Virus record (IMG/VR): IMGVR_UViG_3300014501_000025
Location: 1-52,300 of that record
Length of the DNA stretch: 52,300 nucleotides
Source of the DNA: a virus
Reading direction: 5' to 3' (one strand)
Part shown: positions 1-52,300 of the stretch, one piece after another
Position numbering within the stretch: the stretch's first letter is position 1
Layout of the letters: each line of letters begins with the position of its first letter
Made by a program: the position numbers and the translations under genes
The notes under the pieces: generated by a model
Databases searched by the model: none
The model's input: only the letters and a program-made list of their open reading frames with translations
What the model was told of the DNA's origin: nothing

Positions 1-94
1 AACTCGCAGGTGCCTGACCAGGCCGTCAAGCAGCGCGCGGGTGAGCGCGAGCTTCCCACGCTCCAGACGGGCTCGGGAAAAGCGCCGGGCGCCT
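1..94. repeat. Fold-back repeat at the left edge (inverted copy of 255-320, direct copy of 228-256)
   Basis: Bases 1-66 are the exact reverse complement of 255-320, and bases 66-94 exactly repeat 228-256 in direct orientation. Sequence from inside the following gene therefore appears first inverted and then direct, joined end to end. A 66-base perfect inverted copy joined to a 29-base direct copy at a contig-like edge is typical of a template-switch chimera or assembly fold-back. A genuine recent rearrangement is the alternative. The repeated bases belong to the HTH region of the gene at 102-587. Confidence 0.9.
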
Positions 95-101
95 CGCGGC
101 C

Positions 102-587
102 ATGTGGGCTACTAATCCGAGCGTGGGCCTGAGCGAACTCAATGCGGACGAGCTGAAAACACGGATCGAGGCCGCCCGCGCGCTGCGCAACATCGAGCAG
201 ATCGACCTAGACGACCTGTTCGCCGGCGACGGGCTCGGGAAAAGCGCCGGGCGCCTGGAGCGTGGGAAGCTCGCGCTCACCCGCGCGCTGCTTGACGGCC
301 TGGTCAGGCACCTGCGAGTTCCCGAGCGGTGGTTCACGACCCGGGACATCGACCCGCTCTTCTACGGAGAGAGCGAGAGCAGTCGTTTAGAGGTCGAGCT
401 GGCCGGGATGCGGGCGAGCATGGACCGCATGCTCAGGACCGTCGAGGAACGGCCCGACCTCAAACAGGAGATCCAGGAGGCGTTCGAGGACTATGCCCGG
501 CGCCTAGCCCCCGAAATCGGGAAGCTTCCGCGGCGATCCAAGCGTAATCAGGATCGCCCTGCGGAAGAGCCACCAGCCGCCGCGTGA
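102..587 (+). CDS. XRE-like DNA-binding protein (possible phage repressor)
   Basis: A 161-residue protein. Residues about 24-75 follow the pattern of an XRE/Cro helix-turn-helix: a helix with RALRNIEQIDLDDL, then a turn, then SAGRLERGK, and a closing segment ending VPERWF, which is common after XRE domains. The second half (about 80-140) is charged and helical, with a possible coiled coil, and the tail is rich in Pro and Ala. The ATG at 102 lies only 8 bases after the fold-back repeat, so the true start and upstream region may be missing or scrambled. A role as lysogeny repressor or operator-binding regulator is inferred from position and fold only. It could equally be a host XRE protein if the left boundary lies outside the prophage. 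Confidence 0.6.
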   Translation: MWATNPSVGLSELNADELKTRIEAARALRNIEQIDLDDLFAGDGLGKSAGRLERGKLALTRALLDGLVRHLRVPERWFTTRDIDPLFYGESESSRLEVELAGMRASMDRMLRTVEERPDLKQEIQEAFEDYARRLAPEIGKLPRRSKRNQDRPAEEPPAAA

Positions 588-957
588 GGAACGCGCCGAG
601 CATGCACGCCCCCTCCCGCATTATCTCCATGCCTGTCGGGGGCCCCTGCGGAGCGCCGCGGCCTTCGATCAGTCGCAGGGCTGGCCGTCCGTGTACCGCT
701 GTTGGCCCTCGAGGAACCGCGATGGCCGACTGGTCTCCATGATCCTTCATCCCGCTGCTCTCCTTCGCTCCCTTGGGTCGGCTGGCTCTCGCCACCGGGC
801 GGCAATCCGTTGACCGGCAGCCGAGGTTACACCGGCGTGACAGCCATGCAACCCGGTATCGCCCCACTTTGCGGCCAACGCGCGGAAGGCTCGAACATGC
901 GTCCAGACGACCAACTTTCAGGCAGCTCACGAACACTCACCAGGGCTCGCTAAGGCT
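588..957. other. 370 bp with no supported gene
   Basis: Open frames exist here on both strands, but they lack a ribosome site and conserved features and look like GC-driven shadows. No clear promoter, tRNA or repeat is visible. The stretch separates the regulator on the left from the lipoprotein gene on the right and probably carries the promoter of the latter. Confidence 0.5.
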
Positions 958-1389
958 ATGCGCCGGCTGATCGTCGTCGCGGTGACGGCCGCCGCCCTCG
1001 CCGGCTGCGGAGGGAGCGGCGCGCCTGCCGCTAGCCCAACGCAGCAGGTCACGAACGTGACCAACCACTTCACCGTCGACGTGGGTCAGAAGGACTACGC
1101 CGCCGCGTGCAAGCTGACCACCGGGGCGATGCGCCAGAGCTGCGCCGGCCTCGCGGACCTGCCTCAGCTCCAAGCCGAGTGCAAGGGCGAGGGCACCAAC
1201 ACCACCAGCGTCCTGGGTCGCGACTGCGCAGCCCTACCAGCCCAGCAGGCGCCCCTCGCGGGATTCACGAGCCTCACGGTCTCCAAGGTGGTCGTGTCGG
1301 GTCCAAGCGCGACCGTGGCGTTCAGCGGAAGCAGCGAAGTGATGCAGCTGGCCAAGCGCAACGGCCGGTGGCTCGTGAGCTCGGGGTGA
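958..1389 (+). CDS. Small secreted lipoprotein of unknown function
   Basis: A 143-residue protein with a short basic N-terminus (MRR), a hydrophobic stretch and the lipobox LAGC (Cys17), so it should be exported and lipid-anchored. The mature part has a Ser/Pro/Ala linker, four further cysteines (about residues 47, 57, 71, 86) and alternating strands at the C-terminus (SLTVSKVVVSGPSATVAF, ending GRWLVSSG). That ending resembles the last strands of NTF2-like lipoproteins of actinobacteria. It stands alone on the plus strand and is convergent with the leftward phage operon. A prophage lipoprotein of this type may be a lysogenic-conversion protein or a host gene at the prophage edge. No function is assigned. 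Confidence 0.65.
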   Translation: MRRLIVVAVTAAALAGCGGSGAPAASPTQQVTNVTNHFTVDVGQKDYAAACKLTTGAMRQSCAGLADLPQLQAECKGEGTNTTSVLGRDCAALPAQQAPLAGFTSLTVSKVVVSGPSATVAFSGSSEVMQLAKRNGRWLVSSG

Positions 1390-1402
1390 CCCACAACGCA
1401 AA

Positions 1403-1448
1403 AGAGCCCCGGCCCGGCCCCGCCGAAGCGAGACCGAGCCGGGGCTCT
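1403..1448 (-). terminator. Strong hairpin ending the leftward operon
   Basis: Bases 1403-1413 pair perfectly with 1438-1448 (11 bp, stem AGAGCCCCGGC, 24-base loop). Read on the minus strand the hairpin is followed by a short run of T, as in an intrinsic terminator. It lies 113 bases downstream of the last leftward gene (stop at 1562) and just after the convergent lipoprotein stop (1389). It probably separates the two transcripts. Confidence 0.75.
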
Positions 1449-1561
1449 GAGGCAGGCATGAGTGAGCCCGAAGGCTACGCACACGTGCGGATATGAAGTT
1501 GTGCGAGCGTCGGGCCCTCGACCTCCCGACGCTCGCGGTTCTCGCCCGAAGGCGGGAAGGT

Positions 1562-2116
1562 TCAGGCGATGTGAGCCGGCAGGCCTGACCGCCACACGGC
1601 GCGGGCCCGCCAATCCGGGTATGGGATGTGGTGGACCCCCTCCCCCTTGCTGCGATGGCAAACGTCGCAGAGCTGCATCAGGTTCCCCTCGGACTCCATG
1701 TAGGCGAGGAAGACCTCCTCGTGCGACTTTGCCGCCAGCTCGGGATGGCGCCCGAGCCATCCGTCGATGTTGGAGAACGACTCGACCATGAAGCCTGCGT
1801 CCTCGCGGTGCGAGCTGTCCCACCACTTCGCCACGTCGATCGCGTTCAGCAGGCTGAACTCAAGGTCGGCGTGGTGGGCTTCGAGCTGATACGCGCCGAG
1901 CGGGTTGCTCGCGGTCGCGGGCTCGTCCTTGGCGCCCAGGTCCTCGTATCGGACGCCGCAGCGCCAGCAGGGGATGTCCTGCTTGCGCATCTGCTTCTTC
2001 GCGGCGGCGAACAGCCGGTAGTGAGGGTCGGTCGCCCGGGGCTCGTGCTCAGGCACCCACTCTCGCAAGCGGGTGTTGAGCACGACCATCTGGTAGTGCG
2101 CGGCCGTGAGGCTCAT
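1562..2116 (-). CDS. HNH endonuclease-like protein
   Basis: A 184-residue protein with an HNH/McrA-like zinc-binding nuclease layout. A CWRCG knuckle is at about 50-54, the central LEAHHADLEFS motif carries the catalytic-type His pair (about 78-81), and a second knuckle LCDVCHRSKGEGVHH follows at about 149-163. As last gene of the leftward operon it lies next to the lysis genes, not beside terminase, so a packaging role is less likely than a free-standing nuclease role. It overlaps the upstream gene by 4 bases (ATGA). The HNH assignment is firm from motifs. The target and role are unknown. Confidence 0.75.
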   Translation of the reverse strand: MSLTAAHYQMVVLNTRLREWVPEHEPRATDPHYRLFAAAKKQMRKQDIPCWRCGVRYEDLGAKDEPATASNPLGAYQLEAHHADLEFSLLNAIDVAKWWDSSHREDAGFMVESFSNIDGWLGRHPELAAKSHEEVFLAYMESEGNLMQLCDVCHRSKGEGVHHIPYPDWRARAVWRSGLPAHIA

Positions 2117-2217
2117 CCGATCACCGCCGCGATTCCGAACGAGACGGCGATGACCACCAGGACCACGACGACCCCGATGGCCATCCCCTCGAGAGTGGCG
2201 CGAGTCTCATCGGTCAT
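2113..2217 (-). CDS. 34-residue single-span membrane protein
   Basis: The start is chosen at the ATG that overlaps the upstream stop (ATGA). The peptide has a short polar N-terminus (MTDETRATLEG) and one long hydrophobic helix rich in Val, Ile and Ala that ends the protein. Its place between the holin-like genes and the terminal HNH gene suggests an accessory lysis or membrane peptide. There is no recognisable family. Confidence 0.55.
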   Translation of the reverse strand: MTDETRATLEGMAIGVVVVLVVIAVSFGIAAVIG

Positions 2218-2333
2218 CGAGCCCGCCCACCGAGTCCCGCCCGGACGCGGCCGGCCAGCCCCCGGAGCGCGGTGAACACCGCGATCGGCAGCCATAGCAA
2301 TGCCATGCCGAGTAGCGTCAGCGGCTTGTTCAC
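2214..2333 (-). CDS. 39-residue membrane peptide with basic tail
   Basis: A GTG start overlaps the stop of the holin-like gene (GTGA), and the stop overlaps the next ATG (ATGA). The sequence has one hydrophobic segment (about residues 5-22, LTLLGMALLWLPIAVF) followed by an Arg-rich tail (GRVRAGLGGRAR). This is a small single-span protein with an inside-positive end. It lies in a run of tightly coupled lysis-region genes, and a holin-accessory role is inferred from context alone. Confidence 0.5.
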   Translation of the reverse strand: MNKPLTLLGMALLWLPIAVFTALRGLAGRVRAGLGGRAR

Positions 2334-2605
2334 AGCCGCGTCCGACTTCCCGCAGCCGGCGCCGGGGTCGGGACGATGGGCTTGGCGACGTTCGGGATCA
2401 GGTACGTGACGAGCGCGAGGACGAGGCCCGACCCGGCGATCGTCAGGGACAGCGTGTCGATCTTGCCCGCGAACACGCTGTTGACAGCCGCGACGACGAC
2501 CGCAAGCGTGGCGGGGACGATCGCCTTCGCGAACGGCGACAACGGGCCGAGGATCGATGCCAGGGCCGTAAGCAGCTGGGTGAGGACTCCCTCTTCGGTC
2601 TGCAT
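2330..2605 (-). CDS. Holin-like membrane protein (internal start)
   Basis: A 91-residue protein read from an ATG at 2605 that is preceded by a good ribosome site (GAAGGGAG). It has two hydrophobic segments: about residues 24-46 (FAKAIVPATLAVVVAAVNSVF) and about 54-72 (LTIAGSGLVLALVTYLIPN). A short Pro/Ala-rich, basic C-terminus follows. Two helices of this size next to a lysin suggest a class II-like holin. It shares reading frame and stop with the upstream papain-like hydrolase, with no stop codon between them, so it may be made both as a free holin by internal initiation and as the C-terminal part of a fusion. Confidence 0.65.
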   Translation of the reverse strand: MQTEEGVLTQLLTALASILGPLSPFAKAIVPATLAVVVAAVNSVFAGKIDTLSLTIAGSGLVLALVTYLIPNVAKPIVPTPAPAAGSRTRL

Positions 2606-3184
2606 GATGGTGGGCTCCCTTCGAGAGCTTTGGAGTGAGGCTTGAAGTGAGACTGAGGCTGGACTTGAGGTCGAGGCATAGAACGAGAAAAGCTCCTGCG
2701 GACTGATCGAAGCGGCGTCGACCGGGTAGATCACCCAGCCGCGCACGAGCGCTTCCGCGCACAGCGACGAGCAGATTTGTGTGCCTTCGACGCCGAACCA
2801 CAGTCCGCGGCCGGGCGTCAGGAATCGCAACGCAATCCCGAGATCGGTCAGCCAGCCGTACTCGTCGCCGACGCACGACCGCGCGAACGCGACTGCCTGC
2901 GCCGCGTCATCGCCGGTGAGCCCGGTCCGGACGATCCAGTACTCGATGCCGCGATATGCCGTCAGGGGTGCGCGGGCCACGCCGCGGGTCAGCGCCTCGA
3001 TGGTGCTGCTGGGCGTGTCGCAGAACGCGGCGTGTGACACGTCGGCGTGACGTAGCCGCAGTCGCTCGCCGAGCCGGATCACCCACGGGACGAACCCTCG
3101 GCGGTGGCAGAGGAGAATGTCGCCGGGCATCACCCCGGTGGCATCCTGGCCGGCCGGGACGTGTTCCATCCGGGCGGGGGTCAC
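2330..3184 (-). CDS. Permuted papain-like (YiiX-type) hydrolase fused in frame to holin-like domain
   Basis: The start is a GTG that overlaps the previous stop (GTGA). The 284-residue product opens with PGDILLCHRR (about residues 19-28), then carries a histidine region (LRHADVSHAAFCD). YRGIEYWIVR and a Cys-containing TQICSSLCAEAL follow at about 144-155. This order, with His before Cys, matches the permuted NlpC/P60 or YiiX hydrolases that cut peptide or acyl bonds in the cell wall. From about residue 194 the frame runs without a stop into the holin-like protein. The linker contains a ribosome site, so the fusion may be only partly translated. A role in wall degradation or lysis is inferred. 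Confidence 0.65.
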   Translation of the reverse strand: MTPARMEHVPAGQDATGVMPGDILLCHRRGFVPWVIRLGERLRLRHADVSHAAFCDTPSSTIEALTRGVARAPLTAYRGIEYWIVRTGLTGDDAAQAVAFARSCVGDEYGWLTDLGIALRFLTPGRGLWFGVEGTQICSSLCAEALVRGWVIYPVDAASISPQELFSFYASTSSPASVSLQASLQSSRREPTIMQTEEGVLTQLLTALASILGPLSPFAKAIVPATLAVVVAAVNSVFAGKIDTLSLTIAGSGLVLALVTYLIPNVAKPIVPTPAPAAGSRTRL

Positions 3185-3447
3185 GTCTCGCGACTGAGTA
3201 GCGGCTCCGGGATGAGGCCCACCAGCGGGAACGCCGGAAAGCCCGACTGGGGTCTGACGTCGAGCCGCGCGCCATCGTAGGTCAGCCATGCCGTCATCGG
3301 CCGTTTCCGGGAGCCGAGATACAGGATCGAATCGGGGTTGACCCGCACGACCTGCGTGACGGTGATCCCGCGCTGGCGCAGCAGCATCGCGGCGTTGTGG
3401 TGCACGCCCGTCTCAACCCGCGCGGGCGGCTCCGACAGCAAGCCCAT
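3181..3447 (-). CDS. Conserved-looking small protein, function unknown
   Basis: An 88-residue protein with a clear ribosome site (AGGAG) 6 bases before the ATG. It is predicted to be mostly strands (VTQVVRVNPDSILYLGS, then TAWLTYDGARLDV). It lies between two papain-like proteins and overlaps the next gene by GTGA, so it is translated with the lysis cluster. No family is recognised. Confidence 0.6.
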   Translation of the reverse strand: MGLLSEPPARVETGVHHNAAMLLRQRGITVTQVVRVNPDSILYLGSRKRPMTAWLTYDGARLDVRPQSGFPAFPLVGLIPEPLLSRET

Positions 3448-3456
3448 GGCATGCTC

Positions 3457-4278
3457 CTATGCGGCGAACTGCCGGCGGGCGGCGAGGACGATGAACTTCT
3501 CGATGTCCTGGTCCTTGAACCCCTCGGCCGTCTTGCCGGTCACCCGGTTGTAGAGCTCCAGGTCAGCGTAGGCGTAGGCCTCGTCGTTGAGGTTGACGAG
3601 GTAGCGGTTCGTGATCCCGACACGCCGGGCCCAGGAGATGATCGCCCACCGGCCCATCTGCGGGATGTAGTGGCCGCCGATGATCGGCGAGCCGGAAACG
3701 TAGTCCCACGAGATGCCCTCGGAGAACTGCTCCTGTTGGGCTTCCTGCACCTGGACCCCGAGGCCGACGCGCTCGAACAGCCACGCGCACTCCCAGATCT
3801 CCTGCAGGTTGCCGGGGGTCAGCGAGACGTGCTGGCCGATCTTGTGGACCGTCCCGGCGTCGTCGTAGATCCCCGCCGTCTGACGGTGCGCCAGCACGTC
3901 CTGAAGGTTCGACCCGGTGTCGCCCGCGCCGGTCTCCGGGTCGTAGCCCGAGTAGGCGGCGTACTGCGCGACGATCGTCTTGCCGCTGATCGCGGGCACG
4001 GGCCGGCCGCTGGTCTTGGCGCCCTCCATGATCTCGTGACCGGGGCCAGCCCACGCACAGTCGCCGCAGCCCTGAAAGCCCTCGAAGACGGTGTCGTCGG
4101 GCCCGTTGCCGAGCATCTGCCACTGGTCGCCCGCGAACGCGTCGGCGTGCCCGAAGTTGCTGGGGAAGGTGGGGAGGCTGACCTTGGCGTCCTTGACGAG
4201 CGCCTGGCGAAGCTCCGAGTAGCGGGGGGTACCCGAGCGCAGTGGGGTGGCGTCTTGCTTGCCGAGAGGCAGTGACAT
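3457..4278 (-). CDS. Papain-like cysteine peptidase-type protein
   Basis: A 273-residue protein. A candidate catalytic cysteine lies in FQGCGDCAWAGPGHEIM (about residues 68-84), in the way C1/C39-like folds place Cys before a helix. A later GGHYIPQMGRWAIISW (about 209-224) carries the His and a beta strand, and the following part contains an Asn (NRYLVNLND). There is no signal peptide. Proteins of this layout occur in phages of actinobacteria beside structural genes. The substrate is not known, and it could be a structural or wall-cutting component. It follows the preceding gene by 24 bases and has a GAGCC-type weak ribosome site. Confidence 0.6.
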   Translation of the reverse strand: MSLPLGKQDATPLRSGTPRYSELRQALVKDAKVSLPTFPSNFGHADAFAGDQWQMLGNGPDDTVFEGFQGCGDCAWAGPGHEIMEGAKTSGRPVPAISGKTIVAQYAAYSGYDPETGAGDTGSNLQDVLAHRQTAGIYDDAGTVHKIGQHVSLTPGNLQEIWECAWLFERVGLGVQVQEAQQEQFSEGISWDYVSGSPIIGGHYIPQMGRWAIISWARRVGITNRYLVNLNDEAYAYADLELYNRVTGKTAEGFKDQDIEKFIVLAARRQFAA

Positions 4279-4302
4279 GCGGGCTCCTTCAGGGGCGAGT
4301 GG

Positions 4303-4485
4303 CTATTCGGGCAGGACTTGCAGCGGGAGGACCATGAACCCGACCGGCGGCTCACCGGACTGGGTGGCGATCCGGGCGAGCTGCTCACCCTTGGCTTGCG
4401 CGGTCGCTGCGTCGGGCGCGGCGTACGCGTAGCACTGCTCAGCGCCGTCGACGGTCGTGTACGTGTAGAGAACGAACGGCGGCAT
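4303..4485 (-). CDS. 60-residue protein from an internal in-frame start
   Basis: The ATG at 4485 has a good ribosome site (AAGGAG, 6 bases upstream), and the peptide begins MPPFVLYTYTTVDGAEQCYAY. It is a small alpha/beta domain ending in PVGFMVLPLQVLPE. The upstream gene reads into it without a stop, so both a long form (4303-4674) and this short form are possible. The function is unknown. Confidence 0.55.
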   Translation of the reverse strand: MPPFVLYTYTTVDGAEQCYAYAAPDAATAQAKGEQLARIATQSGEPPVGFMVLPLQVLPE

Positions 4486-4674
4486 GCTGGCTCCTTGCGG
4501 CGAGGGCTTGGCGTACTGCTGGTCGAGGCAGGCGGCTTCCATCTGCGCGCGGGCTTTCGCGAGGTCCTCCTCGAACAGCGCGAGCTCGTCGGGCTCGAAG
4601 TGCTCAACGGCGCGCGGACGGGCATTGAGATACGCCGCATACGCTTCGGTCTCCGCGCCGACGTCGAGGGTCAT
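4303..4674 (-). CDS. Hypothetical protein, long form containing the 60-residue C-terminal domain
   Basis: A 123-residue protein starting at the ATG that overlaps the previous stop (TGATG). Residues 1-50 are an acidic helical region (ETEAYAAYLNARPRAVEHF, then LALFEEDLAKARAQMEAACL). A short linker with a buried ribosome site leads to the small domain that can also start on its own. The overall similarity to phage small proteins of the lysis-proximal region is vague, and no function is claimed. Confidence 0.5.
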   Translation of the reverse strand: MTLDVGAETEAYAAYLNARPRAVEHFEPDELALFEEDLAKARAQMEAACLDQQYAKPSPQGASMPPFVLYTYTTVDGAEQCYAYAAPDAATAQAKGEQLARIATQSGEPPVGFMVLPLQVLPE

Positions 4675-4847
4675 CAGTGAGGCACGAGCGCGAACAGCCC
4701 CGCGAGGACGACGATCGCGATGAGGTAGAGGCCGAACTTGCCGAGCAGCCGCATGTGCGCCGGCAGTGGCTCGTCCTTCGGGATCCGGCGGCTCATGAGG
4801 TAGACCTGCTCCTCGCGGATCCAGTGACCGCACTTAGGGCAACGCAT
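4674..4847 (-). CDS. 57-residue zinc-knuckle plus membrane-span protein
   Basis: Translated directly from the sequence. It begins MRCPKCGHWI, so it has a CxxC pair near the N-terminus that could bind zinc or pack against another protein. A basic linker is followed by a hydrophobic helix near the C-terminus (FGLYLIAIVVLAGLFALV). A GGAGG-like site lies about 11 bases before the ATG, and the stop overlaps the next start (TGATG). It is a probable small membrane protein of unknown role. Confidence 0.6.
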   Translation of the reverse strand: MRCPKCGHWIREEQVYLMSRRIPKDEPLPAHMRLLGKFGLYLIAIVVLAGLFALVPH

Positions 4848-4863
4848 AGGCGTCCCCCCTCCC

Positions 4864-5052
4864 TCACTGCGTCGGGACTGCCAGCACGACGGCCGTGTAG
4901 CCCTCGGTCATGTCCGCCCCGGCGTTGAGCTTCGCGGCCTCGGCATCGGCGACGGCCTGCAACGCCGGCAGGTCGGTGCCCGTCGCGAGCGCGCGCTGGT
5001 CGAGAACCATCCCCTGCTGGACGAGTGCGACGTAGGTGATCTGGGCGGTCAT
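4864..5052 (-). CDS. 62-residue hypothetical protein
   Basis: It starts at the ATG overlapping the previous stop (ATGA). It is a small alpha/beta domain (MTAQITYVALVQQG at the start, TAVVLAVPTQ at the end) with a helical, Ala-rich centre. The size and layout resemble the 60-residue domain at 4303-4485 (strand, helix, strand ending in a VLxVP pattern), so the two may be distant paralogues. No function can be assigned. Confidence 0.5.
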   Translation of the reverse strand: MTAQITYVALVQQGMVLDQRALATGTDLPALQAVADAEAAKLNAGADMTEGYTAVVLAVPTQ

Positions 5053-5279
5053 GCGTAGTCGGTCCCTTCTGGCTCGGAGTCGCGGTAGAGCGGCTGGATG
5101 CCGGCGGCCTCGAGCGCGCGGACGTAGCCGAGGACGTAGGCGAGCGGGTGCTCGGTCGCGTCGCCGCGGACGGGCGCGATGCAGTAGGACCGCTCGCTGG
5201 TGTGCGGGCCCTGCCAGCCGTCGAGGAACCGGGCGGCGGTCGCCGCGCGGAGCATCGCCCGGATCTCCCGGTCGGTCAT
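5049..5279 (-). CDS. 76-residue hypothetical protein
   Basis: The start is taken at the ATG overlapping the upstream stop (ATGA). An earlier in-frame ATG exists at 5318, inside the upstream gene. The sequence has a helix with several Arg and Ala residues, a central aromatic patch (FLDGWQGPH), a strand (ERSYCIAPV) and a helix (AYVLGYVRALEAAG). No family is recognised. It is part of the coupled chain 4864-5554. Confidence 0.5.
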   Translation of the reverse strand: MTDREIRAMLRAATAARFLDGWQGPHTSERSYCIAPVRGDATEHPLAYVLGYVRALEAAGIQPLYRDSEPEGTDYA

Positions 5280-5554
5280 ACCGACCTCCAGACGCCGCGC
5301 TTGAGGTAGCCATGCCATCCGTCAGGTGCGTCGTAGATAGACGGGCTGACCGTGATCGTCCCGTCCTCGTGCTCGGTGATCGTGTGCGTTGAGACGCGGC
5401 CGACGTGGCCTGCGGGATCGAGGAGCCAGAGGTTCGGCTTCCCGTGGTAGTCCACGAGCATGTACGAGCCCAGCGCGCAGTGTCCGTTGTCGTAGGCGTC
5501 CCAGCCGGGCCCGGGCTCGCCGAAGACGGCATCAGGCAGTCGCTGCCCCTGCAT
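5276..5554 (-). CDS. 92-residue phage protein, DUF6527-like pattern
   Basis: The start is the ATG that overlaps the lysin stop (TGATG). The protein carries strands with the order NLWLLDPAGHVGRVSTHTI, then DGTITVSPSIYD, then GWHGYLKRGVWRSV at the end. A GTITVSPSI strand followed by GWHGYLxxGVW is a pattern seen in small phage proteins of the DUF6527 type. That naming is from memory and only moderately sure. No catalytic role is known for such proteins. It directly follows the lysin. Confidence 0.5.
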   Translation of the reverse strand: MQGQRLPDAVFGEPGPGWDAYDNGHCALGSYMLVDYHGKPNLWLLDPAGHVGRVSTHTITEHEDGTITVSPSIYDAPDGWHGYLKRGVWRSV

Positions 5555-6603
5555 CAATTCGTCGCCTTGACGTGCGCGGCCGCGCTGGTGAAGTACGACG
5601 CTCGTCCAACGAACACCGCGCAGTCCCTCTGCGCGTACGCGGTGCGGCTGAGCGCGAGCGCCCGCCGACGGCTGACGGCGTTGACCTTCGGGTGCTCGCG
5701 AAGCTGCGTCGAGAACCAGATGGCGCGCTGTGACAGCACCTGGCAGCCCCTGGCAGTGGATGCCCGCTCGGTCGATGCGGCGGCGCGCTGGTCGGACGCC
5801 ACGGTGCGCTTCGCGGCTGCGCACGCCGACTTCGAGATGCGGTGCGTGAAGCAGACCGGCAGCAGAGGTGCGGGCTTCGCGAACAGGCCGTAGTCCACGC
5901 TCTCGTCCGACGCGCCGATCCCGGGAACCGACGCCGACTCGGTGAACTGCCAGGCTTCGACAGGCCTGAAGAACGGCTGCAGCACCGAGGCGTACTGCGC
6001 CTGCCACAGCGGCAGGCCGGCGCTCGAGCCGCCCGGCCACGTGCCCGGCGACGTGTACACGGCGTGCGCGAGCGAACGCAGACAGCCGGCGTACGCGCTG
6101 GTGCCCGGGACTTCGATGTCGAGCACGAGCGGCATCCCCGCGGGAACGTGCCGGCGGATTGCGGCCGCCTCGGCTGAGCAGCCGACGGGGCGAACGAACC
6201 AGTAGGCCTGCACCTGAAGCCCGGCCGCGCGCGCCCCCGCGACGTGCGAGGCGTAGGTCGGGTCCGCAGCGGCGCCCTCGCCAGCCTTGACCACGACGGC
6301 GAAGATCCCCGAGGCCTTCACCGCGCGCCAGTTCACGGACGGCTGCCAATCGGACACGTCGACGAACCGGCGCCCAGCCGGGAAGGCGGTCCGCGGCGTG
6401 ATCCCCACGGCCGGCGCGGGGAGGCTGCAGCCCATGAAGCTGTTGCCCGGAATGCACCGCGACGTAGCGGATGGGCCCGTGACGGCCGTCAGCGTGGTGG
6501 AGTGGTGGCTGACCGTCGTGGCGGCGTGGTGGCTCGAGCCGCCGCAGCCGGCGAGCGCGAGCGCGCACGCGGCAGCGACGCCGAGAAGGCGCTTGGGATG
6601 CAT
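5554..6603 (-). CDS. GH25-family lysozyme (endolysin) with lipoprotein signal
   Basis: A 349-residue protein with a GGAGG ribosome site 5 bases before the ATG. The N-terminus is a lipoprotein signal with lipobox LAGC (Cys20), then a Ser/Thr/His-rich linker. The catalytic domain (about residues 78-250) follows GH25: FVDVSDWQ at 80-87, VVKAGEG at 104-110, the DIE acid pair at 162-164, and AWQFTES near the end. This family cleaves the beta-1,4 bond between MurNAc and GlcNAc. The C-terminal 100 residues are basic and contain four Cys, possibly a wall-binding module. An endolysin with a lipobox should be exported by Sec and tethered outside, so it would not need a large holin hole. Confidence 0.85.
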   Translation of the reverse strand: MHPKRLLGVAAACALALAGCGGSSHHAATTVSHHSTTLTAVTGPSATSRCIPGNSFMGCSLPAPAVGITPRTAFPAGRRFVDVSDWQPSVNWRAVKASGIFAVVVKAGEGAAADPTYASHVAGARAAGLQVQAYWFVRPVGCSAEAAAIRRHVPAGMPLVLDIEVPGTSAYAGCLRSLAHAVYTSPGTWPGGSSAGLPLWQAQYASVLQPFFRPVEAWQFTESASVPGIGASDESVDYGLFAKPAPLLPVCFTHRISKSACAAAKRTVASDQRAAASTERASTARGCQVLSQRAIWFSTQLREHPKVNAVSRRRALALSRTAYAQRDCAVFVGRASYFTSAAAHVKATN

Positions 6604-6647
6604 GGAGACCTCCGAGGGTCGAGAGAAGCGCGGGCTAGGCGCGGGGG

Positions 6648-9440
6648 CTAGCGCAGCACGTCAACGAAAACCTGCCACTCGTAGGTGCACACGCTGCTGC
6701 TGTTGTTGAACAACTGAATATTGAGCCGATTATTGGAGTCCGGAGTGGCGACTGATGTGATGTCGAGCACGATCGGGACGGCGGTCCAAGGGCCAAGCCC
6801 CACGAGGCTTCCATTGACCACCACAGAGAACGACTCGGGCACGGAGTTGACGTTGACCCGCAGGGTGGCGCCGATGATCTGATCGCCAGGCGACAGTGAC
6901 ACCTGACTGATAGCTGGGGAGAGCGTGCCGCCGCCGAAACCATCAACCGCGTAATTGCCGGTCAGGGTGACGGCCTGCCGCTGGTAGTTGCGTTGCAGCC
7001 GGGTGGCGGTGTAGAGCTGGCGCTTGAGGGCACGCGCGGGGTTCTTTGGCCGGTTCGCGAACGTGCCCTGGGTGCTGGTGACCCCTCTGGGGCTGATGTT
7101 GCGAGTGATCACGAGCATCTGCCGCGGGGCGGTGTCGTTGACGTTGATCAGGCGCGCCTGAACTTGTAGCCCGTCGCCAGGGCGCCACCGCATCTGCGCG
7201 AGTGCGCCCGGAAGCGGCCAGGTGAACGCCTTGCGGGGCCGGCCGTTCGGGTCGGCCGAGAGCAGCTGCCACGGTTCGAGCTGCAGGCCGAGCTGGCTGT
7301 TGAGCAGCGCCTGCAATAGCGACTCGAATGAGGCGTCTGAGAAGTCCTGCCAGCCCTGCGCATCGAACAGCGACGCGAGCATCGTGTCCGGGTCGTAGAC
7401 GTGGCCCTGAAGCTGGCCGGTCGTTCCGGATTGAAACCCGGCACCGTTGCCCTGCAGCGACGACGCGAAGTCGCTGGAGTCCAGCGTCGAGGAGTAGTTC
7501 AGCAGCCCCTCGCCGTCCTGCCGCGGGCCGGCGTCGGGCTTGAGGACGAGATCGGTGTCGTGGCCCTCCCGGATGCGTGGTGCCAGCACGCCGGGGAAGG
7601 ATGCTGATTCGAGTTGCTGCGGTTCGACGGCCGCCTGGTAGCCGACCGCCTGGAGGGTCTGCTGGACGAGATCGAAGTGCGCGATCCCCTGGTAGCGCTG
7701 GTCGACGCAGCCGAGCGGGGAGAGGCTGGTGGCAGGGACGAGCGACGACTGCGCACCCGAAGCGATCGCGGTGCCGCCAGGGTCGGTATACGCGGCCGGG
7801 CTGCTTGCCAGCACGAACTGGGGCGCGGTGCTCGCGTTCGCGTCAACGGCGTACTCGATGATGATCGGGTACCAGCCGTCGCGCTGCACGGTGCCTGCGC
7901 CATATGGGAGCGTCCCCGCAAGCGCGGATGCCGACACGGTGAATAGGTAGCTGGTCTGGCTGTTGAACGCCCACTGACCCACCAGCTGGTCGCCGAACCT
8001 CGTTTTGCCGACCCAGACGCGGACGGCGGTGTTGCTCGCGCCCACGCCCGTGATGATGTTGAAGCTGTAGTCCCCGGCGCTGAGTTTGAGGTAGATCGCG
8101 CCGAACCAGCGCGCGGACCAGTTCGATGTGGCCGCCCCGGGCGTCGGGTTGGCCTGGAGGTTGATCGTGGCGTCCTGCTGGTTGGCGTACTCCTGCGGGG
8201 ACGAGCCGCCGTACGCCTGCGTGCGCGGCGGCGCGAGGATCTCGCTCAGCCTGTTGCTGTCGAATTGCAGGTCGAGGTCGTTGAAGTACCGGGCGTGCAG
8301 GCCGCCGGACGAGTAGGTGCTCGCATCTCCCGGCAGCACGTAGTCGCCTTTGTCCGAGCCGCGCATCAAGAACGGTTGCAGCGATTCCAGCAGTACCCCC
8401 GTGACAGTCAGGGCGCTCGAGGAGGTGACGGCGAAAAGCTCCATCGAGAGCTGCAGGGAGCTCGTGGTGTCGCTGTTTCGACGGATCGTGCCGACGAGTT
8501 GGCCGTTGACGTATCCCGAGATCCACTCGCCGTCTGACTCAAGCGAAAACTCGTAGCTGGTGGCGGACGCCACCTGGATCGACGTGACGGGCTGTGTGTG
8601 GCCCACAGCGCCGCTGCCCAGCGACGTCAAGTACGGCGGGAGGTTCGTGCCAGCGCCGAACCCCGGGAGCGTCAGGTTGTACGCGTCCCCCGAGGACTCC
8701 ACGACCTGGAGCTGGAAGTTGCCGTTCGTGTAATTCTGGAACGAGCAAGACGCCGACCAGACCTGGGTTCCGGCGGCGACGCTGATCGTTCCGGACTCCA
8801 CCGTCTCGGTTGCTCCCGAGCTGGTGGCGGTCAGGCTCAGGCCGCCCTGCGCGCCGATCACCGCGGACGCAGTCCCGAAGCTGACCGCCGTCCACTGCGC
8901 GTTGAGCGTCCCGGCCGGGAAGCTGTCGACGATCGTCGGCACCCACACCTGCGTGCCGCGTTCGATCACATCCCGCGGTGCCTGCGTGACGATCCAGTCG
9001 CGGACGTAGGCCTTCTTGAGCAGCCAGAACGCGTCGTACGCGTGGACGGTCACCTGCTGCTGATCGGCCGTGACCTGATCGATCACGCCGGTGAAGTCGA
9101 GAAACCCGTTGAACTTGACCTCGATGAACTGGAGATGCCCGGTCGGGTCGAACCGCTCGCGCCACGGCACCCCATCCGACGAGGTGGCGTTCGGGAACAG
9201 CAGCGTCGCCTCGCCGGCATCCCCAAGGCGGCCCGTCCAGGAGCCCGACACGAAGTCGGGGGTGGCAGGCACGTTGGAGATCGGCAGCTTGCGCGCGACC
9301 ATCGCTGACTGGCCGAGCAGCGCGAATGTCGACACGTCCGCCGGCGGGGCCGGCCAAATCGAGGAGAGCGGTCCGATGTGACGCAGCTCGATCTCGTCCT
9401 GCTGCAAGACGACAGGCTCAAGATTCGGCGACGGACTCAC
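6648..9440 (-). CDS. Large tail-tip protein with Gp37-like N-terminus, concanavalin-like and PA14-like domains
   Basis: A 930-residue protein. Residues about 75-160 resemble the ReqiPepy6 Gp37-type baseplate domain (GHLQFIEVKFNGF, FTGVIDQVT, VTVHAYDAFWLLKK). A jelly-roll or concanavalin-like stretch spans about 170-360. Next is a PA14-like region (about 370-590) that begins GGLHARYFND and holds SNWSARWFGAIYL, AGDYSFNI and the strand RDGWYPIIIEY. A final beta-rich part closes with a strand that could stick to sugars (QVSLSPGDQIIGATLRV). PA14 and concanavalin folds often bind glycans, so a receptor-binding or adsorption role is likely. The GTG start at 9440 touches the AAGGAGG site, so the real start might be slightly downstream. 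Confidence 0.75.
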   Translation of the reverse strand: MSPSPNLEPVVLQQDEIELRHIGPLSSIWPAPPADVSTFALLGQSAMVARKLPISNVPATPDFVSGSWTGRLGDAGEATLLFPNATSSDGVPWRERFDPTGHLQFIEVKFNGFLDFTGVIDQVTADQQQVTVHAYDAFWLLKKAYVRDWIVTQAPRDVIERGTQVWVPTIVDSFPAGTLNAQWTAVSFGTASAVIGAQGGLSLTATSSGATETVESGTISVAAGTQVWSASCSFQNYTNGNFQLQVVESSGDAYNLTLPGFGAGTNLPPYLTSLGSGAVGHTQPVTSIQVASATSYEFSLESDGEWISGYVNGQLVGTIRRNSDTTSSLQLSMELFAVTSSSALTVTGVLLESLQPFLMRGSDKGDYVLPGDASTYSSGGLHARYFNDLDLQFDSNRLSEILAPPRTQAYGGSSPQEYANQQDATINLQANPTPGAATSNWSARWFGAIYLKLSAGDYSFNIITGVGASNTAVRVWVGKTRFGDQLVGQWAFNSQTSYLFTVSASALAGTLPYGAGTVQRDGWYPIIIEYAVDANASTAPQFVLASSPAAYTDPGGTAIASGAQSSLVPATSLSPLGCVDQRYQGIAHFDLVQQTLQAVGYQAAVEPQQLESASFPGVLAPRIREGHDTDLVLKPDAGPRQDGEGLLNYSSTLDSSDFASSLQGNGAGFQSGTTGQLQGHVYDPDTMLASLFDAQGWQDFSDASFESLLQALLNSQLGLQLEPWQLLSADPNGRPRKAFTWPLPGALAQMRWRPGDGLQVQARLINVNDTAPRQMLVITRNISPRGVTSTQGTFANRPKNPARALKRQLYTATRLQRNYQRQAVTLTGNYAVDGFGGGTLSPAISQVSLSPGDQIIGATLRVNVNSVPESFSVVVNGSLVGLGPWTAVPIVLDITSVATPDSNNRLNIQLFNNSSSVCTYEWQVFVDVLR

Positions 9441-9540
9441 CTCCTTTTCCGAGCGCCCGCGCAGGTAGAATCTGCGGGCACAAAGCGGCCCCGCGGCGTG
9501 TCACCGCCCGGGGCCCGGCCAACCTAACGAGGAGGTTGAC

Positions 9541-10365
9541 GTGGCGAACAGTAATCGGAGTTGCAGCGTCGAAGGTTGTGGGCGGCCATTCCTTGCTCGG
9601 GGCTTCTGTAGCAAGCACTACCGGCAGTGGAAGAAGCTGCAGCCCGACGCGCCGCGCTGCAGTCGACCCGACTGCGACGCAGCGGTCCTCAGCCGTGGAC
9701 TCTGCGAGAACCACTACGCAGCGTGGCGACGGACGACGCCCGCCTATCAGCGGTATCTCGCCGAGCGCCCCATTTGCACCATTGAGGGCTGCGTCGCCCA
9801 GGTCAAAGCCCGGGGCCTCTGCAGCCTCCACCTCCATCGACTACGGGACTACGGGGATCCGCGCCGCGAGCCCATCAGCACCGAGGCGCGCTTTTGGCTC
9901 TCAGTCGAGAAGGGCGCCCCAGACGATTGCTGGCCGTGGCGGGGCAGCAGAAAGCGCAGGGGCTACGGCAAGTTCGCGGGAGGGATAGCTCACCGGTTCG
10001 CATGGCAATTCGCGAACGGGATCGCGATTCCAGCCGGCCAGGTGGTCCGCCACACGTGCGACAACCCGCCGTGCTGCAACCCCGCGCACCTCATCTTGGG
10101 GACCGGGATCGACAATGTCCGCGACCGCGTCGAGCGGGATCGGTCAGCGCGCGGCGACCGCAGCGGCGCGCGCCTGCATCGTGATCGAATGCCGCGGGGC
10201 GCCACCAACGGCAACGCGAAGCTATCCGATGACGCGGTGCGCGAAATCCGGAGGCTCTATGCCGAGGGCGGTATCAGCCAGACGGCGCTTGGCAGGGATT
10301 TCGGAATCGCACAGACAGGCGTGTCGTCGATCGTCCGACACGAGACCTGGACTCACGTCGTCTAG
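9541..10365 (+). CDS. HNH homing endonuclease-like protein with three zinc knuckles
   Basis: A 274-residue protein read rightward inside the leftward tail operon. The GTG start has a GGAGG site 6 bases upstream. Residues about 7-100 hold three repeats of the form CSVEGCGRPF(n)GFCSKHY (Cys-x4-Cys, then Cys-x2-His), probably zinc-binding DNA-contact modules. The HNH core follows at about 160-200 (HRFAWQFANG, VVRHTCDNPPCCNPAHLILGT). The C-terminus (about 225-274) is a helix-turn-helix that begins AKLSDDAVREIRRLY. It overlaps the stop of the tail gene 10362-12134 by 4 bases. Strand and position indicate insertion of a mobile homing gene between two tail genes. Confidence 0.85.
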   Translation: MANSNRSCSVEGCGRPFLARGFCSKHYRQWKKLQPDAPRCSRPDCDAAVLSRGLCENHYAAWRRTTPAYQRYLAERPICTIEGCVAQVKARGLCSLHLHRLRDYGDPRREPISTEARFWLSVEKGAPDDCWPWRGSRKRRGYGKFAGGIAHRFAWQFANGIAIPAGQVVRHTCDNPPCCNPAHLILGTGIDNVRDRVERDRSARGDRSGARLHRDRMPRGATNGNAKLSDDAVREIRRLYAEGGISQTALGRDFGIAQTGVSSIVRHETWTHVV

Positions 10366-12134
10366 CCCCTCACAACCAAGGCTCCTAATTGACGCGAGTC
10401 ATACAACGCGGCCTGGCCGCAGTCGCGCGCGCCGCCGTAGAGAGCGCCGCTCCGGGTCCGGTCCTGGGTCTGGTGAGCCTCGACGCGCGTGGAGCTGCCG
10501 GTCGTGACGGCCGTCCCTGTGTACTCGCCGTAGTCAGTGAAGGTGGTGCTGACGAGGCCGAACACGCGGTACTGGCTCGCCTGGGTCGACGTGAAGCTGC
10601 CGGATCCTTTGACCTGGTCGGACTGCGTCGCGACGAAGCTGACCTGCACTTGGAGGTATCCCATGCCGCCGGCGCCCTTCAGGATCACCGCGTTCTGCGC
10701 GGTGCCGCCATAGCCGCTGGTTTCGGTGGTGCCGATGAACGTGGCGCTCTGCTGGACCACGACGAGGTTCGTCTGATATGGCCCGACGGTGCTGGCACCG
10801 CCGATGCATCGCAGGATCGACAGGAAGTTCGCGGTGCTCGACGAGAACGTGCCCGCTGCCGAGCTCCAGTTGCTCGTTGCGGTCGTCGACCAGATGCTGT
10901 CGGTCCCGGCCGCGGGGGGCTGGCTGGTGCTCGGCTCGAAGAAGAGGCTGTCGTTTGAGTCGGGCCCATCGGGCGTCCAGGTGAGGTACGCGTCGGCGCG
11001 GCCGCCCGCGGCCTTCGGCGCTGGGTAGCACTCGAACGTGAGTCCGAGCTCGCCGCGTTGCATCGTGATGAACACCCGCTCGCGGCTGTTCGCGTCGGCG
11101 CTGTTGGCCAGCACCACGACCGCGACGGCGCGCTCCGGCGTCCACTCGACGATCCCAGCGGACACGAACGTGTTGCAGTACCCGGTCGAATCGCCAGCGC
11201 GTTGCACGGTGAGCTTGCCCTGCTCGACGTACGCGGAGCCGTTCCACACGTCGACGCGGAACCCGGGCTTGCCCACGCTCGCGTCGTAACGGACGCGGAC
11301 CAGGCCGTTGTCCAGGACCGGGATGTCAGCGGGCTGCCCGCTGGTCAGCCAGTTCCACGGGTAGTCGGGCCCGTAGGTCTCCTCCCACGTCGCGCCCGGC
11401 CCCGTCGTCGGGTCATCGCCGGCGCCGCGGCGGTCATAGACGATGACGTCGGACAGGTTCAGCGCGGATTCCGCGCGCTCGTAGGAGACGACGGTGAGAT
11501 CCGTGAGGCCTTCGACGAGCTGGCACGCGCCGCCGTCACGGCCGGTCGGCAACGGTGCGCCGGCGAGCACCCCGCCGGTCACGGTGTCCGCGATCGACGT
11601 CGCGCCATTGGCGATCACGCTCAGCGGAAGGGCGGGCAGCGCGCTGAAGTCGGTGCTGAGGATCCACCCGAGCGCGTCGCGGGCGTACAGGCCGGTCCGC
11701 AAGTCCTTCATCCACACCTGCCGTGCTTCGCGATGGGTGCGCCGCCGGCCGGCGAGGTAGAAGTTCCCCTGCTGCGTCTGCCAAAAGCCGGTCGCCAGGC
11801 CGATCGAGCCGGTGAGATCCTGCAGCATCGTCTGGTCCGGGATGTACCAGCCGTCCTGTTCCAGGTCGTCGGAGTAGACGACGTACAGGAACGCGCCGAG
11901 CTTGAGCGGCGTGTTGTTCAGCAGCGACCGGAACTGGCGCCGGATCCGCAGCCGCGCGGCGAGCGTGTCGGTCTGGCCGTCCGCGGCGACGGTGGCGATC
12001 GACACGGGGTACTGCGGCGGGGTGCGCGGCGCGCTGACGACAGCGCCACCGAGCTGGCCGACAGGATCCCCGAGTTGTTCATTCCATTGCAAAGCCGGTC
12101 CGACGAGCAGCCGGCCGAGCTGAAAGCTGCTCAC
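10362..12134 (-). CDS. Distal tail / tail-tip component
   Basis: A 590-residue protein with a GTG start just after the tape-measure stop. Such a position, right after the tape measure, usually holds the distal tail protein or a baseplate hub. The sequence is strand-rich (LGAFLYVVYSDDLEQDGWYIP, DLTVVSYERAESALN, VRVRYDASVGKPGFRVDVW) without signal or membrane segments. The second half (about 230-560) looks like a beta-sandwich with many Gly, Ser and Thr. No catalytic motif is seen. The assignment rests on gene order and size more than on recognised sequence. Confidence 0.65.
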   Translation of the reverse strand: MSSFQLGRLLVGPALQWNEQLGDPVGQLGGAVVSAPRTPPQYPVSIATVAADGQTDTLAARLRIRRQFRSLLNNTPLKLGAFLYVVYSDDLEQDGWYIPDQTMLQDLTGSIGLATGFWQTQQGNFYLAGRRRTHREARQVWMKDLRTGLYARDALGWILSTDFSALPALPLSVIANGATSIADTVTGGVLAGAPLPTGRDGGACQLVEGLTDLTVVSYERAESALNLSDVIVYDRRGAGDDPTTGPGATWEETYGPDYPWNWLTSGQPADIPVLDNGLVRVRYDASVGKPGFRVDVWNGSAYVEQGKLTVQRAGDSTGYCNTFVSAGIVEWTPERAVAVVVLANSADANSRERVFITMQRGELGLTFECYPAPKAAGGRADAYLTWTPDGPDSNDSLFFEPSTSQPPAAGTDSIWSTTATSNWSSAAGTFSSSTANFLSILRCIGGASTVGPYQTNLVVVQQSATFIGTTETSGYGGTAQNAVILKGAGGMGYLQVQVSFVATQSDQVKGSGSFTSTQASQYRVFGLVSTTFTDYGEYTGTAVTTGSSTRVEAHQTQDRTRSGALYGGARDCGQAALYDSRQLGALVVRG

Positions 12135-12135
12135 G

Positions 12136-15100
12136 TCAGCTCCCGACGCCGAGATTGGTGACGCTGTCGGAGGAGAGACTGGCCATGTACCCGTTCTGCC
12201 CCTGGTAAGAGAAGCTCGTGGTGCCGGTCATCGCCCCGGTGCTGGTCGTCGTCGCGGTGGTGTTCGCCGTCGTCGCGGTGGTGAGCGCGGTCAGTCCGCT
12301 GGTGTTGGAATCGACCGACGTTTGCAGGCCGAGGAGCTGCTGGACGAGCTGCTGCATCGTCGCGACCGTCGACGTGTAGTTCGAGCCGGTCAGCGACGGC
12401 AGCTGGGACTGGTAGTAGCTCAGCTCCTGCTCGATCGGGGCTTCCTCCTGGCCGAGCATCGTGTTCTGGGCATTCACGCCGCTGGTCGCGCCCGCGAGCT
12501 GCGCGGCGGTCAGGACGCCGCCCTGGTTTGTCGCGAGCGTCTGGTAGTTCGCGAGCGCGTTCCCGACCTGGCCCTGTGCGCCGCTCAGGCCGAGCGTCGC
12601 GAGAATGTCAGGGCTCAGGCCGAGCGAGGAGAGGTCCTCGCCGCCGGTGAGTCCCTGGATCGCCTGAAGGCTCGTCAGCGAGTTACCGATCGCGGTCGCC
12701 TGATCGGCAAACTGCTGCGCGGTCGCCTGGATCTCTGCGACGAGCGCGGCCTGCCCGGCCTGCGTGGCGGTGATGATCGCCTGGTCGACGGTGTCGAGCT
12801 CCCCGAGGAGCGACGACTGCAGGGTCTTGTTGTGGGTCTCCAGCGCGATCTTGTAGTCGGCCTCGAGCTGTGACTGCTGGGTCTTGTACTGGGTGACCTG
12901 TTGGCTGGCCTGGTTGACCTCCTCGGCGTACATCGCCGGGCCGCCGCCCATCATCGCCGACAGCGTCGAGGCGCTCATCCCGGTCGCCTTCAGCGCGCTG
13001 CCGGTCAGCCCGAGACTCTTCAGGCTGGTGCCGGAGTTCAGGCCACCGACGGCACTGTCGAGAGTGGAGAGGTTCTGCGCGTTGGTCTGCATGGTGCTGA
13101 CCGTGGTGGTGAGCCCCTTGAGCAGGTCGGTGAGGTAGCCGACGACGAGGTTGATCGCGCTGGAGTTCGCCCACGGCAGGTTCGCGTCGTTCCCGGACCG
13201 GACGCTGCTGGATTGCGGCTCGTTGGTTGCAGGCCCGGTCGGGATGGGCATCCCGCCGGTCTTGTAGTGCGGGAGGAACATCGCGGTCTCGATGCCGTTC
13301 TCACCGAACATCGCGAGTGTGGGACCGTTCGCGGTCGCCCACCCGCCGTCGGCGAAGTTGCCGGCCCAGCCGACCTTTCCGCCCTGGGCGTACGCGTTGC
13401 CGCCGTTGGCGATCATGAACGACAGCGCCTGCGCCGAACTGCCACCGCCGTACCGGGCGATCATGTACCGGATCGCGGCGGCGGTGTTATCGACGGGGTT
13501 CAGGATGTTGCCGTGCCCGGACACCATGTAGGAAGCGAACGTCGACAGCGTCGTCTGCAGCAATCCCTCGGAGGGATCCCCGGCTGCGGCGTTGGAGTCC
13601 CAGTTGTTGATCGACCCGGGACTCCCAGAGGATTCGCGCATCGCCTGACGCTCGAGCATTCCCAGCCACGCACCCCCGGACACTCCAGCGAGCGCCATCC
13701 CCTGCGCCAGCCAGCTCGCCAGCGACCCGGACACGTGAACCGGGACTCCCTTGACCGAGCCGCCGCCAGTGCTGCTCGGCGTCTTCTTGGTGATGTAGTC
13801 GTTCGCTGCCTTCGCGGCTTCCTTGAGCGCGTCGGCGGTGATCGCGCCCATCGTCCCGCCGCCACTCACGCCCGGCGCCGTCACGGTGCCCGGCGTGCCG
13901 CCCTTCGCGAACCCCGGCACAGCGTCGCTGGCCGAGTCGGCTCCGCCGAACTGTCCGCGCAGAATCCAGTTCGTGCCCTTGTTCTCGCGCACCCAAGCGG
14001 CGTACGACTGGAAGGGGTCCAGCAAGGTGCGCCAGTCGCCCTTCCCGATCTTGGGGAACACGATGTCGTCCCAGGCGGTGTCGCCGCCCTCCGACACACG
14101 CATCGCGCTTCGCAGCGTCGCGGCTGACTGGAGAGCGTGCCCCATCTCGTAGACGCCCTCGAACGTGGCGTACATGTTGCCGGGGGCGCGAGAGCTTGTG
14201 GCGGAGTCGGCGGTCCACCACGGAACCTCGATGTGGTGCGACGAGCTTTGGGTATCCGTGCGCTCTGGTCCCCAGGCGGTGCTTCGTACAAGATCGAAGG
14301 TGGGGAAGCTCGAGCCGTGCGGGAGATCGCCCGAGCCCGCGAGTCGGTTCCAATAGCCGTGCATGAGCCGCAGATATGCCTGCCACGTGCCGGAGCTCGG
14401 CTCGCTGACGCCGCCTTCGGCGAAGCCGGGGACCCCGAGCGCGCTCCCGGCCTGCGCCCAGAGCCCGAGGTTCCGCTGCCGGTACGCAGGATTGGTGGCC
14501 AGCACGTACTCCGGGTGGGCGGCCCCCTCCTCGCCTACAACGTAGGTCGGCGCGTTGACCTTCATGCCGGTCGCGCCGTGCGGGAGATACCCCGCGGCCT
14601 CCTGCTTGACGAGGTCGGCGTTCTTCGCGGCGCCGCCGGCGAGCTGCGCGACGCTGATCGGCGCCGCGCCGAGCTCCTTGAGGATCTTGTTCAGCGCGCC
14701 CGCGACCGCGAGCGTCCCGGCCCCGGTCGCGGCGCCGGCGGCCATCATGTTCTGCAGCAGGTTCTCAGCCCAGGCAGCCATGTTCTGCTTGTCCTGGCTG
14801 CGCAGTCCCGTGACCTTGGAATAGAACTGCGCCTGGGTGAGGTAACCGTCGTTGTACTGCTGCTTGAGCTGGGCGTACATCGCCTGGTAGCTGGACTCGG
14901 TATCGGAGGCGATGTGCCCAACGGCGGTCCGTTCGATCGACCGGAGATCATTCAGGTAGGTCTGGGTGTCGATCTTGTGGTTCTTGTAGAGCCCGTCGAC
15001 GGTGGAGAACATGTCCTTCCACTCCGTCTGCCAGGTAATCGCGCCGTCCTGCATCCCCTTCTGCAACGCGTCCTTGATCGCGGCCATCCCGAGCTTGACG

Positions 15101-18100
15101 CTGGTCTCCCCCGCCTGCATCGCGTTGGTGACGTCGAACACCATCCGTTGGACGTTGGTGTGCATCAGCTGCTCGCCATTGGCGCTGTGCGCGATCAGCC
15201 TGGTGTTGGAGTCAAAGATGTCGGTCAGGCCCTTGAGGCCCGTGACGGCATCGGAGTTCCACCGGCTGGTCATGGTCCCCATCACGCTCTGCAGCGGCGC
15301 GAGGTCGGTCTTGACCTTGTTGGTGAACTTGTCGATCACCTGCGCGTCCTGCGGGAAGATCTGCGCGAGCGCTTGCCCTTCGCGGACCATGCCCTGCAGC
15401 TGCGGGATGCTCATCTTCGCGACGTCGGTGCTGTTGGACACCGATTTGACCCACGCGTCAAGCGCCTGCTTTGCGGCCTGCGTGGACCCGAGCTGGCTGA
15501 CGGTGGCGCCCGGTGACTGCTGCTGCAGCGGATTGCCTGTCGCTGGCGTTCCCAGGCCGGTGAGACTGTGGGCGCTTGGGCCGGTGGCGACGCCGCCGGG
15601 CTGGTTGAGCGCGCCCTTGCCCTGCTGCTGAAGCAGCTGCGCGAGCTGATTGCCGGTGTACTTGGACTTGGGGGCCGTGCCGCCGCTGGAGAACAGGCCG
15701 AACAGTTGGACGAGCCCGTACACGCCGCCGGCGGCGGCAAGCAACGGCAGAAGGGCCGCGGCGACTGGTGCGACGGCCGCGCCCGCGCCGGTGATCGCGC
15801 CGGCGAGACCCGCCATGCCGGCGCCCTCCGCCGCGCCAGCCACCCCAAGCGTCGCGGATTCCACGCCACCGGAGATCGCGGTGCCCACCCCCGACGCGCC
15901 GATGCGTCCCAGCAGGCCGCCGAGCGCGCCACCCGCCGCGCCTCCTTCGACAGCGCCCGCGCCCGAGCCCGACGCCGCCTTGGCGGCATCGCCGGTGAGC
16001 GTCAGCTTCCCGACGGCGCCGCCCTGAGCGTCGGTGAGCGCGATGTTCGTCGCCTGCGCCTTGTTCGTCAGCCCGATCGCTGTCGCGAGCCGCGTCCACA
16101 ACGGCACCAGGAAGCTGATCTTCGTGGCGATCAGACCGAACCCGAGAGCGAGCGCCCCGCCGGGAATCTCCTCGATCGCCTTGACCACGTCGATGATGGC
16201 CTTCGCGACCGTGGTGAACGCCGTCGTCAGCGCGGGCGCCAATGTCATGTACAACGGCATGTACGCGTTGACGAGCAGCGGCAGCACCTGCAGGAGCTGG
16301 TCGATCTCGGCCTTGTGGACGGTGAAGATCGTCATCAGGTCCTGCCGGCCGTGCACGGACTGCTCCCACAGCCCGAGCTTGTCGAGCATCTGCGTCAGCT
16401 CCGAGATGATCGACGCGCCGGTCCCGACGTCATTGGAGAACAAGCGCGCGATGTCGATGATGAGCGCGTCAACGAAGTGGCGCCACAGCTCAAAGTCGCC
16501 AATCAGCTTGGAGATCTCGGCGTCGAGCTGGCCGTTGTTTTCGCTGTTGAGCCGCTTGAACAGGTCGTCGAGATGCTGCGTGAACCCACCGGTGTATTGC
16601 GACGCGATCTGGGTGGTGCGTAGCAGCAGCTCGACGCCCTGGTTGAACGCGCCAATCGCGGTCGGGAGGTTCGTCGCGAACTGGTTCTCGAGGTCTGACC
16701 AGATCTGGATGCCCTCGGGGCCCTTCAGCCACGTGAACAAGGGCCGGATGTCGTTGTCGATGATCGCGAGGTTGCGCTGCGCGGCGCTGACCACCATCGG
16801 CATCATCTGGCTGGCGAGCGACAGCACCTGGTCCAGGATCTGCACCGACAGCAGTCGCGCATGCCCGGTCGTCTGATCCCACAGGGTGTTCAGCGCATTG
16901 GCCTGCTGCGCGAGCTGAGCCTCATACTTGGTGCCCGGCCCGAGGTTCTTCATGTCGTAGTTCAGCTGCGCTTGCGCCTGGTGAGCCTGCGCCGAGTTCT
17001 TGCCGTACACGCCGACGGCCTGGGCGAGGCTGGTGTAGTCGGCCGACAGCGTCTTGGTGTCAGCGATCGCGGACGTCATGACACCCATGTCCGACCCGGC
17101 GCCGACGGCCATCGTGCCGGCCGCGCCCAAGCCGAGCAGCCCAGCGCCGCCGAGCGCGCCACCGGCCGAGCCGGCGATCCCGAGCGCGGTCATCGCGAGG
17201 TGCTCCGGCCCGAGCCCGGCGAACGATCCGAGCGTGCCGAAGCCCGCGAGGCCGAGCATGCCGGTGCCCATCAGCGCGCGGCGCCAGTTGATCGGACTGG
17301 CGCCCTGGTCCCCACCGCCGCCCGTAGCGACCGGCGGCAGCCCACCACCGCCGCCGCCGCCGCCCATCATGTCGAGCACGGCCTGCTCAGGGATCTGCCA
17401 CGCGCCGCCCTGTTTCTGAGCGCCCGCGAGCGCGCCGGCTCCCGCGAGGTCATACACGCGGCTGCGGCTGACCCCGAGCCGGCTCGCGGCCGCCGCGGCG
17501 TTGAGCATCACCGGCGGTCCCTGCTGGCTCGCTACCCGCGCCGCCAGCACACTCGCGAGCGTTCCCATGTCCGGGCTGCTCGCGCGATGCACCGCGTCCG
17601 CGCCCGCAAGCGTGGCGGCCGGCGAGCCACCGCCCGCGCCTTTCACCAGGCGCGCGGCGCTGACCGTACGTGCTGCCTCCTGGATCATGCTCGTCTCTGC
17701 CTGGGCCTGCGCGACCTGCTCAGCGCCGGCGAGCAGCGGATTGGATGACGGCCCCACGTTCTTGCGCAGCTGCGACGCGGCGCCGATCGCGTCCAGCATC
17801 CGAGACTGCTCCGACGCGCGTTGCGTCGCCGCGACCGTCTCCGCCGCCTGCAACAGCCAGCTCTTCTGCACATCCGGCGACTGAGCCGGCGCCGCGACTG
17901 GCGCGGGACGGACAGCCGGGCGTTCGCCGCGGCTGGTGTCCCCCGAGGCGGCGGCCAGCGACCCCAGACCGGACGCCTCACCGGACTCCTGCGCGAACAC
18001 GATCGGGTTGTTGCGCGAGCCCGGGTTCTCGCGTCCGCGGATACCTACGATCGCGTCTCGGCTAGCCCCAGGCGTGCTGTTGCGGTTGCCGTTGCCGTTG

Positions 18101-18315
18101 GCGCGGTCCACGATGATGGTGCGCCCGTTGGCGCCGTTGCCGTTCGGCAGCGCGTCGCCGTTGCCATTACCGGTGACAACATCGTTAAGCGCAAGCAGCC
18201 GCCGCTCATGGTTAGCGGCGGCTGCATCCAGATCTGAGTCCAGTGCACGCAGCGCGTTCGCGCCACGGACCTGGACGTCGATGAGGAACAGCAGCGTCTC
18301 GGTTCGATTAGCCAC
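12136..18315 (-). CDS. Tape measure protein with transglycosylase domain and embedded HTH-like segment
   Basis: A 2059-residue protein that sets tail length. It starts with GTG 22 bases after the frameshifted chaperone frame ends. A long Ala/Gly/Gln-rich helical body holds hydrophobic patches at about 345-410 and 850-890. A lytic transglycosylase-like region lies at about 1535-1660, with Glu in LERQAMRESSGSPG (about residue 1561), GDPSEGLLQ and a downstream NAYAQGG. That fits wall cleavage during DNA entry. Residues about 268-317 form an excisionase or HTH_17-like motif (LNAAAAASRLGVSRSRVYDL, then GAWQIPEQAVLDMM), unusual in a tape measure. An unidentified insert at about 1316-1460 contains HHIEVPWW and GVYEMGHALQ. 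Confidence 0.9.
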   Translation of the reverse strand: MANRTETLLFLIDVQVRGANALRALDSDLDAAAANHERRLLALNDVVTGNGNGDALPNGNGANGRTIIVDRANGNGNRNSTPGASRDAIVGIRGRENPGSRNNPIVFAQESGEASGLGSLAAASGDTSRGERPAVRPAPVAAPAQSPDVQKSWLLQAAETVAATQRASEQSRMLDAIGAASQLRKNVGPSSNPLLAGAEQVAQAQAETSMIQEAARTVSAARLVKGAGGGSPAATLAGADAVHRASSPDMGTLASVLAARVASQQGPPVMLNAAAAASRLGVSRSRVYDLAGAGALAGAQKQGGAWQIPEQAVLDMMGGGGGGGGLPPVATGGGGDQGASPINWRRALMGTGMLGLAGFGTLGSFAGLGPEHLAMTALGIAGSAGGALGGAGLLGLGAAGTMAVGAGSDMGVMTSAIADTKTLSADYTSLAQAVGVYGKNSAQAHQAQAQLNYDMKNLGPGTKYEAQLAQQANALNTLWDQTTGHARLLSVQILDQVLSLASQMMPMVVSAAQRNLAIIDNDIRPLFTWLKGPEGIQIWSDLENQFATNLPTAIGAFNQGVELLLRTTQIASQYTGGFTQHLDDLFKRLNSENNGQLDAEISKLIGDFELWRHFVDALIIDIARLFSNDVGTGASIISELTQMLDKLGLWEQSVHGRQDLMTIFTVHKAEIDQLLQVLPLLVNAYMPLYMTLAPALTTAFTTVAKAIIDVVKAIEEIPGGALALGFGLIATKISFLVPLWTRLATAIGLTNKAQATNIALTDAQGGAVGKLTLTGDAAKAASGSGAGAVEGGAAGGALGGLLGRIGASGVGTAISGGVESATLGVAGAAEGAGMAGLAGAITGAGAAVAPVAAALLPLLAAAGGVYGLVQLFGLFSSGGTAPKSKYTGNQLAQLLQQQGKGALNQPGGVATGPSAHSLTGLGTPATGNPLQQQSPGATVSQLGSTQAAKQALDAWVKSVSNSTDVAKMSIPQLQGMVREGQALAQIFPQDAQVIDKFTNKVKTDLAPLQSVMGTMTSRWNSDAVTGLKGLTDIFDSNTRLIAHSANGEQLMHTNVQRMVFDVTNAMQAGETSVKLGMAAIKDALQKGMQDGAITWQTEWKDMFSTVDGLYKNHKIDTQTYLNDLRSIERTAVGHIASDTESSYQAMYAQLKQQYNDGYLTQAQFYSKVTGLRSQDKQNMAAWAENLLQNMMAAGAATGAGTLAVAGALNKILKELGAAPISVAQLAGGAAKNADLVKQEAAGYLPHGATGMKVNAPTYVVGEEGAAHPEYVLATNPAYRQRNLGLWAQAGSALGVPGFAEGGVSEPSSGTWQAYLRLMHGYWNRLAGSGDLPHGSSFPTFDLVRSTAWGPERTDTQSSSHHIEVPWWTADSATSSRAPGNMYATFEGVYEMGHALQSAATLRSAMRVSEGGDTAWDDIVFPKIGKGDWRTLLDPFQSYAAWVRENKGTNWILRGQFGGADSASDAVPGFAKGGTPGTVTAPGVSGGGTMGAITADALKEAAKAANDYITKKTPSSTGGGSVKGVPVHVSGSLASWLAQGMALAGVSGGAWLGMLERQAMRESSGSPGSINNWDSNAAAGDPSEGLLQTTLSTFASYMVSGHGNILNPVDNTAAAIRYMIARYGGGSSAQALSFMIANGGNAYAQGGKVGWAGNFADGGWATANGPTLAMFGENGIETAMFLPHYKTGGMPIPTGPATNEPQSSSVRSGNDANLPWANSSAINLVVGYLTDLLKGLTTTVSTMQTNAQNLSTLDSAVGGLNSGTSLKSLGLTGSALKATGMSASTLSAMMGGGPAMYAEEVNQASQQVTQYKTQQSQLEADYKIALETHNKTLQSSLLGELDTVDQAIITATQAGQAALVAEIQATAQQFADQATAIGNSLTSLQAIQGLTGGEDLSSLGLSPDILATLGLSGAQGQVGNALANYQTLATNQGGVLTAAQLAGATSGVNAQNTMLGQEEAPIEQELSYYQSQLPSLTGSNYTSTVATMQQLVQQLLGLQTSVDSNTSGLTALTTATTANTTATTTSTGAMTGTTSFSYQGQNGYMASLSSDSVTNLGVGS

Positions 18316-18336
18316 CGCCGTCCCGTCCCTTCTGCG

Positions 18337-18947
18337 CTACGCACGCGCTGCGCGCTGCGCGTGCGCTTGATCCTCACCCGCCAACACCGCCTGCCACACC
18401 TCGAGGTACTCCTCGGGCATCTCCTGCAACGCCGCCCACGAGCACTCCAGCCGCCGGCACAGCATCAGGTCCCGGAGCGCGGGCAGCAACACCACCCGCT
18501 CCTCCCCCACGTACGCGTCGAGCTTTACCGAGCCGCCCGAGCCGAGGATGAGCCCCGCGCGCTGCGCTTCGCGGAGGATCGCCCGTTTTTTACTGCCCTC
18601 TCGCGCCGCTCACGCAGCACCTGTTCGATGCAGTCATCCACCCACCGTCCGGACTCCTCGTCCAGCGCGGCGTACGCGTCGCCGTTGGGCGCGCCCTCCA
18701 GCGACCATTCCTGGCACAGCAGCTCGAACAGCAGCCGGTTCGCCTGCGCGGTGCGGCTGGCGAGCTCGATCATCGCGGCCTCGTCGTTGGTGCCGGCCAG
18801 CGTCGCGGGGTCGACCTTGTAGGCGGCGGTCAGGTCCCGCACCCGGTCGCCCTCCCCCTTGCTCAGCCCACCGACGCGCAGGACGAGATAGTCATTTCCG
18901 TCCTCAAACCGGCGGGTGGACGTGAGGTCAGTTTTACGCAATGGCAT
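18337..18947 (-). CDS. Tail-assembly chaperone, -1 frameshift product (G-T type)
   Basis: The upstream gene (18525-18947) can slip at A AAA AAC (18585-18591) into the -1 frame. It then continues with RAILREAQRA... for 82 codons to a TAG at 18337. The extension has a helix with WAALQEMPEEYLEVWQAV, which is plausible for a chaperone T domain. In phage lambda and most siphophages this shift yields the long tail chaperone that binds the tape measure. Position between tail tube and tape measure and the canonical heptamer support it. Frameshift efficiency is unknown. Confidence 0.8.
18525..18947 (-). CDS. Tail-assembly chaperone, short form (G type)
   Basis: The non-shifted product has 140 residues. 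The N-terminus (LRKTDLTSTRRFEDGNDYL) is a strand region. The middle is helical with LLFELLCQEWSLEGAP and ALDEESGRWVDDCIEQVLR. After the slip site it ends in a low-complexity basic tail (KRSARGSSSARAAR). An AAGGAG-type site lies upstream of the ATG at 18947. It lies between the tail tube (stop at 19000) and tape measure (start at 18315), the standard place for tail chaperones. Both forms are predicted to be needed in a fixed ratio. Confidence 0.8.
   Translation of the reverse strand: MPLRKTDLTSTRRFEDGNDYLVLRVGGLSKGEGDRVRDLTAAYKVDPATLAGTNDEAAMIELASRTAQANRLLFELLCQEWSLEGAPNGDAYAALDEESGRWVDDCIEQVLRERRERAVKNGRSSAKRSARGSSSARAAR
18585..18591 (-). promoter_or_regulatory. Programmed -1 frameshift slippery heptamer A AAA AAC
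   Basis: On the minus strand the zero-frame codons GTA AAA AAC place A AAA AAC exactly in slip register. The -1 frame is open from here for 82 codons, ending just before the tape-measure start. GC-rich sequence downstream may form a stimulating structure. Confidence 0.85.
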
Positions 18948-18999
18948 GGACGAGGGTTCTCCTTGCTCGAGGGGTTCAGGAAGCGGAGTCGCCGGGGCG

Positions 19000-19998
19000 C
19001 TATGCGAGCGCGGCGGACTCGCTGTTGCGGATCGACGCGCTGATCTCGTCAGCGGCCGAGCCCTGCGTCACCGACCACGACACCTGCTGCTGCAGCACGT
19101 CGGACGCGGAGCTCAGGGCGTACTGGTCCTGAGCGCGGAGGTTCGGCAGCGTGAACTGGACGACCCACGGGTTCGTGGCGCCGGTGATGTTCCCCGCGCT
19201 GGTGAGCGTCAACACGAACGGAGCGAGCGTGCTGGAGTACGCCGGGGTGGCGGCCGCGGTCGCGAAGTAGGCGTACACGCTGGAATCGAGGAAGTCCAGG
19301 GTCGTGGAGAACGTCACCTTGCGCTGCGTCGGCTGCAACCGGGTGACATACAACTGCCCGTTGCTGGACGGCACCGGCTGGGTCTGGTTGGCCGCGGTCA
19401 GCGTCGCTGAGATCAGCTGGGTGGTCGCGCCACCGTTCAGCGTCGCGCCGAGCAGACTGAAGTCCATCGGCTGCAGCGTGGCGATCGCGGGCGTGGGGTT
19501 GGACGGCAGGCCCGGGGTCGCGGCAGTGAGCTCGCGGATCCCGACGGTGGTGAACTGCGCGGTGACGAGCTGCTGCGCCTGGTAGGTCATCGTCATCTGA
19601 TCGATGATGTTTCCGACGGCCTTGCGGGCGAGGATCTGAGTGTAGATGTCGGAGTCGAGCTCGACCGAGAACGATGGGCATGACGGCTGCGGCGTCAGCG
19701 CGTGCGTGTAGCCGGCGCCGGAGGAGCCGGTGACTTGGTCAGAGCCGGTGCCGAACCAGCCGGCGATGAGCTGGCTGATGACCTCGGGGATCAGCTCGCA
19801 GCTGATCTGCGCGGCGACGGCGTGCGCGGTGACAACGTCGAGGACCTGCGAACGCGTGCCTCGCGACTGGGAGGGGGCGGTGACGGTGTTCGTCGGGTTG
19901 ATCTGCGCGGTGCCGGGCACGAACTTCGTCGGCGCGACGAACGTGCCGGGCGTGACTTCCTTGGAGAATCCGATGACCTGCAAACTTTGCGTAGGCAT
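19000..19998 (-). CDS. Major tail tube protein
   Basis: A 332-residue protein whose opening FSKEVTPGTFVAPTKFVPGT (about residues 11-30) is the typical start of siphophage tail tube subunits. The body is strand-rich with repeated hydrophobic strands (FSVELDSDIYTQILARK, RKVTFSTTLDFLDSSVYAYF, NPWVVQFTLPNL). It polymerises into the tube through which DNA passes. Placed between the tail-terminator block and the chaperones, it is in canonical order. The plus-strand HNH gene begins 41 bases upstream of its start. Confidence 0.85.
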   Translation of the reverse strand: MPTQSLQVIGFSKEVTPGTFVAPTKFVPGTAQINPTNTVTAPSQSRGTRSQVLDVVTAHAVAAQISCELIPEVISQLIAGWFGTGSDQVTGSSGAGYTHALTPQPSCPSFSVELDSDIYTQILARKAVGNIIDQMTMTYQAQQLVTAQFTTVGIRELTAATPGLPSNPTPAIATLQPMDFSLLGATLNGGATTQLISATLTAANQTQPVPSSNGQLYVTRLQPTQRKVTFSTTLDFLDSSVYAYFATAAATPAYSSTLAPFVLTLTSAGNITGATNPWVVQFTLPNLRAQDQYALSSASDVLQQQVSWSVTQGSAADEISASIRNSESAALA

Positions 19999-20038
19999 AT
20001 GGCTACATCCTGCTGGCTTTCAGGGCTACAATGTGTAG

Positions 20039-20854
20039 ATGCCAGCTGATCGGTTTTGGTCGAAGGTCGCCACCGGCGAGCCTCACTCCTGTTGGCTATG
20101 GACGGGAGCGCGCAACCGGCAGGGCTACGGGCTCGCCTGGGACGGCACTGCAAAGAAGTGGAAGAGGGCGCACCGAGTCAGTTGGGAGATGGCCAACGGA
20201 CCGATTCCGGGCGGCAAGGTCATCTGCCACGAGTGCGATACGCCAGCCTGCGTCAACCCCGCCCACCTCTTCCTCGGGACGCAGGGGGACAACGTGGCCG
20301 ACGCCATGGCGAAGGGGCGGCACAAGGACCCACATCGGGCGCGGGGTGACGCTCACTGGACTCGGCGGCGGTTCGCCGGGATGAGCCCGGCAGAGCGCTT
20401 CTGGAGCTTCGTGGATCGGTCAGATCCCGAGGGCTGCTGGCTCTGGCCATCGATGGACCCGGGTATCGGCTATGGCCGCTACTGGGACCCGACGACCGAG
20501 CGCCTAGTCCTTTCCCATCGCTACGCCTGGGAGCTTGAGCACGGACCGCTCGCGGCCGGTCATCGGGTATCGCACATCTGCGGCAACCCGGCGTGCGTGA
20601 ACCCGGGGCCAGCGCATCTGTACGGCGGTGCGGTCGCTCAGTTCTTCCGGGATCACCCGGAATGCCGTCCAGCCTTCAGGTCCCGGGCCGGAGAAGACAA
20701 CGGCTCAGCCAAGCTCAACCCGGACATGGCGCGAGCCATCCGGGAGCGGCATGCGGCAGGCGAAGGATTCGTCGTGCTCGCCAGGGATTACGGCGTTACC
20801 GCGACCGCTGTGCGCTACGTCGTCTCACGGCAGACTTGGGCGCACGTCAGCTAG
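20039..20854 (+). CDS. Tandem double HNH endonuclease
   Basis: A 271-residue protein on the strand opposite to the tail genes. Two HNH units occur in one chain. The first is at about 14-95 ([45 protein letters not shown]). The second is at about 125-205 ([42 protein letters not shown]). The C-terminus (about 226-271) is a helix-turn-helix-like module that begins [18 protein letters not shown]. No Shine-Dalgarno is seen, but TACAAT (20027-20032) ends 6 bases before the ATG, so a leaderless transcript is possible. The stop overlaps the convergent gene 20847-21164 by 8 bases. Confidence 0.85.
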
Positions 20855-21164
20855 TCGTCGTCTTCTTCGGCTGCCCGGCGTCCGCCGGCTCAGCGGGCGG
20901 CTTGACGGTCTTGGTGTCACCTGCGGTGCCGGTTGGCGCGGCGGCGACTGAGGGTGGCGCGACGGAAGTGGTGGCCGCGATCTTGGCGGTCTTGGCGGCC
21001 TTGGGGCGTGACTGCGCCTTGGCCTTGGGCTTGACCTCGACGAAGTCGGGGCGGTTCGCGCACTCGGGGTTGTCGTAGACACGGCCGTATTCGAGGTGGC
21101 CGATCACGGGGTCGTTCAGGGGCGTGCGGTTATCCCGCGGCTCGTAGCGCCACTGCTTGGGCAT
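20847..21164 (-). CDS. 105-residue protein with Lys/Ala/Pro-rich tail
   Basis: A clear AAGGAG site lies 6 bases before the ATG. A short folded part ([20 protein letters not shown] to [13 protein letters not shown]) is followed by a low-complexity, positively charged tail rich in Lys, Ala, Pro and Thr from about residue 46. It is placed between the tail terminator and tail tube. Disordered basic tails are common in small virion or chaperone-like proteins. No function is assigned. Confidence 0.55.
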
Positions 21165-21192
21165 GTCGTCTCCTTGAGAATTGGGTCGGCGG

Positions 21193-21654
21193 TCAGCGTG
21201 CGCGGCGCTGCTGGACCTGAAGGGCGATACGCACCCCTCGGTACGGGGTGCTGTCGATCGTCGCCCACACGTAGCTGATGGCTGGCACCGCGGATGTCGC
21301 CGCGATGCCGTCGACGGTGATCGCGGCGCCGCCGGCGCGCAACGCTGTCCGGACGGCCTGGCCGTACTCCAGCAGCTTGCGATACCCGGGCTGCTCGAGT
21401 GTCCCCAGTGCGTGGACGTTCTCGACGGGGTCGCCGTAGTTGTGCAGATCGTCGACGACGAGGATCGGGATGGCGTACGTGTCCATGTCGATCCCCGACA
21501 GAGGCTTGACGGTGTCAAACAGCGGCACGACGTAGCCGAAGGGCAATGCGGTGGGGCTTGACATCCCGGGATCTCCGAGGATCCATGAGATCGTCGGCGT
21601 CGCGTTCACGTTGGCCAGCAGGAACGCGAGCAGCGCGTCAAGGAACGCTTCCAT
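21193..21654 (-). CDS. Tail terminator-like protein
   Basis: A 153-residue protein with an N-terminal helix (FLDALLAFLLANVNA). An alpha/beta body follows (TYAIPILVVDDLHNYGDP), then a middle helix (YRKLLEYGQAVRTALRAG), and it ends on a strand (RGVRIALQVQQRRAR). A first helix, a strand block and a late strand pair are typical for tail terminator or tail-completion proteins that cap the tail tube. The position just upstream of the tail tube and after the neck protein (21670-22242) supports this. The direct sequence match is not certain. Confidence 0.6.
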   Translation of the reverse strand: MEAFLDALLAFLLANVNATPTISWILGDPGMSSPTALPFGYVVPLFDTVKPLSGIDMDTYAIPILVVDDLHNYGDPVENVHALGTLEQPGYRKLLEYGQAVRTALRAGGAAITVDGIAATSAVPAISYVWATIDSTPYRGVRIALQVQQRRAR

Positions 21655-21669
21655 GCGGCGGCCTCCTGC

Positions 21670-22242
21670 TCAGGCGAGCGGGTTGTAGACCCAGGCGACG
21701 ATCCGGTTGGCGCCCTCGTCGGCGAGCTCGTCGGTGGCCTTCCAGAACGGGCGGGCGGGTAGATGCCACCAGTACGATGTCGCGGCGACGCGCTCCCCCG
21801 AATGGGTGGTGTACGCGCGGCGGTTGACGATGCGCCACGGCACCCCGAGCTGTTGAAGCGCGGGGATGTTCCATCCGTCGCGGTCCATGTCCAGACTCAG
21901 CCATGCCTCATGCTCGAGGGTGTCCCCGACGCTGTAGGGCCCGTCGCTGGTGGTGGCCGAGTCCATCATCTCCCCGGTGTCCACCAGCGGCCAGTCAGGG
22001 AACGCGGCGCCGGCGAGCGTCTTGTCCTGCACCGTTGACGGGTCCAGCGGCTCCCAGGGATCACCGAGCGCGGCGCCTTCGGACACGAACTGCTCGAGGG
22101 TCTGGCGGTGAACGTCTCCGACGATCCCTTCCAGCACGCCGTGCATGTCGTCGAGCGCGTGCTCCATCCAGTGGATGCGCGTCTTGGCGGCGGTGTAGCC
22201 GATCAGGTGCGTGTCGATGTCGATGAGCTCGAAGGTCGCCAT
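21670..22242 (-). CDS. Neck or tail-completion protein (HK97 gp10 / GpG-type)
   Basis: A 190-residue protein. Near its end it has the WWHLPARPFWKATDEL pattern (about residues 162-177) typical of the HK97 gp10/Mu virion-morphogenesis group, where a loop RPFF/W is conserved. Upstream parts include PWEPLDPSTVQDK (about 61-73) and LVDTGEMMDS (about 86-95). It starts 3 bases after the stopper gene and should attach to the neck ring. The assignment by motif and order is fairly good. Confidence 0.7.
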   Translation of the reverse strand: MATFELIDIDTHLIGYTAAKTRIHWMEHALDDMHGVLEGIVGDVHRQTLEQFVSEGAALGDPWEPLDPSTVQDKTLAGAAFPDWPLVDTGEMMDSATTSDGPYSVGDTLEHEAWLSLDMDRDGWNIPALQQLGVPWRIVNRRAYTTHSGERVAATSYWWHLPARPFWKATDELADEGANRIVAWVYNPLA

Positions 22243-22245
22243 CGG

Positions 22246-22629
22246 CTATTGCAGGCTCTGGCAGAACACGGCGATCACGTTCTGGTAGCCCAGGCCGTCG
22301 TAGTCTTGGATGCCGCCGACCTTGTAGCGGTATTGGACGGCGTTGCCGTTGATGTCGACGCGGCGGCCGCGGCGCAGCTCGTCGTCGGCGATCACCTGCA
22401 CGAACGCGGGGACGAGGAAGATGTCGGTCGACTGGCGCGCCTCGGAGCGGAAGTTCTCGCTCGGACTCGTCGATCGTGTCGACGCTAGGAGGGCGCCGGC
22501 GACCTTGTCAAAGCTGGAGATCGGGACGCGGAGACACGGGACGCGCGTGTAGACGGCCTGAATGGACTTCCCGCCGTCGTAAGCACCGACCATTCGCCAC
22601 AGGTCGCATTTCTCGGTGAGCTGGGGCAT
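22246..22629 (-). CDS. Head-tail stopper-like protein
   Basis: The start is the ATG that overlaps the methyltransferase stop (TGATG), giving 127 residues. The body is beta-rich (MVGAYDGGKSIQAVYTRVPC, then TDIFLVPAFVQVIADDEL). It has RRGRRVDINGNAVQYRYKVG and a closing NVIAVFCQSLQ. Such small strand proteins with a DIV or DIN turn serve as head-tail stoppers or closure proteins. Order between connector and neck protein agrees. In this genome the methyltransferase and glycosyltransferases are inserted just before it, separating it from the connector. Confidence 0.6.
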   Translation of the reverse strand: MPQLTEKCDLWRMVGAYDGGKSIQAVYTRVPCLRVPISSFDKVAGALLASTRSTSPSENFRSEARQSTDIFLVPAFVQVIADDELRRGRRVDINGNAVQYRYKVGGIQDYDGLGYQNVIAVFCQSLQ

Positions 22630-23135
22630 CAGGCGCGGCTGGCGAGAATGTGGATCTCGTCGGGATATTCCGCCGGGCGCTGCTTGGCGTGGAAGCCGTA
22701 ATCGGCCAGCAGCCGGCGTAGTGACGGGAGGGTGTACCCCCATTTGTGGACGTTCAGCTCGGCGTCGACCATCGCGGTCTGGTCGCCGTAGATGAGGTGC
22801 AGCACCGATTCGACGTTCTCGGCGCGGCGCGCGTACTCGAGGTCGGGGACGCGCAGGTCGATCACGCCGGCGGGGGCGAGAACGCGAGCGAACTCGCGGA
22901 TGGCGTCGCGGCCGCCCTGTTCGTTGACGTGCTCCAGCGCATGCCAGGACTGGATCCGATCGACACTGCCATCCTCGAACGGGAGGTTGCGCATGTCACA
23001 CACCCGGTCAATGGGAATGCACTGGCCTTGATCGGGGTCCCAGATTCCGCGGGCGCTGGCGTCGCAGTGCACGACCTCCCAGCCGGCGGCGGGCGGCGGA
23101 TACTTGTTGATCGTGCCGACGACGAGGAGGAGCAT
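22629..23135 (-). CDS. SAM-dependent methyltransferase (type 11-like)
   Basis: The start is the ATG overlapping the previous stop (TGATG), giving 168 residues. Sequence features are LLLVVGTINKYPPPAAGW (beginning of a Rossmann-like fold), VVHCDAS (acidic strand end) and CDMRNLPFEDGSVDRIQSWH (motif after strand 4). ALEHVNEQGGRDAIREFARV and GVIDLRVPDLEYARR follow. These match class I methyltransferases of the type 11/SAM-binding group that act on small molecules or sugars. It ends with a beta strand HILASRA. The acceptor is unknown. The position next to four glycosyltransferases suggests modification of a glycan. Confidence 0.75.
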   Translation of the reverse strand: MLLLVVGTINKYPPPAAGWEVVHCDASARGIWDPDQGQCIPIDRVCDMRNLPFEDGSVDRIQSWHALEHVNEQGGRDAIREFARVLAPAGVIDLRVPDLEYARRAENVESVLHLIYGDQTAMVDAELNVHKWGYTLPSLRRLLADYGFHAKQRPAEYPDEIHILASRA

Positions 23136-23542
23136 CACGCGCCGGGAGGGGCCACTACCTCTACCCACAGCCTCCGGTTGTAGAACTCCACGGAGGATGT
23201 GTTGGTCCCGCTCTCTTGATACTCCAGCTCATACGTGCGTTCGCCCGGCGTGGGGTAGTACTCGAACGACCCGCCGAAAGCTGAGCCAGAGTCGCCATCG
23301 ACGGTCGTCACCGTGTTTCCCCACCCATCGGGGAAGTCCGTCGCCTCGAAGACTTCCGCGCTCGCTGCGTCTACGCCCGCGCCGGCTTCGGTCTCGAAGT
23401 AAAAACTCAGCCGCACAAGGCCGCTGGCTGGAACATTGACCGTTACGCTCGGGCCGCTGAGAGCCGTCCACGCAGTCGTGCCTTGTGCATTGTTGTCCAG
23501 TGTGCTGGCGGTCAGCACTTCCGCATAGTTGCTACAGCCCAT
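23135..23542 (-). CDS. Beta-rich secreted-like or virion protein, function unknown
   Basis: A 135-residue protein with an AAAGGAA-type site and the first residues MGCSNYAEVLTAS. It is predicted to be a beta sandwich: strands LVRLSFYFETEAG, FGGSFEYYPTPGERTYELEY, VEFYNRRLWVEVV. It may be a small domain of a virion decoration protein. Its stop overlaps the methyltransferase start, so it is translated with the glycan cluster. It could be a modified surface protein, but this is inference. Confidence 0.5.
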   Translation of the reverse strand: MGCSNYAEVLTASTLDNNAQGTTAWTALSGPSVTVNVPASGLVRLSFYFETEAGAGVDAASAEVFEATDFPDGWGNTVTTVDGDSGSAFGGSFEYYPTPGERTYELEYQESGTNTSSVEFYNRRLWVEVVAPPGA

Positions 23543-23573
23543 GAGATTGGCTTCCTTTCGATGGTTTGGGGGT

Positions 23574-24344
23574 TTATCGTGGCCATCTCAGGTCGCCCCA
23601 ATGAGCCTCGGCCTCGCCGGCGGTCATCACGCCCCCCCATCGGTCGTTGAACACCGCCCAACTCTTTGCGCCGGACTCCTTCCAAGCATGACTATCGCGA
23701 CTGCGGTGTCCGTGGTGCCATACATACGCGTTACGGGCCAGCGCAATCCTGTAGCCCGCCCGGCGCACGCGCAGGCAATAGTCGTGATCGTCGGCTCCCA
23801 ACGGCATGTCGCACGCCAGCGGCCCGACTGTCTGCCATACGTCCGCGCGGGTCGCGGAGAACGCGCCCTGCACGAATGCCACGTCACGCGGCGTGCGATC
23901 GGCGATCCTCTCTGAGTCGCGCTCCCGGTCTGTTGGCCCCCCCGAAACGTGGGCGCTGTCCTCAAGCCATGCCGGTCCGCCGAGATGCGGGCCGACGGGG
24001 CCTACCAGCCCCACGCGGGGGTCGTGGAGGATCTCGGCTAGGCGGCGCACGGTGTCGGTGGCGGGAATGACGTCGTCATTTGACCACACCAGCATGCGCT
24101 CTCCGCGGTGGTGTTCAGCGACCGCGAGATTGATCGCGGGTGTCCACAGGAGATTGCGTCCGGGTCGCACCACGAGCACGCCGGCCGTATCCGGAAAGTT
24201 GTCGCCGTTATCCACCACGATGACTCGCGTCCCGATGCTCTGGTCCCGCGCCGCTTCGGCGGCCTGTTGGGCCAATGTCGCCCCGCTAAAGCTGACGATG
24301 ACCACCAGCGCCTCTGCCGTGTTGCACACGTCTCCGGATGTCAC
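23574..24344 (-). CDS. GT2-like glycosyltransferase
   Basis: A GTG start that overlaps the previous stop (GTGA) yields 256 residues. It is typical of GT-A glycosyltransferases: VVIVSFSGATLAQQAAEAA at the N-terminus, VIVVDNGDNF, then NLLWTPAINLAV and the acidic MLVWSNDDVIP pair that stands in the DxD site. VGLVGPVGP, FVQGAFSATRADVWQTVG and PLGADDHDYCLRVRRAGY (acceptor-side acid) follow. It uses a nucleotide sugar. It is one of four such genes in a row, so it probably takes part in making one glycan. Confidence 0.8.
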   Translation of the reverse strand: MTSGDVCNTAEALVVIVSFSGATLAQQAAEAARDQSIGTRVIVVDNGDNFPDTAGVLVVRPGRNLLWTPAINLAVAEHHRGERMLVWSNDDVIPATDTVRRLAEILHDPRVGLVGPVGPHLGGPAWLEDSAHVSGGPTDRERDSERIADRTPRDVAFVQGAFSATRADVWQTVGPLACDMPLGADDHDYCLRVRRAGYRIALARNAYVWHHGHRSRDSHAWKESGAKSWAVFNDRWGGVMTAGEAEAHWGDLRWPR

Positions 24345-25033
24345 AGCAGCCGCCCGGGCACGGGCGCCAGGGTCGGCTCGGTCAGGATGCTGTCGATGTG
24401 TGCCGGATGGTGGCCGGGAAGGCGGCTGTAGCGCTCGTGCTTGGGCGCGCGGTCCTGGGGGCGGGCGTAGGACCAGTGCAGGATCTCCAGCACCGGCGCG
24501 GTCCGCTCGTACAGCAGGCGCGGCGGCAGCGGGGGGCACACCCACGCGCTCTCGTACAGCGGCTGGAGGCGGATCCCCTGGTAGTGGCGGTAGATGCGGG
24601 GGCCAACGGATGGCTGCCAGAGCCCGTCGACGCGGTGCATGCTCCCGTCGGGGTTCCAGAGATGCAGGAAGTGGACGTTGAATGAGCCGCGGGGGTCGTC
24701 CTCGAGCGCGGTGAGGATCTCGCGGACGCGCTCGGCCGGCGCGGCGAACTCCTCGTCGGCATCCAGCGCGCACACGAGGTCGCCGTCCTGGAGGACGCCA
24801 TCGGCCATCTCGAGCAGCTCGTTGCGGACGAGATGCTCGCCGGTCTCATACAGGTTCTGGTCGCCGATCCTCGCGAGGTGCGCGTAGCGCATGATCAGCC
24901 GGCGGGTGGCATCGTCGGGCGCGTCGCCGTAGACGATCACGGTGTCAGCCCATCCGCGCGCGGACTGCAGGGCGCGCTGGAGGTGACGGTCGGCCTCGCC
25001 GGGTCCGACGGGCATGATGCACGCTAGTCGCAC
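24341..25033 (-). CDS. GT2-like glycosyltransferase
   Basis: A 230-residue GT-A enzyme with a GTG start that overlaps the previous gene by 10 bases. It opens RLACIMPVGPGEADRHLQRA, then DTVIVYGDAPDDATR. The acidic metal site is CALDADEEF (about residues 88-96), followed by FNVHFLHLWNPDG and GPRIYRHYQGI. Glycosyltransferases of this form add a sugar to an acceptor on a growing glycan. The sugar cannot be told from sequence. Confidence 0.8.
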   Translation of the reverse strand: MRLACIMPVGPGEADRHLQRALQSARGWADTVIVYGDAPDDATRRLIMRYAHLARIGDQNLYETGEHLVRNELLEMADGVLQDGDLVCALDADEEFAAPAERVREILTALEDDPRGSFNVHFLHLWNPDGSMHRVDGLWQPSVGPRIYRHYQGIRLQPLYESAWVCPPLPPRLLYERTAPVLEILHWSYARPQDRAPKHERYSRLPGHHPAHIDSILTEPTLAPVPGRLL

Positions 25034-25728
25034 GCTGTCCCCTCTCGATTGCAGGCGGCACGGAAGATCTCACGGGACTGCGCAGCGACCCGGGCGCGCC
25101 ATCCTTCGGTGGTCGGCGACTGGTTGAACTCGTGGATCCACGTCGTGCTGCCCGTGTAGACCACGCGGTGGCCGCGGTGCCGGGCCAAGTAACTGAGCCA
25201 GGTCTCCTCGTAGAAGTGAGGCGTGTCGAGGAAGCCACCGAGCTCGTCCCATACGCTGCGGCGGGCGAAGTAGACGCTGCCGGAGACGGTTACTGCGTCG
25301 CGGGTGTCGGCAGTCTCGTCGAGGTGCAGCAGCAGCGGCGCTTGCCAGCATCGGAACTCGGGGGCCTGGTTGGTACCGAAGATCCCACCGTGGACGATGC
25401 GCTCGTCGCTGGTGACCTGCCGCGGGCCGACGACGGCGATCGTCGGGTCGGAATCGAACAGGTCAAGCACCGCGGCCGGCGGCTCAAGCATCCGAGTGTC
25501 GGCGTTGAGCGCGAGCACGAACTCCGCCCGGCCGTCATTGAGTGTCGTGTTGACCGACTGGGCGTAGGACCAGCCAGCCGCCTTCGCATCAACGACGGTG
25601 ACGCTGGCGAACAGCGGGCACTCGATCAGCGAACGCCAGCACCGCACGGCGAGCTCGGGCGTCGCGTAGTCGACGATGACAGCGTCCACGCGGCCGTCGG
25701 CGCTCGGGGCGCAGCGACGAGTGATCAC
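25024..25728 (-). CDS. GT2-like glycosyltransferase
   Basis: The GTG start overlaps the previous stop (GTGA), giving 234 residues. Features are VDAVIVDYATPELAVRCWRS near the start, ASVTVVDAKA and FVLALNADTRMLEPP (metal-binding acid pair). IAVVGPRQVTSDERIVHGG, AVTVSGSVYFARRSVWDELG and the late acceptor region FYEETWLSYLARHRGHR come next. The DExWLSYL-type region is common in rhamnosyl-like GT2 enzymes, but the actual sugar is not known. It is the second of the four glycosyltransferases in order of transcription. Confidence 0.8.
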   Translation of the reverse strand: MITRRCAPSADGRVDAVIVDYATPELAVRCWRSLIECPLFASVTVVDAKAAGWSYAQSVNTTLNDGRAEFVLALNADTRMLEPPAAVLDLFDSDPTIAVVGPRQVTSDERIVHGGIFGTNQAPEFRCWQAPLLLHLDETADTRDAVTVSGSVYFARRSVWDELGGFLDTPHFYEETWLSYLARHRGHRVVYTGSTTWIHEFNQSPTTEGWRARVAAQSREIFRAACNREGTACD

Positions 25729-26468
25729 GCCGCGGCCGCCTGCTGCTCGAGCCGCCAGTCCTGCTCGGACCAGATGTGACGAGCCTTCAGCGACGTGTCC
25801 CATAAGCACGTGAGGCCGTCGCGTTCGAGCGACTGGGCGTAGCCGAGGTCCTCGCCGGACTCGTGGGGCTGATACCGGCAGCCGAGCGCGCGCTGGTTCC
25901 CGAGCCACGCCGCCATCGGGATGTCGATCCGATAGGTGCTGCCCCACTGAATCCGATCCGGAGGGAGACGTGTCCACGCGCGCTTGTGCGGGTCGCTCGC
26001 GGCGCTCTGCTGCCACCAGCCGGCGTTGTAGGCGTAGGAGCCTTCGCCCTGCGGGTGCATCCACGTGACGGGCGCGGCGATGTCGCAGTCGTCATCGGCG
26101 ATCATCTGCTCGAGCCGCGCGATCGTGTCGGGGTTCTCGAGCATCACGTCGGTATCGAGCGACAGCACCAGGTCCGCGCTGCACTGGTGGCGCGCGATCG
26201 CGAGCATGTCGTTCCGCAGCCGGCCGAGCGTGTCGAATCGGGCGTGGTCGTGCCGGGGGTGCGCCGGCGCGGGATCGTGATGGATCAGGATGTCGAAGTG
26301 GTTGCGTGCAGCATGGCGCTGGAGTGCCATCCACGTCTCGTCGTGCACCTGGCCGGAGTGGACGAACGCGAACCCGTCCGGCCGGCGCGACTGCGCCGCG
26401 AGACATGCCATCCAGTGCGGGATCGACCACGCGCGATACGCGACGGGGCAGCCGACGATGAGACGCAC
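25725..26468 (-). CDS. GT-A fold glycosyltransferase
   Basis: A 247-residue protein with a GTG start and a GGGAGG site 6 bases before it. It opens RLIVGCPVAYRAWSIPHWMA. The acidic site is VLSLDTDVMLENPD (about residues 101-114). The later segment ESGEDLGYAQSLERDGLTC (about residues 209-227) resembles the acceptor part of GT-A enzymes. Being first in the cluster (starting at 26468), it marks the beginning of the surface-glycan block inserted after the head-tail connector. Confidence 0.75.
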   Translation of the reverse strand: MRLIVGCPVAYRAWSIPHWMACLAAQSRRPDGFAFVHSGQVHDETWMALQRHAARNHFDILIHHDPAPAHPRHDHARFDTLGRLRNDMLAIARHQCSADLVLSLDTDVMLENPDTIARLEQMIADDDCDIAAPVTWMHPQGEGSYAYNAGWWQQSAASDPHKRAWTRLPPDRIQWGSTYRIDIPMAAWLGNQRALGCRYQPHESGEDLGYAQSLERDGLTCLWDTSLKARHIWSEQDWRLEQQAAAA

Positions 26469-26496
26469 AGGGGACCTCCCCGTGTCGAGGGTTACG

Positions 26497-26808
26497 TCAG
26501 ACCTGCTGGCCGGGCCCGGCGATGACCAGGCCGGTGAACTGCTTCTTGATCTCGCGGGCCTGCCCGGTCATGTTCTCGACGAGTTCGGCCAGCGCGACCT
26601 TCTTGGCGTCGAGGCACTCATCCTCGGTCGCGATGCCCTTCTCGACGAGCAGCGCCATCGCACCGTTGACCGCGGCGGTGAGATCGGTCCATGGCGGCAT
26701 CTGGAACGGCTGCATGCCATTGGGGAGTGCGCGGTTGACCGCGTCGAACTCTTCGCTGGCAGCAGCGAGCCGCTCGTCCGGGGTCTGTGCGGGGGTCGCG
26801 TCGCTCAT
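26497..26808 (-). CDS. 103-residue helical protein next to head-tail connector
   Basis: The start is the ATG overlapping the connector stop (ATGA). It is mostly helical and acidic (ERLAAASEEFDAVNRAL, then TAAVNGAMALLVEKGIATEDE, LAELVENMTGQAREIKKQF). The size and position fit a small connector or adaptor-linked protein. No clear domain is seen. Confidence 0.5.
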   Translation of the reverse strand: MSDATPAQTPDERLAAASEEFDAVNRALPNGMQPFQMPPWTDLTAAVNGAMALLVEKGIATEDECLDAKKVALAELVENMTGQAREIKKQFTGLVIAGPGQQV

Positions 26809-27551
26809 CGGTAGGGCTGATAGGCAGGGTACGAGAGGGGGGTGACGGACGCCTGGGGCTGGAGTGGCTGGTCGGCGCTTGACCAGTAGTCCTTTCGGGA
26901 CTGTTGCGCGCCGGCGAGGAAGTCCTTGGCGTCCTGCTCGTACCCCTTCGCGACGGCAGAGAGTGTCTCTCGGGCTTCGCCGGCGGTGACGTCCGGGAGG
27001 CGCATCGCTCTGGCGATCGACGCGGCCGCGAGGTGAGCGGCGTACTTCGTCAGCGCCGGGTTCATCCCGTCGGGCACCACGTCGAGCGTCGCCCAATCGA
27101 ACAGCCACGATCGAGCCTCGTCGAGCATCTGGTCGATGTCGCCGTCGGCGAAGATCTGCCAGCCGTAGGTCACCAGCAGCGATGAGACGGGCGCGGTGCT
27201 CAGCGTGAAGTTGCCGTTCGGATCGATGTCGCCCGTGACGCGCCCGTTGGTGATCGTGTCCGGGACGGTGCCGCCGTCGCGATATGCGGCGATGGTGCCG
27301 GGAACGGCTTGGACGGTGACGTTCTTGCCGAGCGGCACCGACTCGAACCGAACGTAGAACTCGGTCTGCGTCGGCGTTGCCTGGGCGGCGATCTGGTCGG
27401 TGAGCTGCTCCTGGCGGACGAGCCCGAACGGGACCGTGGCGTACGAGGGCATCCCGTCACGGATGAGCGTGCGGACGGTGTCGCGAAACCCGGGGTACGG
27501 GCCGGGGTCCGACCCGGGGCTGTCGGGCTGGCCCGGGGTGACGGGGCTCAT
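26805..27551 (-). CDS. Head-tail connector (adaptor-like)
   Basis: A 248-residue protein. The N-terminus is Pro/Gly-rich, the middle is strand-rich with SLLVTYGWQIFADGDIDQ, and the later half is helical: MLDEARSWLFDWATLDVVPD, TKYAAHLAAASIARAMRL, RETLSAVAKGYEQDAKDFL. Helical modules of this kind are typical of head-tail adaptor proteins (HK97 gp6-like) that sit under the portal. It lies after the capsid and fiber genes and before neck genes, in the right place. The assignment comes from order and helix pattern. Confidence 0.55.
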   Translation of the reverse strand: MSPVTPGQPDSPGSDPGPYPGFRDTVRTLIRDGMPSYATVPFGLVRQEQLTDQIAAQATPTQTEFYVRFESVPLGKNVTVQAVPGTIAAYRDGGTVPDTITNGRVTGDIDPNGNFTLSTAPVSSLLVTYGWQIFADGDIDQMLDEARSWLFDWATLDVVPDGMNPALTKYAAHLAAASIARAMRLPDVTAGEARETLSAVAKGYEQDAKDFLAGAQQSRKDYWSSADQPLQPQASVTPLSYPAYQPYR

Positions 27552-27598
27552 GGCGCTCCTTCCGGACTACGGGTGCTGTTGGTTGGCGCTCGAGCTAC

Positions 27599-27624
27599 GC
27601 CCCGGAAATCCCGCATCTCGGGGC
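27599..27624 (-). terminator. Hairpin just after the GH26-like gene
   Basis: GCCCCG at 27599-27604 pairs with CGGGGC at 27619-27624 (6 bp, loop 14). It lies directly beyond the gene stop (27626) in the direction of transcription and lacks a U-run. It may slow transcription or mark a weak end. Confidence 0.35.
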
Positions 27625-27625
27625 T

Positions 27626-28906
27626 TCAGTTCGCGGTGAATGTGCGGCCGTGTAGGGACATCTGCTCGTTCTGGTCGCCGACCTGGACGCGCCAGTAGTG
27701 CCAGCCCGCGGCGACCGTGATCGTGTCGCTGCTCGCGGTGGAACATGCTCGCCACGGCTGGCCGTCCGTTGAACAGACCGGCGTGTCCGCTGGGTTGGAG
27801 TCAGAGAACGTGAACGTCACCGGCCCTGCCGTGATCGTGCTCGCATCCGCTGGGCCGCCGGTGATCGTGACCTGCGGCGCAGGACTACTGGTCGGGAGGC
27901 CTACGGCGTCGCCGTGAGGACCAAAGTGGTAGATGTACGCCGCCAAGCTCAGCGGGCTGTTCTCCAGCTGGAGCTGCTCAAGTTCGCCGAAGAAATAGGA
28001 CTCGTAGGCGACGTTATCGTTTCGCATCACGCTGGCGATTCCATTGATGTACGCCGGGTCGTCGCCGCCCTGACCATCGCCGGGTTGCGCGGCGGGGCCG
28101 AGCCCCCACTCCGGGATGCTTATCGGCTTGCCATGCTGCTGGGCGAACGTCGCCACCGCGCCGATGCCGTCGGGCTCGTTGTACAGGTAGTTCCAGCGGC
28201 CGGAGAACGGCACGCTGGCGGGTACGCCGGCATCGTAGGCGTCCACGCCGATGATGTCCACCACGTCGTCGCCGGGGTACCAGTTGCTGAGCGGGATGTT
28301 GCGATAGCCGGGGTTGACGGTCCAGTCGAACTTGAAATGCGCGCCGGGAACGGCGCGCATCGCGATCACGGTGTTGCGCCAGAATTGGACCCAGTTGGCG
28401 TCGCCAGAAGGCGTGTTGGGGATGCTGTCGGCATACCAGTCGCCGTTCGCCTCATGGGCCAAGCGGATGATGCTGTTGCCCAGTCCAGCGTTGACGAGGT
28501 TCTGCGCGAATGTGGTGGCGTAGGACTCAAAGTTGCCCGCTGCGCCCTCCGCGAGAACGTTAGGGTCGGAATTCTCGCTGGAGGGGTACAGGTTGAGCGT
28601 GATGATGAGCTGCCTGGCGCTGGCTGTCTGCTCTGCCCAGTCGCCCCACTGAAAGTCGCGATACGTGCTGTCCTGAGACAGGACGGCACCAGGCGCGGCC
28701 CACTGCTGCCAGTCCGGTGCGGCGTCGGCGAAAATCTCCACGCAGCGATAGTCGCGCCCGGTGAGCAAGTCAAAGGTGTCGAGGAGGCTGATGTGGCCAC
28801 CGGTGTAGACGCATGGCGTTTCGGAGCCTGTCGCTAGCGCCGGCGCGGCATCGGCGCCTAGCGATGCGACCACGAGGACCAGCCCGATGACGAGGCGGCG
28901 TATCAA
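27626..28906 (-). CDS. Secreted GH26-like glycoside hydrolase
   Basis: A 426-residue protein starting with a TTG that overlaps the upstream stop (TTGA). It has a clear Sec signal peptide (RRLVIGLVLVVASLGA, then a cut site near ALATG). The catalytic part follows GH26 topology. The acid/base Glu sits in LAHEANGDWY (E152), the middle holds WYPGDDVVDIIGVDAYD, and the nucleophile Glu sits in PISIPEWGLG (E266). GH26 enzymes are usually beta-mannanases. A C-terminal beta domain (about 335-426, APQVTITGGPAD and later) may bind carbohydrate. No other structural gene here has a signal peptide, so it may be a lysogen-expressed or externally acting enzyme. Confidence 0.75.
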   Translation of the reverse strand: MIRRLVIGLVLVVASLGADAAPALATGSETPCVYTGGHISLLDTFDLLTGRDYRCVEIFADAAPDWQQWAAPGAVLSQDSTYRDFQWGDWAEQTASARQLIITLNLYPSSENSDPNVLAEGAAGNFESYATTFAQNLVNAGLGNSIIRLAHEANGDWYADSIPNTPSGDANWVQFWRNTVIAMRAVPGAHFKFDWTVNPGYRNIPLSNWYPGDDVVDIIGVDAYDAGVPASVPFSGRWNYLYNEPDGIGAVATFAQQHGKPISIPEWGLGPAAQPGDGQGGDDPAYINGIASVMRNDNVAYESYFFGELEQLQLENSPLSLAAYIYHFGPHGDAVGLPTSSPAPQVTITGGPADASTITAGPVTFTFSDSNPADTPVCSTDGQPWRACSTASSDTITVAAGWHYWRVQVGDQNEQMSLHGRTFTAN

Positions 28907-30963
28907 CCCGTAACCTGGTCGATCTGAACGACCGCGTTCCACTTGATAGTCTCGCTGGCCGCACCCGTGACCGTCACGAGCAACTGGTTAGTGGAGAGCG
29001 ATAGCGCGACCGCCCAGGCCGATGCGCCAGCATCCTGGGCTACCAGAGTTGGCGTGGGCGTCGTCCCGCCAACCCAGGTGTAGGCGTTGGAGCCGTTGCC
29101 GCGCAGCACACCCTGGACGGTCCATGCGGAGTCGGTGCCGGGCGTGTCGGTCCGCCGGCCGACGATGGTGATCGTGACCAGCATCGTCCGGGTGTAGCTC
29201 GGAGAGAGGCTCGAGTTGTAGAACTTCAATCCCTGGCTGAGATTGGACAGCAAGCTCAGCGGCGTTGCGGTGGTCGTCTGACCGTACAGACAGCTGATCT
29301 CATGCTGAGCGTCCCCAGCGGCGCTGATCGATCCGCTCGCAAACGCGGTCGAACCGTTGACGAACGGTCCTGCCGCGGCGCCGATCGACGTGGTGTTCAG
29401 CGCCGCGGCGATGGAGTCAAAGCCGAGCGCGACGGACTGCTGACCGGACGCGGTGGAGTACGGTCCCAGCGCGTGCGCCGTCACCCCGCTCGCAACGGCA
29501 GTGTTGCCGCTCGCGACCGAGTTCGTCCCTGACGCTGTCGACTGACCACCGAGAGCAGCGGCCGAGCCGTTCATTGCCGTCGATCCTGCGCCCCAGGCCA
29601 GTCCGCCCATTGCGCAGACCGACAGACGAAGAAACGTGGTGCCCGACACGTAGGTTTGGTTCTGACCGTTGGCGCCCGACAGGTAGCCAACACCGACCCA
29701 GCCACCGCCGAACACGGCGCCGTTGACAACCGGCACGGCCCAGTGACGAAACAGCGTGGCGAGTGTGTTGCAGTCGGTCGCGCGGGTGAGAACCCATTTC
29801 GAGCCGCCGCTGCCCACCGAGGTGACGACATATACGCCCTCGGGATGCGGCGTGCTGCCGGTCCCGTGTGCGTAAGAGTCAGACACGACCACACGATCAC
29901 CAACAGCCACGGCCGGGACCGCGCCGCCATTGATCGAGCCGCCGGACCCGTCAATCGCCAGAGTGCCGTTGGAGCCCGCAGTAATCGTGTCACCGATCGG
30001 CGTCGAGCCTCCGGGAGCAAACACGTAGCTGCTTCCAAGCTGGTAGTTGCCGTTATCGGTGTTCATCAGACACCACTGCACCGGTGTCAACCAGATCGGC
30101 GTGAGCACCGAAAGCCCGCGGCCGGCACGAGCGTCGGCTTGGGCCAGAGAGCGATCGCCCGTGAACGGGAACCAGACCGCGAGGGCGGCGTCGTACTGCC
30201 AGACCTTCGCCTGGCTCAACTCCACCAGGGTCGCCGTCGCCGATCCTCCGGGAGCGTCGAACACGGCCGAGCCGCCAGCAGCGACGGTCAGCGCGTTGCC
30301 GGGCGCGATCGCGATCACCTTGGCGGCAACCAGCGTCTTATCGGCCGGAGCAGTCGGCATCGTCAGCGTCCAACTACCGCCGCTAATGTCCGCCGGGACA
30401 GCGTCGCTGACCGCGGCGGAGTAGTTCGCGGTCTTGACCGCAGTCGGAACTAGTGACGCCCCGCTTCCCCCGGAGGACGGGGCACCGAGAATCCGCCAGT
30501 TACTCGTCCCGTCGGAGATGAGCTCGACCGCCTGCGCCGCGGAGAGCGCCACCGTGGCGTTCCCGTCGATTGTCTGGGCGCCCTCGGCCGTGACGGTCGC
30601 GGTGCCGGTCCCGATGTTCTTGACGGTGATCGACTGGCCAGCGTTCAGCGTCGCATCCGGGAGCGTGACCGCGAAGCTCGCCGAGGAAGTGTTGGCGAGC
30701 ACCACCTGGTTCGGTGGTGTCGGGATCGTGTACGCCGACGACTCCGTGACGATCGAGCCGGTCGACGGGCCGGACGGTGGCGGGGACCAGCCGTTCGCGA
30801 CGACCCACCAGTTCGCCTCGACCCCGACGAGATAGCTGCAGACCGCGTCGGGGAGCTGGAGCACCTCGCTCGGCGTGACGTCGAGCATGAAGTTCTGATA
30901 GCCCGCGATGTTGACTTCCTCGGAGTGCGGGTTCTGCGCGCCGATGTATTGGACGTAGCCCAT
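28903..30963 (-). CDS. Fiber protein with YadA-head-like beta-roll repeats
   Basis: A 686-residue protein encoded just after the capsid-linked genes. The first 60 residues look like an anchoring region. Residues about 86-160 form a fiber beta unit (NQVVLANTSSASFAVTLPD, SITVKNIGTGTATVTAEG, AVELISDGTSNWRIL). About residues 457-550 hold repeats of the type G-x-x-S-x-A-x-G (AALGGQSTASGTNSVASGN, YSTASGQQSVALGFDS). This pattern is that of the left-handed beta-roll of YadA or trimeric autotransporter heads. The C-terminal 130 residues are strand-rich with GSNAYTWVGG. It is probably a trimeric head or tail fiber that binds a surface ligand. Confidence 0.7.
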   Translation of the reverse strand: MGYVQYIGAQNPHSEEVNIAGYQNFMLDVTPSEVLQLPDAVCSYLVGVEANWWVVANGWSPPPSGPSTGSIVTESSAYTIPTPPNQVVLANTSSASFAVTLPDATLNAGQSITVKNIGTGTATVTAEGAQTIDGNATVALSAAQAVELISDGTSNWRILGAPSSGGSGASLVPTAVKTANYSAAVSDAVPADISGGSWTLTMPTAPADKTLVAAKVIAIAPGNALTVAAGGSAVFDAPGGSATATLVELSQAKVWQYDAALAVWFPFTGDRSLAQADARAGRGLSVLTPIWLTPVQWCLMNTDNGNYQLGSSYVFAPGGSTPIGDTITAGSNGTLAIDGSGGSINGGAVPAVAVGDRVVVSDSYAHGTGSTPHPEGVYVVTSVGSGGSKWVLTRATDCNTLATLFRHWAVPVVNGAVFGGGWVGVGYLSGANGQNQTYVSGTTFLRLSVCAMGGLAWGAGSTAMNGSAAALGGQSTASGTNSVASGNTAVASGVTAHALGPYSTASGQQSVALGFDSIAAALNTTSIGAAAGPFVNGSTAFASGSISAAGDAQHEISCLYGQTTTATPLSLLSNLSQGLKFYNSSLSPSYTRTMLVTITIVGRRTDTPGTDSAWTVQGVLRGNGSNAYTWVGGTTPTPTLVAQDAGASAWAVALSLSTNQLLVTVTGAASETIKWNAVVQIDQVTG

Positions 30964-30980
30964 CCTGGGGTCCTCTCAGA

Positions 30981-31003
30981 AGCGGCGAGATCGCTCAGCC
31001 GCT
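30981..31003 (-). promoter_or_regulatory. Hairpin between the capsid-linked genes and the fiber gene
   Basis: AGCGGC at 30981-30986 pairs with GCCGCT at 30998-31003. The inner GAG/CTC bases add three more pairs, giving about 9 bp with one bulge. It lies between the stop of 31020-31481 and the fiber ATG at 30963. It may act as an attenuator or processing site. There is no U-run. Confidence 0.3.
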
Positions 31004-31019
31004 CAACGCCTTGTCTGGG

Positions 31020-31481
31020 CTATGCCGCGGCCTTGGGACGCTGGATCGCGCCGCGCTTGGCTGCCGGCTTGGATCGCGCCGGCTTGGACACCGCAGGCTC
31101 GCTCATGCCGTCGGCGAGCAGCGCACGGATCTTCGACGGCTCGATCTCCATCTCACCGATCGCGAGATAGCGCCGGTCGTTCTCGGCGCACCACTCCGTC
31201 TTGAACGCGACCCGCTTGCGTAGCCGCTCTTCCTGGAGTTGCTCGGGCGTGCCGTCCTGGAGAATGTCGACGAGGACCGCCCCGCCGTCGGCGGCGAAGT
31301 AGAACCGGTCAAACGTCTCCGGGAACCTGGCGATACGCCCCTCGAACCGTTCGACGCATTCGTCCATCACGTAGCGGTGGACGTAGCCTTTCCCGCCGAC
31401 ACCCACCGACAGCGGGTCGGGGTCGGGCCGGTACGGCGGCGTGTCTTCCTCGAGCTCGTCGTCGATCGGTTCTACGTGCAT
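31020..31481 (-). CDS. 153-residue protein with acidic start and basic tail
   Basis: An AGGAG site lies 7 bases before the ATG. The N-terminus is acidic (EPIDDELEEDTPP), the middle has GGKGYVHRYVMDECVERFEG and FYFAADGGAVLVDILQDG. The last 30 residues are Lys/Arg/Ala/Pro-rich (KPARSKPAAKRGAIQRPKAA) and likely disordered. It lies downstream of the major capsid protein and may be a head-linked accessory protein. The function is unknown. Confidence 0.55.
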   Translation of the reverse strand: MHVEPIDDELEEDTPPYRPDPDPLSVGVGGKGYVHRYVMDECVERFEGRIARFPETFDRFYFAADGGAVLVDILQDGTPEQLQEERLRKRVAFKTEWCAENDRRYLAIGEMEIEPSKIRALLADGMSEPAVSKPARSKPAAKRGAIQRPKAAA

Positions 31482-31482
31482 G

Positions 31483-32004
31483 TCACGCTCCTGCGGTCGG
31501 GGTGATGATTCGGCTGTCCGAGCCGGCGCTGGCGACGTTCAGGGGGTCCTGGCCGTCACGGTCGGGCGATTTGCGTAGCGCGTCGATCGCGGGCTTGTGC
31601 TTGGTGAGCAGCCCGCGCAACGTGCCGATGTGCGTCTCGGCGAGCCCCATGCCGGTCTGAAGCCGGTCCAGTAGATGCCGCGCCTGGAGGTTCTCCAGGT
31701 TCGGACTCCCGCCCGATGTCAGCTCGGGCAGCACCGCGTAGAGATCCGCGGCGTCGCGCATGCTCTCGCGGCCGTCGTCGTAGTAGACCGACCGGCCGTC
31801 ACCAAGCTGATAGGCCGCCTCGCGAAATGCGGGACGCGCGAGCAGGCTGGCGTGCTCTTCCTGCTCGTGCTGCTTGAACTTGCGCAGCAGCTTGATCAGG
31901 GCGTGCACCTGGTTGGCGCCCTCGTCGTCCTGCTCGGCGTGCTCGGCCGCGAAGAGCGTCCCGAGCTGCCGGAAGGCCTGGTTGATCTGAAACTCGTCAG
32001 CCAC
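31483..32004 (-). CDS. 173-residue helical protein after the major capsid gene
   Basis: The start is the GTG at 32004, 7 bases after AAAGGAGG. An earlier in-frame start at 32025 exists but lacks such a site. The protein is mostly helical (FRQLGTLFAAEHAEQDDEG, IKLLRKFKQHEQEEHASLLA, then RHLLDRLQTGMGLAETH). The C-terminus is low complexity with SAGSDSRIITPTAGA. It might be a scaffold-like or head-completion protein. No family is recognised. Confidence 0.5.
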   Translation of the reverse strand: MADEFQINQAFRQLGTLFAAEHAEQDDEGANQVHALIKLLRKFKQHEQEEHASLLARPAFREAAYQLGDGRSVYYDDGRESMRDAADLYAVLPELTSGGSPNLENLQARHLLDRLQTGMGLAETHIGTLRGLLTKHKPAIDALRKSPDRDGQDPLNVASAGSDSRIITPTAGA

Positions 32005-32030
32005 CGGTGGCCTCCTTTCAGCCACGCGGG

Positions 32031-32072
32031 CTGCCGCGGGTCAACCGACCTTCCGGCCGGCGCCCGCGGCAG
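32031..32072 (-). terminator. Strong hairpin immediately after the major capsid gene
   Basis: CTGCCGCGGG at 32031-32040 pairs perfectly with CCCGCGGCAG at 32063-32072 (10 bp, 22-base loop with an inner CCGGCCGG). It lies between the capsid stop (32088) and the next start (32004). A hairpin after the major capsid gene often dampens transcription of later genes. No U-run is seen, so it could be an attenuator or RNA-stability element. Confidence 0.6.
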
Positions 32073-32087
32073 GAGCGCAGCGTCTGG

Positions 32088-33269
32088 CTAGTTGCCGCGG
32101 TAGATGTACCGGGGCTCGATGCAGGCCGCGGCGTAGCGACGGTCGGCGCGGTAGCGGATGATGTCGCGCTCGAATGACGCACCCGCGTTGGTGGCCTCCT
32201 GCACGACGCGCAGCGCGGTGCGGTCCTGGAAGACGATCGACTTCTTCGCCTCCATCAGGAACCATGCGCCGTGCGTGCTGTCAGTGCCGACGGTCGGCAT
32301 GAACCGCGACACCTTCAGGTTGTACAGGCCCTGCAGCGGGTTGATCGTCATCGTCCAACCCGTGGTGCCCGACCCGGCCGTTGACGCGGTCTGACCCGCG
32401 GCGCCCGGCACTGACGGCTGCAATGCTGACTGCAGCAGCTGCGCGGCGTTGAACTTGTCCGCCGGGCTGACGAGCAGCGTGTCCGGCATGACGAGCATCT
32501 TGTTGCCCAGCGGGTCGACCATCTCTTCCAGGGCGATGTCGGCGCCCATCAGGCCGGAGCCTGAGAGCAGCGCGCCGCCCGAGAGGACGTTCCCGATCGC
32601 GGTGGTGTACCCACCGTTGACGGGGGTGATGATCGCGTTGATGACGTCCTGCTCCTCGACGTAGCGCATGCGCTCGCCGAGCTGACCGGCGCGAGTGACG
32701 ACCTGGCCGGTGCGGTCGTCGTCGACGAGCTCCCACTCCACGGAGAGCATGCGTCCCTTCTTGCTGTTCGGGACGTGCACGTCGAGGCCCTGCAGCCGGC
32801 TGTCGCCGTACTCCTGCCCGGGCGCGATCGTCTTGGGCAGCTCGACGCCGTACAGCGGCGCGTAGAGCTCCTCCGCCCCGCCGGATGCGACGACTCGCAC
32901 CAGGTCGGGGTAGATGACCGGGACGGTGGCGTACCCGTCGAACAGGAAGTTCTGCACGCCGAACCGGAGCAGCTGCGGGAGCTGCGTCTCAGCGACGGAC
33001 TCCGACAGCTTCTTGATCGACAGGTCCCCGAACTTCTCCTGGTAGTCCCAGATCGCCTTGATGTCCTCGGCAGGGAACCGGCTTCCGGCGGCGACCTCCT
33101 TCAGGACACGCGTGGTTGACCGCTCGAGCTGGTTGCGCTGACGCTTCTCCAGATCGCTGGTGCCTTCCGACAGCCGGCGTCCGAAGGAGCCCATGGTGCG
33201 CAGGAACGCATCGGGCGTCATGTTCTGCGCGGCCGCGGTCTGCTGCGGGGTCAGGGTGGAGAGATCCAT
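32088..33269 (-). CDS. Major capsid protein (HK97 fold)
   Basis: A 393-residue protein. The N-terminal arm is helical (DAFLRTMGSFGRRLSEGTSD, EKRQRNQLERSTTRVLKEV). The body has a P-domain-like helix and A-domain strands such as NAIITPVNGGYTTAIGNVLS, MLVMPDTLLVSPADKFNA, and near the end KKSIVFQDRTALRVVQEATN. Placement after the decoration protein and protease and before the neck genes is canonical. It forms the icosahedral shell. Identity by order plus fold pattern is good, though direct matching was not possible. Confidence 0.8.
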   Translation of the reverse strand: MDLSTLTPQQTAAAQNMTPDAFLRTMGSFGRRLSEGTSDLEKRQRNQLERSTTRVLKEVAAGSRFPAEDIKAIWDYQEKFGDLSIKKLSESVAETQLPQLLRFGVQNFLFDGYATVPVIYPDLVRVVASGGAEELYAPLYGVELPKTIAPGQEYGDSRLQGLDVHVPNSKKGRMLSVEWELVDDDRTGQVVTRAGQLGERMRYVEEQDVINAIITPVNGGYTTAIGNVLSGGALLSGSGLMGADIALEEMVDPLGNKMLVMPDTLLVSPADKFNAAQLLQSALQPSVPGAAGQTASTAGSGTTGWTMTINPLQGLYNLKVSRFMPTVGTDSTHGAWFLMEAKKSIVFQDRTALRVVQEATNAGASFERDIIRYRADRRYAAACIEPRYIYRGN

Positions 33270-33299
33270 GATGGTCTCTGTTCCTCTCGTGATCCGCGC

Positions 33300-33803
33300 C
33301 TAGACGGCGGCGGCGTAGACGTTGGTGGGCGCGAGCGCGACCTGGACGCGGACGCCGGCGCCGCCGGCGATCGTTTCCGGCGCCGGGGTGGCCTGGTTGG
33401 GCCGGGGCGTGGTCGCGACGGGCGGCAGCGTGTAGCCGACGACGTGGTTGCTCGTTCCCTGGCTGGTGATCGTCTGGGCATCGGCGGTGCCGGTGACCGG
33501 GGTGAACCAGCCGTAGGTGTCGCCGCTGGTGGTGTTCATCCACACCGTCCCGCGGACGAGCACGAGCACGCCGACCTGGTCGGCATCCCCGGGGTAGATC
33601 AGGTTGGCGTTGGACTGCAGCGCCATCCCCAGGAAGTTGGTCGTGGACACCTGCGACGCTGCCGTGATCGGGGTGCACGTGAAGTTCGTGCCGTCCCAGT
33701 AGAGAAGGTCGCCGGCGTTGACCGTGAGGTTGGTCGTGACGGGCAGCTGGACGCGCGACTGGTTGCGGTTCAGGCCGTCAACGTTGTTCTGAGCGCTTGA
33801 CAT
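33300..33803 (-). CDS. Capsid decoration protein (DUF2190-like)
   Basis: A 167-residue, beta-rich protein with no signal peptide. The core has VTTNLTVNAGDLLYWDG, STTNFLGMALQSNANLIYPG, then QVGVLVLVRGTVWMNTTSG. A small strand protein that includes a LGMA-x-x motif and a VRGTVW strand is typical of DUF2190-type decoration proteins. It lies between protease-scaffold and capsid, as decoration genes commonly do. It should bind on the capsid outside. Confidence 0.65.
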   Translation of the reverse strand: MSSAQNNVDGLNRNQSRVQLPVTTNLTVNAGDLLYWDGTNFTCTPITAASQVSTTNFLGMALQSNANLIYPGDADQVGVLVLVRGTVWMNTTSGDTYGWFTPVTGTADAQTITSQGTSNHVVGYTLPPVATTPRPNQATPAPETIAGGAGVRVQVALAPTNVYAAAV

Positions 33804-33837
33804 GAGTCAGTGGTCTCCTTGCGTGGCTTCGCGCGCC

Positions 33838-34452
33838 CTAGGCGGCGAGCTCGTCTCGGTCGATGCCCATGGCGCCGAGCAGGCCGCCGGTGGCCGCGGG
33901 AGCCGGGGCTTCCGGCAGGCGCGGGCCGGCACCCTCGACGCCGTAGGACTCGCGGAACTCCGCGAAGATCGACTCGCGCTCGTCCATCCGGCGCTGCACG
34001 AGGCTCTTCATCGAGCCCTCGTCGCCGACGGCGACCACGTCATCGAACCACGCGATGGCGCTCTTCTCGGGCACCTTCGCCTCACGCAGGACCTTGCTGG
34101 CGAGCTTCGCGGCGTCGTTGGCCGCGAGCTTGTTCTCAGCCTCGGTGCGAGCGGTCTTGTGCTCGTCACGCTCCCGGACGGTCTCCTGGAGCTTGGTCTG
34201 GGTGGTGGCCAGTTCTGCGGCGAGCTCGTCGGCCTTACCGTCGCCCGCGGCGACGATCTTCTCGACGATCTTCTCCTGGATCTTGACCTCCGGGGCGGGG
34301 ACCTCGAGCGTAACGTCGGCGCATTCGCGCAGGACGGTCATGCCTTCGTCGATGAGCGTGCCGGCCTTCTCGTCCTCGTCCTTCAGACCCGCGGCCTCGG
34401 TGAGCTTGCCGAGGGCGGCCTTGACCTTCTCCTGCAGCTGAGCAGGTTTCAT
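33838..34452 (-). CDS. Scaffold protein from internal start (nested in protease gene)
   Basis: The ATG at 34452 has an AAGGAGG site 6 bases upstream, inside the protease gene and in the same frame. It yields 204 residues, mainly helical with coiled coil: MKPAQLQEKVKAALGKL, EKIVEKIVAAGDGKADELAA, TKLQETVRERDEHKTARTEA. The C-terminus ends LLGAMGIDRDELAA. Nested scaffolds of this kind exist in lambda (Nu3 in C) and many siphophages. It would build the procapsid and be removed by the protease. Confidence 0.75.
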   Translation of the reverse strand: MKPAQLQEKVKAALGKLTEAAGLKDEDEKAGTLIDEGMTVLRECADVTLEVPAPEVKIQEKIVEKIVAAGDGKADELAAELATTQTKLQETVRERDEHKTARTEAENKLAANDAAKLASKVLREAKVPEKSAIAWFDDVVAVGDEGSMKSLVQRRMDERESIFAEFRESYGVEGAGPRLPEAPAPAATGGLLGAMGIDRDELAA

Positions 34453-35364
34453 GTGAGCCTCCTTGGAGGTCTCCGGCCGCCGGTCGGCAGTGCCGGTGTC
34501 GCGCCACGCTTCCTGCAGATGGCGGTGGAACTGACCGCCTGCGCCGGCTCGGGTGACGATGTCCGCCGAGCCGAGGTGCGTGACTTCGCGGACCATGTTG
34601 TAGGTCCGCCCGTTGACGTTTTTCTGGTCGGGTGCGTGGCCGTACCCGTCGATGCTGATCCCGATCAGCGGGCGCCCGGGAACCGATCCGAGCGCTGACT
34701 CGATGAGCGATCTGACCCACTCGTAGCCGGGCCCGTTGACGGGCACGAACTTGGCACGAACCTCGGCGGGGTTCCCGTCGATGAACCGTGCCTCGCGGAA
34801 GTGGCCGACGAGCTGACGCACATCTCGTTCGGGGCGATCGCGCTCTTCGCTGGCGGTGGGGTGGTTCGCGTACGCCTGGAGGCCTTCGAACAGGCCGCCC
34901 TTGACGGCGGCCTGGAGGGCCTGCTTGGTGTAGTAGTTGCTGTCCGAGGGGTTGCCGGGTCCCTCGCGCACGACGGTTGCCTCGTAGGTGCCGCCGGTCT
35001 TGGTGACCTTCGCTTCGCGCAGCAGGATCCGGCCGAGCGCGATCGCGTCAGGGGCGGCGCTTTCGCGGGTGCTGGCGCTGGGCATCGTGAGGCCGTGCTT
35101 TTTGACCTGCTTGCGGATGTGAGCGACGACGGACGCCTCGTCGGCGGTCCCGTTGTTCCGCAGCTTCCACGCCTTATCGGCCTCGGCCTGGTCGCGGATC
35201 GGGTACTTGCCGCCTGCCATCGTGTCGTCGTTCTCTTCGGCGGACTTGCGGCTGGCGGCGCTGACGCTCTCTTCGATCTCGGTGTCGTCACCGCCGCGCT
35301 GGAGCTGCGGTTCGGCGCTGGCGGATACGGCTTCGCGCAGGCGGCGGAGCAGGCCTGTTGCCAT
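33838..35364 (-). CDS. Head maturation protease fused in frame to scaffold
   Basis: A 508-residue protein. An N-terminal charged region (1-105) includes MAGGKYPIRDQAEADKAW. The protease domain spans about 110-280, with the His in LQAYANHPT (H168) and the Ser in LIGISIDG (S237). Between them lie a VGHFREARFIDG strand and a segment with SLIESALGSVPGRP. It ends ADIVTRAGAGGQF. The nested scaffold begins at residue 305. The whole is a self-cleaving assembly enzyme that trims capsid subunits. Order next to portal and capsid supports the call. Confidence 0.8.
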   Translation of the reverse strand: MATGLLRRLREAVSASAEPQLQRGGDDTEIEESVSAASRKSAEENDDTMAGGKYPIRDQAEADKAWKLRNNGTADEASVVAHIRKQVKKHGLTMPSASTRESAAPDAIALGRILLREAKVTKTGGTYEATVVREGPGNPSDSNYYTKQALQAAVKGGLFEGLQAYANHPTASEERDRPERDVRQLVGHFREARFIDGNPAEVRAKFVPVNGPGYEWVRSLIESALGSVPGRPLIGISIDGYGHAPDQKNVNGRTYNMVREVTHLGSADIVTRAGAGGQFHRHLQEAWRDTGTADRRPETSKEAHMKPAQLQEKVKAALGKLTEAAGLKDEDEKAGTLIDEGMTVLRECADVTLEVPAPEVKIQEKIVEKIVAAGDGKADELAAELATTQTKLQETVRERDEHKTARTEAENKLAANDAAKLASKVLREAKVPEKSAIAWFDDVVAVGDEGSMKSLVQRRMDERESIFAEFRESYGVEGAGPRLPEAPAPAATGGLLGAMGIDRDELAA

Positions 35365-35409
35365 GGGTTGCCTCCTTGTGCGGGCGCGATCGCGCAGCCC
35401 GGTGAAGTG

Positions 35410-35607
35410 TCAGTCGGCTAGCCGCCGGCCGCGGGGATAGTCGGTCGTGTAGAAGCCCCGGCCTTTGAACCCGATGCCACGCAGCCGGTACAGCCGCTGA
35501 GCGGGCTTGCCGCACGTGTCGCATGTCGCGTCACGAGTGGCGTCGTCAGGGTCGCGGCGAATGTCGGTCTCGTGGCCAGCGTCGCACCGGAACGTGTAGA
35601 CCGGCAT
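35410..35607 (-). CDS. FmdB-like zinc-ribbon protein
   Basis: A 65-residue protein with Cys8 and His12 in FRCDAGHE and the second pair CDTC at 29-32, forming a zinc ribbon. The tail GIGFKGRGFYTTDYPRG (about 44-60) is the hallmark of FmdB-type small regulators. The group is widespread in actinobacterial phages, but its job is unknown. The ATG is 3 bases after the stop of the gene 35610-35867. Confidence 0.75.
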   Translation of the reverse strand: MPVYTFRCDAGHETDIRRDPDDATRDATCDTCGKPAQRLYRLRGIGFKGRGFYTTDYPRGRRLAD

Positions 35608-35609
35608 GC

Positions 35610-35867
35610 TCAGTCTTCGTCCTCGCTGGCGGGTTGCTGGCGAAGGACCGCTCGAGCGGCATCCACGGAGTCCATCGCCTCGCCGAGCAGCGCGGAGAGC
35701 ACCCACGGGCGGTCGTCGGTACACAGCGCGAACAGGCGCCCGTGGACTGGCGAGTCGATCTCAACGACTACGGCCGCGGTCCGGACGGTGTACTCCTCGC
35801 CGAAGCTGTCGATCTGGTCCATCACGCGGGCGGTCAGCTCGCCGAGCGGGGTCGTGTCAATGCTCAC
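35610..35867 (-). CDS. 85-residue hypothetical protein
   Basis: The start is a GTG that overlaps the upstream stop (GTGA). It has a strand (RTAAVVVEIDSPVHGRLFAL), then a helical end with LLGEAMDSVDAARAVLRQQ, and an acidic tail SEDED. It is part of a run of small coupled genes (35410-37119) between the Mu F-like head protein and the protease. The function is unknown. Confidence 0.5.
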   Translation of the reverse strand: MSIDTTPLGELTARVMDQIDSFGEEYTVRTAAVVVEIDSPVHGRLFALCTDDRPWVLSALLGEAMDSVDAARAVLRQQPASEDED

Positions 35868-36103
35868 TGCCGCTCCAATGGGTACTCCACGTAGGTGACG
35901 CCCTTGATGAACTTCGCGTCGCCGAGGCGCACCTGGTCGCGCGGGATCCCGTTGGCGTCGCACCAGCGGTCCATCCCGTCGACGATGTCCTGGGCGCCGC
36001 GGAGAACGTTGGGGAGCAGCAGCAGGTCGGCGAGGCGTTTGGTGCGCGCCCAGAGCCACCCAAACTCGTGCCTGACCTCGCGGCCGACGGTGACGCGGCT
36101 CAT
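35864..36103 (-). CDS. 79-residue hypothetical protein
   Basis: It starts at the ATG overlapping the previous stop (ATGA). Helical with LWARTKRLADLLLLPNVLRG and AQDIVDGMDRWCDANGI, then a strand (GVTYVEYPLERQ). There is a single Cys and no recognised family. Being tightly coupled to both neighbours, it is likely a real gene. Confidence 0.5.
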   Translation of the reverse strand: MSRVTVGREVRHEFGWLWARTKRLADLLLLPNVLRGAQDIVDGMDRWCDANGIPRDQVRLGDAKFIKGVTYVEYPLERQ

Positions 36104-36468
36104 GCTCCACCTCGCAGCCCAGCACGGATCGCGTCTTGAGCTAGGAAGCAATGCTCGCTGTGCTGGACGTACGCAACCTCGCCGGGCGCATCGACATTCG
36201 GCAGCGGCCATGTCATTGATGCGAGCACACTCTCCCACGCCTCGCGGGGCAACTGGATTCGCACCTCGTCGCGGGGCGGCCGCTCGGGGTCTGTGAGTTG
36301 CGCGATCGCGTATCCCCACTCGGCGTTGGTCAGGTGCGCCTCGGGAGCTTCGTTGCAGAGGCCGCAGAAACCGAGGAACGCGCCACGGCTGACGGGACAC
36401 CGCCGCTGACCGACGATCTCGTTGAGTCGATCACGAGCATCCCAGCTGTCCGGTCGTTGCGCGCTCAT
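36100..36468 (-). CDS. 122-residue protein with Cys-rich segment
   Basis: The ATG overlaps the previous stop (ATGA). It carries RRCPVSRGAFLGFCGLCNE (about 22-40), with Cys at about 24, 35 and 38, and a late C in HSEHCFLAQD that may bind metal. The rest is mixed. No family is known. It belongs to the coupled chain of small genes in front of the protease. Confidence 0.5.
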   Translation of the reverse strand: MSAQRPDSWDARDRLNEIVGQRRCPVSRGAFLGFCGLCNEAPEAHLTNAEWGYAIAQLTDPERPPRDEVRIQLPREAWESVLASMTWPLPNVDAPGEVAYVQHSEHCFLAQDAIRAGLRGGA

Positions 36469-36707
36469 CCGGTGATCCTCTGCACGATCCGGCCGTCATG
36501 CACCGTGGTGTCCACTCGGACGCGGTGCGGGCGGGTGCCGGTCTGGTAGCAGAAGAAGTCGACGGCGCGAAGGTAGGTCTGCACCGCGAGGGCGTAGTTG
36601 TGCATCCGCGTGAGCTTCGCGGCGAGCCGCGGCGCGATCTGCCAGGCAGCACCGAGGGCGTTCGGGACCTCGTACTCGATGCGCGTGCTGCCAGCGTGCT
36701 CAGGCAT
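36465..36707 (-). CDS. 80-residue hypothetical protein
   Basis: The ATG directly follows the previous stop. It has a middle helix (AAWQIAPRLAAKLTRMHNYA) and strands at the end (HRVRVDTTVHDGRIVQRITG). There is no clear domain. The stop overlaps the next start (ATGA). Confidence 0.5.
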   Translation of the reverse strand: MPEHAGSTRIEYEVPNALGAAWQIAPRLAAKLTRMHNYALAVQTYLRAVDFFCYQTGTRPHRVRVDTTVHDGRIVQRITG

Positions 36708-36926
36708 CTAGTCCTCGCCTTCCCACAGCTGCGGCTCGCGCTCGACGGGCTCGGGGGCGAGCACACGGGAGAAGCCGAACGGGACCGGGCGAGCGTCGGG
36801 GGGGGGCTCCTTGTCCTCGGCGGGCTCGATGACGCTGATGTACCGCGGGCCCGACGCCGGGTTGTTCCAGCGGTGCCAGCGCCACTCGTCGCCGTTCCAG
36901 CGGGATCCTGCGGTCGGCTCAGGCAT
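36708..36926 (-). CDS. 72-residue Trp-rich hypothetical protein
   Basis: Start at the ATG at 36926, 8 bases inside the preceding gene. The first 25 residues are rich in Trp (SRWNGDEWRWHRWNNPASG). The rest is an acidic Pro-rich tail (EDKEPPPDARPVPFGFSR, then EPQLWEGED). The high Trp content suggests a folded mini-domain. The function is unknown. Confidence 0.5.
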   Translation of the reverse strand: MPEPTAGSRWNGDEWRWHRWNNPASGPRYISVIEPAEDKEPPPDARPVPFGFSRVLAPEPVEREPQLWEGED

Positions 36927-37119
36927 TGCGCATCGCCGCGGTGAGGAGCATGCCGAAGTATGCGACGGCCATCTGCTCAGCCACATCGGCCGTGTATCCG
37001 CCGTCGAGCAGGCCCTGGCGGAACTCGACGAGGGTCGAGGCGAGGTCCTTTGCTGCCGCACGCATCTGGTCAAAGCCGGCGGTGATCGCAGCGAGCGTCT
37101 CTTCGGGCGTGGGGTCCAT
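36919..37119 (-). CDS. 66-residue helical protein
   Basis: The chosen ATG at 37119 has a GGAGG site 7 bases upstream, better than the earlier in-frame start at 37191. It is entirely helical (PEETLAAITAGFDQMRAAAK, LASTLVEFRQGLLDGG, then VAEQMAVAYFGMLLTAAMRN). It may be a small helical scaffolding-type or phage-specific adaptor protein. No family is assigned. Confidence 0.5.
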   Translation of the reverse strand: MDPTPEETLAAITAGFDQMRAAAKDLASTLVEFRQGLLDGGYTADVAEQMAVAYFGMLLTAAMRNA

Positions 37120-37156
37120 GTACAGCCTCCATTGAGTCGAGGGGGTGGAGGAAAAA

Positions 37157-37804
37157 TCAGGCGGCGACGAGCACTGGCTGGCGGTTCCCAACGCGGGACA
37201 CCACCTGGTGCTGCAACGCCGTCAACGGCACCGGCACTGCGGCGACAGCCCGGATTGAGCACTTACAGCCGACGTTGCACTCGGTGGCGCCTTCGCCCGG
37301 GAGTGTCGGCCACATCGCCAGTGGCATCGGCGGCAGGCCCGCGAGGGCGGGGCAGTCGTCGCAGTGGTGAGCGCCATCATCGAGCGTCCATTCGAGCAGC
37401 AGCCCGTCAGCGTCGGCGGCCTGGGCGTACCCGTGCTGTTCACCCGACCATGCGGCTGACACGCCACCGGCGACACGGTGGGTGTTCGCGGCGATGAACG
37501 AGCGGATCGCGAGGATGATCGCCGCGTCGATCGTCGCCGACACGGCGAGCTGCTCGGCGGTCGGGACGATCACGGCGAGCTGCGCACCCATGCTCGCCAA
37601 GCTGGCCAGCGCCGGGGCGAGCGCGCGTTGCATCGGGATGACGGGCGGCGTGGTGGGCTGTGGCTGGGTGACGCGGTTGGCGGGCGGAGTGGCTGTCTGG
37701 GACTGGTAGTTGCGAACCCCGGCCTTCCACGCCTTCACGTACGTCGCTTTCAGGATCTGGGCCTGGCGTTTCTGCCATGCCGCGGACGCCTGCTGCGGAG
37801 TCAC
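37157..37804 (-). CDS. Minor head protein (Mu gpF-like)
   Basis: The start is a GTG overlapping the previous stop (GTGA), giving 215 residues. Helices with QKRQAQILKATYVKAWKAGV open the protein. Later VIVPTAEQLAVSATIDAAII leads to the characteristic metal-like motif DDGAHHCDDCPALAGLPPM (about residues 142-160) and TECNVGCKCSIRAV (about 175-188). Cys/His clusters of this form are typical of Mu gpF/phage head-morphogenesis proteins that sit under the portal. Order after the portal supports the call. Confidence 0.75.
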   Translation of the reverse strand: MTPQQASAAWQKRQAQILKATYVKAWKAGVRNYQSQTATPPANRVTQPQPTTPPVIPMQRALAPALASLASMGAQLAVIVPTAEQLAVSATIDAAIILAIRSFIAANTHRVAGGVSAAWSGEQHGYAQAADADGLLLEWTLDDGAHHCDDCPALAGLPPMPLAMWPTLPGEGATECNVGCKCSIRAVAAVPVPLTALQHQVVSRVGNRQPVLVAA

Positions 37805-38022
37805 CGTCGAGGGCCGCCGCGCCCGGGCTTTTTCGCGCGTGGGCTGACCTGCCGGTCATACGCCTGCTCGCGTTTCACGCCGTCGAGCTGGGTGGCGAGC
37901 TCGGACAGGCGCGTGGGGTCGTTCGTGCGGTCCATCTGCGCTTCGATGTCGCGGGCGAGGAACCGGAGCTGTCGGCGCTCCTCGGCAGTGTTCAGGTGCC
38001 CCGGCTGAAGCTTGCAGGCGAT
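37801..38022 (-). CDS. 73-residue helical protein with unusual start
   Basis: A GGGGGAGG site directly follows the portal stop, but no ATG, GTG or TTG lies at the right distance. The best-spaced in-frame codon is ATC at 38022, and a CTG is available further on. The product is helical and charged (LNTAEERRQLRFLARDIEAQ, MDRTNDPTRLSELATQLDGV) with a basic end (PRAKKPGRGGPRR). The stop overlaps the head-protein start (GTGA). It may be a small portal-linked protein with a non-standard start. Confidence 0.4.
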   Translation of the reverse strand: MACKLQPGHLNTAEERRQLRFLARDIEAQMDRTNDPTRLSELATQLDGVKREQAYDRQVSPRAKKPGRGGPRR

Positions 38023-38035
38023 GACGGCCTCCCCC

Positions 38036-40075
38036 TTAGCTGGCGATGTCGGCGAGGAGCCGCTTGAGGTTCTCCGCGGTCTGGCGGGTGAACTCGTCGG
38101 CGTGCTCGGTGAACGCGGGGTCGTCCGGGGTGCGGCGCAGATGACCGTCGGCGGCCTCGCGGGTCTGCCGGGCGATGTTCGCCCTGCCGACCTTCGACGC
38201 GGGATTCTTCTCGCCGGCCTGACCATCGGGCGCAGCAGCAGCACCGGCACCAGGAGCACCGCCGCCGGGTCCCGCGGCGCCGGGGGGGCCGCCGATGAGC
38301 ATCCCCATCGGCTCGTCGTCCCCGACCTGCGCTTTCGTGGGGTCGAGCTTCGGGACCTGCCGGTTCGTGGCACGGATCACTGGCCGGCGGATCTTCCCGC
38401 CACGCGCCGGCTTGTCGTTCCCCATCTCGTCCTTACCGTCGGTCTCGTCCGCGTCGGCGAACTCCTCGATGATCGCTTCCTGCTCCTCATCGAAGTCGTA
38501 CTCCGTGAGATCCAGCTCCGCGGCAGCGGCGGTCGCCGCGGTGCGCCGGCTGATGTACCCGTCAGCCTCCGCCTGCTCGAGCATGTCGAGCTTCTGCGCG
38601 CTGTCCTCCGATGCGATCTCCGGGAAGATGAACTCCCGGTCGACCTCCCCGTTGATACCCGCGGCTTCCATGACGCGGTCGAACATCTGGTGCAGCAGCT
38701 CATCGCCGATGTCCTGACGCTCCTCGAACGTCTGGATCGACGGCTCGGTGGTCGTTGACGCGGTCGCCTGCGTCGTCCCAGAACCGCCGGCGGGCGACAG
38801 GCCGAGGTAGGCGCGGGCGATGCCGGTCCCGGCGCTGATCCCGTCGACCAGCTCGTCATAGGTGAAGTCGGTGCGGACCTCGCGCCCTGACGTGTACTGG
38901 AACGGCTCGATGTCCGTCGAGTCGTTCATTCCGATGATCGATCCTGGCTGTGGCGGCTGTCCGCCCGGGAAGATCTGGTTCACCACGCGGGCGATATCCG
39001 CCGCGGTGCCCTTCGCCTTCACGACCGCCATCACGCGGTTGCCGATGTCGGACTGCACGACCTTGCTGGTCATCAGGTCCCGCAGCCGCTTGAGGTCACC
39101 GAGCGCGGGGAACAGGTCCGATCGGCCGCGGGCCTCGCCGGACACGTCGTTGATCTTCCAGTGGTCGATCTCGCCCGCGTCGATCTGACGGATGATGTAT
39201 CTGGTCACTCCGGTCGGCGTGGGGCCCTGCGGCGCGAGGTTCGCTGCTGGCGGGCTGAACAGCTCCATCCGGGTCTGGAACTGCTGGTGATAGAAGAAGA
39301 CCGTCTCCAGGTCCTCCTGGTCGGTCACGATCTCATAGATCGTCGCCGGGTCCAGCTGCCGGACCAGCAGCAGCCGCGGATCGTTCCGCGGCGCAGGGAA
39401 GTAGCGCAGGAACTGCTCGCCGAACACGCTGAGGTCATAGAAGATCGATCGCAGCCGGCGGCGCATCCGGTTGCCGTTCCAGAACGCCTCCCACGCTTCG
39501 CGCGCCTTGTCGTTCTCGATCCGCCACCGGACGCCACGGCCGAGCGGGAACTGCACCATCGCTCGGCACGCACGCTTCCCGATCCCCGAATGCGTTGACG
39601 CTTCAAAGCACTTCGCGGATGACGCCCAGTAGTCAGCCCAGTACTGCTGGCGGGTGGCCGGCCCGGGGATCATCGGCACGTAGTTGCTGGTCAGCGGCCC
39701 CTCCGGGGTGCCGTAGGCTCCCCAGCCGCCCATCGCGAACGAGTCGCTCTCCTGCAGCTTGGGGTGCTCACGCAGGACCGATTCCCGCAGCCGGGTGTAT
39801 CGCCGGTCGAGCTGAGCGCCGTTCATCCGGCGGGTGACGCGTGATCCCCGCAGCCGGCCGTTACGCTCGAACTGGCCCTCCCAGATGCGAGCGTCGATCT
39901 GGGCGCGCGGGTCGGCGAGGATCGGCGCGAGCGGCCGGTCGGGGCACGCGATCGCGGGGACGACCTGTCCGTCCTCGTTGAGCTTGAGTCCGTAGGCGTC
40001 GAGCTCGGGCACGTAGGGCGGCGGGCTGACGACCTTCGCGGTGGGGCGTTCGCGCTTGGGAGTGCTGGCGGGCAT
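38036..40075 (-). CDS. Portal protein
   Basis: A 679-residue protein. The N-terminus holds LNEDGQVVPAIACPD. The body is typical of siphophage portals: HSGIGKRACRAMVQFPLGRG (about 162-181), MRRRLRSIFYDLSVFGEQFL (about 204-223), RQLDPATIYEIVTDQ and the helix KRLRDLMTSKVVQSDIGNR. The helical stem is followed by a C-terminal Gly/Pro/Ala-rich wing (GPPGAAGPGGGAPGAGA). It forms the twelve-subunit ring that anchors DNA packaging. It overlaps the small upstream gene by TGATG. Confidence 0.85.
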   Translation of the reverse strand: MPASTPKRERPTAKVVSPPPYVPELDAYGLKLNEDGQVVPAIACPDRPLAPILADPRAQIDARIWEGQFERNGRLRGSRVTRRMNGAQLDRRYTRLRESVLREHPKLQESDSFAMGGWGAYGTPEGPLTSNYVPMIPGPATRQQYWADYWASSAKCFEASTHSGIGKRACRAMVQFPLGRGVRWRIENDKAREAWEAFWNGNRMRRRLRSIFYDLSVFGEQFLRYFPAPRNDPRLLLVRQLDPATIYEIVTDQEDLETVFFYHQQFQTRMELFSPPAANLAPQGPTPTGVTRYIIRQIDAGEIDHWKINDVSGEARGRSDLFPALGDLKRLRDLMTSKVVQSDIGNRVMAVVKAKGTAADIARVVNQIFPGGQPPQPGSIIGMNDSTDIEPFQYTSGREVRTDFTYDELVDGISAGTGIARAYLGLSPAGGSGTTQATASTTTEPSIQTFEERQDIGDELLHQMFDRVMEAAGINGEVDREFIFPEIASEDSAQKLDMLEQAEADGYISRRTAATAAAAELDLTEYDFDEEQEAIIEEFADADETDGKDEMGNDKPARGGKIRRPVIRATNRQVPKLDPTKAQVGDDEPMGMLIGGPPGAAGPGGGAPGAGAAAAPDGQAGEKNPASKVGRANIARQTREAADGHLRRTPDDPAFTEHADEFTRQTAENLKRLLADIAS

Positions 40076-40236
40076 CAGCCCTCCTCGGCGATCGCCTGGT
40101 AGATCTGCGGGACCGCGACGGACGGATCAAACGCGGGGTGCGTGCGGCGAAGGAACGGCAGGCACGCGGCGAACAGCACGACTCGCGCGTGGACGAGCAG
40201 CGTCACGGCCCCGACGGTGGCGAGAATGCAGCGCAT
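40075..40236 (-). CDS. 53-residue membrane protein upstream of portal
   Basis: Translated by hand. It begins MRCILATVGAVTLLVHARVV and has a hydrophobic first half (about residues 4-29) followed by a basic short piece and QIYQAIAEEG. A GGGAGG site lies 5 bases before the ATG. The stop overlaps the portal ATG (TGATG). It is a small membrane protein of unknown role. Confidence 0.55.
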   Translation of the reverse strand: MRCILATVGAVTLLVHARVVLFAACLPFLRRTHPAFDPSVAVPQIYQAIAEEG

Positions 40237-40256
40237 CACACCTCCCGTTTCGGCGA

Positions 40257-40367
40257 TCAGTGCGGGGCGGCCTTCGGCGTGGCGGACGCCTTCTCGGCGC
40301 GCTCCAGCGCCTTGCAGTCCAGGTCACCGAGCGTGTACTTGACCTGTCCCTGGGTGACGCGTATCAG
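40257..40367 (-). CDS. 36-residue peptide with possible CTG start
   Basis: The only start in register is CTG at 40367, which overlaps the previous stop (CTGA), as other NTGA couplings in this operon do. The product, LIRVTQGQVKYTLGDLDCKA and so on, has a strand, an acidic turn with Cys and a basic helix (LERAEKASATPKAAPH). It is plausible but weakly supported. Confidence 0.35.
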   Translation of the reverse strand: MIRVTQGQVKYTLGDLDCKALERAEKASATPKAAPH

Positions 40368-40435
40368 ACACGCCCCCGCATCACGGCGAGAACGAGCACG
40401 ACGACCACCACAACCACGAGAATGGTCCAGAGCAT
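40364..40435 (-). CDS. 23-residue single-span membrane peptide
   Basis: The ATG at 40435 has AAGGAGG 5 bases before it. The peptide MLWTILVVVVVVVLVLAVMR is almost entirely hydrophobic with two Arg at the end, so it should insert in the membrane. Small peptides of this type are often missed. The strong ribosome site and coupled stop (CTGA) argue for a real gene. Confidence 0.5.
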   Translation of the reverse strand: MLWTILVVVVVVVLVLAVMRGRV

Positions 40436-40453
40436 CAGGGCCTCCTTGGAGGG

Positions 40454-40639
40454 TTAGGACCTTGGCTGGCGAGCGGGCGCGGTGAACACGTAGCCGCCGA
40501 GCAGGGAGTCGATCGCCCAGCACAGGAGCGCGGCGACGGTCCATGTCGGCCATCCCTGACCAGCGATAGCGGTCGGCACGAGCAGGCAGATCAGCGCGAG
40601 CACGAGCAGGATGACGGCGATGAACAGCAACAGTCTCAT
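40454..40639 (-). CDS. 61-residue membrane protein with two hydrophobic segments
   Basis: An AGAAAGGA site lies 8 bases before the ATG. The segments are LLLFIAVILLVLALICLLVP (about 3-22) and WTVAALLCWAIDSLLGGYVF (about 33-52), with PTAIAGQGWPT between them, and a basic tail. Shape and size resemble small holins. In this region it is one of several membrane proteins. Confidence 0.55.
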   Translation of the reverse strand: MRLLLFIAVILLVLALICLLVPTAIAGQGWPTWTVAALLCWAIDSLLGGYVFTAPARQPRS

Positions 40640-40666
40640 TCGGGGGTCCTTTCTGATGGGGCGCTT

Positions 40667-40867
40667 CTAGAACAGGTGCAGCGATAGGACGAGCGCGGCG
40701 GCGCTGACCAGCGTGATGACGGCGCCACCGAACCACCGGTACGCCTCGCCGCGGGCGTGCCGGTCCTCGGAGCGGGTGGTGCGGCTGACGAAGTCGTCCT
40801 CGAGCCGGCCGACGCGCTGCTCGAGGTCATGGAGCTCGTACCAAACCTCCCGGTCGCTGTCGGCCAT
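40667..40867 (-). CDS. 66-residue coiled-coil and membrane protein
   Basis: An amphipathic N-terminal part (YELHDLEQRVGRLEDDFVSR) of coiled-coil type is followed by a basic stretch, then a C-terminal hydrophobic helix (WFGGAVITLVSAAALVLSLH). This layout, soluble helix plus one C-terminal span, fits small phage spanin-like or membrane-anchoring proteins. No function is assigned. Confidence 0.55.
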   Translation of the reverse strand: MADSDREVWYELHDLEQRVGRLEDDFVSRTTRSEDRHARGEAYRWFGGAVITLVSAAALVLSLHLF

Positions 40868-40870
40868 CGG

Positions 40871-41008
40871 CTAGCGACGGCGCGGACGGTCGCGGCGGTC
40901 GACTTCCGGCCCGCACCACCGACCGCGCCAGAGGTCGCGCCACGTGATCGTCCACGGGCCTACCTCAAGGGCATAGGGGAACGAGTGGGGAAGCCGACGG
41001 AATTTCAT
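40871..41008 (-). CDS. 45-residue Arg/Trp-rich protein
   Basis: Translated by hand: MKFRRLPHSFPYALEVGPWT, then TWRDLWRGRWCGPEVDRRDR and RPRRR. The ATG overlaps the stop of the preceding membrane protein gene (ATGA). It is rich in Arg and Trp with a basic end, so it may bind nucleic acid. There is no other evidence for function. Confidence 0.45.
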   Translation of the reverse strand: MKFRRLPHSFPYALEVGPWTITWRDLWRGRWCGPEVDRRDRPRRR

Positions 41009-41589
41009 CCGTGAAGGAGCAGCGTGATCGCGATACCGGCCGCGCCGAGAAGAAAGGCACTGAAAACCGTGGCGGCGGCAACGTACAGATGAGCGACACC
41101 CGTTCGGCTGACGCTAACGTCGCGGGCGTCGATCGTCTGCGCTTTGCCGCCGGCGGTCTCGTACTGGACCCTGCGAAGGTCCGTCACGTCCTTGATGATC
41201 GGCTCGAGCGCAGCCGAATACTGCGCTTGTAGCTGTAGCCGCGTGGTCTCCACCTGCGTACGCATCGCCTCAGCCGAGGAGGCGACCTGCGCGGCGAGCG
41301 TCGCCGCCTGTGTGGCCTGCACCTGAGCGGCAGCGGCAACAGCGCCGACGTCGACAGCGCGGATAGCGTCGATGCGGCCGCTTTCTGACTCGCGTAGCTC
41401 GTTGTCGTATGAGGCGCGCAGCGCCACGATCTCGCGGACGTGGGCGCTCTCGGACTCCCGCAAGTCGTCCTGGCGCTTCAGGCCTGCCTCCACGAGGGCG
41501 ATCACGTTCGCCGTAGGGTCTATCGCCGTTCGGCCGACCCGGTCGGTCGCGGGGCCAGGCGGCTGCTGCGGTGATTCTCCGTTAGCCAC
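41005..41589 (-). CDS. Coiled-coil protein with C-terminal membrane span
   Basis: A GTG start gives 194 residues. The first half is strongly helical with heptad character (LVEAGLKRQDDLRESESAHV, VREIVALRASYDNELRESES). A middle of Ala and Gln (TQAATLAAQVASSAEAMRTQ) follows. The C-terminus is a single span (YVAAATVFSAFLLGAAGIAI). It resembles proteins that tether long coiled coils to the membrane. Its place in the membrane-protein group is the main clue. Confidence 0.55.
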   Translation of the reverse strand: MANGESPQQPPGPATDRVGRTAIDPTANVIALVEAGLKRQDDLRESESAHVREIVALRASYDNELRESESGRIDAIRAVDVGAVAAAAQVQATQAATLAAQVASSAEAMRTQVETTRLQLQAQYSAALEPIIKDVTDLRRVQYETAGGKAQTIDARDVSVSRTGVAHLYVAAATVFSAFLLGAAGIAITLLLHG

Positions 41590-42028
41590 GAGCTACCCCT
41601 CCTCCTTGGAGCTTGGCGCGAATCTCGGTAGCGAGCGCTTTCGCGTCGGGGCCCGGTTGAAGGTCAGCCAGCCGGGCGATGTCCTGCTCGACAGCCGTGA
41701 AGTCCACTCCGACCGCTACGCGGGTCGCCTCAGCGTCGTGGTGAGCATCCCCCGCGGTCAGCATCGCGAGGGACGCAGCGACCTGGCCCCAGTCCGTTGC
41801 CGCGTTCGCGTACAGCGAGATCAGCGCCACGAACGCCACCGAGGTGAACAGTGCTTTGGTGAAGTGGACGCCCAGCAGGTAGAGCAGGATCAGCGTCGCC
41901 CAACAGATCACGCGGGCGAGGCCGGTAATGACCATGATCAACGCGGTGCGGCGCTGATGACCGATCTTCTGGCGTCCGTCCAGGCCGGTGCGGTGCGCGC
42001 GGGCGTGAAGGCGAGCCCGGATGCTCAT
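41582..42028 (-). CDS. Two-span membrane protein
   Basis: A 148-residue protein with a basic start (MSIRARLHARAHRTGLDGRQ). It has hydrophobic segments at about 30-52 (ALIMVITGLARVICWATLIL) and 54-75 (GVHFTKALFTSVAFVALISL). A soluble acidic and helical tail (DFTAVEQDIARLADLQPGPD) closes it. Loops carrying Arg/His support an inside N-terminus. The function is unknown. Confidence 0.55.
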   Translation of the reverse strand: MSIRARLHARAHRTGLDGRQKIGHQRRTALIMVITGLARVICWATLILLYLLGVHFTKALFTSVAFVALISLYANAATDWGQVAASLAMLTAGDAHHDAEATRVAVGVDFTAVEQDIARLADLQPGPDAKALATEIRAKLQGGGVARG

Positions 42029-42342
42029 CGTCCACTCCTCGCAGCCGCGGCGATCAACCGCTCAGCCTTCGTCTTCAAGAAACGCGAGCCGGTGAGCTGC
42101 CCCAGCTTCGTGCCAAAGATGTTCGCCAGGCCCACGAACGTGAGCACGTAGATCTTGTTGGTGAGATCGTGGCCGCCGAGCGTGGTCACGGAGATGGTCG
42201 TGGTGGCTATCGAGACGTACCAGCCGAGCATGTCGAGCAGACCCGCCGTCCAGCCCATCGCGCGGGCTTCGGCCATCACCATGCAGGTCCCGAGCACATC
42301 CGAAACCACCATCGCAACCGCGGCAACGAGGGCGGTGATCAT
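42025..42342 (-). CDS. Three-span membrane protein
   Basis: The start is the ATG at 42342, with an AGGAGGG site upstream. Hydrophobic helices are MITALVAAVAMVVSDVLGTC, GLLDMLGWYVSIATTTISVT and IYVLTFVGLANIFGTKLG. The C-terminus is basic (RFLKTKAERLIAAAARSGR). A compact three-span protein of 105 residues may be a phage holin or superinfection-exclusion protein, but this is only a hint from shape. Confidence 0.55.
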   Translation of the reverse strand: MITALVAAVAMVVSDVLGTCMVMAEARAMGWTAGLLDMLGWYVSIATTTISVTTLGGHDLTNKIYVLTFVGLANIFGTKLGQLTGSRFLKTKAERLIAAAARSGR

Positions 42343-42512
42343 GCTGCCCTCCTGGGCTCGTGCTCGGCGAGTAGCCGGTCCAGGGCTGCGCGCATCTCGC
42401 CGGCGTCGCGCGTGCTGGCGCGTGGTGTGACGGCGACGGCGTGGCAGCGCGGGCATGGCGCGATGTCGCTGTCGGCGATGTACATCAGCCCGCAGAAGCA
42501 GACGATCCGCAC
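42339..42512 (-). CDS. 57-residue zinc-ribbon protein
   Basis: The GTG start follows GCAGGAGG by 5 bases. It begins VRIVCFCGLMYIADSDIAPC and continues with PRCHAVAV, giving CxC and CxxC pairs (Cys5, Cys7, Cys20, Cys23) that should bind one zinc ion. A helical end (RDAGEMRAALDRLLAEHEPR) follows. A small nucleic-acid or protein adaptor is possible. Confidence 0.55.
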   Translation of the reverse strand: MRIVCFCGLMYIADSDIAPCPRCHAVAVTPRASTRDAGEMRAALDRLLAEHEPRRAA

Positions 42513-42529
42513 GGCGCCCTCCTGCCGGG

Positions 42530-42877
42530 CTAAGGCTGCTGCAGCGCGTGCAGCAGCCGGACGGCGCGCTCCACGTGGCGGGCGCCGGCGAACTGCAGTT
42601 GCGGGGTGCGCTGCCCAACGAGAGCAGTGGCGAGCAGCTGCACCATCATGTCGCACGCACCGGCCTCGGCCTCGGCCTGCTTGCGGCCGTTGGAACGCAC
42701 CGGAAGACGCTGAGCCTTGGCGCGCAGCGATGCCGCGCGGTGCTGGAGACGCTCTACCTCGAGCTTGACGTCTGGCGCGTGCTCGGCGAGCTTGCGCTGC
42801 CGGCGATGGCCGGCGAGCTGCTCGTCATCCGCCAGGTCAACGGCGGAGTGCGAACGGACTCGCTCGAGGACGCTCAC
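42530..42877 (-). CDS. 115-residue helical protein
   Basis: The GTG start overlaps the previous stop (GTGA). The protein is helical and rich in Arg, Gln, Ala and Leu (VERLQHRAASLRAKAQRLPV, DMMVQLLATALVGQRTPQLQ). The last 15 residues repeat the theme ERAVRLLHALQQP. No known family. Lying between terminase and portal it may be an accessory packaging protein. Confidence 0.5.
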   Translation of the reverse strand: MSVLERVRSHSAVDLADDEQLAGHRRQRKLAEHAPDVKLEVERLQHRAASLRAKAQRLPVRSNGRKQAEAEAGACDMMVQLLATALVGQRTPQLQFAGARHVERAVRLLHALQQP

Positions 42878-43158
42878 TTCGACGAGCTCGACTTCCCGGC
42901 CAGGACCGCGTGGACCTTTGCGAGCAGCACGCTGATGTCCGCCTCGAGATGCTTGAAGTTCGGCGCGTACTTCGCGATCTCGGCCTCAGCGTCGGCGATC
43001 AACTCCTTGGCCTTGTCCCCCGCGCCGGCGAGGGCATGCACGAACGCGACGTCGAGCGTGTGGACGATCTTGGTGATCCCCGTCTGGCCGGCGGCGGCTG
43101 CCTCGGCGGTCTCGAGGTGCTGGGCTACGGCTTCGGCGTGCTCGTTCTTGGCGGCCAT
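42874..43158 (-). CDS. 94-residue helical protein
   Basis: The chosen ATG at 43158 has AAGGAG 6 bases upstream, whereas the earlier start at 43191 lies inside another gene. The helices are AAKNEHAEAVAQHLETAEAA, IVHTLDVAFVHALAGAGDKA, KELIADAEAEIAKYAPNFKH and LEADISVLLAKVHAVLAG. The size and helix pattern are typical of small phage helical bundles. The function is unknown. Confidence 0.55.
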   Translation of the reverse strand: MAAKNEHAEAVAQHLETAEAAAAGQTGITKIVHTLDVAFVHALAGAGDKAKELIADAEAEIAKYAPNFKHLEADISVLLAKVHAVLAGKSSSSK

Positions 43159-43172
43159 GAGGGCTCCTTGGG

Positions 43173-43421
43173 TTAGACGCGTTCGGGCCAACGCCAGGTA
43201 CCCGGGGCGAGCTCGCCGCCGGGTGCTTGGGGCACGCCCTCGTCGGTGATGTAGTCCGGCGGGCTGTCCCGCGGATAGAAGATGTGGAGATGCAGGTGAC
43301 CGTCAGCGGGCGGGGTGGGATGCTCGCTATCGGGGGTGCCGATCACCAGCGCGGCGCAGTCAAGGCCCCGCAGGGTGCGGTACGTGACGATCCGGCCGAT
43401 CGTGGGCGCGGGCTGGTCCAT
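43173..43421 (-). CDS. 82-residue protein, strand-rich, His-containing
   Basis: It carries IGRIVTYRTLRGLDCAALVI, then a loop with PADGHLHLHIFYPRDSPPDY, and ends GTWRWPERV. Small proteins of this type are frequent in actinobacterial phages next to terminase genes. Their function is unknown. The gene lies 25 bases after the terminase stop. Confidence 0.6.
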   Translation of the reverse strand: MDQPAPTIGRIVTYRTLRGLDCAALVIGTPDSEHPTPPADGHLHLHIFYPRDSPPDYITDEGVPQAPGGELAPGTWRWPERV

Positions 43422-43445
43422 GAGGCGTCTCCGTGGTCGAGGGGG

Positions 43446-44948
43446 CTAGCCGAAGTCGCTGGTGCTGTACCGCCGTGTGCGTACCGTCTTCGGCGCCGGG
43501 CCGGCCGAGATCGTTACCGGCCCCGCGGCGGGCCAGACGTTCGCGAGGCCATAGCCGGCGGCGTCGTGGAAGTGCTCGTGGAACCCGTCTTTTTGGAACG
43601 ACTCCCCGCGGATCCGCTCGCCGGTCGGAGCGCGCTTGGACTCCCACTGCGCCTGCTCCATGGCGTCGGCGAGGCGAGGGCACCGCTGACAATCGATAAG
43701 CAGTCGGCTGTCCCGCAGCAGCTGCTTGACGAGGTCGACGCGGTCGCTCGGGACCGAGGGTTCGATCATCCGCAGGTCGGCTATCCCGTGGCGTCGCAGG
43801 GTGATGTGATCGGTCTCGGTCCCCGACTGGCTGGTGCGCGCCTTGCCAGCCGGGTCGACGCCAGCTGGGCACGCGCCGCTCTCAAGCCCGTAGAGAGCGT
43901 CGGCGTGAGCGATCTGCGCCGCGAACTCCTCTGTGGTCAGCTCAGTGCAGTGCAGCTCACCGAAGATGTGCGCCAGGCGGTCGGCCTGGATCTCCATCCA
44001 GTAGCAGACCGCGTGGTGATAGCCGAAGTCGATACCGCGCCACACCGGCCACTGCGGCTCCCGCTTCCATGGTGCGTGATGCTCTGAGCGGTCAAACTCG
44101 CTGAACACCGCCTCGTCAGCGAGCTGGAACGCGTCTAGTGCTTTCTCGGGGTGCTCCTGCTTGAACCGTCGCAGGTCGGGATATTTCTTTGACTCTCTGC
44201 GCAGCCACGCGTCATCGCGTCGCGGGTGTGCGCTGGACGGGATGAATATCGGCCAGTACCCGTTCGGGGTTTCCGCGCCGGGCTGCGCGCCGGCCCACAG
44301 GCGTGCGTAGTAGTTCGCGGTGCCTTTCGCGGTGCTGATCGCGATGATGGTCCCGCCGCCGGCGATGATCGCGAGGATCGCGGTGAACGTCTCGACGGCC
44401 CACTTCCACTTCGAGACTTCGTCGGCGATGATCAGCTGTGCGGTGAGGCCCGAGCCGGTGTCCTCGGTCGACGGGAGCGAGATGACTCTGGACCCGTTCG
44501 CGAAGACGACCATCGGCATCTTCACGTCGTTGGTGTCCTGGATGATCCGGGTCTGCAACTCCGGCGGGAGGTGCTTGTGCATGAACCGGACGCGGTCCAG
44601 CAGCTCGATCGCCGCGCCGAGATTGCGGCTCAGGATCAGGACCGTCTGACCGGGATTGCAGTTCCCAAGCCATAGCCCGTACGCGAGGCTGACCCACGAC
44701 AAGCCGAGCTGGCGGGCCTTGAGCACCACGACGTTTGACTGCTCGCGAATGTCGGTGAGGACTGTCCGCTGGAAGTCCCACAGTCGGAACCGTTCCGGAT
44801 CGCCACCGGCGGCGGGGACCAGCCAGATGAACTGGTCGATGAAGAACTCGGGGTCTTCGGCCGCGCGGTCGTACTCGGTGCGAGTGCGTTTCGGGGGGTC
44901 CAGGAGATCAGCAGCCCGCGAGAACGGGTCGCGGACGACGACGACCAT
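43446..44948 (-). CDS. Terminase large subunit
   Basis: The ATG at 44948 has GGGAGG 5 bases upstream (an in-frame TTG at 44960 is less likely), giving 500 residues. The ATPase half has the KARQLGLS Walker A form at 77-84, LIIADE Walker B at about 172-177 and the coupling motif STAKG. The nuclease half has the acidic GIDFGYHH at about 305-312 and later acids. It cuts and pumps DNA into the head. It is first in the structural operon, so its promoter region is the divergent stretch 44949-45041. Confidence 0.85.
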   Translation of the reverse strand: MVVVVRDPFSRAADLLDPPKRTRTEYDRAAEDPEFFIDQFIWLVPAAGGDPERFRLWDFQRTVLTDIREQSNVVVLKARQLGLSWVSLAYGLWLGNCNPGQTVLILSRNLGAAIELLDRVRFMHKHLPPELQTRIIQDTNDVKMPMVVFANGSRVISLPSTEDTGSGLTAQLIIADEVSKWKWAVETFTAILAIIAGGGTIIAISTAKGTANYYARLWAGAQPGAETPNGYWPIFIPSSAHPRRDDAWLRRESKKYPDLRRFKQEHPEKALDAFQLADEAVFSEFDRSEHHAPWKREPQWPVWRGIDFGYHHAVCYWMEIQADRLAHIFGELHCTELTTEEFAAQIAHADALYGLESGACPAGVDPAGKARTSQSGTETDHITLRRHGIADLRMIEPSVPSDRVDLVKQLLRDSRLLIDCQRCPRLADAMEQAQWESKRAPTGERIRGESFQKDGFHEHFHDAAGYGLANVWPAAGPVTISAGPAPKTVRTRRYSTSDFG

Positions 44949-44976
44949 CCGGCCTCCCAATATTCGCGTAGGCCCC

Positions 44977-45006
44977 TTGACAAACTGTATAGCCCCCTAT
45001 ACAGTT
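44977..45006 (+). promoter_or_regulatory. Promoter with overlapping perfect palindromic operator
   Basis: TTGACA at 44977-44982 is a consensus -35. TATACA at 44998-45003 is a likely -10 with 15 bases between. Bases 44983-44992 (AACTGTATAG) and 44997-45006 (CTATACAGTT) form a perfect 10-bp inverted repeat with a CCCC spacer, lying across the spacer and -10. A dimeric repressor bound here would block the promoter. The binder is unknown; the HTH protein at 45901-46098 or the XRE-like protein at 102-587 are candidates. The likely start of transcription is near 45010. Confidence 0.75.
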
Positions 45007-45041
45007 GGCGCATGGAGTCAACCACCGCCAAGGAGCACCGC

Positions 45042-45656
45042 ATGAGCACGCTGAGCGTCGACGACGTCACCCGCTGGGCCGATGACGGCGGCTACTGCCC
45101 GCCCGAGCGCGAAGCCAACGCGCCGGCGAAGTTGACCTACCGCGAGCGTCGCGCCCGCAAGGCCGAGCGTCTGCGTGGCTGGGCCGAGAAGCGCGAAGCC
45201 AAGTCGGTCGCCGCCTACGAGCGCTCAAGCGAGATGGCGAGCGTCATCCCGTTCGGGCAGCCCATCCTCGTGGGGCACTACAGCGAGGGCTCAGACCGGC
45301 GCTACCGCGACCGGATCGGCCGCGTCATGGACCAGTCATGCGAGCACGCCGCGAAGGCGACATCGATGCGGTCTCGCGCGGACAACATCGAGGCGCAGAC
45401 CGCTCACGCCATCTACTCCGACGACCCCGACGCCACCGACCGGCTGCGCGACAGGATCGCCCGGATGGAGGAGCTGCGCGACGGGATCAAGGCGCGCAAC
45501 GCCACGTTCCGCAAGGATCACCACGCCGAGCTCAAGACCATGACCGCCTATCAGCGCGACATGGCGATGCCGCACCGCAGCTATGAGCTGACCAATCTGT
45601 CCGGCAACCTCTCGAGACTCCGCAAGCGGCTCGCGAGCCTGGAGGCGCAGCGATGA
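45042..45656 (+). CDS. DUF3560-family protein
   Basis: The ATG at 45042 (204 residues) is preceded by CCAAGGAG with good spacing, better than the ATG at 45012. The sequence is charged and helical with the DUF3560 core around AYERSSEMASVIPFGQPILV (about 57-76) and GHYSEGSDRRYRDRIGRVMD. A coiled coil with AKATSMRSRADNIEAQTAHA follows. The C-terminus has LTNLSGNLSRLRKRLASLEA. DUF3560 proteins are found on plasmids and phages, with unknown role. Here it is the first gene of a short operator-controlled cassette lying opposite to the structural genes. Confidence 0.75.
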   Translation: MSTLSVDDVTRWADDGGYCPPEREANAPAKLTYRERRARKAERLRGWAEKREAKSVAAYERSSEMASVIPFGQPILVGHYSEGSDRRYRDRIGRVMDQSCEHAAKATSMRSRADNIEAQTAHAIYSDDPDATDRLRDRIARMEELRDGIKARNATFRKDHHAELKTMTAYQRDMAMPHRSYELTNLSGNLSRLRKRLASLEAQR

Positions 45657-45904
45657 CCCTGATCCTCTTCTTCATATTCCTGATGCGCATGACGTTCTCA
45701 GTGGTGGTCGTGCTGATCGCCATGGCGCTGATGCTTGCCGCCTGCCTAGTCGGCATGGTGGGTGCGGTCCTCGACGCGGGATCGACCGCGCACGGCGCCG
45801 GATGGAAGGCCACCTCCCGGTCGCTGATGAGCGCCGCGGGCCGAGTCGCGAAAACGGCGGACAACCATCGCCGGTGGGTGCTGCCGAACAAGCCGGCGGC
45901 ATGA
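45653..45904 (+). CDS. Membrane protein of the DUF3560 cassette
   Basis: It overlaps the first gene by 4 bases (ATGA) and has 83 residues. A long hydrophobic run (LILFFIFLMRMTFSVVVVLI, then AMALMLAACLVGMVGAVL) forms one or two spans. A basic soluble tail (WKATSRSLMSAAGRVAKTA) follows. It is the second gene in the cassette and also overlaps the third gene (ATGA). Its role is unknown, but the coupling with a cytoplasmic partner suggests a functional unit at the membrane. Confidence 0.65.
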   Translation: MTLILFFIFLMRMTFSVVVVLIAMALMLAACLVGMVGAVLDAGSTAHGAGWKATSRSLMSAAGRVAKTADNHRRWVLPNKPAA

Positions 45905-46098
45905 CCATCACCAGCGAACAGCTCAAGAAGGCCGAGGCCGCCCACCGGGCGGCCTTCCGGCGTTCCGAGCAGAAACGCGAGGCGCGCAACGAGCTCGTGC
46001 GCCAGGCACTCGCGCAAGGCTGGAAGCCGGCGCACATCGCGCGGGAGATGGGCATCACGCGCGCCCGCGTCGGTCAGATCGCGAAGGAGAACCCCTAG
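45901..46098 (+). CDS. 65-residue HTH protein (cassette regulator candidate)
   Basis: It starts with ATG overlapping the previous stop (ATGA). The N-terminal half is a charged helix (LKKAEAAHRAAFRRSEQKRE), and the C-terminal half is a helix-turn-helix (ELVRQALAQGWKPAHIAREM, then GITRARVGQIAKENP). HTH proteins of this size act as repressors, so it may bind the palindrome at 44983-45006. The gene is convergent with the small-terminase-like gene, overlapping by 4 bases. Confidence 0.65.
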   Translation: MTITSEQLKKAEAAHRAAFRRSEQKREARNELVRQALAQGWKPAHIAREMGITRARVGQIAKENP

Positions 46099-46718
46099 CC
46101 CGTGCTGGCGACCAGGCGCAGATGCTTCGCAGCGACGAGCATCGCGGTCTGCTGACGCGCCGCATCAAGCTTGAGATCGGGGTCGCCGAAGATCGCGCGT
46201 AGCAGCGTCGCGACCGTCTGAGCGGTCTGCTCCGCCAGGCCAAGGCGGCGCGCTTCGACACCGGCACGCGCGGCGTACGCAGCGACCGTGTTCAGGTGCT
46301 TGCGCTCCTCGACCCACATCACCCACAGCACGTGCGGTTTCGCGTCACCGGTCGTCTCGCCACTCGCGTGGCGGGTCTGGACGTACAGGCCACCCGGCTC
46401 GAGCTTGAGCTCGTTCACCATGTGACCAAGCACGTGCACCGCGCATCGGGTGCGCCACAGCTCTTCCGCGAGCACGTCACGCGGGTCGACCTCGCCGAGC
46501 TCGTCCCCGTCCACGAGCGCGAGCTTCCCGATCGCCTGACGCGCGATCTCCTTCTGGGCCGCCTGTTTGTGGCTCTCGGTGTTGCCGCCGTGCCGATAGC
46601 AGCAACCCGCGCCGCGGTGGTCCGTCCGCATCCCCGCGACGTTCTGACACGTGACGCCGGGTGGCTTGTTGGGGAGTTGCGCGCCGCACAACGTCTTGCC
46701 GGGGCCAGATTTGGGCAC
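46095..46718 (-). CDS. Small terminase-like protein
   Basis: The chosen GTG at 46718 gives 207 residues. The front part holds LCGAQLPNKPPGVTCQNVAG and AGCCYRHGGNTESHKQA, the Cys-rich HGG-type motif common in actinophage proteins near terminase. A charged helical middle (ARQAIGKLALVDGDELGEVD, DVLAEELWRTRCAVHVLGHM) follows. Near the end lies LGLAEQTAQTVATLLRAI. It probably recognises DNA for packaging. It is separated from the large terminase by the rightward DUF3560 cassette. Confidence 0.65.
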   Translation of the reverse strand: MPKSGPGKTLCGAQLPNKPPGVTCQNVAGMRTDHRGAGCCYRHGGNTESHKQAAQKEIARQAIGKLALVDGDELGEVDPRDVLAEELWRTRCAVHVLGHMVNELKLEPGGLYVQTRHASGETTGDAKPHVLWVMWVEERKHLNTVAAYAARAGVEARRLGLAEQTAQTVATLLRAIFGDPDLKLDAARQQTAMLVAAKHLRLVASTG

Positions 46719-46731
46719 GTCTAGTCGCCTT

Positions 46732-47295
46732 TCATCGGATCCGGTTGGCTTGGACTTCGGCGACGAGTCGTTCCACCAAGTCGCGGCGCGGTCGACGGCG
46801 GCGCGGCACGCCAGCCTGGTCAAGCAATGGGCCGAATGCTTGGGTCATCGCGGCGCGTGCGGCGATGATCTCGTCGTCGTCGCGGGCGTAGAGGAGATCA
46901 TCGAACGCGTGGAGGTACGCGCGCTCGGTTGCGGCGAGTCCACGCTTCTGGTCCTGGCGGACGGCGTGCGCGAGGCGATGGAGCGCGGAGCTGACGGCCC
47001 TGAGGTCGCCGGCAGTGGCTGGCGGCTCGTCGACTGAGGTGTCGTCGACGGTGGCCCAGCCCTCTTTGAGGCAGCGGATGACGGCCTGTAGCGATCCGGT
47101 GACGCCGAGTCGGCCGTACGCGCTATGGAGCTGGTGGCGCACGGTGCTGTGGCTGCGGCCCGTTGCCTGCGCGATCTGCTGGTAGGTCATTCCCCCGGCC
47201 AGCCCGCGGATGGCGGATAGCTCGTGCGGGGTGAGGGGGCAGGCGTCGGGGACGCGGTCGCGCATCGTCCGGGCGGCGCGCAGGGTTGCGGTCAT
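46732..47295 (-). CDS. LuxR-type HTH regulator
   Basis: A 187-residue protein. Residues about 20-80 form a GerE-type HTH: CPLTPHELSAIRGLAGGMTY, then QQIAQATGRSHSTVRHQLHS, AYGRLGVTGSLQAVIRCL. The rest is helical and charged with no receiver domain, so it is regulated in some other way. The ATG overlaps the stop of the small zinc protein by one base. A role in late-gene activation is plausible but not shown. Confidence 0.7.
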   Translation of the reverse strand: MTATLRAARTMRDRVPDACPLTPHELSAIRGLAGGMTYQQIAQATGRSHSTVRHQLHSAYGRLGVTGSLQAVIRCLKEGWATVDDTSVDEPPATAGDLRAVSSALHRLAHAVRQDQKRGLAATERAYLHAFDDLLYARDDDEIIAARAAMTQAFGPLLDQAGVPRRRRPRRDLVERLVAEVQANRIR

Positions 47296-47507
47296 TATCT
47301 TGGCCTGCGGCTGGCGTCACGGGCGCGGTCGGCCCAGGTCTGGTTGATCGTCCGTTCGGGGTGTAGCCCGCAGCGGAAGCAGGTGTCCTGCCCGCGGATC
47401 AGGAACGCACGCGGGATGCACCGGCAGGGCTTGGCGCGGACGGGCATGCCGGGGGGAGGCATGAGCTCGCGACGGTGCGGTAGCCGGGTCGGGAAGGTCA
47501 AGCTCAC
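47295..47507 (-). CDS. 70-residue zinc-binding-like protein
   Basis: The GTG at 47507 follows CAGGAGG by 5 bases. It carries PVRAKPCRCIPRAFLIRGQD, then TCFRCGLHPERT, giving the pairs CxC and CxxC that may bind zinc. The tail is basic (WADRARDASRRPR). It may act as a small DNA-binding protein. The start overlaps the previous stop (GTGA). Confidence 0.55.
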   Translation of the reverse strand: MSLTFPTRLPHRRELMPPPGMPVRAKPCRCIPRAFLIRGQDTCFRCGLHPERTINQTWADRARDASRRPR

Positions 47508-47875
47508 GCTGTCCTCCTGACCCTCAGCTGGTCCACTAGCAGGTTCCAAGCGCTCGCCGCGCTGATCGCGGCGTCAAGCTGGGCGTTCGTGTCCCCGGCG
47601 AGCGTGGCTTCGTGGTAGGCGACGGTTCGTACGGAGATCAGCGTTTCGGTCAGGGCGCGGCGCTCTGGCGGGAGAAGGCTGTCGAGGCGCACGCCTCGGC
47701 GCCGGCCTGGTGACTGAGCGGCAAGGCCGAGCGCAGCGATGCGGCTGCGGACGGTGGCGCGGCTACAGCCGACCTCCAGGGCGATCCACATCTCCCCGTG
47801 CTGCTGGAGCGTGCGAGCCATCCACGCTGGGTCTGCCAGCCGTGGATCTCGCGCACCGAGTCGAGTGGTGCTCAT
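47504..47875 (-). CDS. HTH protein (phage regulator)
   Basis: A 123-residue protein. The front part LADPAWMARTLQQHGEMWIA and ALEVGCSRATVRSRIAALGL forms a Cys-containing helix-turn-helix. The back part is helical with LISVRTVAYHEATLAGDTNA, DAAISAASAWNLLVDQLRVR. Its structure is that of a phage replication or regulatory adaptor. It is coupled to the downstream zinc protein by GTGA. Confidence 0.6.
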   Translation of the reverse strand: MSTTRLGARDPRLADPAWMARTLQQHGEMWIALEVGCSRATVRSRIAALGLAAQSPGRRRGVRLDSLLPPERRALTETLISVRTVAYHEATLAGDTNAQLDAAISAASAWNLLVDQLRVRRTA

Positions 47876-47944
47876 GCCCCGCCTTGCGACCGCGGGCGCA
47901 GTACGGCCAACTGGGAAGGTATCACGCCGGACAAACGGTCTACC

Positions 47945-48130
47945 TCAGCTGTCCTTCTCGTGGCCGTGTGTGTCGAGTCGACAGAGCGGCGGAACAGCGC
48001 TGCGTTTCGCATCTGATGGCTTCGGCGGCGGCTTGGTCGGGCGTGGGCCTGACGGGTGCGGCGAGAAGCCGCCACGCTTCTCGATCGCTTGCGGCCACGC
48101 TGGCTCAGCCAGCCTACGACGACGCCTCAC
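47945..48130 (-). CDS. 61-residue Arg/Pro-rich protein with LDTHGHEK tail
   Basis: The GTG overlaps the previous stop (GTGA), like other real genes here. The product has a basic start (VRRRRRLAEPAWPQAIEKRG) and ends RLDTHGHEKDS. The end is similar to that of the preceding gene (GLDAHGHEKTDT), so this may be a partial duplication of its C-terminus. Bases 47876-47944 downstream hold no convincing gene. Confidence 0.35.
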   Translation of the reverse strand: MRRRRRLAEPAWPQAIEKRGGFSPHPSGPRPTKPPPKPSDAKRSAVPPLCRLDTHGHEKDS

Positions 48131-48774
48131 GTGTCCGTCTTCTCGTGGCCGTGGGCGTCCAGGCCCGCGAGCGCCCGGGCGCGGCCGACGGTGCGCGGCG
48201 AACCGGCGATATCACTGCCGAGCTTATCGACGACGGCCTGGTTGCTCAGCCCACGATTGGAGACGTGGCAGATCAGCCGGTCCTTCTCGATGCCGAGCAT
48301 CTGACCGGTACTCGCGACGGTGCCGAGGCCTTCCGCTTCGTCAAGCAGATCGTGGACCCGCTCGAGGCGCGACCTGATCACAGCCCAGTGCTCACGCCAT
48401 CGCGGATCGTCGTCGAGCAGCTGCTGGGTTGGCGGGCCGGCTGGGTCGCTGCCGCCGCGGCCGCGTTCGGTGCTGCCCGCCGACACGGTGCTGATCGTGA
48501 CCTCACGCTCGAGGGCTTCGCGGTGGAGATTGAGCAGATCGGCGCTCGAGCGGTGCTGCCGCCGCTCGGCCGACAGTTCGCGTTGAACGCCGGCGAACTT
48601 CTCTTCGCGCTTACGGGCCCGGCGTTCTTCCCAATCAAGCGGGACGCGCTCGACCTCGCGCTCGGGGTCCAGCCCGGCCGGCGACCGGCCCGGTTTGCAG
48701 ATGCTGTCGTGGTCGGCTGGCTTGCCGCACTGGCAGAGCCGCACATGGCGGATCTTGAGGTCGTCGTCGGTCAA
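48127..48774 (-). CDS. 215-residue HTH-like phage protein
   Basis: The start is a TTG that overlaps the previous stop (TTGA). It has LCQCGKPADHDSICKPGRSP near the N-terminus with three Cys and a His, possibly zinc-binding. A long helical segment (DWEERRARKREEKFAGVQRE) leads to a C-terminal HTH-like part (DRLICHVSNRGLSNQAVVDK, then AGSPRTVGRARALAGL). It is probably a DNA-binding regulator. The similar end of the downstream gene suggests duplication. Confidence 0.55.
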   Translation of the reverse strand: MTDDDLKIRHVRLCQCGKPADHDSICKPGRSPAGLDPEREVERVPLDWEERRARKREEKFAGVQRELSAERRQHRSSADLLNLHREALEREVTISTVSAGSTERGRGGSDPAGPPTQQLLDDDPRWREHWAVIRSRLERVHDLLDEAEGLGTVASTGQMLGIEKDRLICHVSNRGLSNQAVVDKLGSDIAGSPRTVGRARALAGLDAHGHEKTDT

Positions 48775-49190
48775 TCGGCCCGGTCCTCCCGCAGCACGAA
48801 TCCGATCCCCTGGACCGTGTGGAGCACTGCGGGCTCGCCGAGTTTGCGTCGGAGCCCCCCCATCAGGACGCCGAGGGCATTCGATGTGGATTGCAGGTCG
48901 TAGCCCCAGACCGCCTCGTAGATCTGGCCGCGAGAGAGGACCTGCCGTGGATGGTCCATAAACACCGCCAGTAGATCGAACTCAAGACGCGTCAGACGGA
49001 CCGGCTTCCCGGCACGCTGCACGAGCCGCGCGACCGGGTCGATCGCGATGTCACCGAAGGTGCGCGCCGGGAGTCCGTGACTGACGAGCGGTGCGAGCAG
49101 TTCGACCACAACAGAGACCGCGTCGGGTGACTCGAACCCCTGGCAGGCCTCGTAGGCCTTGTCCACCGCGTACTGCAGTCGGTCGATCAC
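48771..49190 (-). CDS. OmpR/PhoB-type winged-helix protein without receiver
   Basis: The GTG start gives 139 residues. From about residue 43 the sequence is a winged helix of PhoB type: ARTFGDIAIDPVARLVQRAG, KPVRLTRLEFDLLAVFMDHP, RQVLSRGQIYEAVWGYDLQS, then GVLMGGLRRKLGEPAVLHTV and QGIGFVLR. No phosphate-receiver domain is present, so it is not a standard response regulator. Phage-borne proteins of this sort probably act as transcription activators or repressors. Confidence 0.8.
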   Translation of the reverse strand: MIDRLQYAVDKAYEACQGFESPDAVSVVVELLAPLVSHGLPARTFGDIAIDPVARLVQRAGKPVRLTRLEFDLLAVFMDHPRQVLSRGQIYEAVWGYDLQSTSNALGVLMGGLRRKLGEPAVLHTVQGIGFVLREDRAD

Positions 49191-49194
49191 GACG

Positions 49195-49371
49195 CTACGC
49201 TGCCCGCTTCAACCCGCCGCGGACCGACTGCACCTCGCGGACCATCGCCGGCAAGATCGCCTCGATATGCCGCAGCCCATTCTCCAACTGGGCGAGACGC
49301 TGATCGAGATCGAAAGACGACTCCGCGACAGGAGCACCAGCAAGATCGGCTATGTGCGAAAGGTCGGCCAT
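49195..49371 (-). CDS. 58-residue helical protein
   Basis: The ATG at 49371 is chosen because a GGGAGAGAG stretch precedes it. A GTG at 49413 is possible but lies in a hairpin. The peptide is helical (DLSHIADLAGAPVAESSFDL, DQRLAQLENGLRHIEAILPA) with a basic end (EVQSVRGGLKRAA). It could be a small antirepressor-like or regulatory coiled coil. It lies in the leftward regulatory block. Confidence 0.45.
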   Translation of the reverse strand: MADLSHIADLAGAPVAESSFDLDQRLAQLENGLRHIEAILPAMVREVQSVRGGLKRAA

Positions 49372-49395
49372 GGCGGGTGGTCTCTCTCCCAGGTC

Positions 49396-49411
49396 GCAAC
49401 CGAAAGGTTGC
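49396..49411. promoter_or_regulatory. GCAACC-GAAA-GGTTGC hairpin before a short gene
   Basis: A 6-bp perfect stem with a GAAA tetraloop lies in the gap between the GIY-YIG gene stop and the ATG at 49371. It could be an operator or an RNA hairpin. It is not followed by a U-run. Confidence 0.4.
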
Positions 49412-49444
49412 ACGCCACCCAGAGGATAGTGGTCGGTCGGACGA

Positions 49445-49858
49445 TCACGTCAGAAAGACGCCGCGGAGGGGTTCCCAGCTGGTCTCCAGCGAGCAGAGCT
49501 GCTCGTCGGTGAGTTGATCCACCTCCGTCAGAATGCATTGCGAGAACCATTCACCGTGGCGACGAGAAGTCGAGAAGCGGCGATGAAGACTGCGCTCGAC
49601 CGGCAGCGGCCAGTCGCAGGGCACGAACCGGTGTAGATCAAGCGGAACCGGCGAGCTTCCCCGCAGGCTCACCAAGCGCGATTCCAAGCCAGCGGTCCAG
49701 CTCGGCTTGACGATCCCGATCTTCACGAGGTCTGCGCCAGTGACAAAGTAGACGCCACCTCGCGACTGCACGCGCGGTGTCCGGCCCATCTCGTGCTCGC
49801 GGGCGCTGCGCCGAGCGATCTCGTCCGTCGCCCGCTGAGTGCGGGGCTTAGCCCTCAT
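49445..49858 (-). CDS. GIY-YIG nuclease-like protein (T5orf172 type)
   Basis: A 137-residue protein. A charged N-terminus (MRAKPRTQRATDEIARRSAR) leads to the GIY-YIG core: GGVYFVTGADLVKIGIVKPS (about 34-53, strand with the VYF..VKIG motif), SRLVSLRGSSPVPLDLHRFV, and RSLHRRFSTSRRHGEWFSQC (about 89-108, with the GEWF motif). These features fit the T5orf172 or Mug113-like subgroup of GIY-YIG nucleases. Its target is not known. It lies directly next to the broken integrase. Confidence 0.75.
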   Translation of the reverse strand: MRAKPRTQRATDEIARRSAREHEMGRTPRVQSRGGVYFVTGADLVKIGIVKPSWTAGLESRLVSLRGSSPVPLDLHRFVPCDWPLPVERSLHRRFSTSRRHGEWFSQCILTEVDQLTDEQLCSLETSWEPLRGVFLT

Positions 49859-49870
49859 GCGTCGTCGCCG

Positions 49871-50199
49871 TCAGCTAGCACGACGCGCCCTGACTCTCTC
49901 GCGCAGCACCGCAGCATTGACGTGCGTGTAGATCTCGGTCGTGCGGACATCCGAGTGCTCCGTCACACCTACGCGACCCAGCCTTCTGCGCTGACCGGCT
50001 GACCCATCTCCCAGACGTACTGGCGCCACACCATGCGCCCGGTCAGGGTGCAGAACAGCAGCGGCGTGTGGGTCTTGCGCGCGTAGGTGCGACGCACGTC
50101 GCGCCAGCGGCCGATCCACTGCAGCGTTTCGGGTTCGAGGTCGAGCACCGCGACGGTCTTGCGGCCGGCGTCGGTGCCCGCGAGCCTGTGACCGCCCTT
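49871..50199 (-). pseudogene. int: Broken tyrosine integrase with locally inverted box II segment
   Basis: On the minus strand, 50199-49972 reads KGGHRLAGTDAGRKTVAVLD, then LEPETLQWIGRWRDVRRTYA and LLFCTLTGRMVWRQYVWEM, typical of a tyrosine recombinase middle part, and stops at 49969. The C-terminal end HSDVRTTEIYTHVN (with the nucleophile Tyr) lies at 49871-49957 in another frame. The expected LRHTYAT box is missing from the minus strand but is read on the plus strand at 49958-49978 (VLRHTYATQ). So a short internal piece is inverted and neighbouring sequence is lost. The gene cannot make an active integrase. Confidence 0.8.
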
Positions 50200-50232
50200 C
50201 TACGGGGGTTCGCGGACAGTGTCATGTGTATT

Positions 50233-50312
50233 GCTAGACCCTCGGTACGGAGTGTCTAGCGATACGGGGGGAGGGTGAGGGAAGAGGCAGAATGACTGTA
50301 GAACTGTCTAGC
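50233..50312. repeat. Three GTCTAGC-type repeats in the int-proximal gap
   Basis: GCTAGAC at 50233-50239 is an inverted copy of GTCTAGC at 50254-50260, and GTCTAGC recurs at 50306-50312. The direct pair share the wider context TGTCTAGCG. The stretch 50226-50355 has no gene. Repeats here may be arm-type sites of the integrase or sites for a regulator. Confidence 0.5.
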
Positions 50313-50355
50313 GTATTCACTACTCATCCCGGCACCCCGAGCACCAGCAGCGGGC

Positions 50356-50862
50356 TCACGGCAGCGCCCGGTAGCGAACATCGGCGACCCCGTCGAAGCC
50401 GATCGCTCCGGCCGTGGCCTGCGCCAGATCGAACGAGCGGCCCGGGACATATGGGCCGTGGTCGTCCGCTGTCGCCACGACGCACCGCGCGTAGCAGAAC
50501 TCGACGCGGGCGCCGAACGGGAGGCAAGGTCCGCCGCCGGTGCCGCACGTGGCGAATCCGTCCGCGGCATGCCAGCCTGACGCCGTAGTCCCTGCGTCTG
50601 AATACCAGCTGACGACCGCTGTGAGGAACGGATGCGTCCGGTCCCATGCCTGCCCACGCAAGTACCGCATTCGCCACAGGATCGCTACCGATCTTGCCGG
50701 AGGGCCGTGGGCTTGGCAGCGTTCCAGCGTCCACATCCTGGGTTTGAACCTCGCCGGGATACGACCATCGACGGCGTGCTCGCGGGTCCACCGCTCGTAG
50801 CCGCCGACCGTGGAGCGGATGGCGCACGGGCGATGCGCCGGGATGGCAGCGAGGGCGATCAT
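50356..50862 (-). CDS. RlpA-like double-psi beta-barrel protein
   Basis: A 168-residue protein. The C-terminal half (about 80-168) follows the RlpA/DPBB layout: FLTAVVSWYSDAGTTASGWH, GGPCLPFGARVEFCYARCV, and ATADDHGPYVPGRSFDLAQA (with the acidic ADDHGPY and RSFDL parts), then TAGAIGFDGVADVRYRAL. RlpA-type proteins can act on the glycan strands of the wall. The N-terminal half carries GGYERWTREHAVDGRIPARF. There is no obvious signal peptide, so export is not shown. It is coupled to the upstream gene by ATGA. Confidence 0.75.
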   Translation of the reverse strand: MIALAAIPAHRPCAIRSTVGGYERWTREHAVDGRIPARFKPRMWTLERCQAHGPPARSVAILWRMRYLRGQAWDRTHPFLTAVVSWYSDAGTTASGWHAADGFATCGTGGGPCLPFGARVEFCYARCVVATADDHGPYVPGRSFDLAQATAGAIGFDGVADVRYRALP

Positions 50863-51119
50863 GCGTCGTCGTCGTCCTCATCGTCGTCGGGTCGCAGCGT
50901 GAAGCGCCGAATCCATTCGAGCAGGCCCAGTGCGTTCCACGTCGTGCGACCGGCGGGCCCGTGAAGATGACCTGCCGTCGGCTGGCCGTCCGCCATGACG
51001 GTCTCATATGCCAAGACCCAGCCAGTGAGTAGCTGTTCGTCGCTGACGATCCCGGTCTCGCGCAACGCGGCATCGACAACCTCGTGAATATGCGCCTGCT
51101 GCTCGCGGTCGCTCAGCAT
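50859..51119 (-). CDS. 86-residue acidic-tailed phage protein
   Basis: The start is the ATG at 51119. The sequence holds MLSDREQQAHIHEVVDAALR, TGWVLAYETVMADGQPTAGH and WNALGLLEWIRRFTLRPDDD, and ends in a run of Asp and Glu (DDDEDDDDA). Proteins with such a layout (WVLxxE and WxxxGLLE) are common small actinophage proteins of unknown function. The stop overlaps the RlpA-like gene start (ATGA). Confidence 0.6.
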   Translation of the reverse strand: MLSDREQQAHIHEVVDAALRETGIVSDEQLLTGWVLAYETVMADGQPTAGHLHGPAGRTTWNALGLLEWIRRFTLRPDDDEDDDDA

Positions 51120-51196
51120 CGGCCGCCGCCGATCGTGAACCGGGTGGCGCACGGACGGGCATGGTGGGCCTGGGCTGTGAACGCGACCATCATCAT
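51113..51196 (-). CDS. 27-residue ORF that duplicates the start of the next gene
   Basis: The ATG overlaps the previous stop (ATGA), and the peptide MMMVAFTAQAHHARPCATRF resembles VIAFTAQTHHARPCG of the upstream gene. It is likely the relic of a small tandem duplication. Translation is possible but not shown. Confidence 0.3.
   Translation of the reverse strand: MMMVAFTAQAHHARPCATRFTIGGGRC
51149..51190. repeat. Direct repeat shared with 51474-51513
   Basis: About 40 bases (gcacggacgggcatggtgg, then ctgggctgtgaacgcga) recur near 51474-51513 with about two or three mismatches, spaced about 325 bases. They correspond to the 5' coding part of the gene 51193-51513 and its relic. Confidence 0.75.
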
Positions 51197-51513
51197 TGCT
51201 CGCCTCCGTCGAAGACGTGGAAGACCAGTAGGCCGCCACCCTTGTCCAGCTTGAACGTGCCGACGTACTCAGATTCCTCGGCCGCTGGCGGCAACGGGAC
51301 ACCTGTTGGCTGAGCGAAGACCTTCCGCGACACCTTCGGCGCGGCGGCGTCGACGAGTGCCCAGACGTACGCTGTGCCTTCGGGTGCGCCGACGTGCAGC
51401 AGTTCGGCGCCCTGCTCGATGTCAATGAAGATCGACCAGGAGCGCAGCTCGTACTTGTAGACAACGAGGCCGCACGGACGGGCATGGTGGGTCTGGGCTG
51501 TGAACGCGATCAC
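51193..51513 (-). CDS. DUF7352-like actinophage protein
   Basis: The GTG start overlaps the previous stop (GTGA), giving 106 residues. Features are LVVYKYELRSWSIFIDIEQG, AELLHVGAPEGTAYVWALVD, AAAPKVSRKVFAQPTGVPLP, and EYVGTFKLDKGGGLLVFHVF. The order K-Y-E-L, L-H-V-G, W-A-L-V-D, then Y-V-G-T and F-H-x-F is typical of the DUF7352 family that is widespread in actinobacterial phages. It is probably a small beta protein with unknown role. Confidence 0.7.
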   Translation of the reverse strand: MIAFTAQTHHARPCGLVVYKYELRSWSIFIDIEQGAELLHVGAPEGTAYVWALVDAAAPKVSRKVFAQPTGVPLPPAAEESEYVGTFKLDKGGGLLVFHVFDGGEQ

Positions 51514-52040
51514 GCAAGCTCCAGCTGTCCGGGGATCGCGGACAAGCGGTCGACGGAGATGGTTGGACGCGGCGCTAGGGCGGGTGACCACGCTGCTGCC
51601 CGGATCTCCCAGCGGATGCGATCGCTCAACTCGTACTTCGCGGCGTCACGCGGGCGGCTCTTGCAGTACCACTCGCGGCCCTTCGTCCAGCCCTCAGCAG
51701 CCCAGCCGGCGGCACGAACACTGGCGCCCGACTCGCTGTCCTTCGTGTAGGTGATGCCGCGCAAGTAGCCGAAGTCCTTGATGAGCCGCCAGCACGCGCC
51801 GTAGAGGAACGAGCAGGCGTTGGGATGGCCGATCGTGCAGACGCGCGTGACCTCGAGCGTCCATCCGTCGACGTTGCCGCGCGCCTTCGGGTGCTCCACG
51901 ATCGCCACGCCGACGAATTCGTCATCGGCCAGAGCACCGAGAGAGAACTTGTGCTGCAACACGGGCTCGCTGTGCCGATGATGACGCTCGACGTAGGCGT
52001 TCGCCTCATCCTTGTCGATCTGGACGACCGAAAGGCTCAT
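51510..52040 (-). CDS. XF1762-like (GNAT-like) phage protein
   Basis: The start is the ATG at 52040, giving 176 residues. The opening LSVVQIDKDEANAYVERHHR and HSEPVLQHKFSLGALADDEF match XF1762 proteins. VGVAIVEHPKARGNVDGWTL, EVTRVCTIGHPNACSFLYGA and GITYTKDSESGASVRAAGWA follow. The shape is like an acetyltransferase. It is common in phages and may modify a small molecule or protein. The stop is coupled to the next gene. Confidence 0.75.
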   Translation of the reverse strand: MSLSVVQIDKDEANAYVERHHRHSEPVLQHKFSLGALADDEFVGVAIVEHPKARGNVDGWTLEVTRVCTIGHPNACSFLYGACWRLIKDFGYLRGITYTKDSESGASVRAAGWAAEGWTKGREWYCKSRPRDAAKYELSDRIRWEIRAAAWSPALAPRPTISVDRLSAIPGQLELA

Positions 52041-52162
52041 CGCGAGCACCCGTGCCCGATGACGTAGCCCTGAACGAGCCAGCCAAGCAGGACGATCGCT
52101 CCGACCGCGCCGACACTCCCGGCGACCGACCACGCCAGCACCTTGAGCCGCCATCTATCCAT
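52037..52162 (-). CDS. 41-residue membrane protein
   Basis: The ATG at 52162 gives MDRWRLKVLAWSVAGSVGAV, then GAIVLLGWLVQGYVIGHGCS. It has a basic start and one hydrophobic helix. The stop overlaps the next ATG (ATGA). It is the first gene of the leftward early block, so the promoter lies in the short stretch 52163-52259. Confidence 0.55.
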   Translation of the reverse strand: MDRWRLKVLAWSVAGSVGAVGAIVLLGWLVQGYVIGHGCSR

Positions 52163-52259
52163 CAGGATTCCGTTCCTCGATGCGACCACCGATGCGACCA
52201 CGAGCCTGCAGCGGTGTGCATCGGCTCGCTGCAATCATGTCGTCCGGGAGTCAGTTCAC

Positions 52260-52300
52260 GGCGGGAACAAAGCGCGGGTTCAATTCCCGCCGTCTCCACT
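52260..52300 (+). other. Attachment-site half: 3' end of a tmRNA/tRNA gene
   Basis: Bases 52274-52278 (GCGGG) and 52286-52290 (CCCGC) form a perfect T-stem with the loop TTCAATT. They are followed by the 7-base acceptor strand CGTCTCC and A52298. No D-arm or anticodon part lies upstream. The order is that of a tmRNA 3' end (GGTTCAATTCCC, Ala-type A73), though a tRNA is not ruled out. GGCGGGAA (52260-52267) is inverted to TTCCCGCC (52284-52291), which may serve integrase binding. This is the expected remnant at one end of an element integrated in ssrA. Confidence 0.7.

Follow-up and report, generated by a model that had tools for sequence, protein, structure and literature searches.

A DUF3560 cassette next to a phage terminase gene, a candidate mobile cargo operon with acr-aca-like layout

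In acr-aca operons a strong promoter of the operon's own precedes the cargo, the gene for a small helix-turn-helix (HTH) protein comes last, and an inverted repeat lies in the core promoter. Each of the ten Aca families tested represses its own promoter via such an inverted repeat, and Aca4, a protein of 67 aa, is listed with the families HTH_23 and KORA (PMC9410906). ArdK, a repressor of plasmid R388, acts on five promoters that serve the early stages of invading a new host; the ardC and ssb promoters are among them (PMC9723621).

DUF3560 proteins occur in at least 5000 plasmid records and in many contigs of phages; on an F-type plasmid the gene is ydbA, with the antirestriction gene yubI on one side and ssb/psiA on the other. 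The DUF3560 gene of pO157 is induced about 5-fold by ciprofloxacin, alongside an antirestriction gene and ssb (PMC11125564), and plasmid leading regions are enriched in anti-defence genes, according to a study whose main text does not mention DUF3560 (PMC11541004). In those passages of the literature searched that name the domain, no function is stated. A compact operon in which it is joined by a putative repressor and operator offers a small testable unit for studying the role of the domain.

We analysed such an operon in a phage, probably of an uncultured high-GC bacterium. The window, i.e. the whole stretch of DNA analysed, corresponds to one IMG/VR virus record in full, 52,300 bases long, with a GC content of about 68% in the region around the cassette. 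The closest relative of the cassette that we found is in another viral contig, L010 (IMGVR_UViG_3300005614_000088), with 52% identity in DUF3560. The features of the cassette and its flanks are as follows.

43446..44948, - strand: terL, terminase large subunit (flank); phrog_2, E 3e-33; 74% identical to terL of contig L002
44977..45005, + strand: sigma-70-type promoter TTGACA-17-TACAGT (TTGACA 44977-44982, TACAGT 45000-45005); consensus scan; GCCCCTTGACA in common with the L010 promoter
44983..45006, no strand: perfect 10-4-10 palindrome AACTGTATAG-CCCC-CTATACAGTT, putative operator over the spacer and -10; dyad search
45030..45044, + strand: AAGGAG, probable ribosome-binding site of gene 1, and its ATG at 45042; sequence read directly
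45042..45656, + strand: gene 1, a 204-aa DUF3560 protein (ORF open from 45012); PF12083, E 1e-33; phrog_6744, E 2e-20; AF2 pLDDT 88
45653..45904, + strand: gene 2, small membrane protein, 83 aa; hydropathy; homologue search empty
45901..46098, + strand: gene 3, HTH protein, 65 aa; phrog_686, E 1e-7; AF2 pLDDT 85
46095..46823, - strand: probable terminase small subunit, terS (flank); phrog_3678, E 4e-15, an unnamed family; 37% to the L010 gene that adjoins its terL

The rightward three-gene unit (44977-46098) sits between the leftward terL and the leftward gene at 46095-46823, and the flanking genes are all on the minus strand. Both of its gene junctions are ATGA overlaps, and all three reading frames are supported by codon-position GC (third-position GC of 0.91, 0.86 and 0.91 for genes 1, 2 and 3), so that the original prediction of three ATGA-coupled genes opposite to the flanking phage genes was borne out. 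Gene 1 probably starts at 45042 rather than at the first ATG (45012), because AAGGAG lies a few bases ahead of 45042; the longest-ORF start is probably 10 codons too early. The unit had also been placed between the two terminase genes. The gene for the large subunit has its own ribosome-binding site (GGGAGG); the assignment of 46095-46823 as the small subunit draws on where the gene lies and on a profile match that is very weak (E 0.008), and is better backed by the L010 homologue adjoining the L010 terL. Gene 3 and 46095-46823 share a stop region, and the insert therefore fills the gap exactly.

The promoter at 44977-45005 is the only sigma-70-like match in the 7.1 kb scanned (43.3-50.4 kb); shuffled sequence gives 0.7 matches, so the consensus match is weak by itself. 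Chance did not yield a palindrome of this kind. The record contains five perfect dyads with arms of at least 10, four of which are GC-rich, 44983-45006 being the only AT-rich one (70% AT), and Markov-1 simulations (n=20) gave 1.9 such dyads per record and no AT-rich ones. Of about 98 promoter-like sites with an exact TTGACA, counted in the window and all fetched loci minus those picked for the dyad, no other has a perfect 10+10 dyad; imperfect 8+8 dyads have a background of roughly 7% at such sites. The predicted arrangement, a TTGACA promoter with its spacer and -10 under a perfect 10-4-10 palindrome, was thus recovered, as was the lack of a second copy in the window: the palindrome occurs once in the record, where no further copy within 3 mismatches was found and none was expected, and a 20-base match search found no exact copy in other viral contigs. 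An Rfam search gave no match.

A role as terminator was ruled out: the palindrome is not followed by a T run, and the transcription start point lies downstream of it. Its 16-base core was found in 14 stretches of viral contigs, mostly in GC-poor phages and in 10 of the 14 cases at the promoter of an NrdB-like gene; we judged these unrelated. The promoter of the NrdB-like ribonucleotide reductase gene in six GC-poor phages (L106, L107, L110, L111, L103 and L108) has the form TTGACA-TACAGCC-GGCTGTATAG-N4-CTATACAG, an element of two overlapping dyads that is apparently a conserved operator.

Gene 3, the putative source of a repressor for this site, encodes a long N-terminal helix (residues 5-38) followed by an HTH (43-63 of 65 residues). 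It matches phrog_686, "HTH DNA binding protein", and has weak Pfam matches to KORA (5.7e-4) and HTH_23 (1.9e-3), i.e. the same two families as Aca4, below cut-off, a likeness of families and length. The HTH part weakly resembles those of KorA/TrfB and ArdK (RP4 KorA, R388 ArdK): the nearest solved chains are ArdK of R388 (PDB 7bca/7bbq, weak at E 0.03), and the fold search gave nothing but general HTH domains, at E above 0.1, among them those of resolvases, KorB and ArdK. The binding site of KorA is an inverted repeat at the -10, which the cassette palindrome also covers. However, gene 3 scores 20.5 bits against the KORA profile, whose cut-off is 26.7, and whereas KorA and ArdK have a C-terminal dimerisation domain, the gene 3 HTH ends at residue 63 of 65 with no such domain after it, the long helix being N-terminal instead; both points place it outside the KorA/TrfB family proper.

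The layout as a whole is that of an acr-aca operon, with its own strong promoter, cargo first, a small HTH gene last in a short operon, and an inverted repeat (44983-45006) between the -35 and the end of the -10. The cargo differs, as it consists of DUF3560 and a membrane protein with no known acr gene, and repression is here putative. No named Acr family was matched by the cassette in Pfam, PHROGs, NCBIfam or PADLOC, and apart from the sub-cut-off Pfam likeness of gene 3 to Aca4 its proteins matched no known Aca or Sie family. With this layout in mind we consider it reasonably likely, on the analysis as it stands, that the gene 3 product represses the cassette promoter, i.e. that the operon is autoregulated. 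The parts of the cassette are all of known kinds; their combination is undescribed in the literature searched.

The relative in L010 agrees with the window in gene order: behind a TTGACA promoter come DUF3560, a small ORF and a related HTH. The two DUF3560 proteins have a common N-terminal extension, although that of L010 has a Cys-rich C-terminal extension, unlike gene 1, and the two HTH proteins are related with a phmmer E of 4e-4 (39% over aligned columns). The middle ORF of L010 is unrelated to gene 2. The predicted three-gene linkage therefore holds as an order found elsewhere, in this one relative, but without the membrane protein. Both promoters contain GCCCCTTGACA plus an adjoining 24-bp dyad, and the dyad sequences differ; the L010 dyad is imperfect and, although at the equivalent place, is by itself no better than the background of about 7%. 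The sequence of the palindrome is not conserved; the difference would be in keeping with a repressor and operator diverging as a pair.

The cassette also has a different position in the two phages. The L010 copy (4965-6379) has the packaging operon on one side and a tyrosine integrase on the other, and the L010 terS and terL are separated by a 228-base gap without a cassette, while the start of the L002 terL is overlapped by 29 nt by the upstream reading frame. The cassette of the window is therefore an insert, with its own promoter, between genes adjacent in relatives that are distant (terS 37%) or cut short; L010 is itself a distantly related phage, with homologues of 48127-48774 at 38% and of 102-587 at 43%. 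Its position by the integrase in L010, and its absence between the terS and terL of that phage, argue for mobile cargo (a moron), and cargo that moved would be the simplest account of the two loci. The predicted isolated, separately promoted moron gains support in this way from its own promoter and from its moved position in L010.

Gene 1 scores 116.5 bits against PF12083 (curated cut-off 27.2), which settles its DUF3560 membership as predicted. Its predicted fold is all-alpha; PDB gave no match at E 0.001, and a viral structure library gave mainly DUF3560-type proteins with weak E values. It shares its Pfam domain, and the motifs GQPILVGHHSE and SDDPDA, with plasmid DUF3560 proteins (F-plasmid YdbA and PromA proteins annotated "ArdC"), from which it differs in its phage carrier, in having at most about 42% identity to them, and in consisting of the core only, the plasmid C-terminal part ENRVMFIF...SPxRGAWVRQL being missing. 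A single-protein scan for close relatives gave nothing useful in viral contigs and one weak Bacteroidota match in genome contigs; an alignment scan of the viral contigs gave 80 DUF3560 loci. In the resulting tree gene 1 belongs to a clade with good support whose 15 members are mostly GC-rich; it is nearest to L010, L011, L012 and L016, and among these only L010 carries an HTH gene downstream whose relationship to gene 3 is clear. Gene 2 is hydrophobic over residues ~1-40 (hydropathy up to 2.96 over 19 residues) with a basic C-terminal tail, and has no homologues in phages, plasmids or the fetched loci.

Taken as a whole, the cassette is best read as a horizontally moving cargo operon with acr-aca-type autoregulation and a counter-defence or establishment cargo, a reading to which we give a little less than an even chance. 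On entry or induction, before repressor builds up, the strong TTGACA promoter would give a burst of the DUF3560 and membrane proteins. The KorA/Aca4-like gene 3 protein would then bind the 24-bp palindrome as a dimer and shut the promoter, as its family and the position and symmetry of the site suggest. Repression would keep later expression low and would limit rightward transcription against the leftward packaging genes, and the cargo would help the phage genome to establish against host defence. This last step is suggested by plasmid context, because plasmid DUF3560 sits among early-entry antirestriction, ssb and SOS-inhibition genes; as a statement about the cargo, counter-defence is more tentative. 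If the reading is true, it would extend the Aca-style switch to cargo outside the known anti-CRISPRs. A broader form, which we regard as rather doubtful, is that DUF3560 is a widespread anti-defence protein of plasmids (F YdbA) and phages, carried here in a mobile, Aca-style self-repressed operon whose HTH and operator have diverged while the layout was kept.

DUF3560 could instead be an ordinary early gene for DNA metabolism or establishment, with the cassette a displaced fragment of an early region that kept its promoter and a small regulator and has no defence role. Most viral DUF3560 genes do lie inside larger, early-type operons (43 of 71 have same-strand neighbours on both sides), next to assorted genes of DNA metabolism (methylases, ParB, RadC, helicases, primase), and a neighbour-family count found no constant partner, from which it follows that such a role is possible. 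The all-alpha fold without a PDB match suits this account too, as does a phage-plasmid in which DUF3560 adjoins ref and Ead/Ea22-like genes. However, the cassette of the window stands by itself and runs against the direction of its neighbours, under a promoter and palindrome of its own, and the company of antirestriction, ssb and SOS-inhibition genes on plasmids also points away from it; we consider it somewhat unlikely. The original prediction had favoured superinfection exclusion or immunity, i.e. lysogenic conversion in which a prophage-expressed membrane protein excludes superinfecting phages and the HTH protein tunes its level. The moron position, the own promoter and the small membrane protein with its basic tail are consistent with this, and separately expressed accessory loci are common in prophages (PMC7067206). 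However, the conserved parts of the cassette are DUF3560 and the HTH protein, whereas gene 2 is without homologues and missing from L010, and PADLOC and PHROGs gave no match in the cassette to a superinfection-exclusion or defence family. The idea found no direct support and appears improbable; counter-defence or establishment accords better with the acr-aca-like layout and with the company that DUF3560 keeps on plasmids.

The palindrome might also be the target not of gene 3 but of a regulator from the host or of a master repressor of the phage, e.g. as an SOS-type box. Its CTGT...ACAG ends are superficially like the E. coli LexA box, and the response of the pO157 gene to ciprofloxacin (PMC11125564) would suit such control. 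However, the spacing is CTGT-N12-ACAG and not N8, which rules out a LexA/SOS box, neither CTGT-N8-ACAG nor GAAC-N4-GTTC occurs anywhere in the record, and there is no second copy of the palindrome near other phage genes, so that we think regulation of this kind very unlikely.

Several further features of the record were seen. At 49876-50195 (-) lies a decayed tyrosine integrase. Two parts of it resemble the L010 integrase (tblastn E 3e-6), namely the C-terminal piece TEHSDVRTTEIYTHVNAAVLRERVRARRAS and, upstream, a second piece that is shifted; it has no catalytic core, and there is no integrase or resolvase domain elsewhere in the record. It is possible that the element relies on another integrase or represents a defective prophage. 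A gene with a GIY-YIG type T5orf172/MUG113 domain, at 49445-49858 (-), is near the spot equivalent to the L010 cassette site. The record end, 52274-52300 (GCGGGTTCAATTCCCGCCGTCTCCACT), resembles the 3' end of a tRNA or tmRNA (T arm, acceptor) and is probably an attachment-site boundary; ARAGORN found no whole tRNA in the record. A Mom-like DNA modification protein, a known type of anti-restriction function, is encoded at 51510-52154 (-; phrog_1384, E 5e-32), with homologues near DUF3560 in L017 and L088, and 2330-3289 (-) has a profile match (E 4e-14) to phrog_1128, a family of phage morons labelled enoyl-CoA hydratase/carnitine racemase-like. The L010 homologue of 102-587 has repressor-type profile matches, which makes 102-587 a candidate phage repressor gene, and GTCTAG motifs at about 50235-50315 (within 50200-50320) could be operators for its product.
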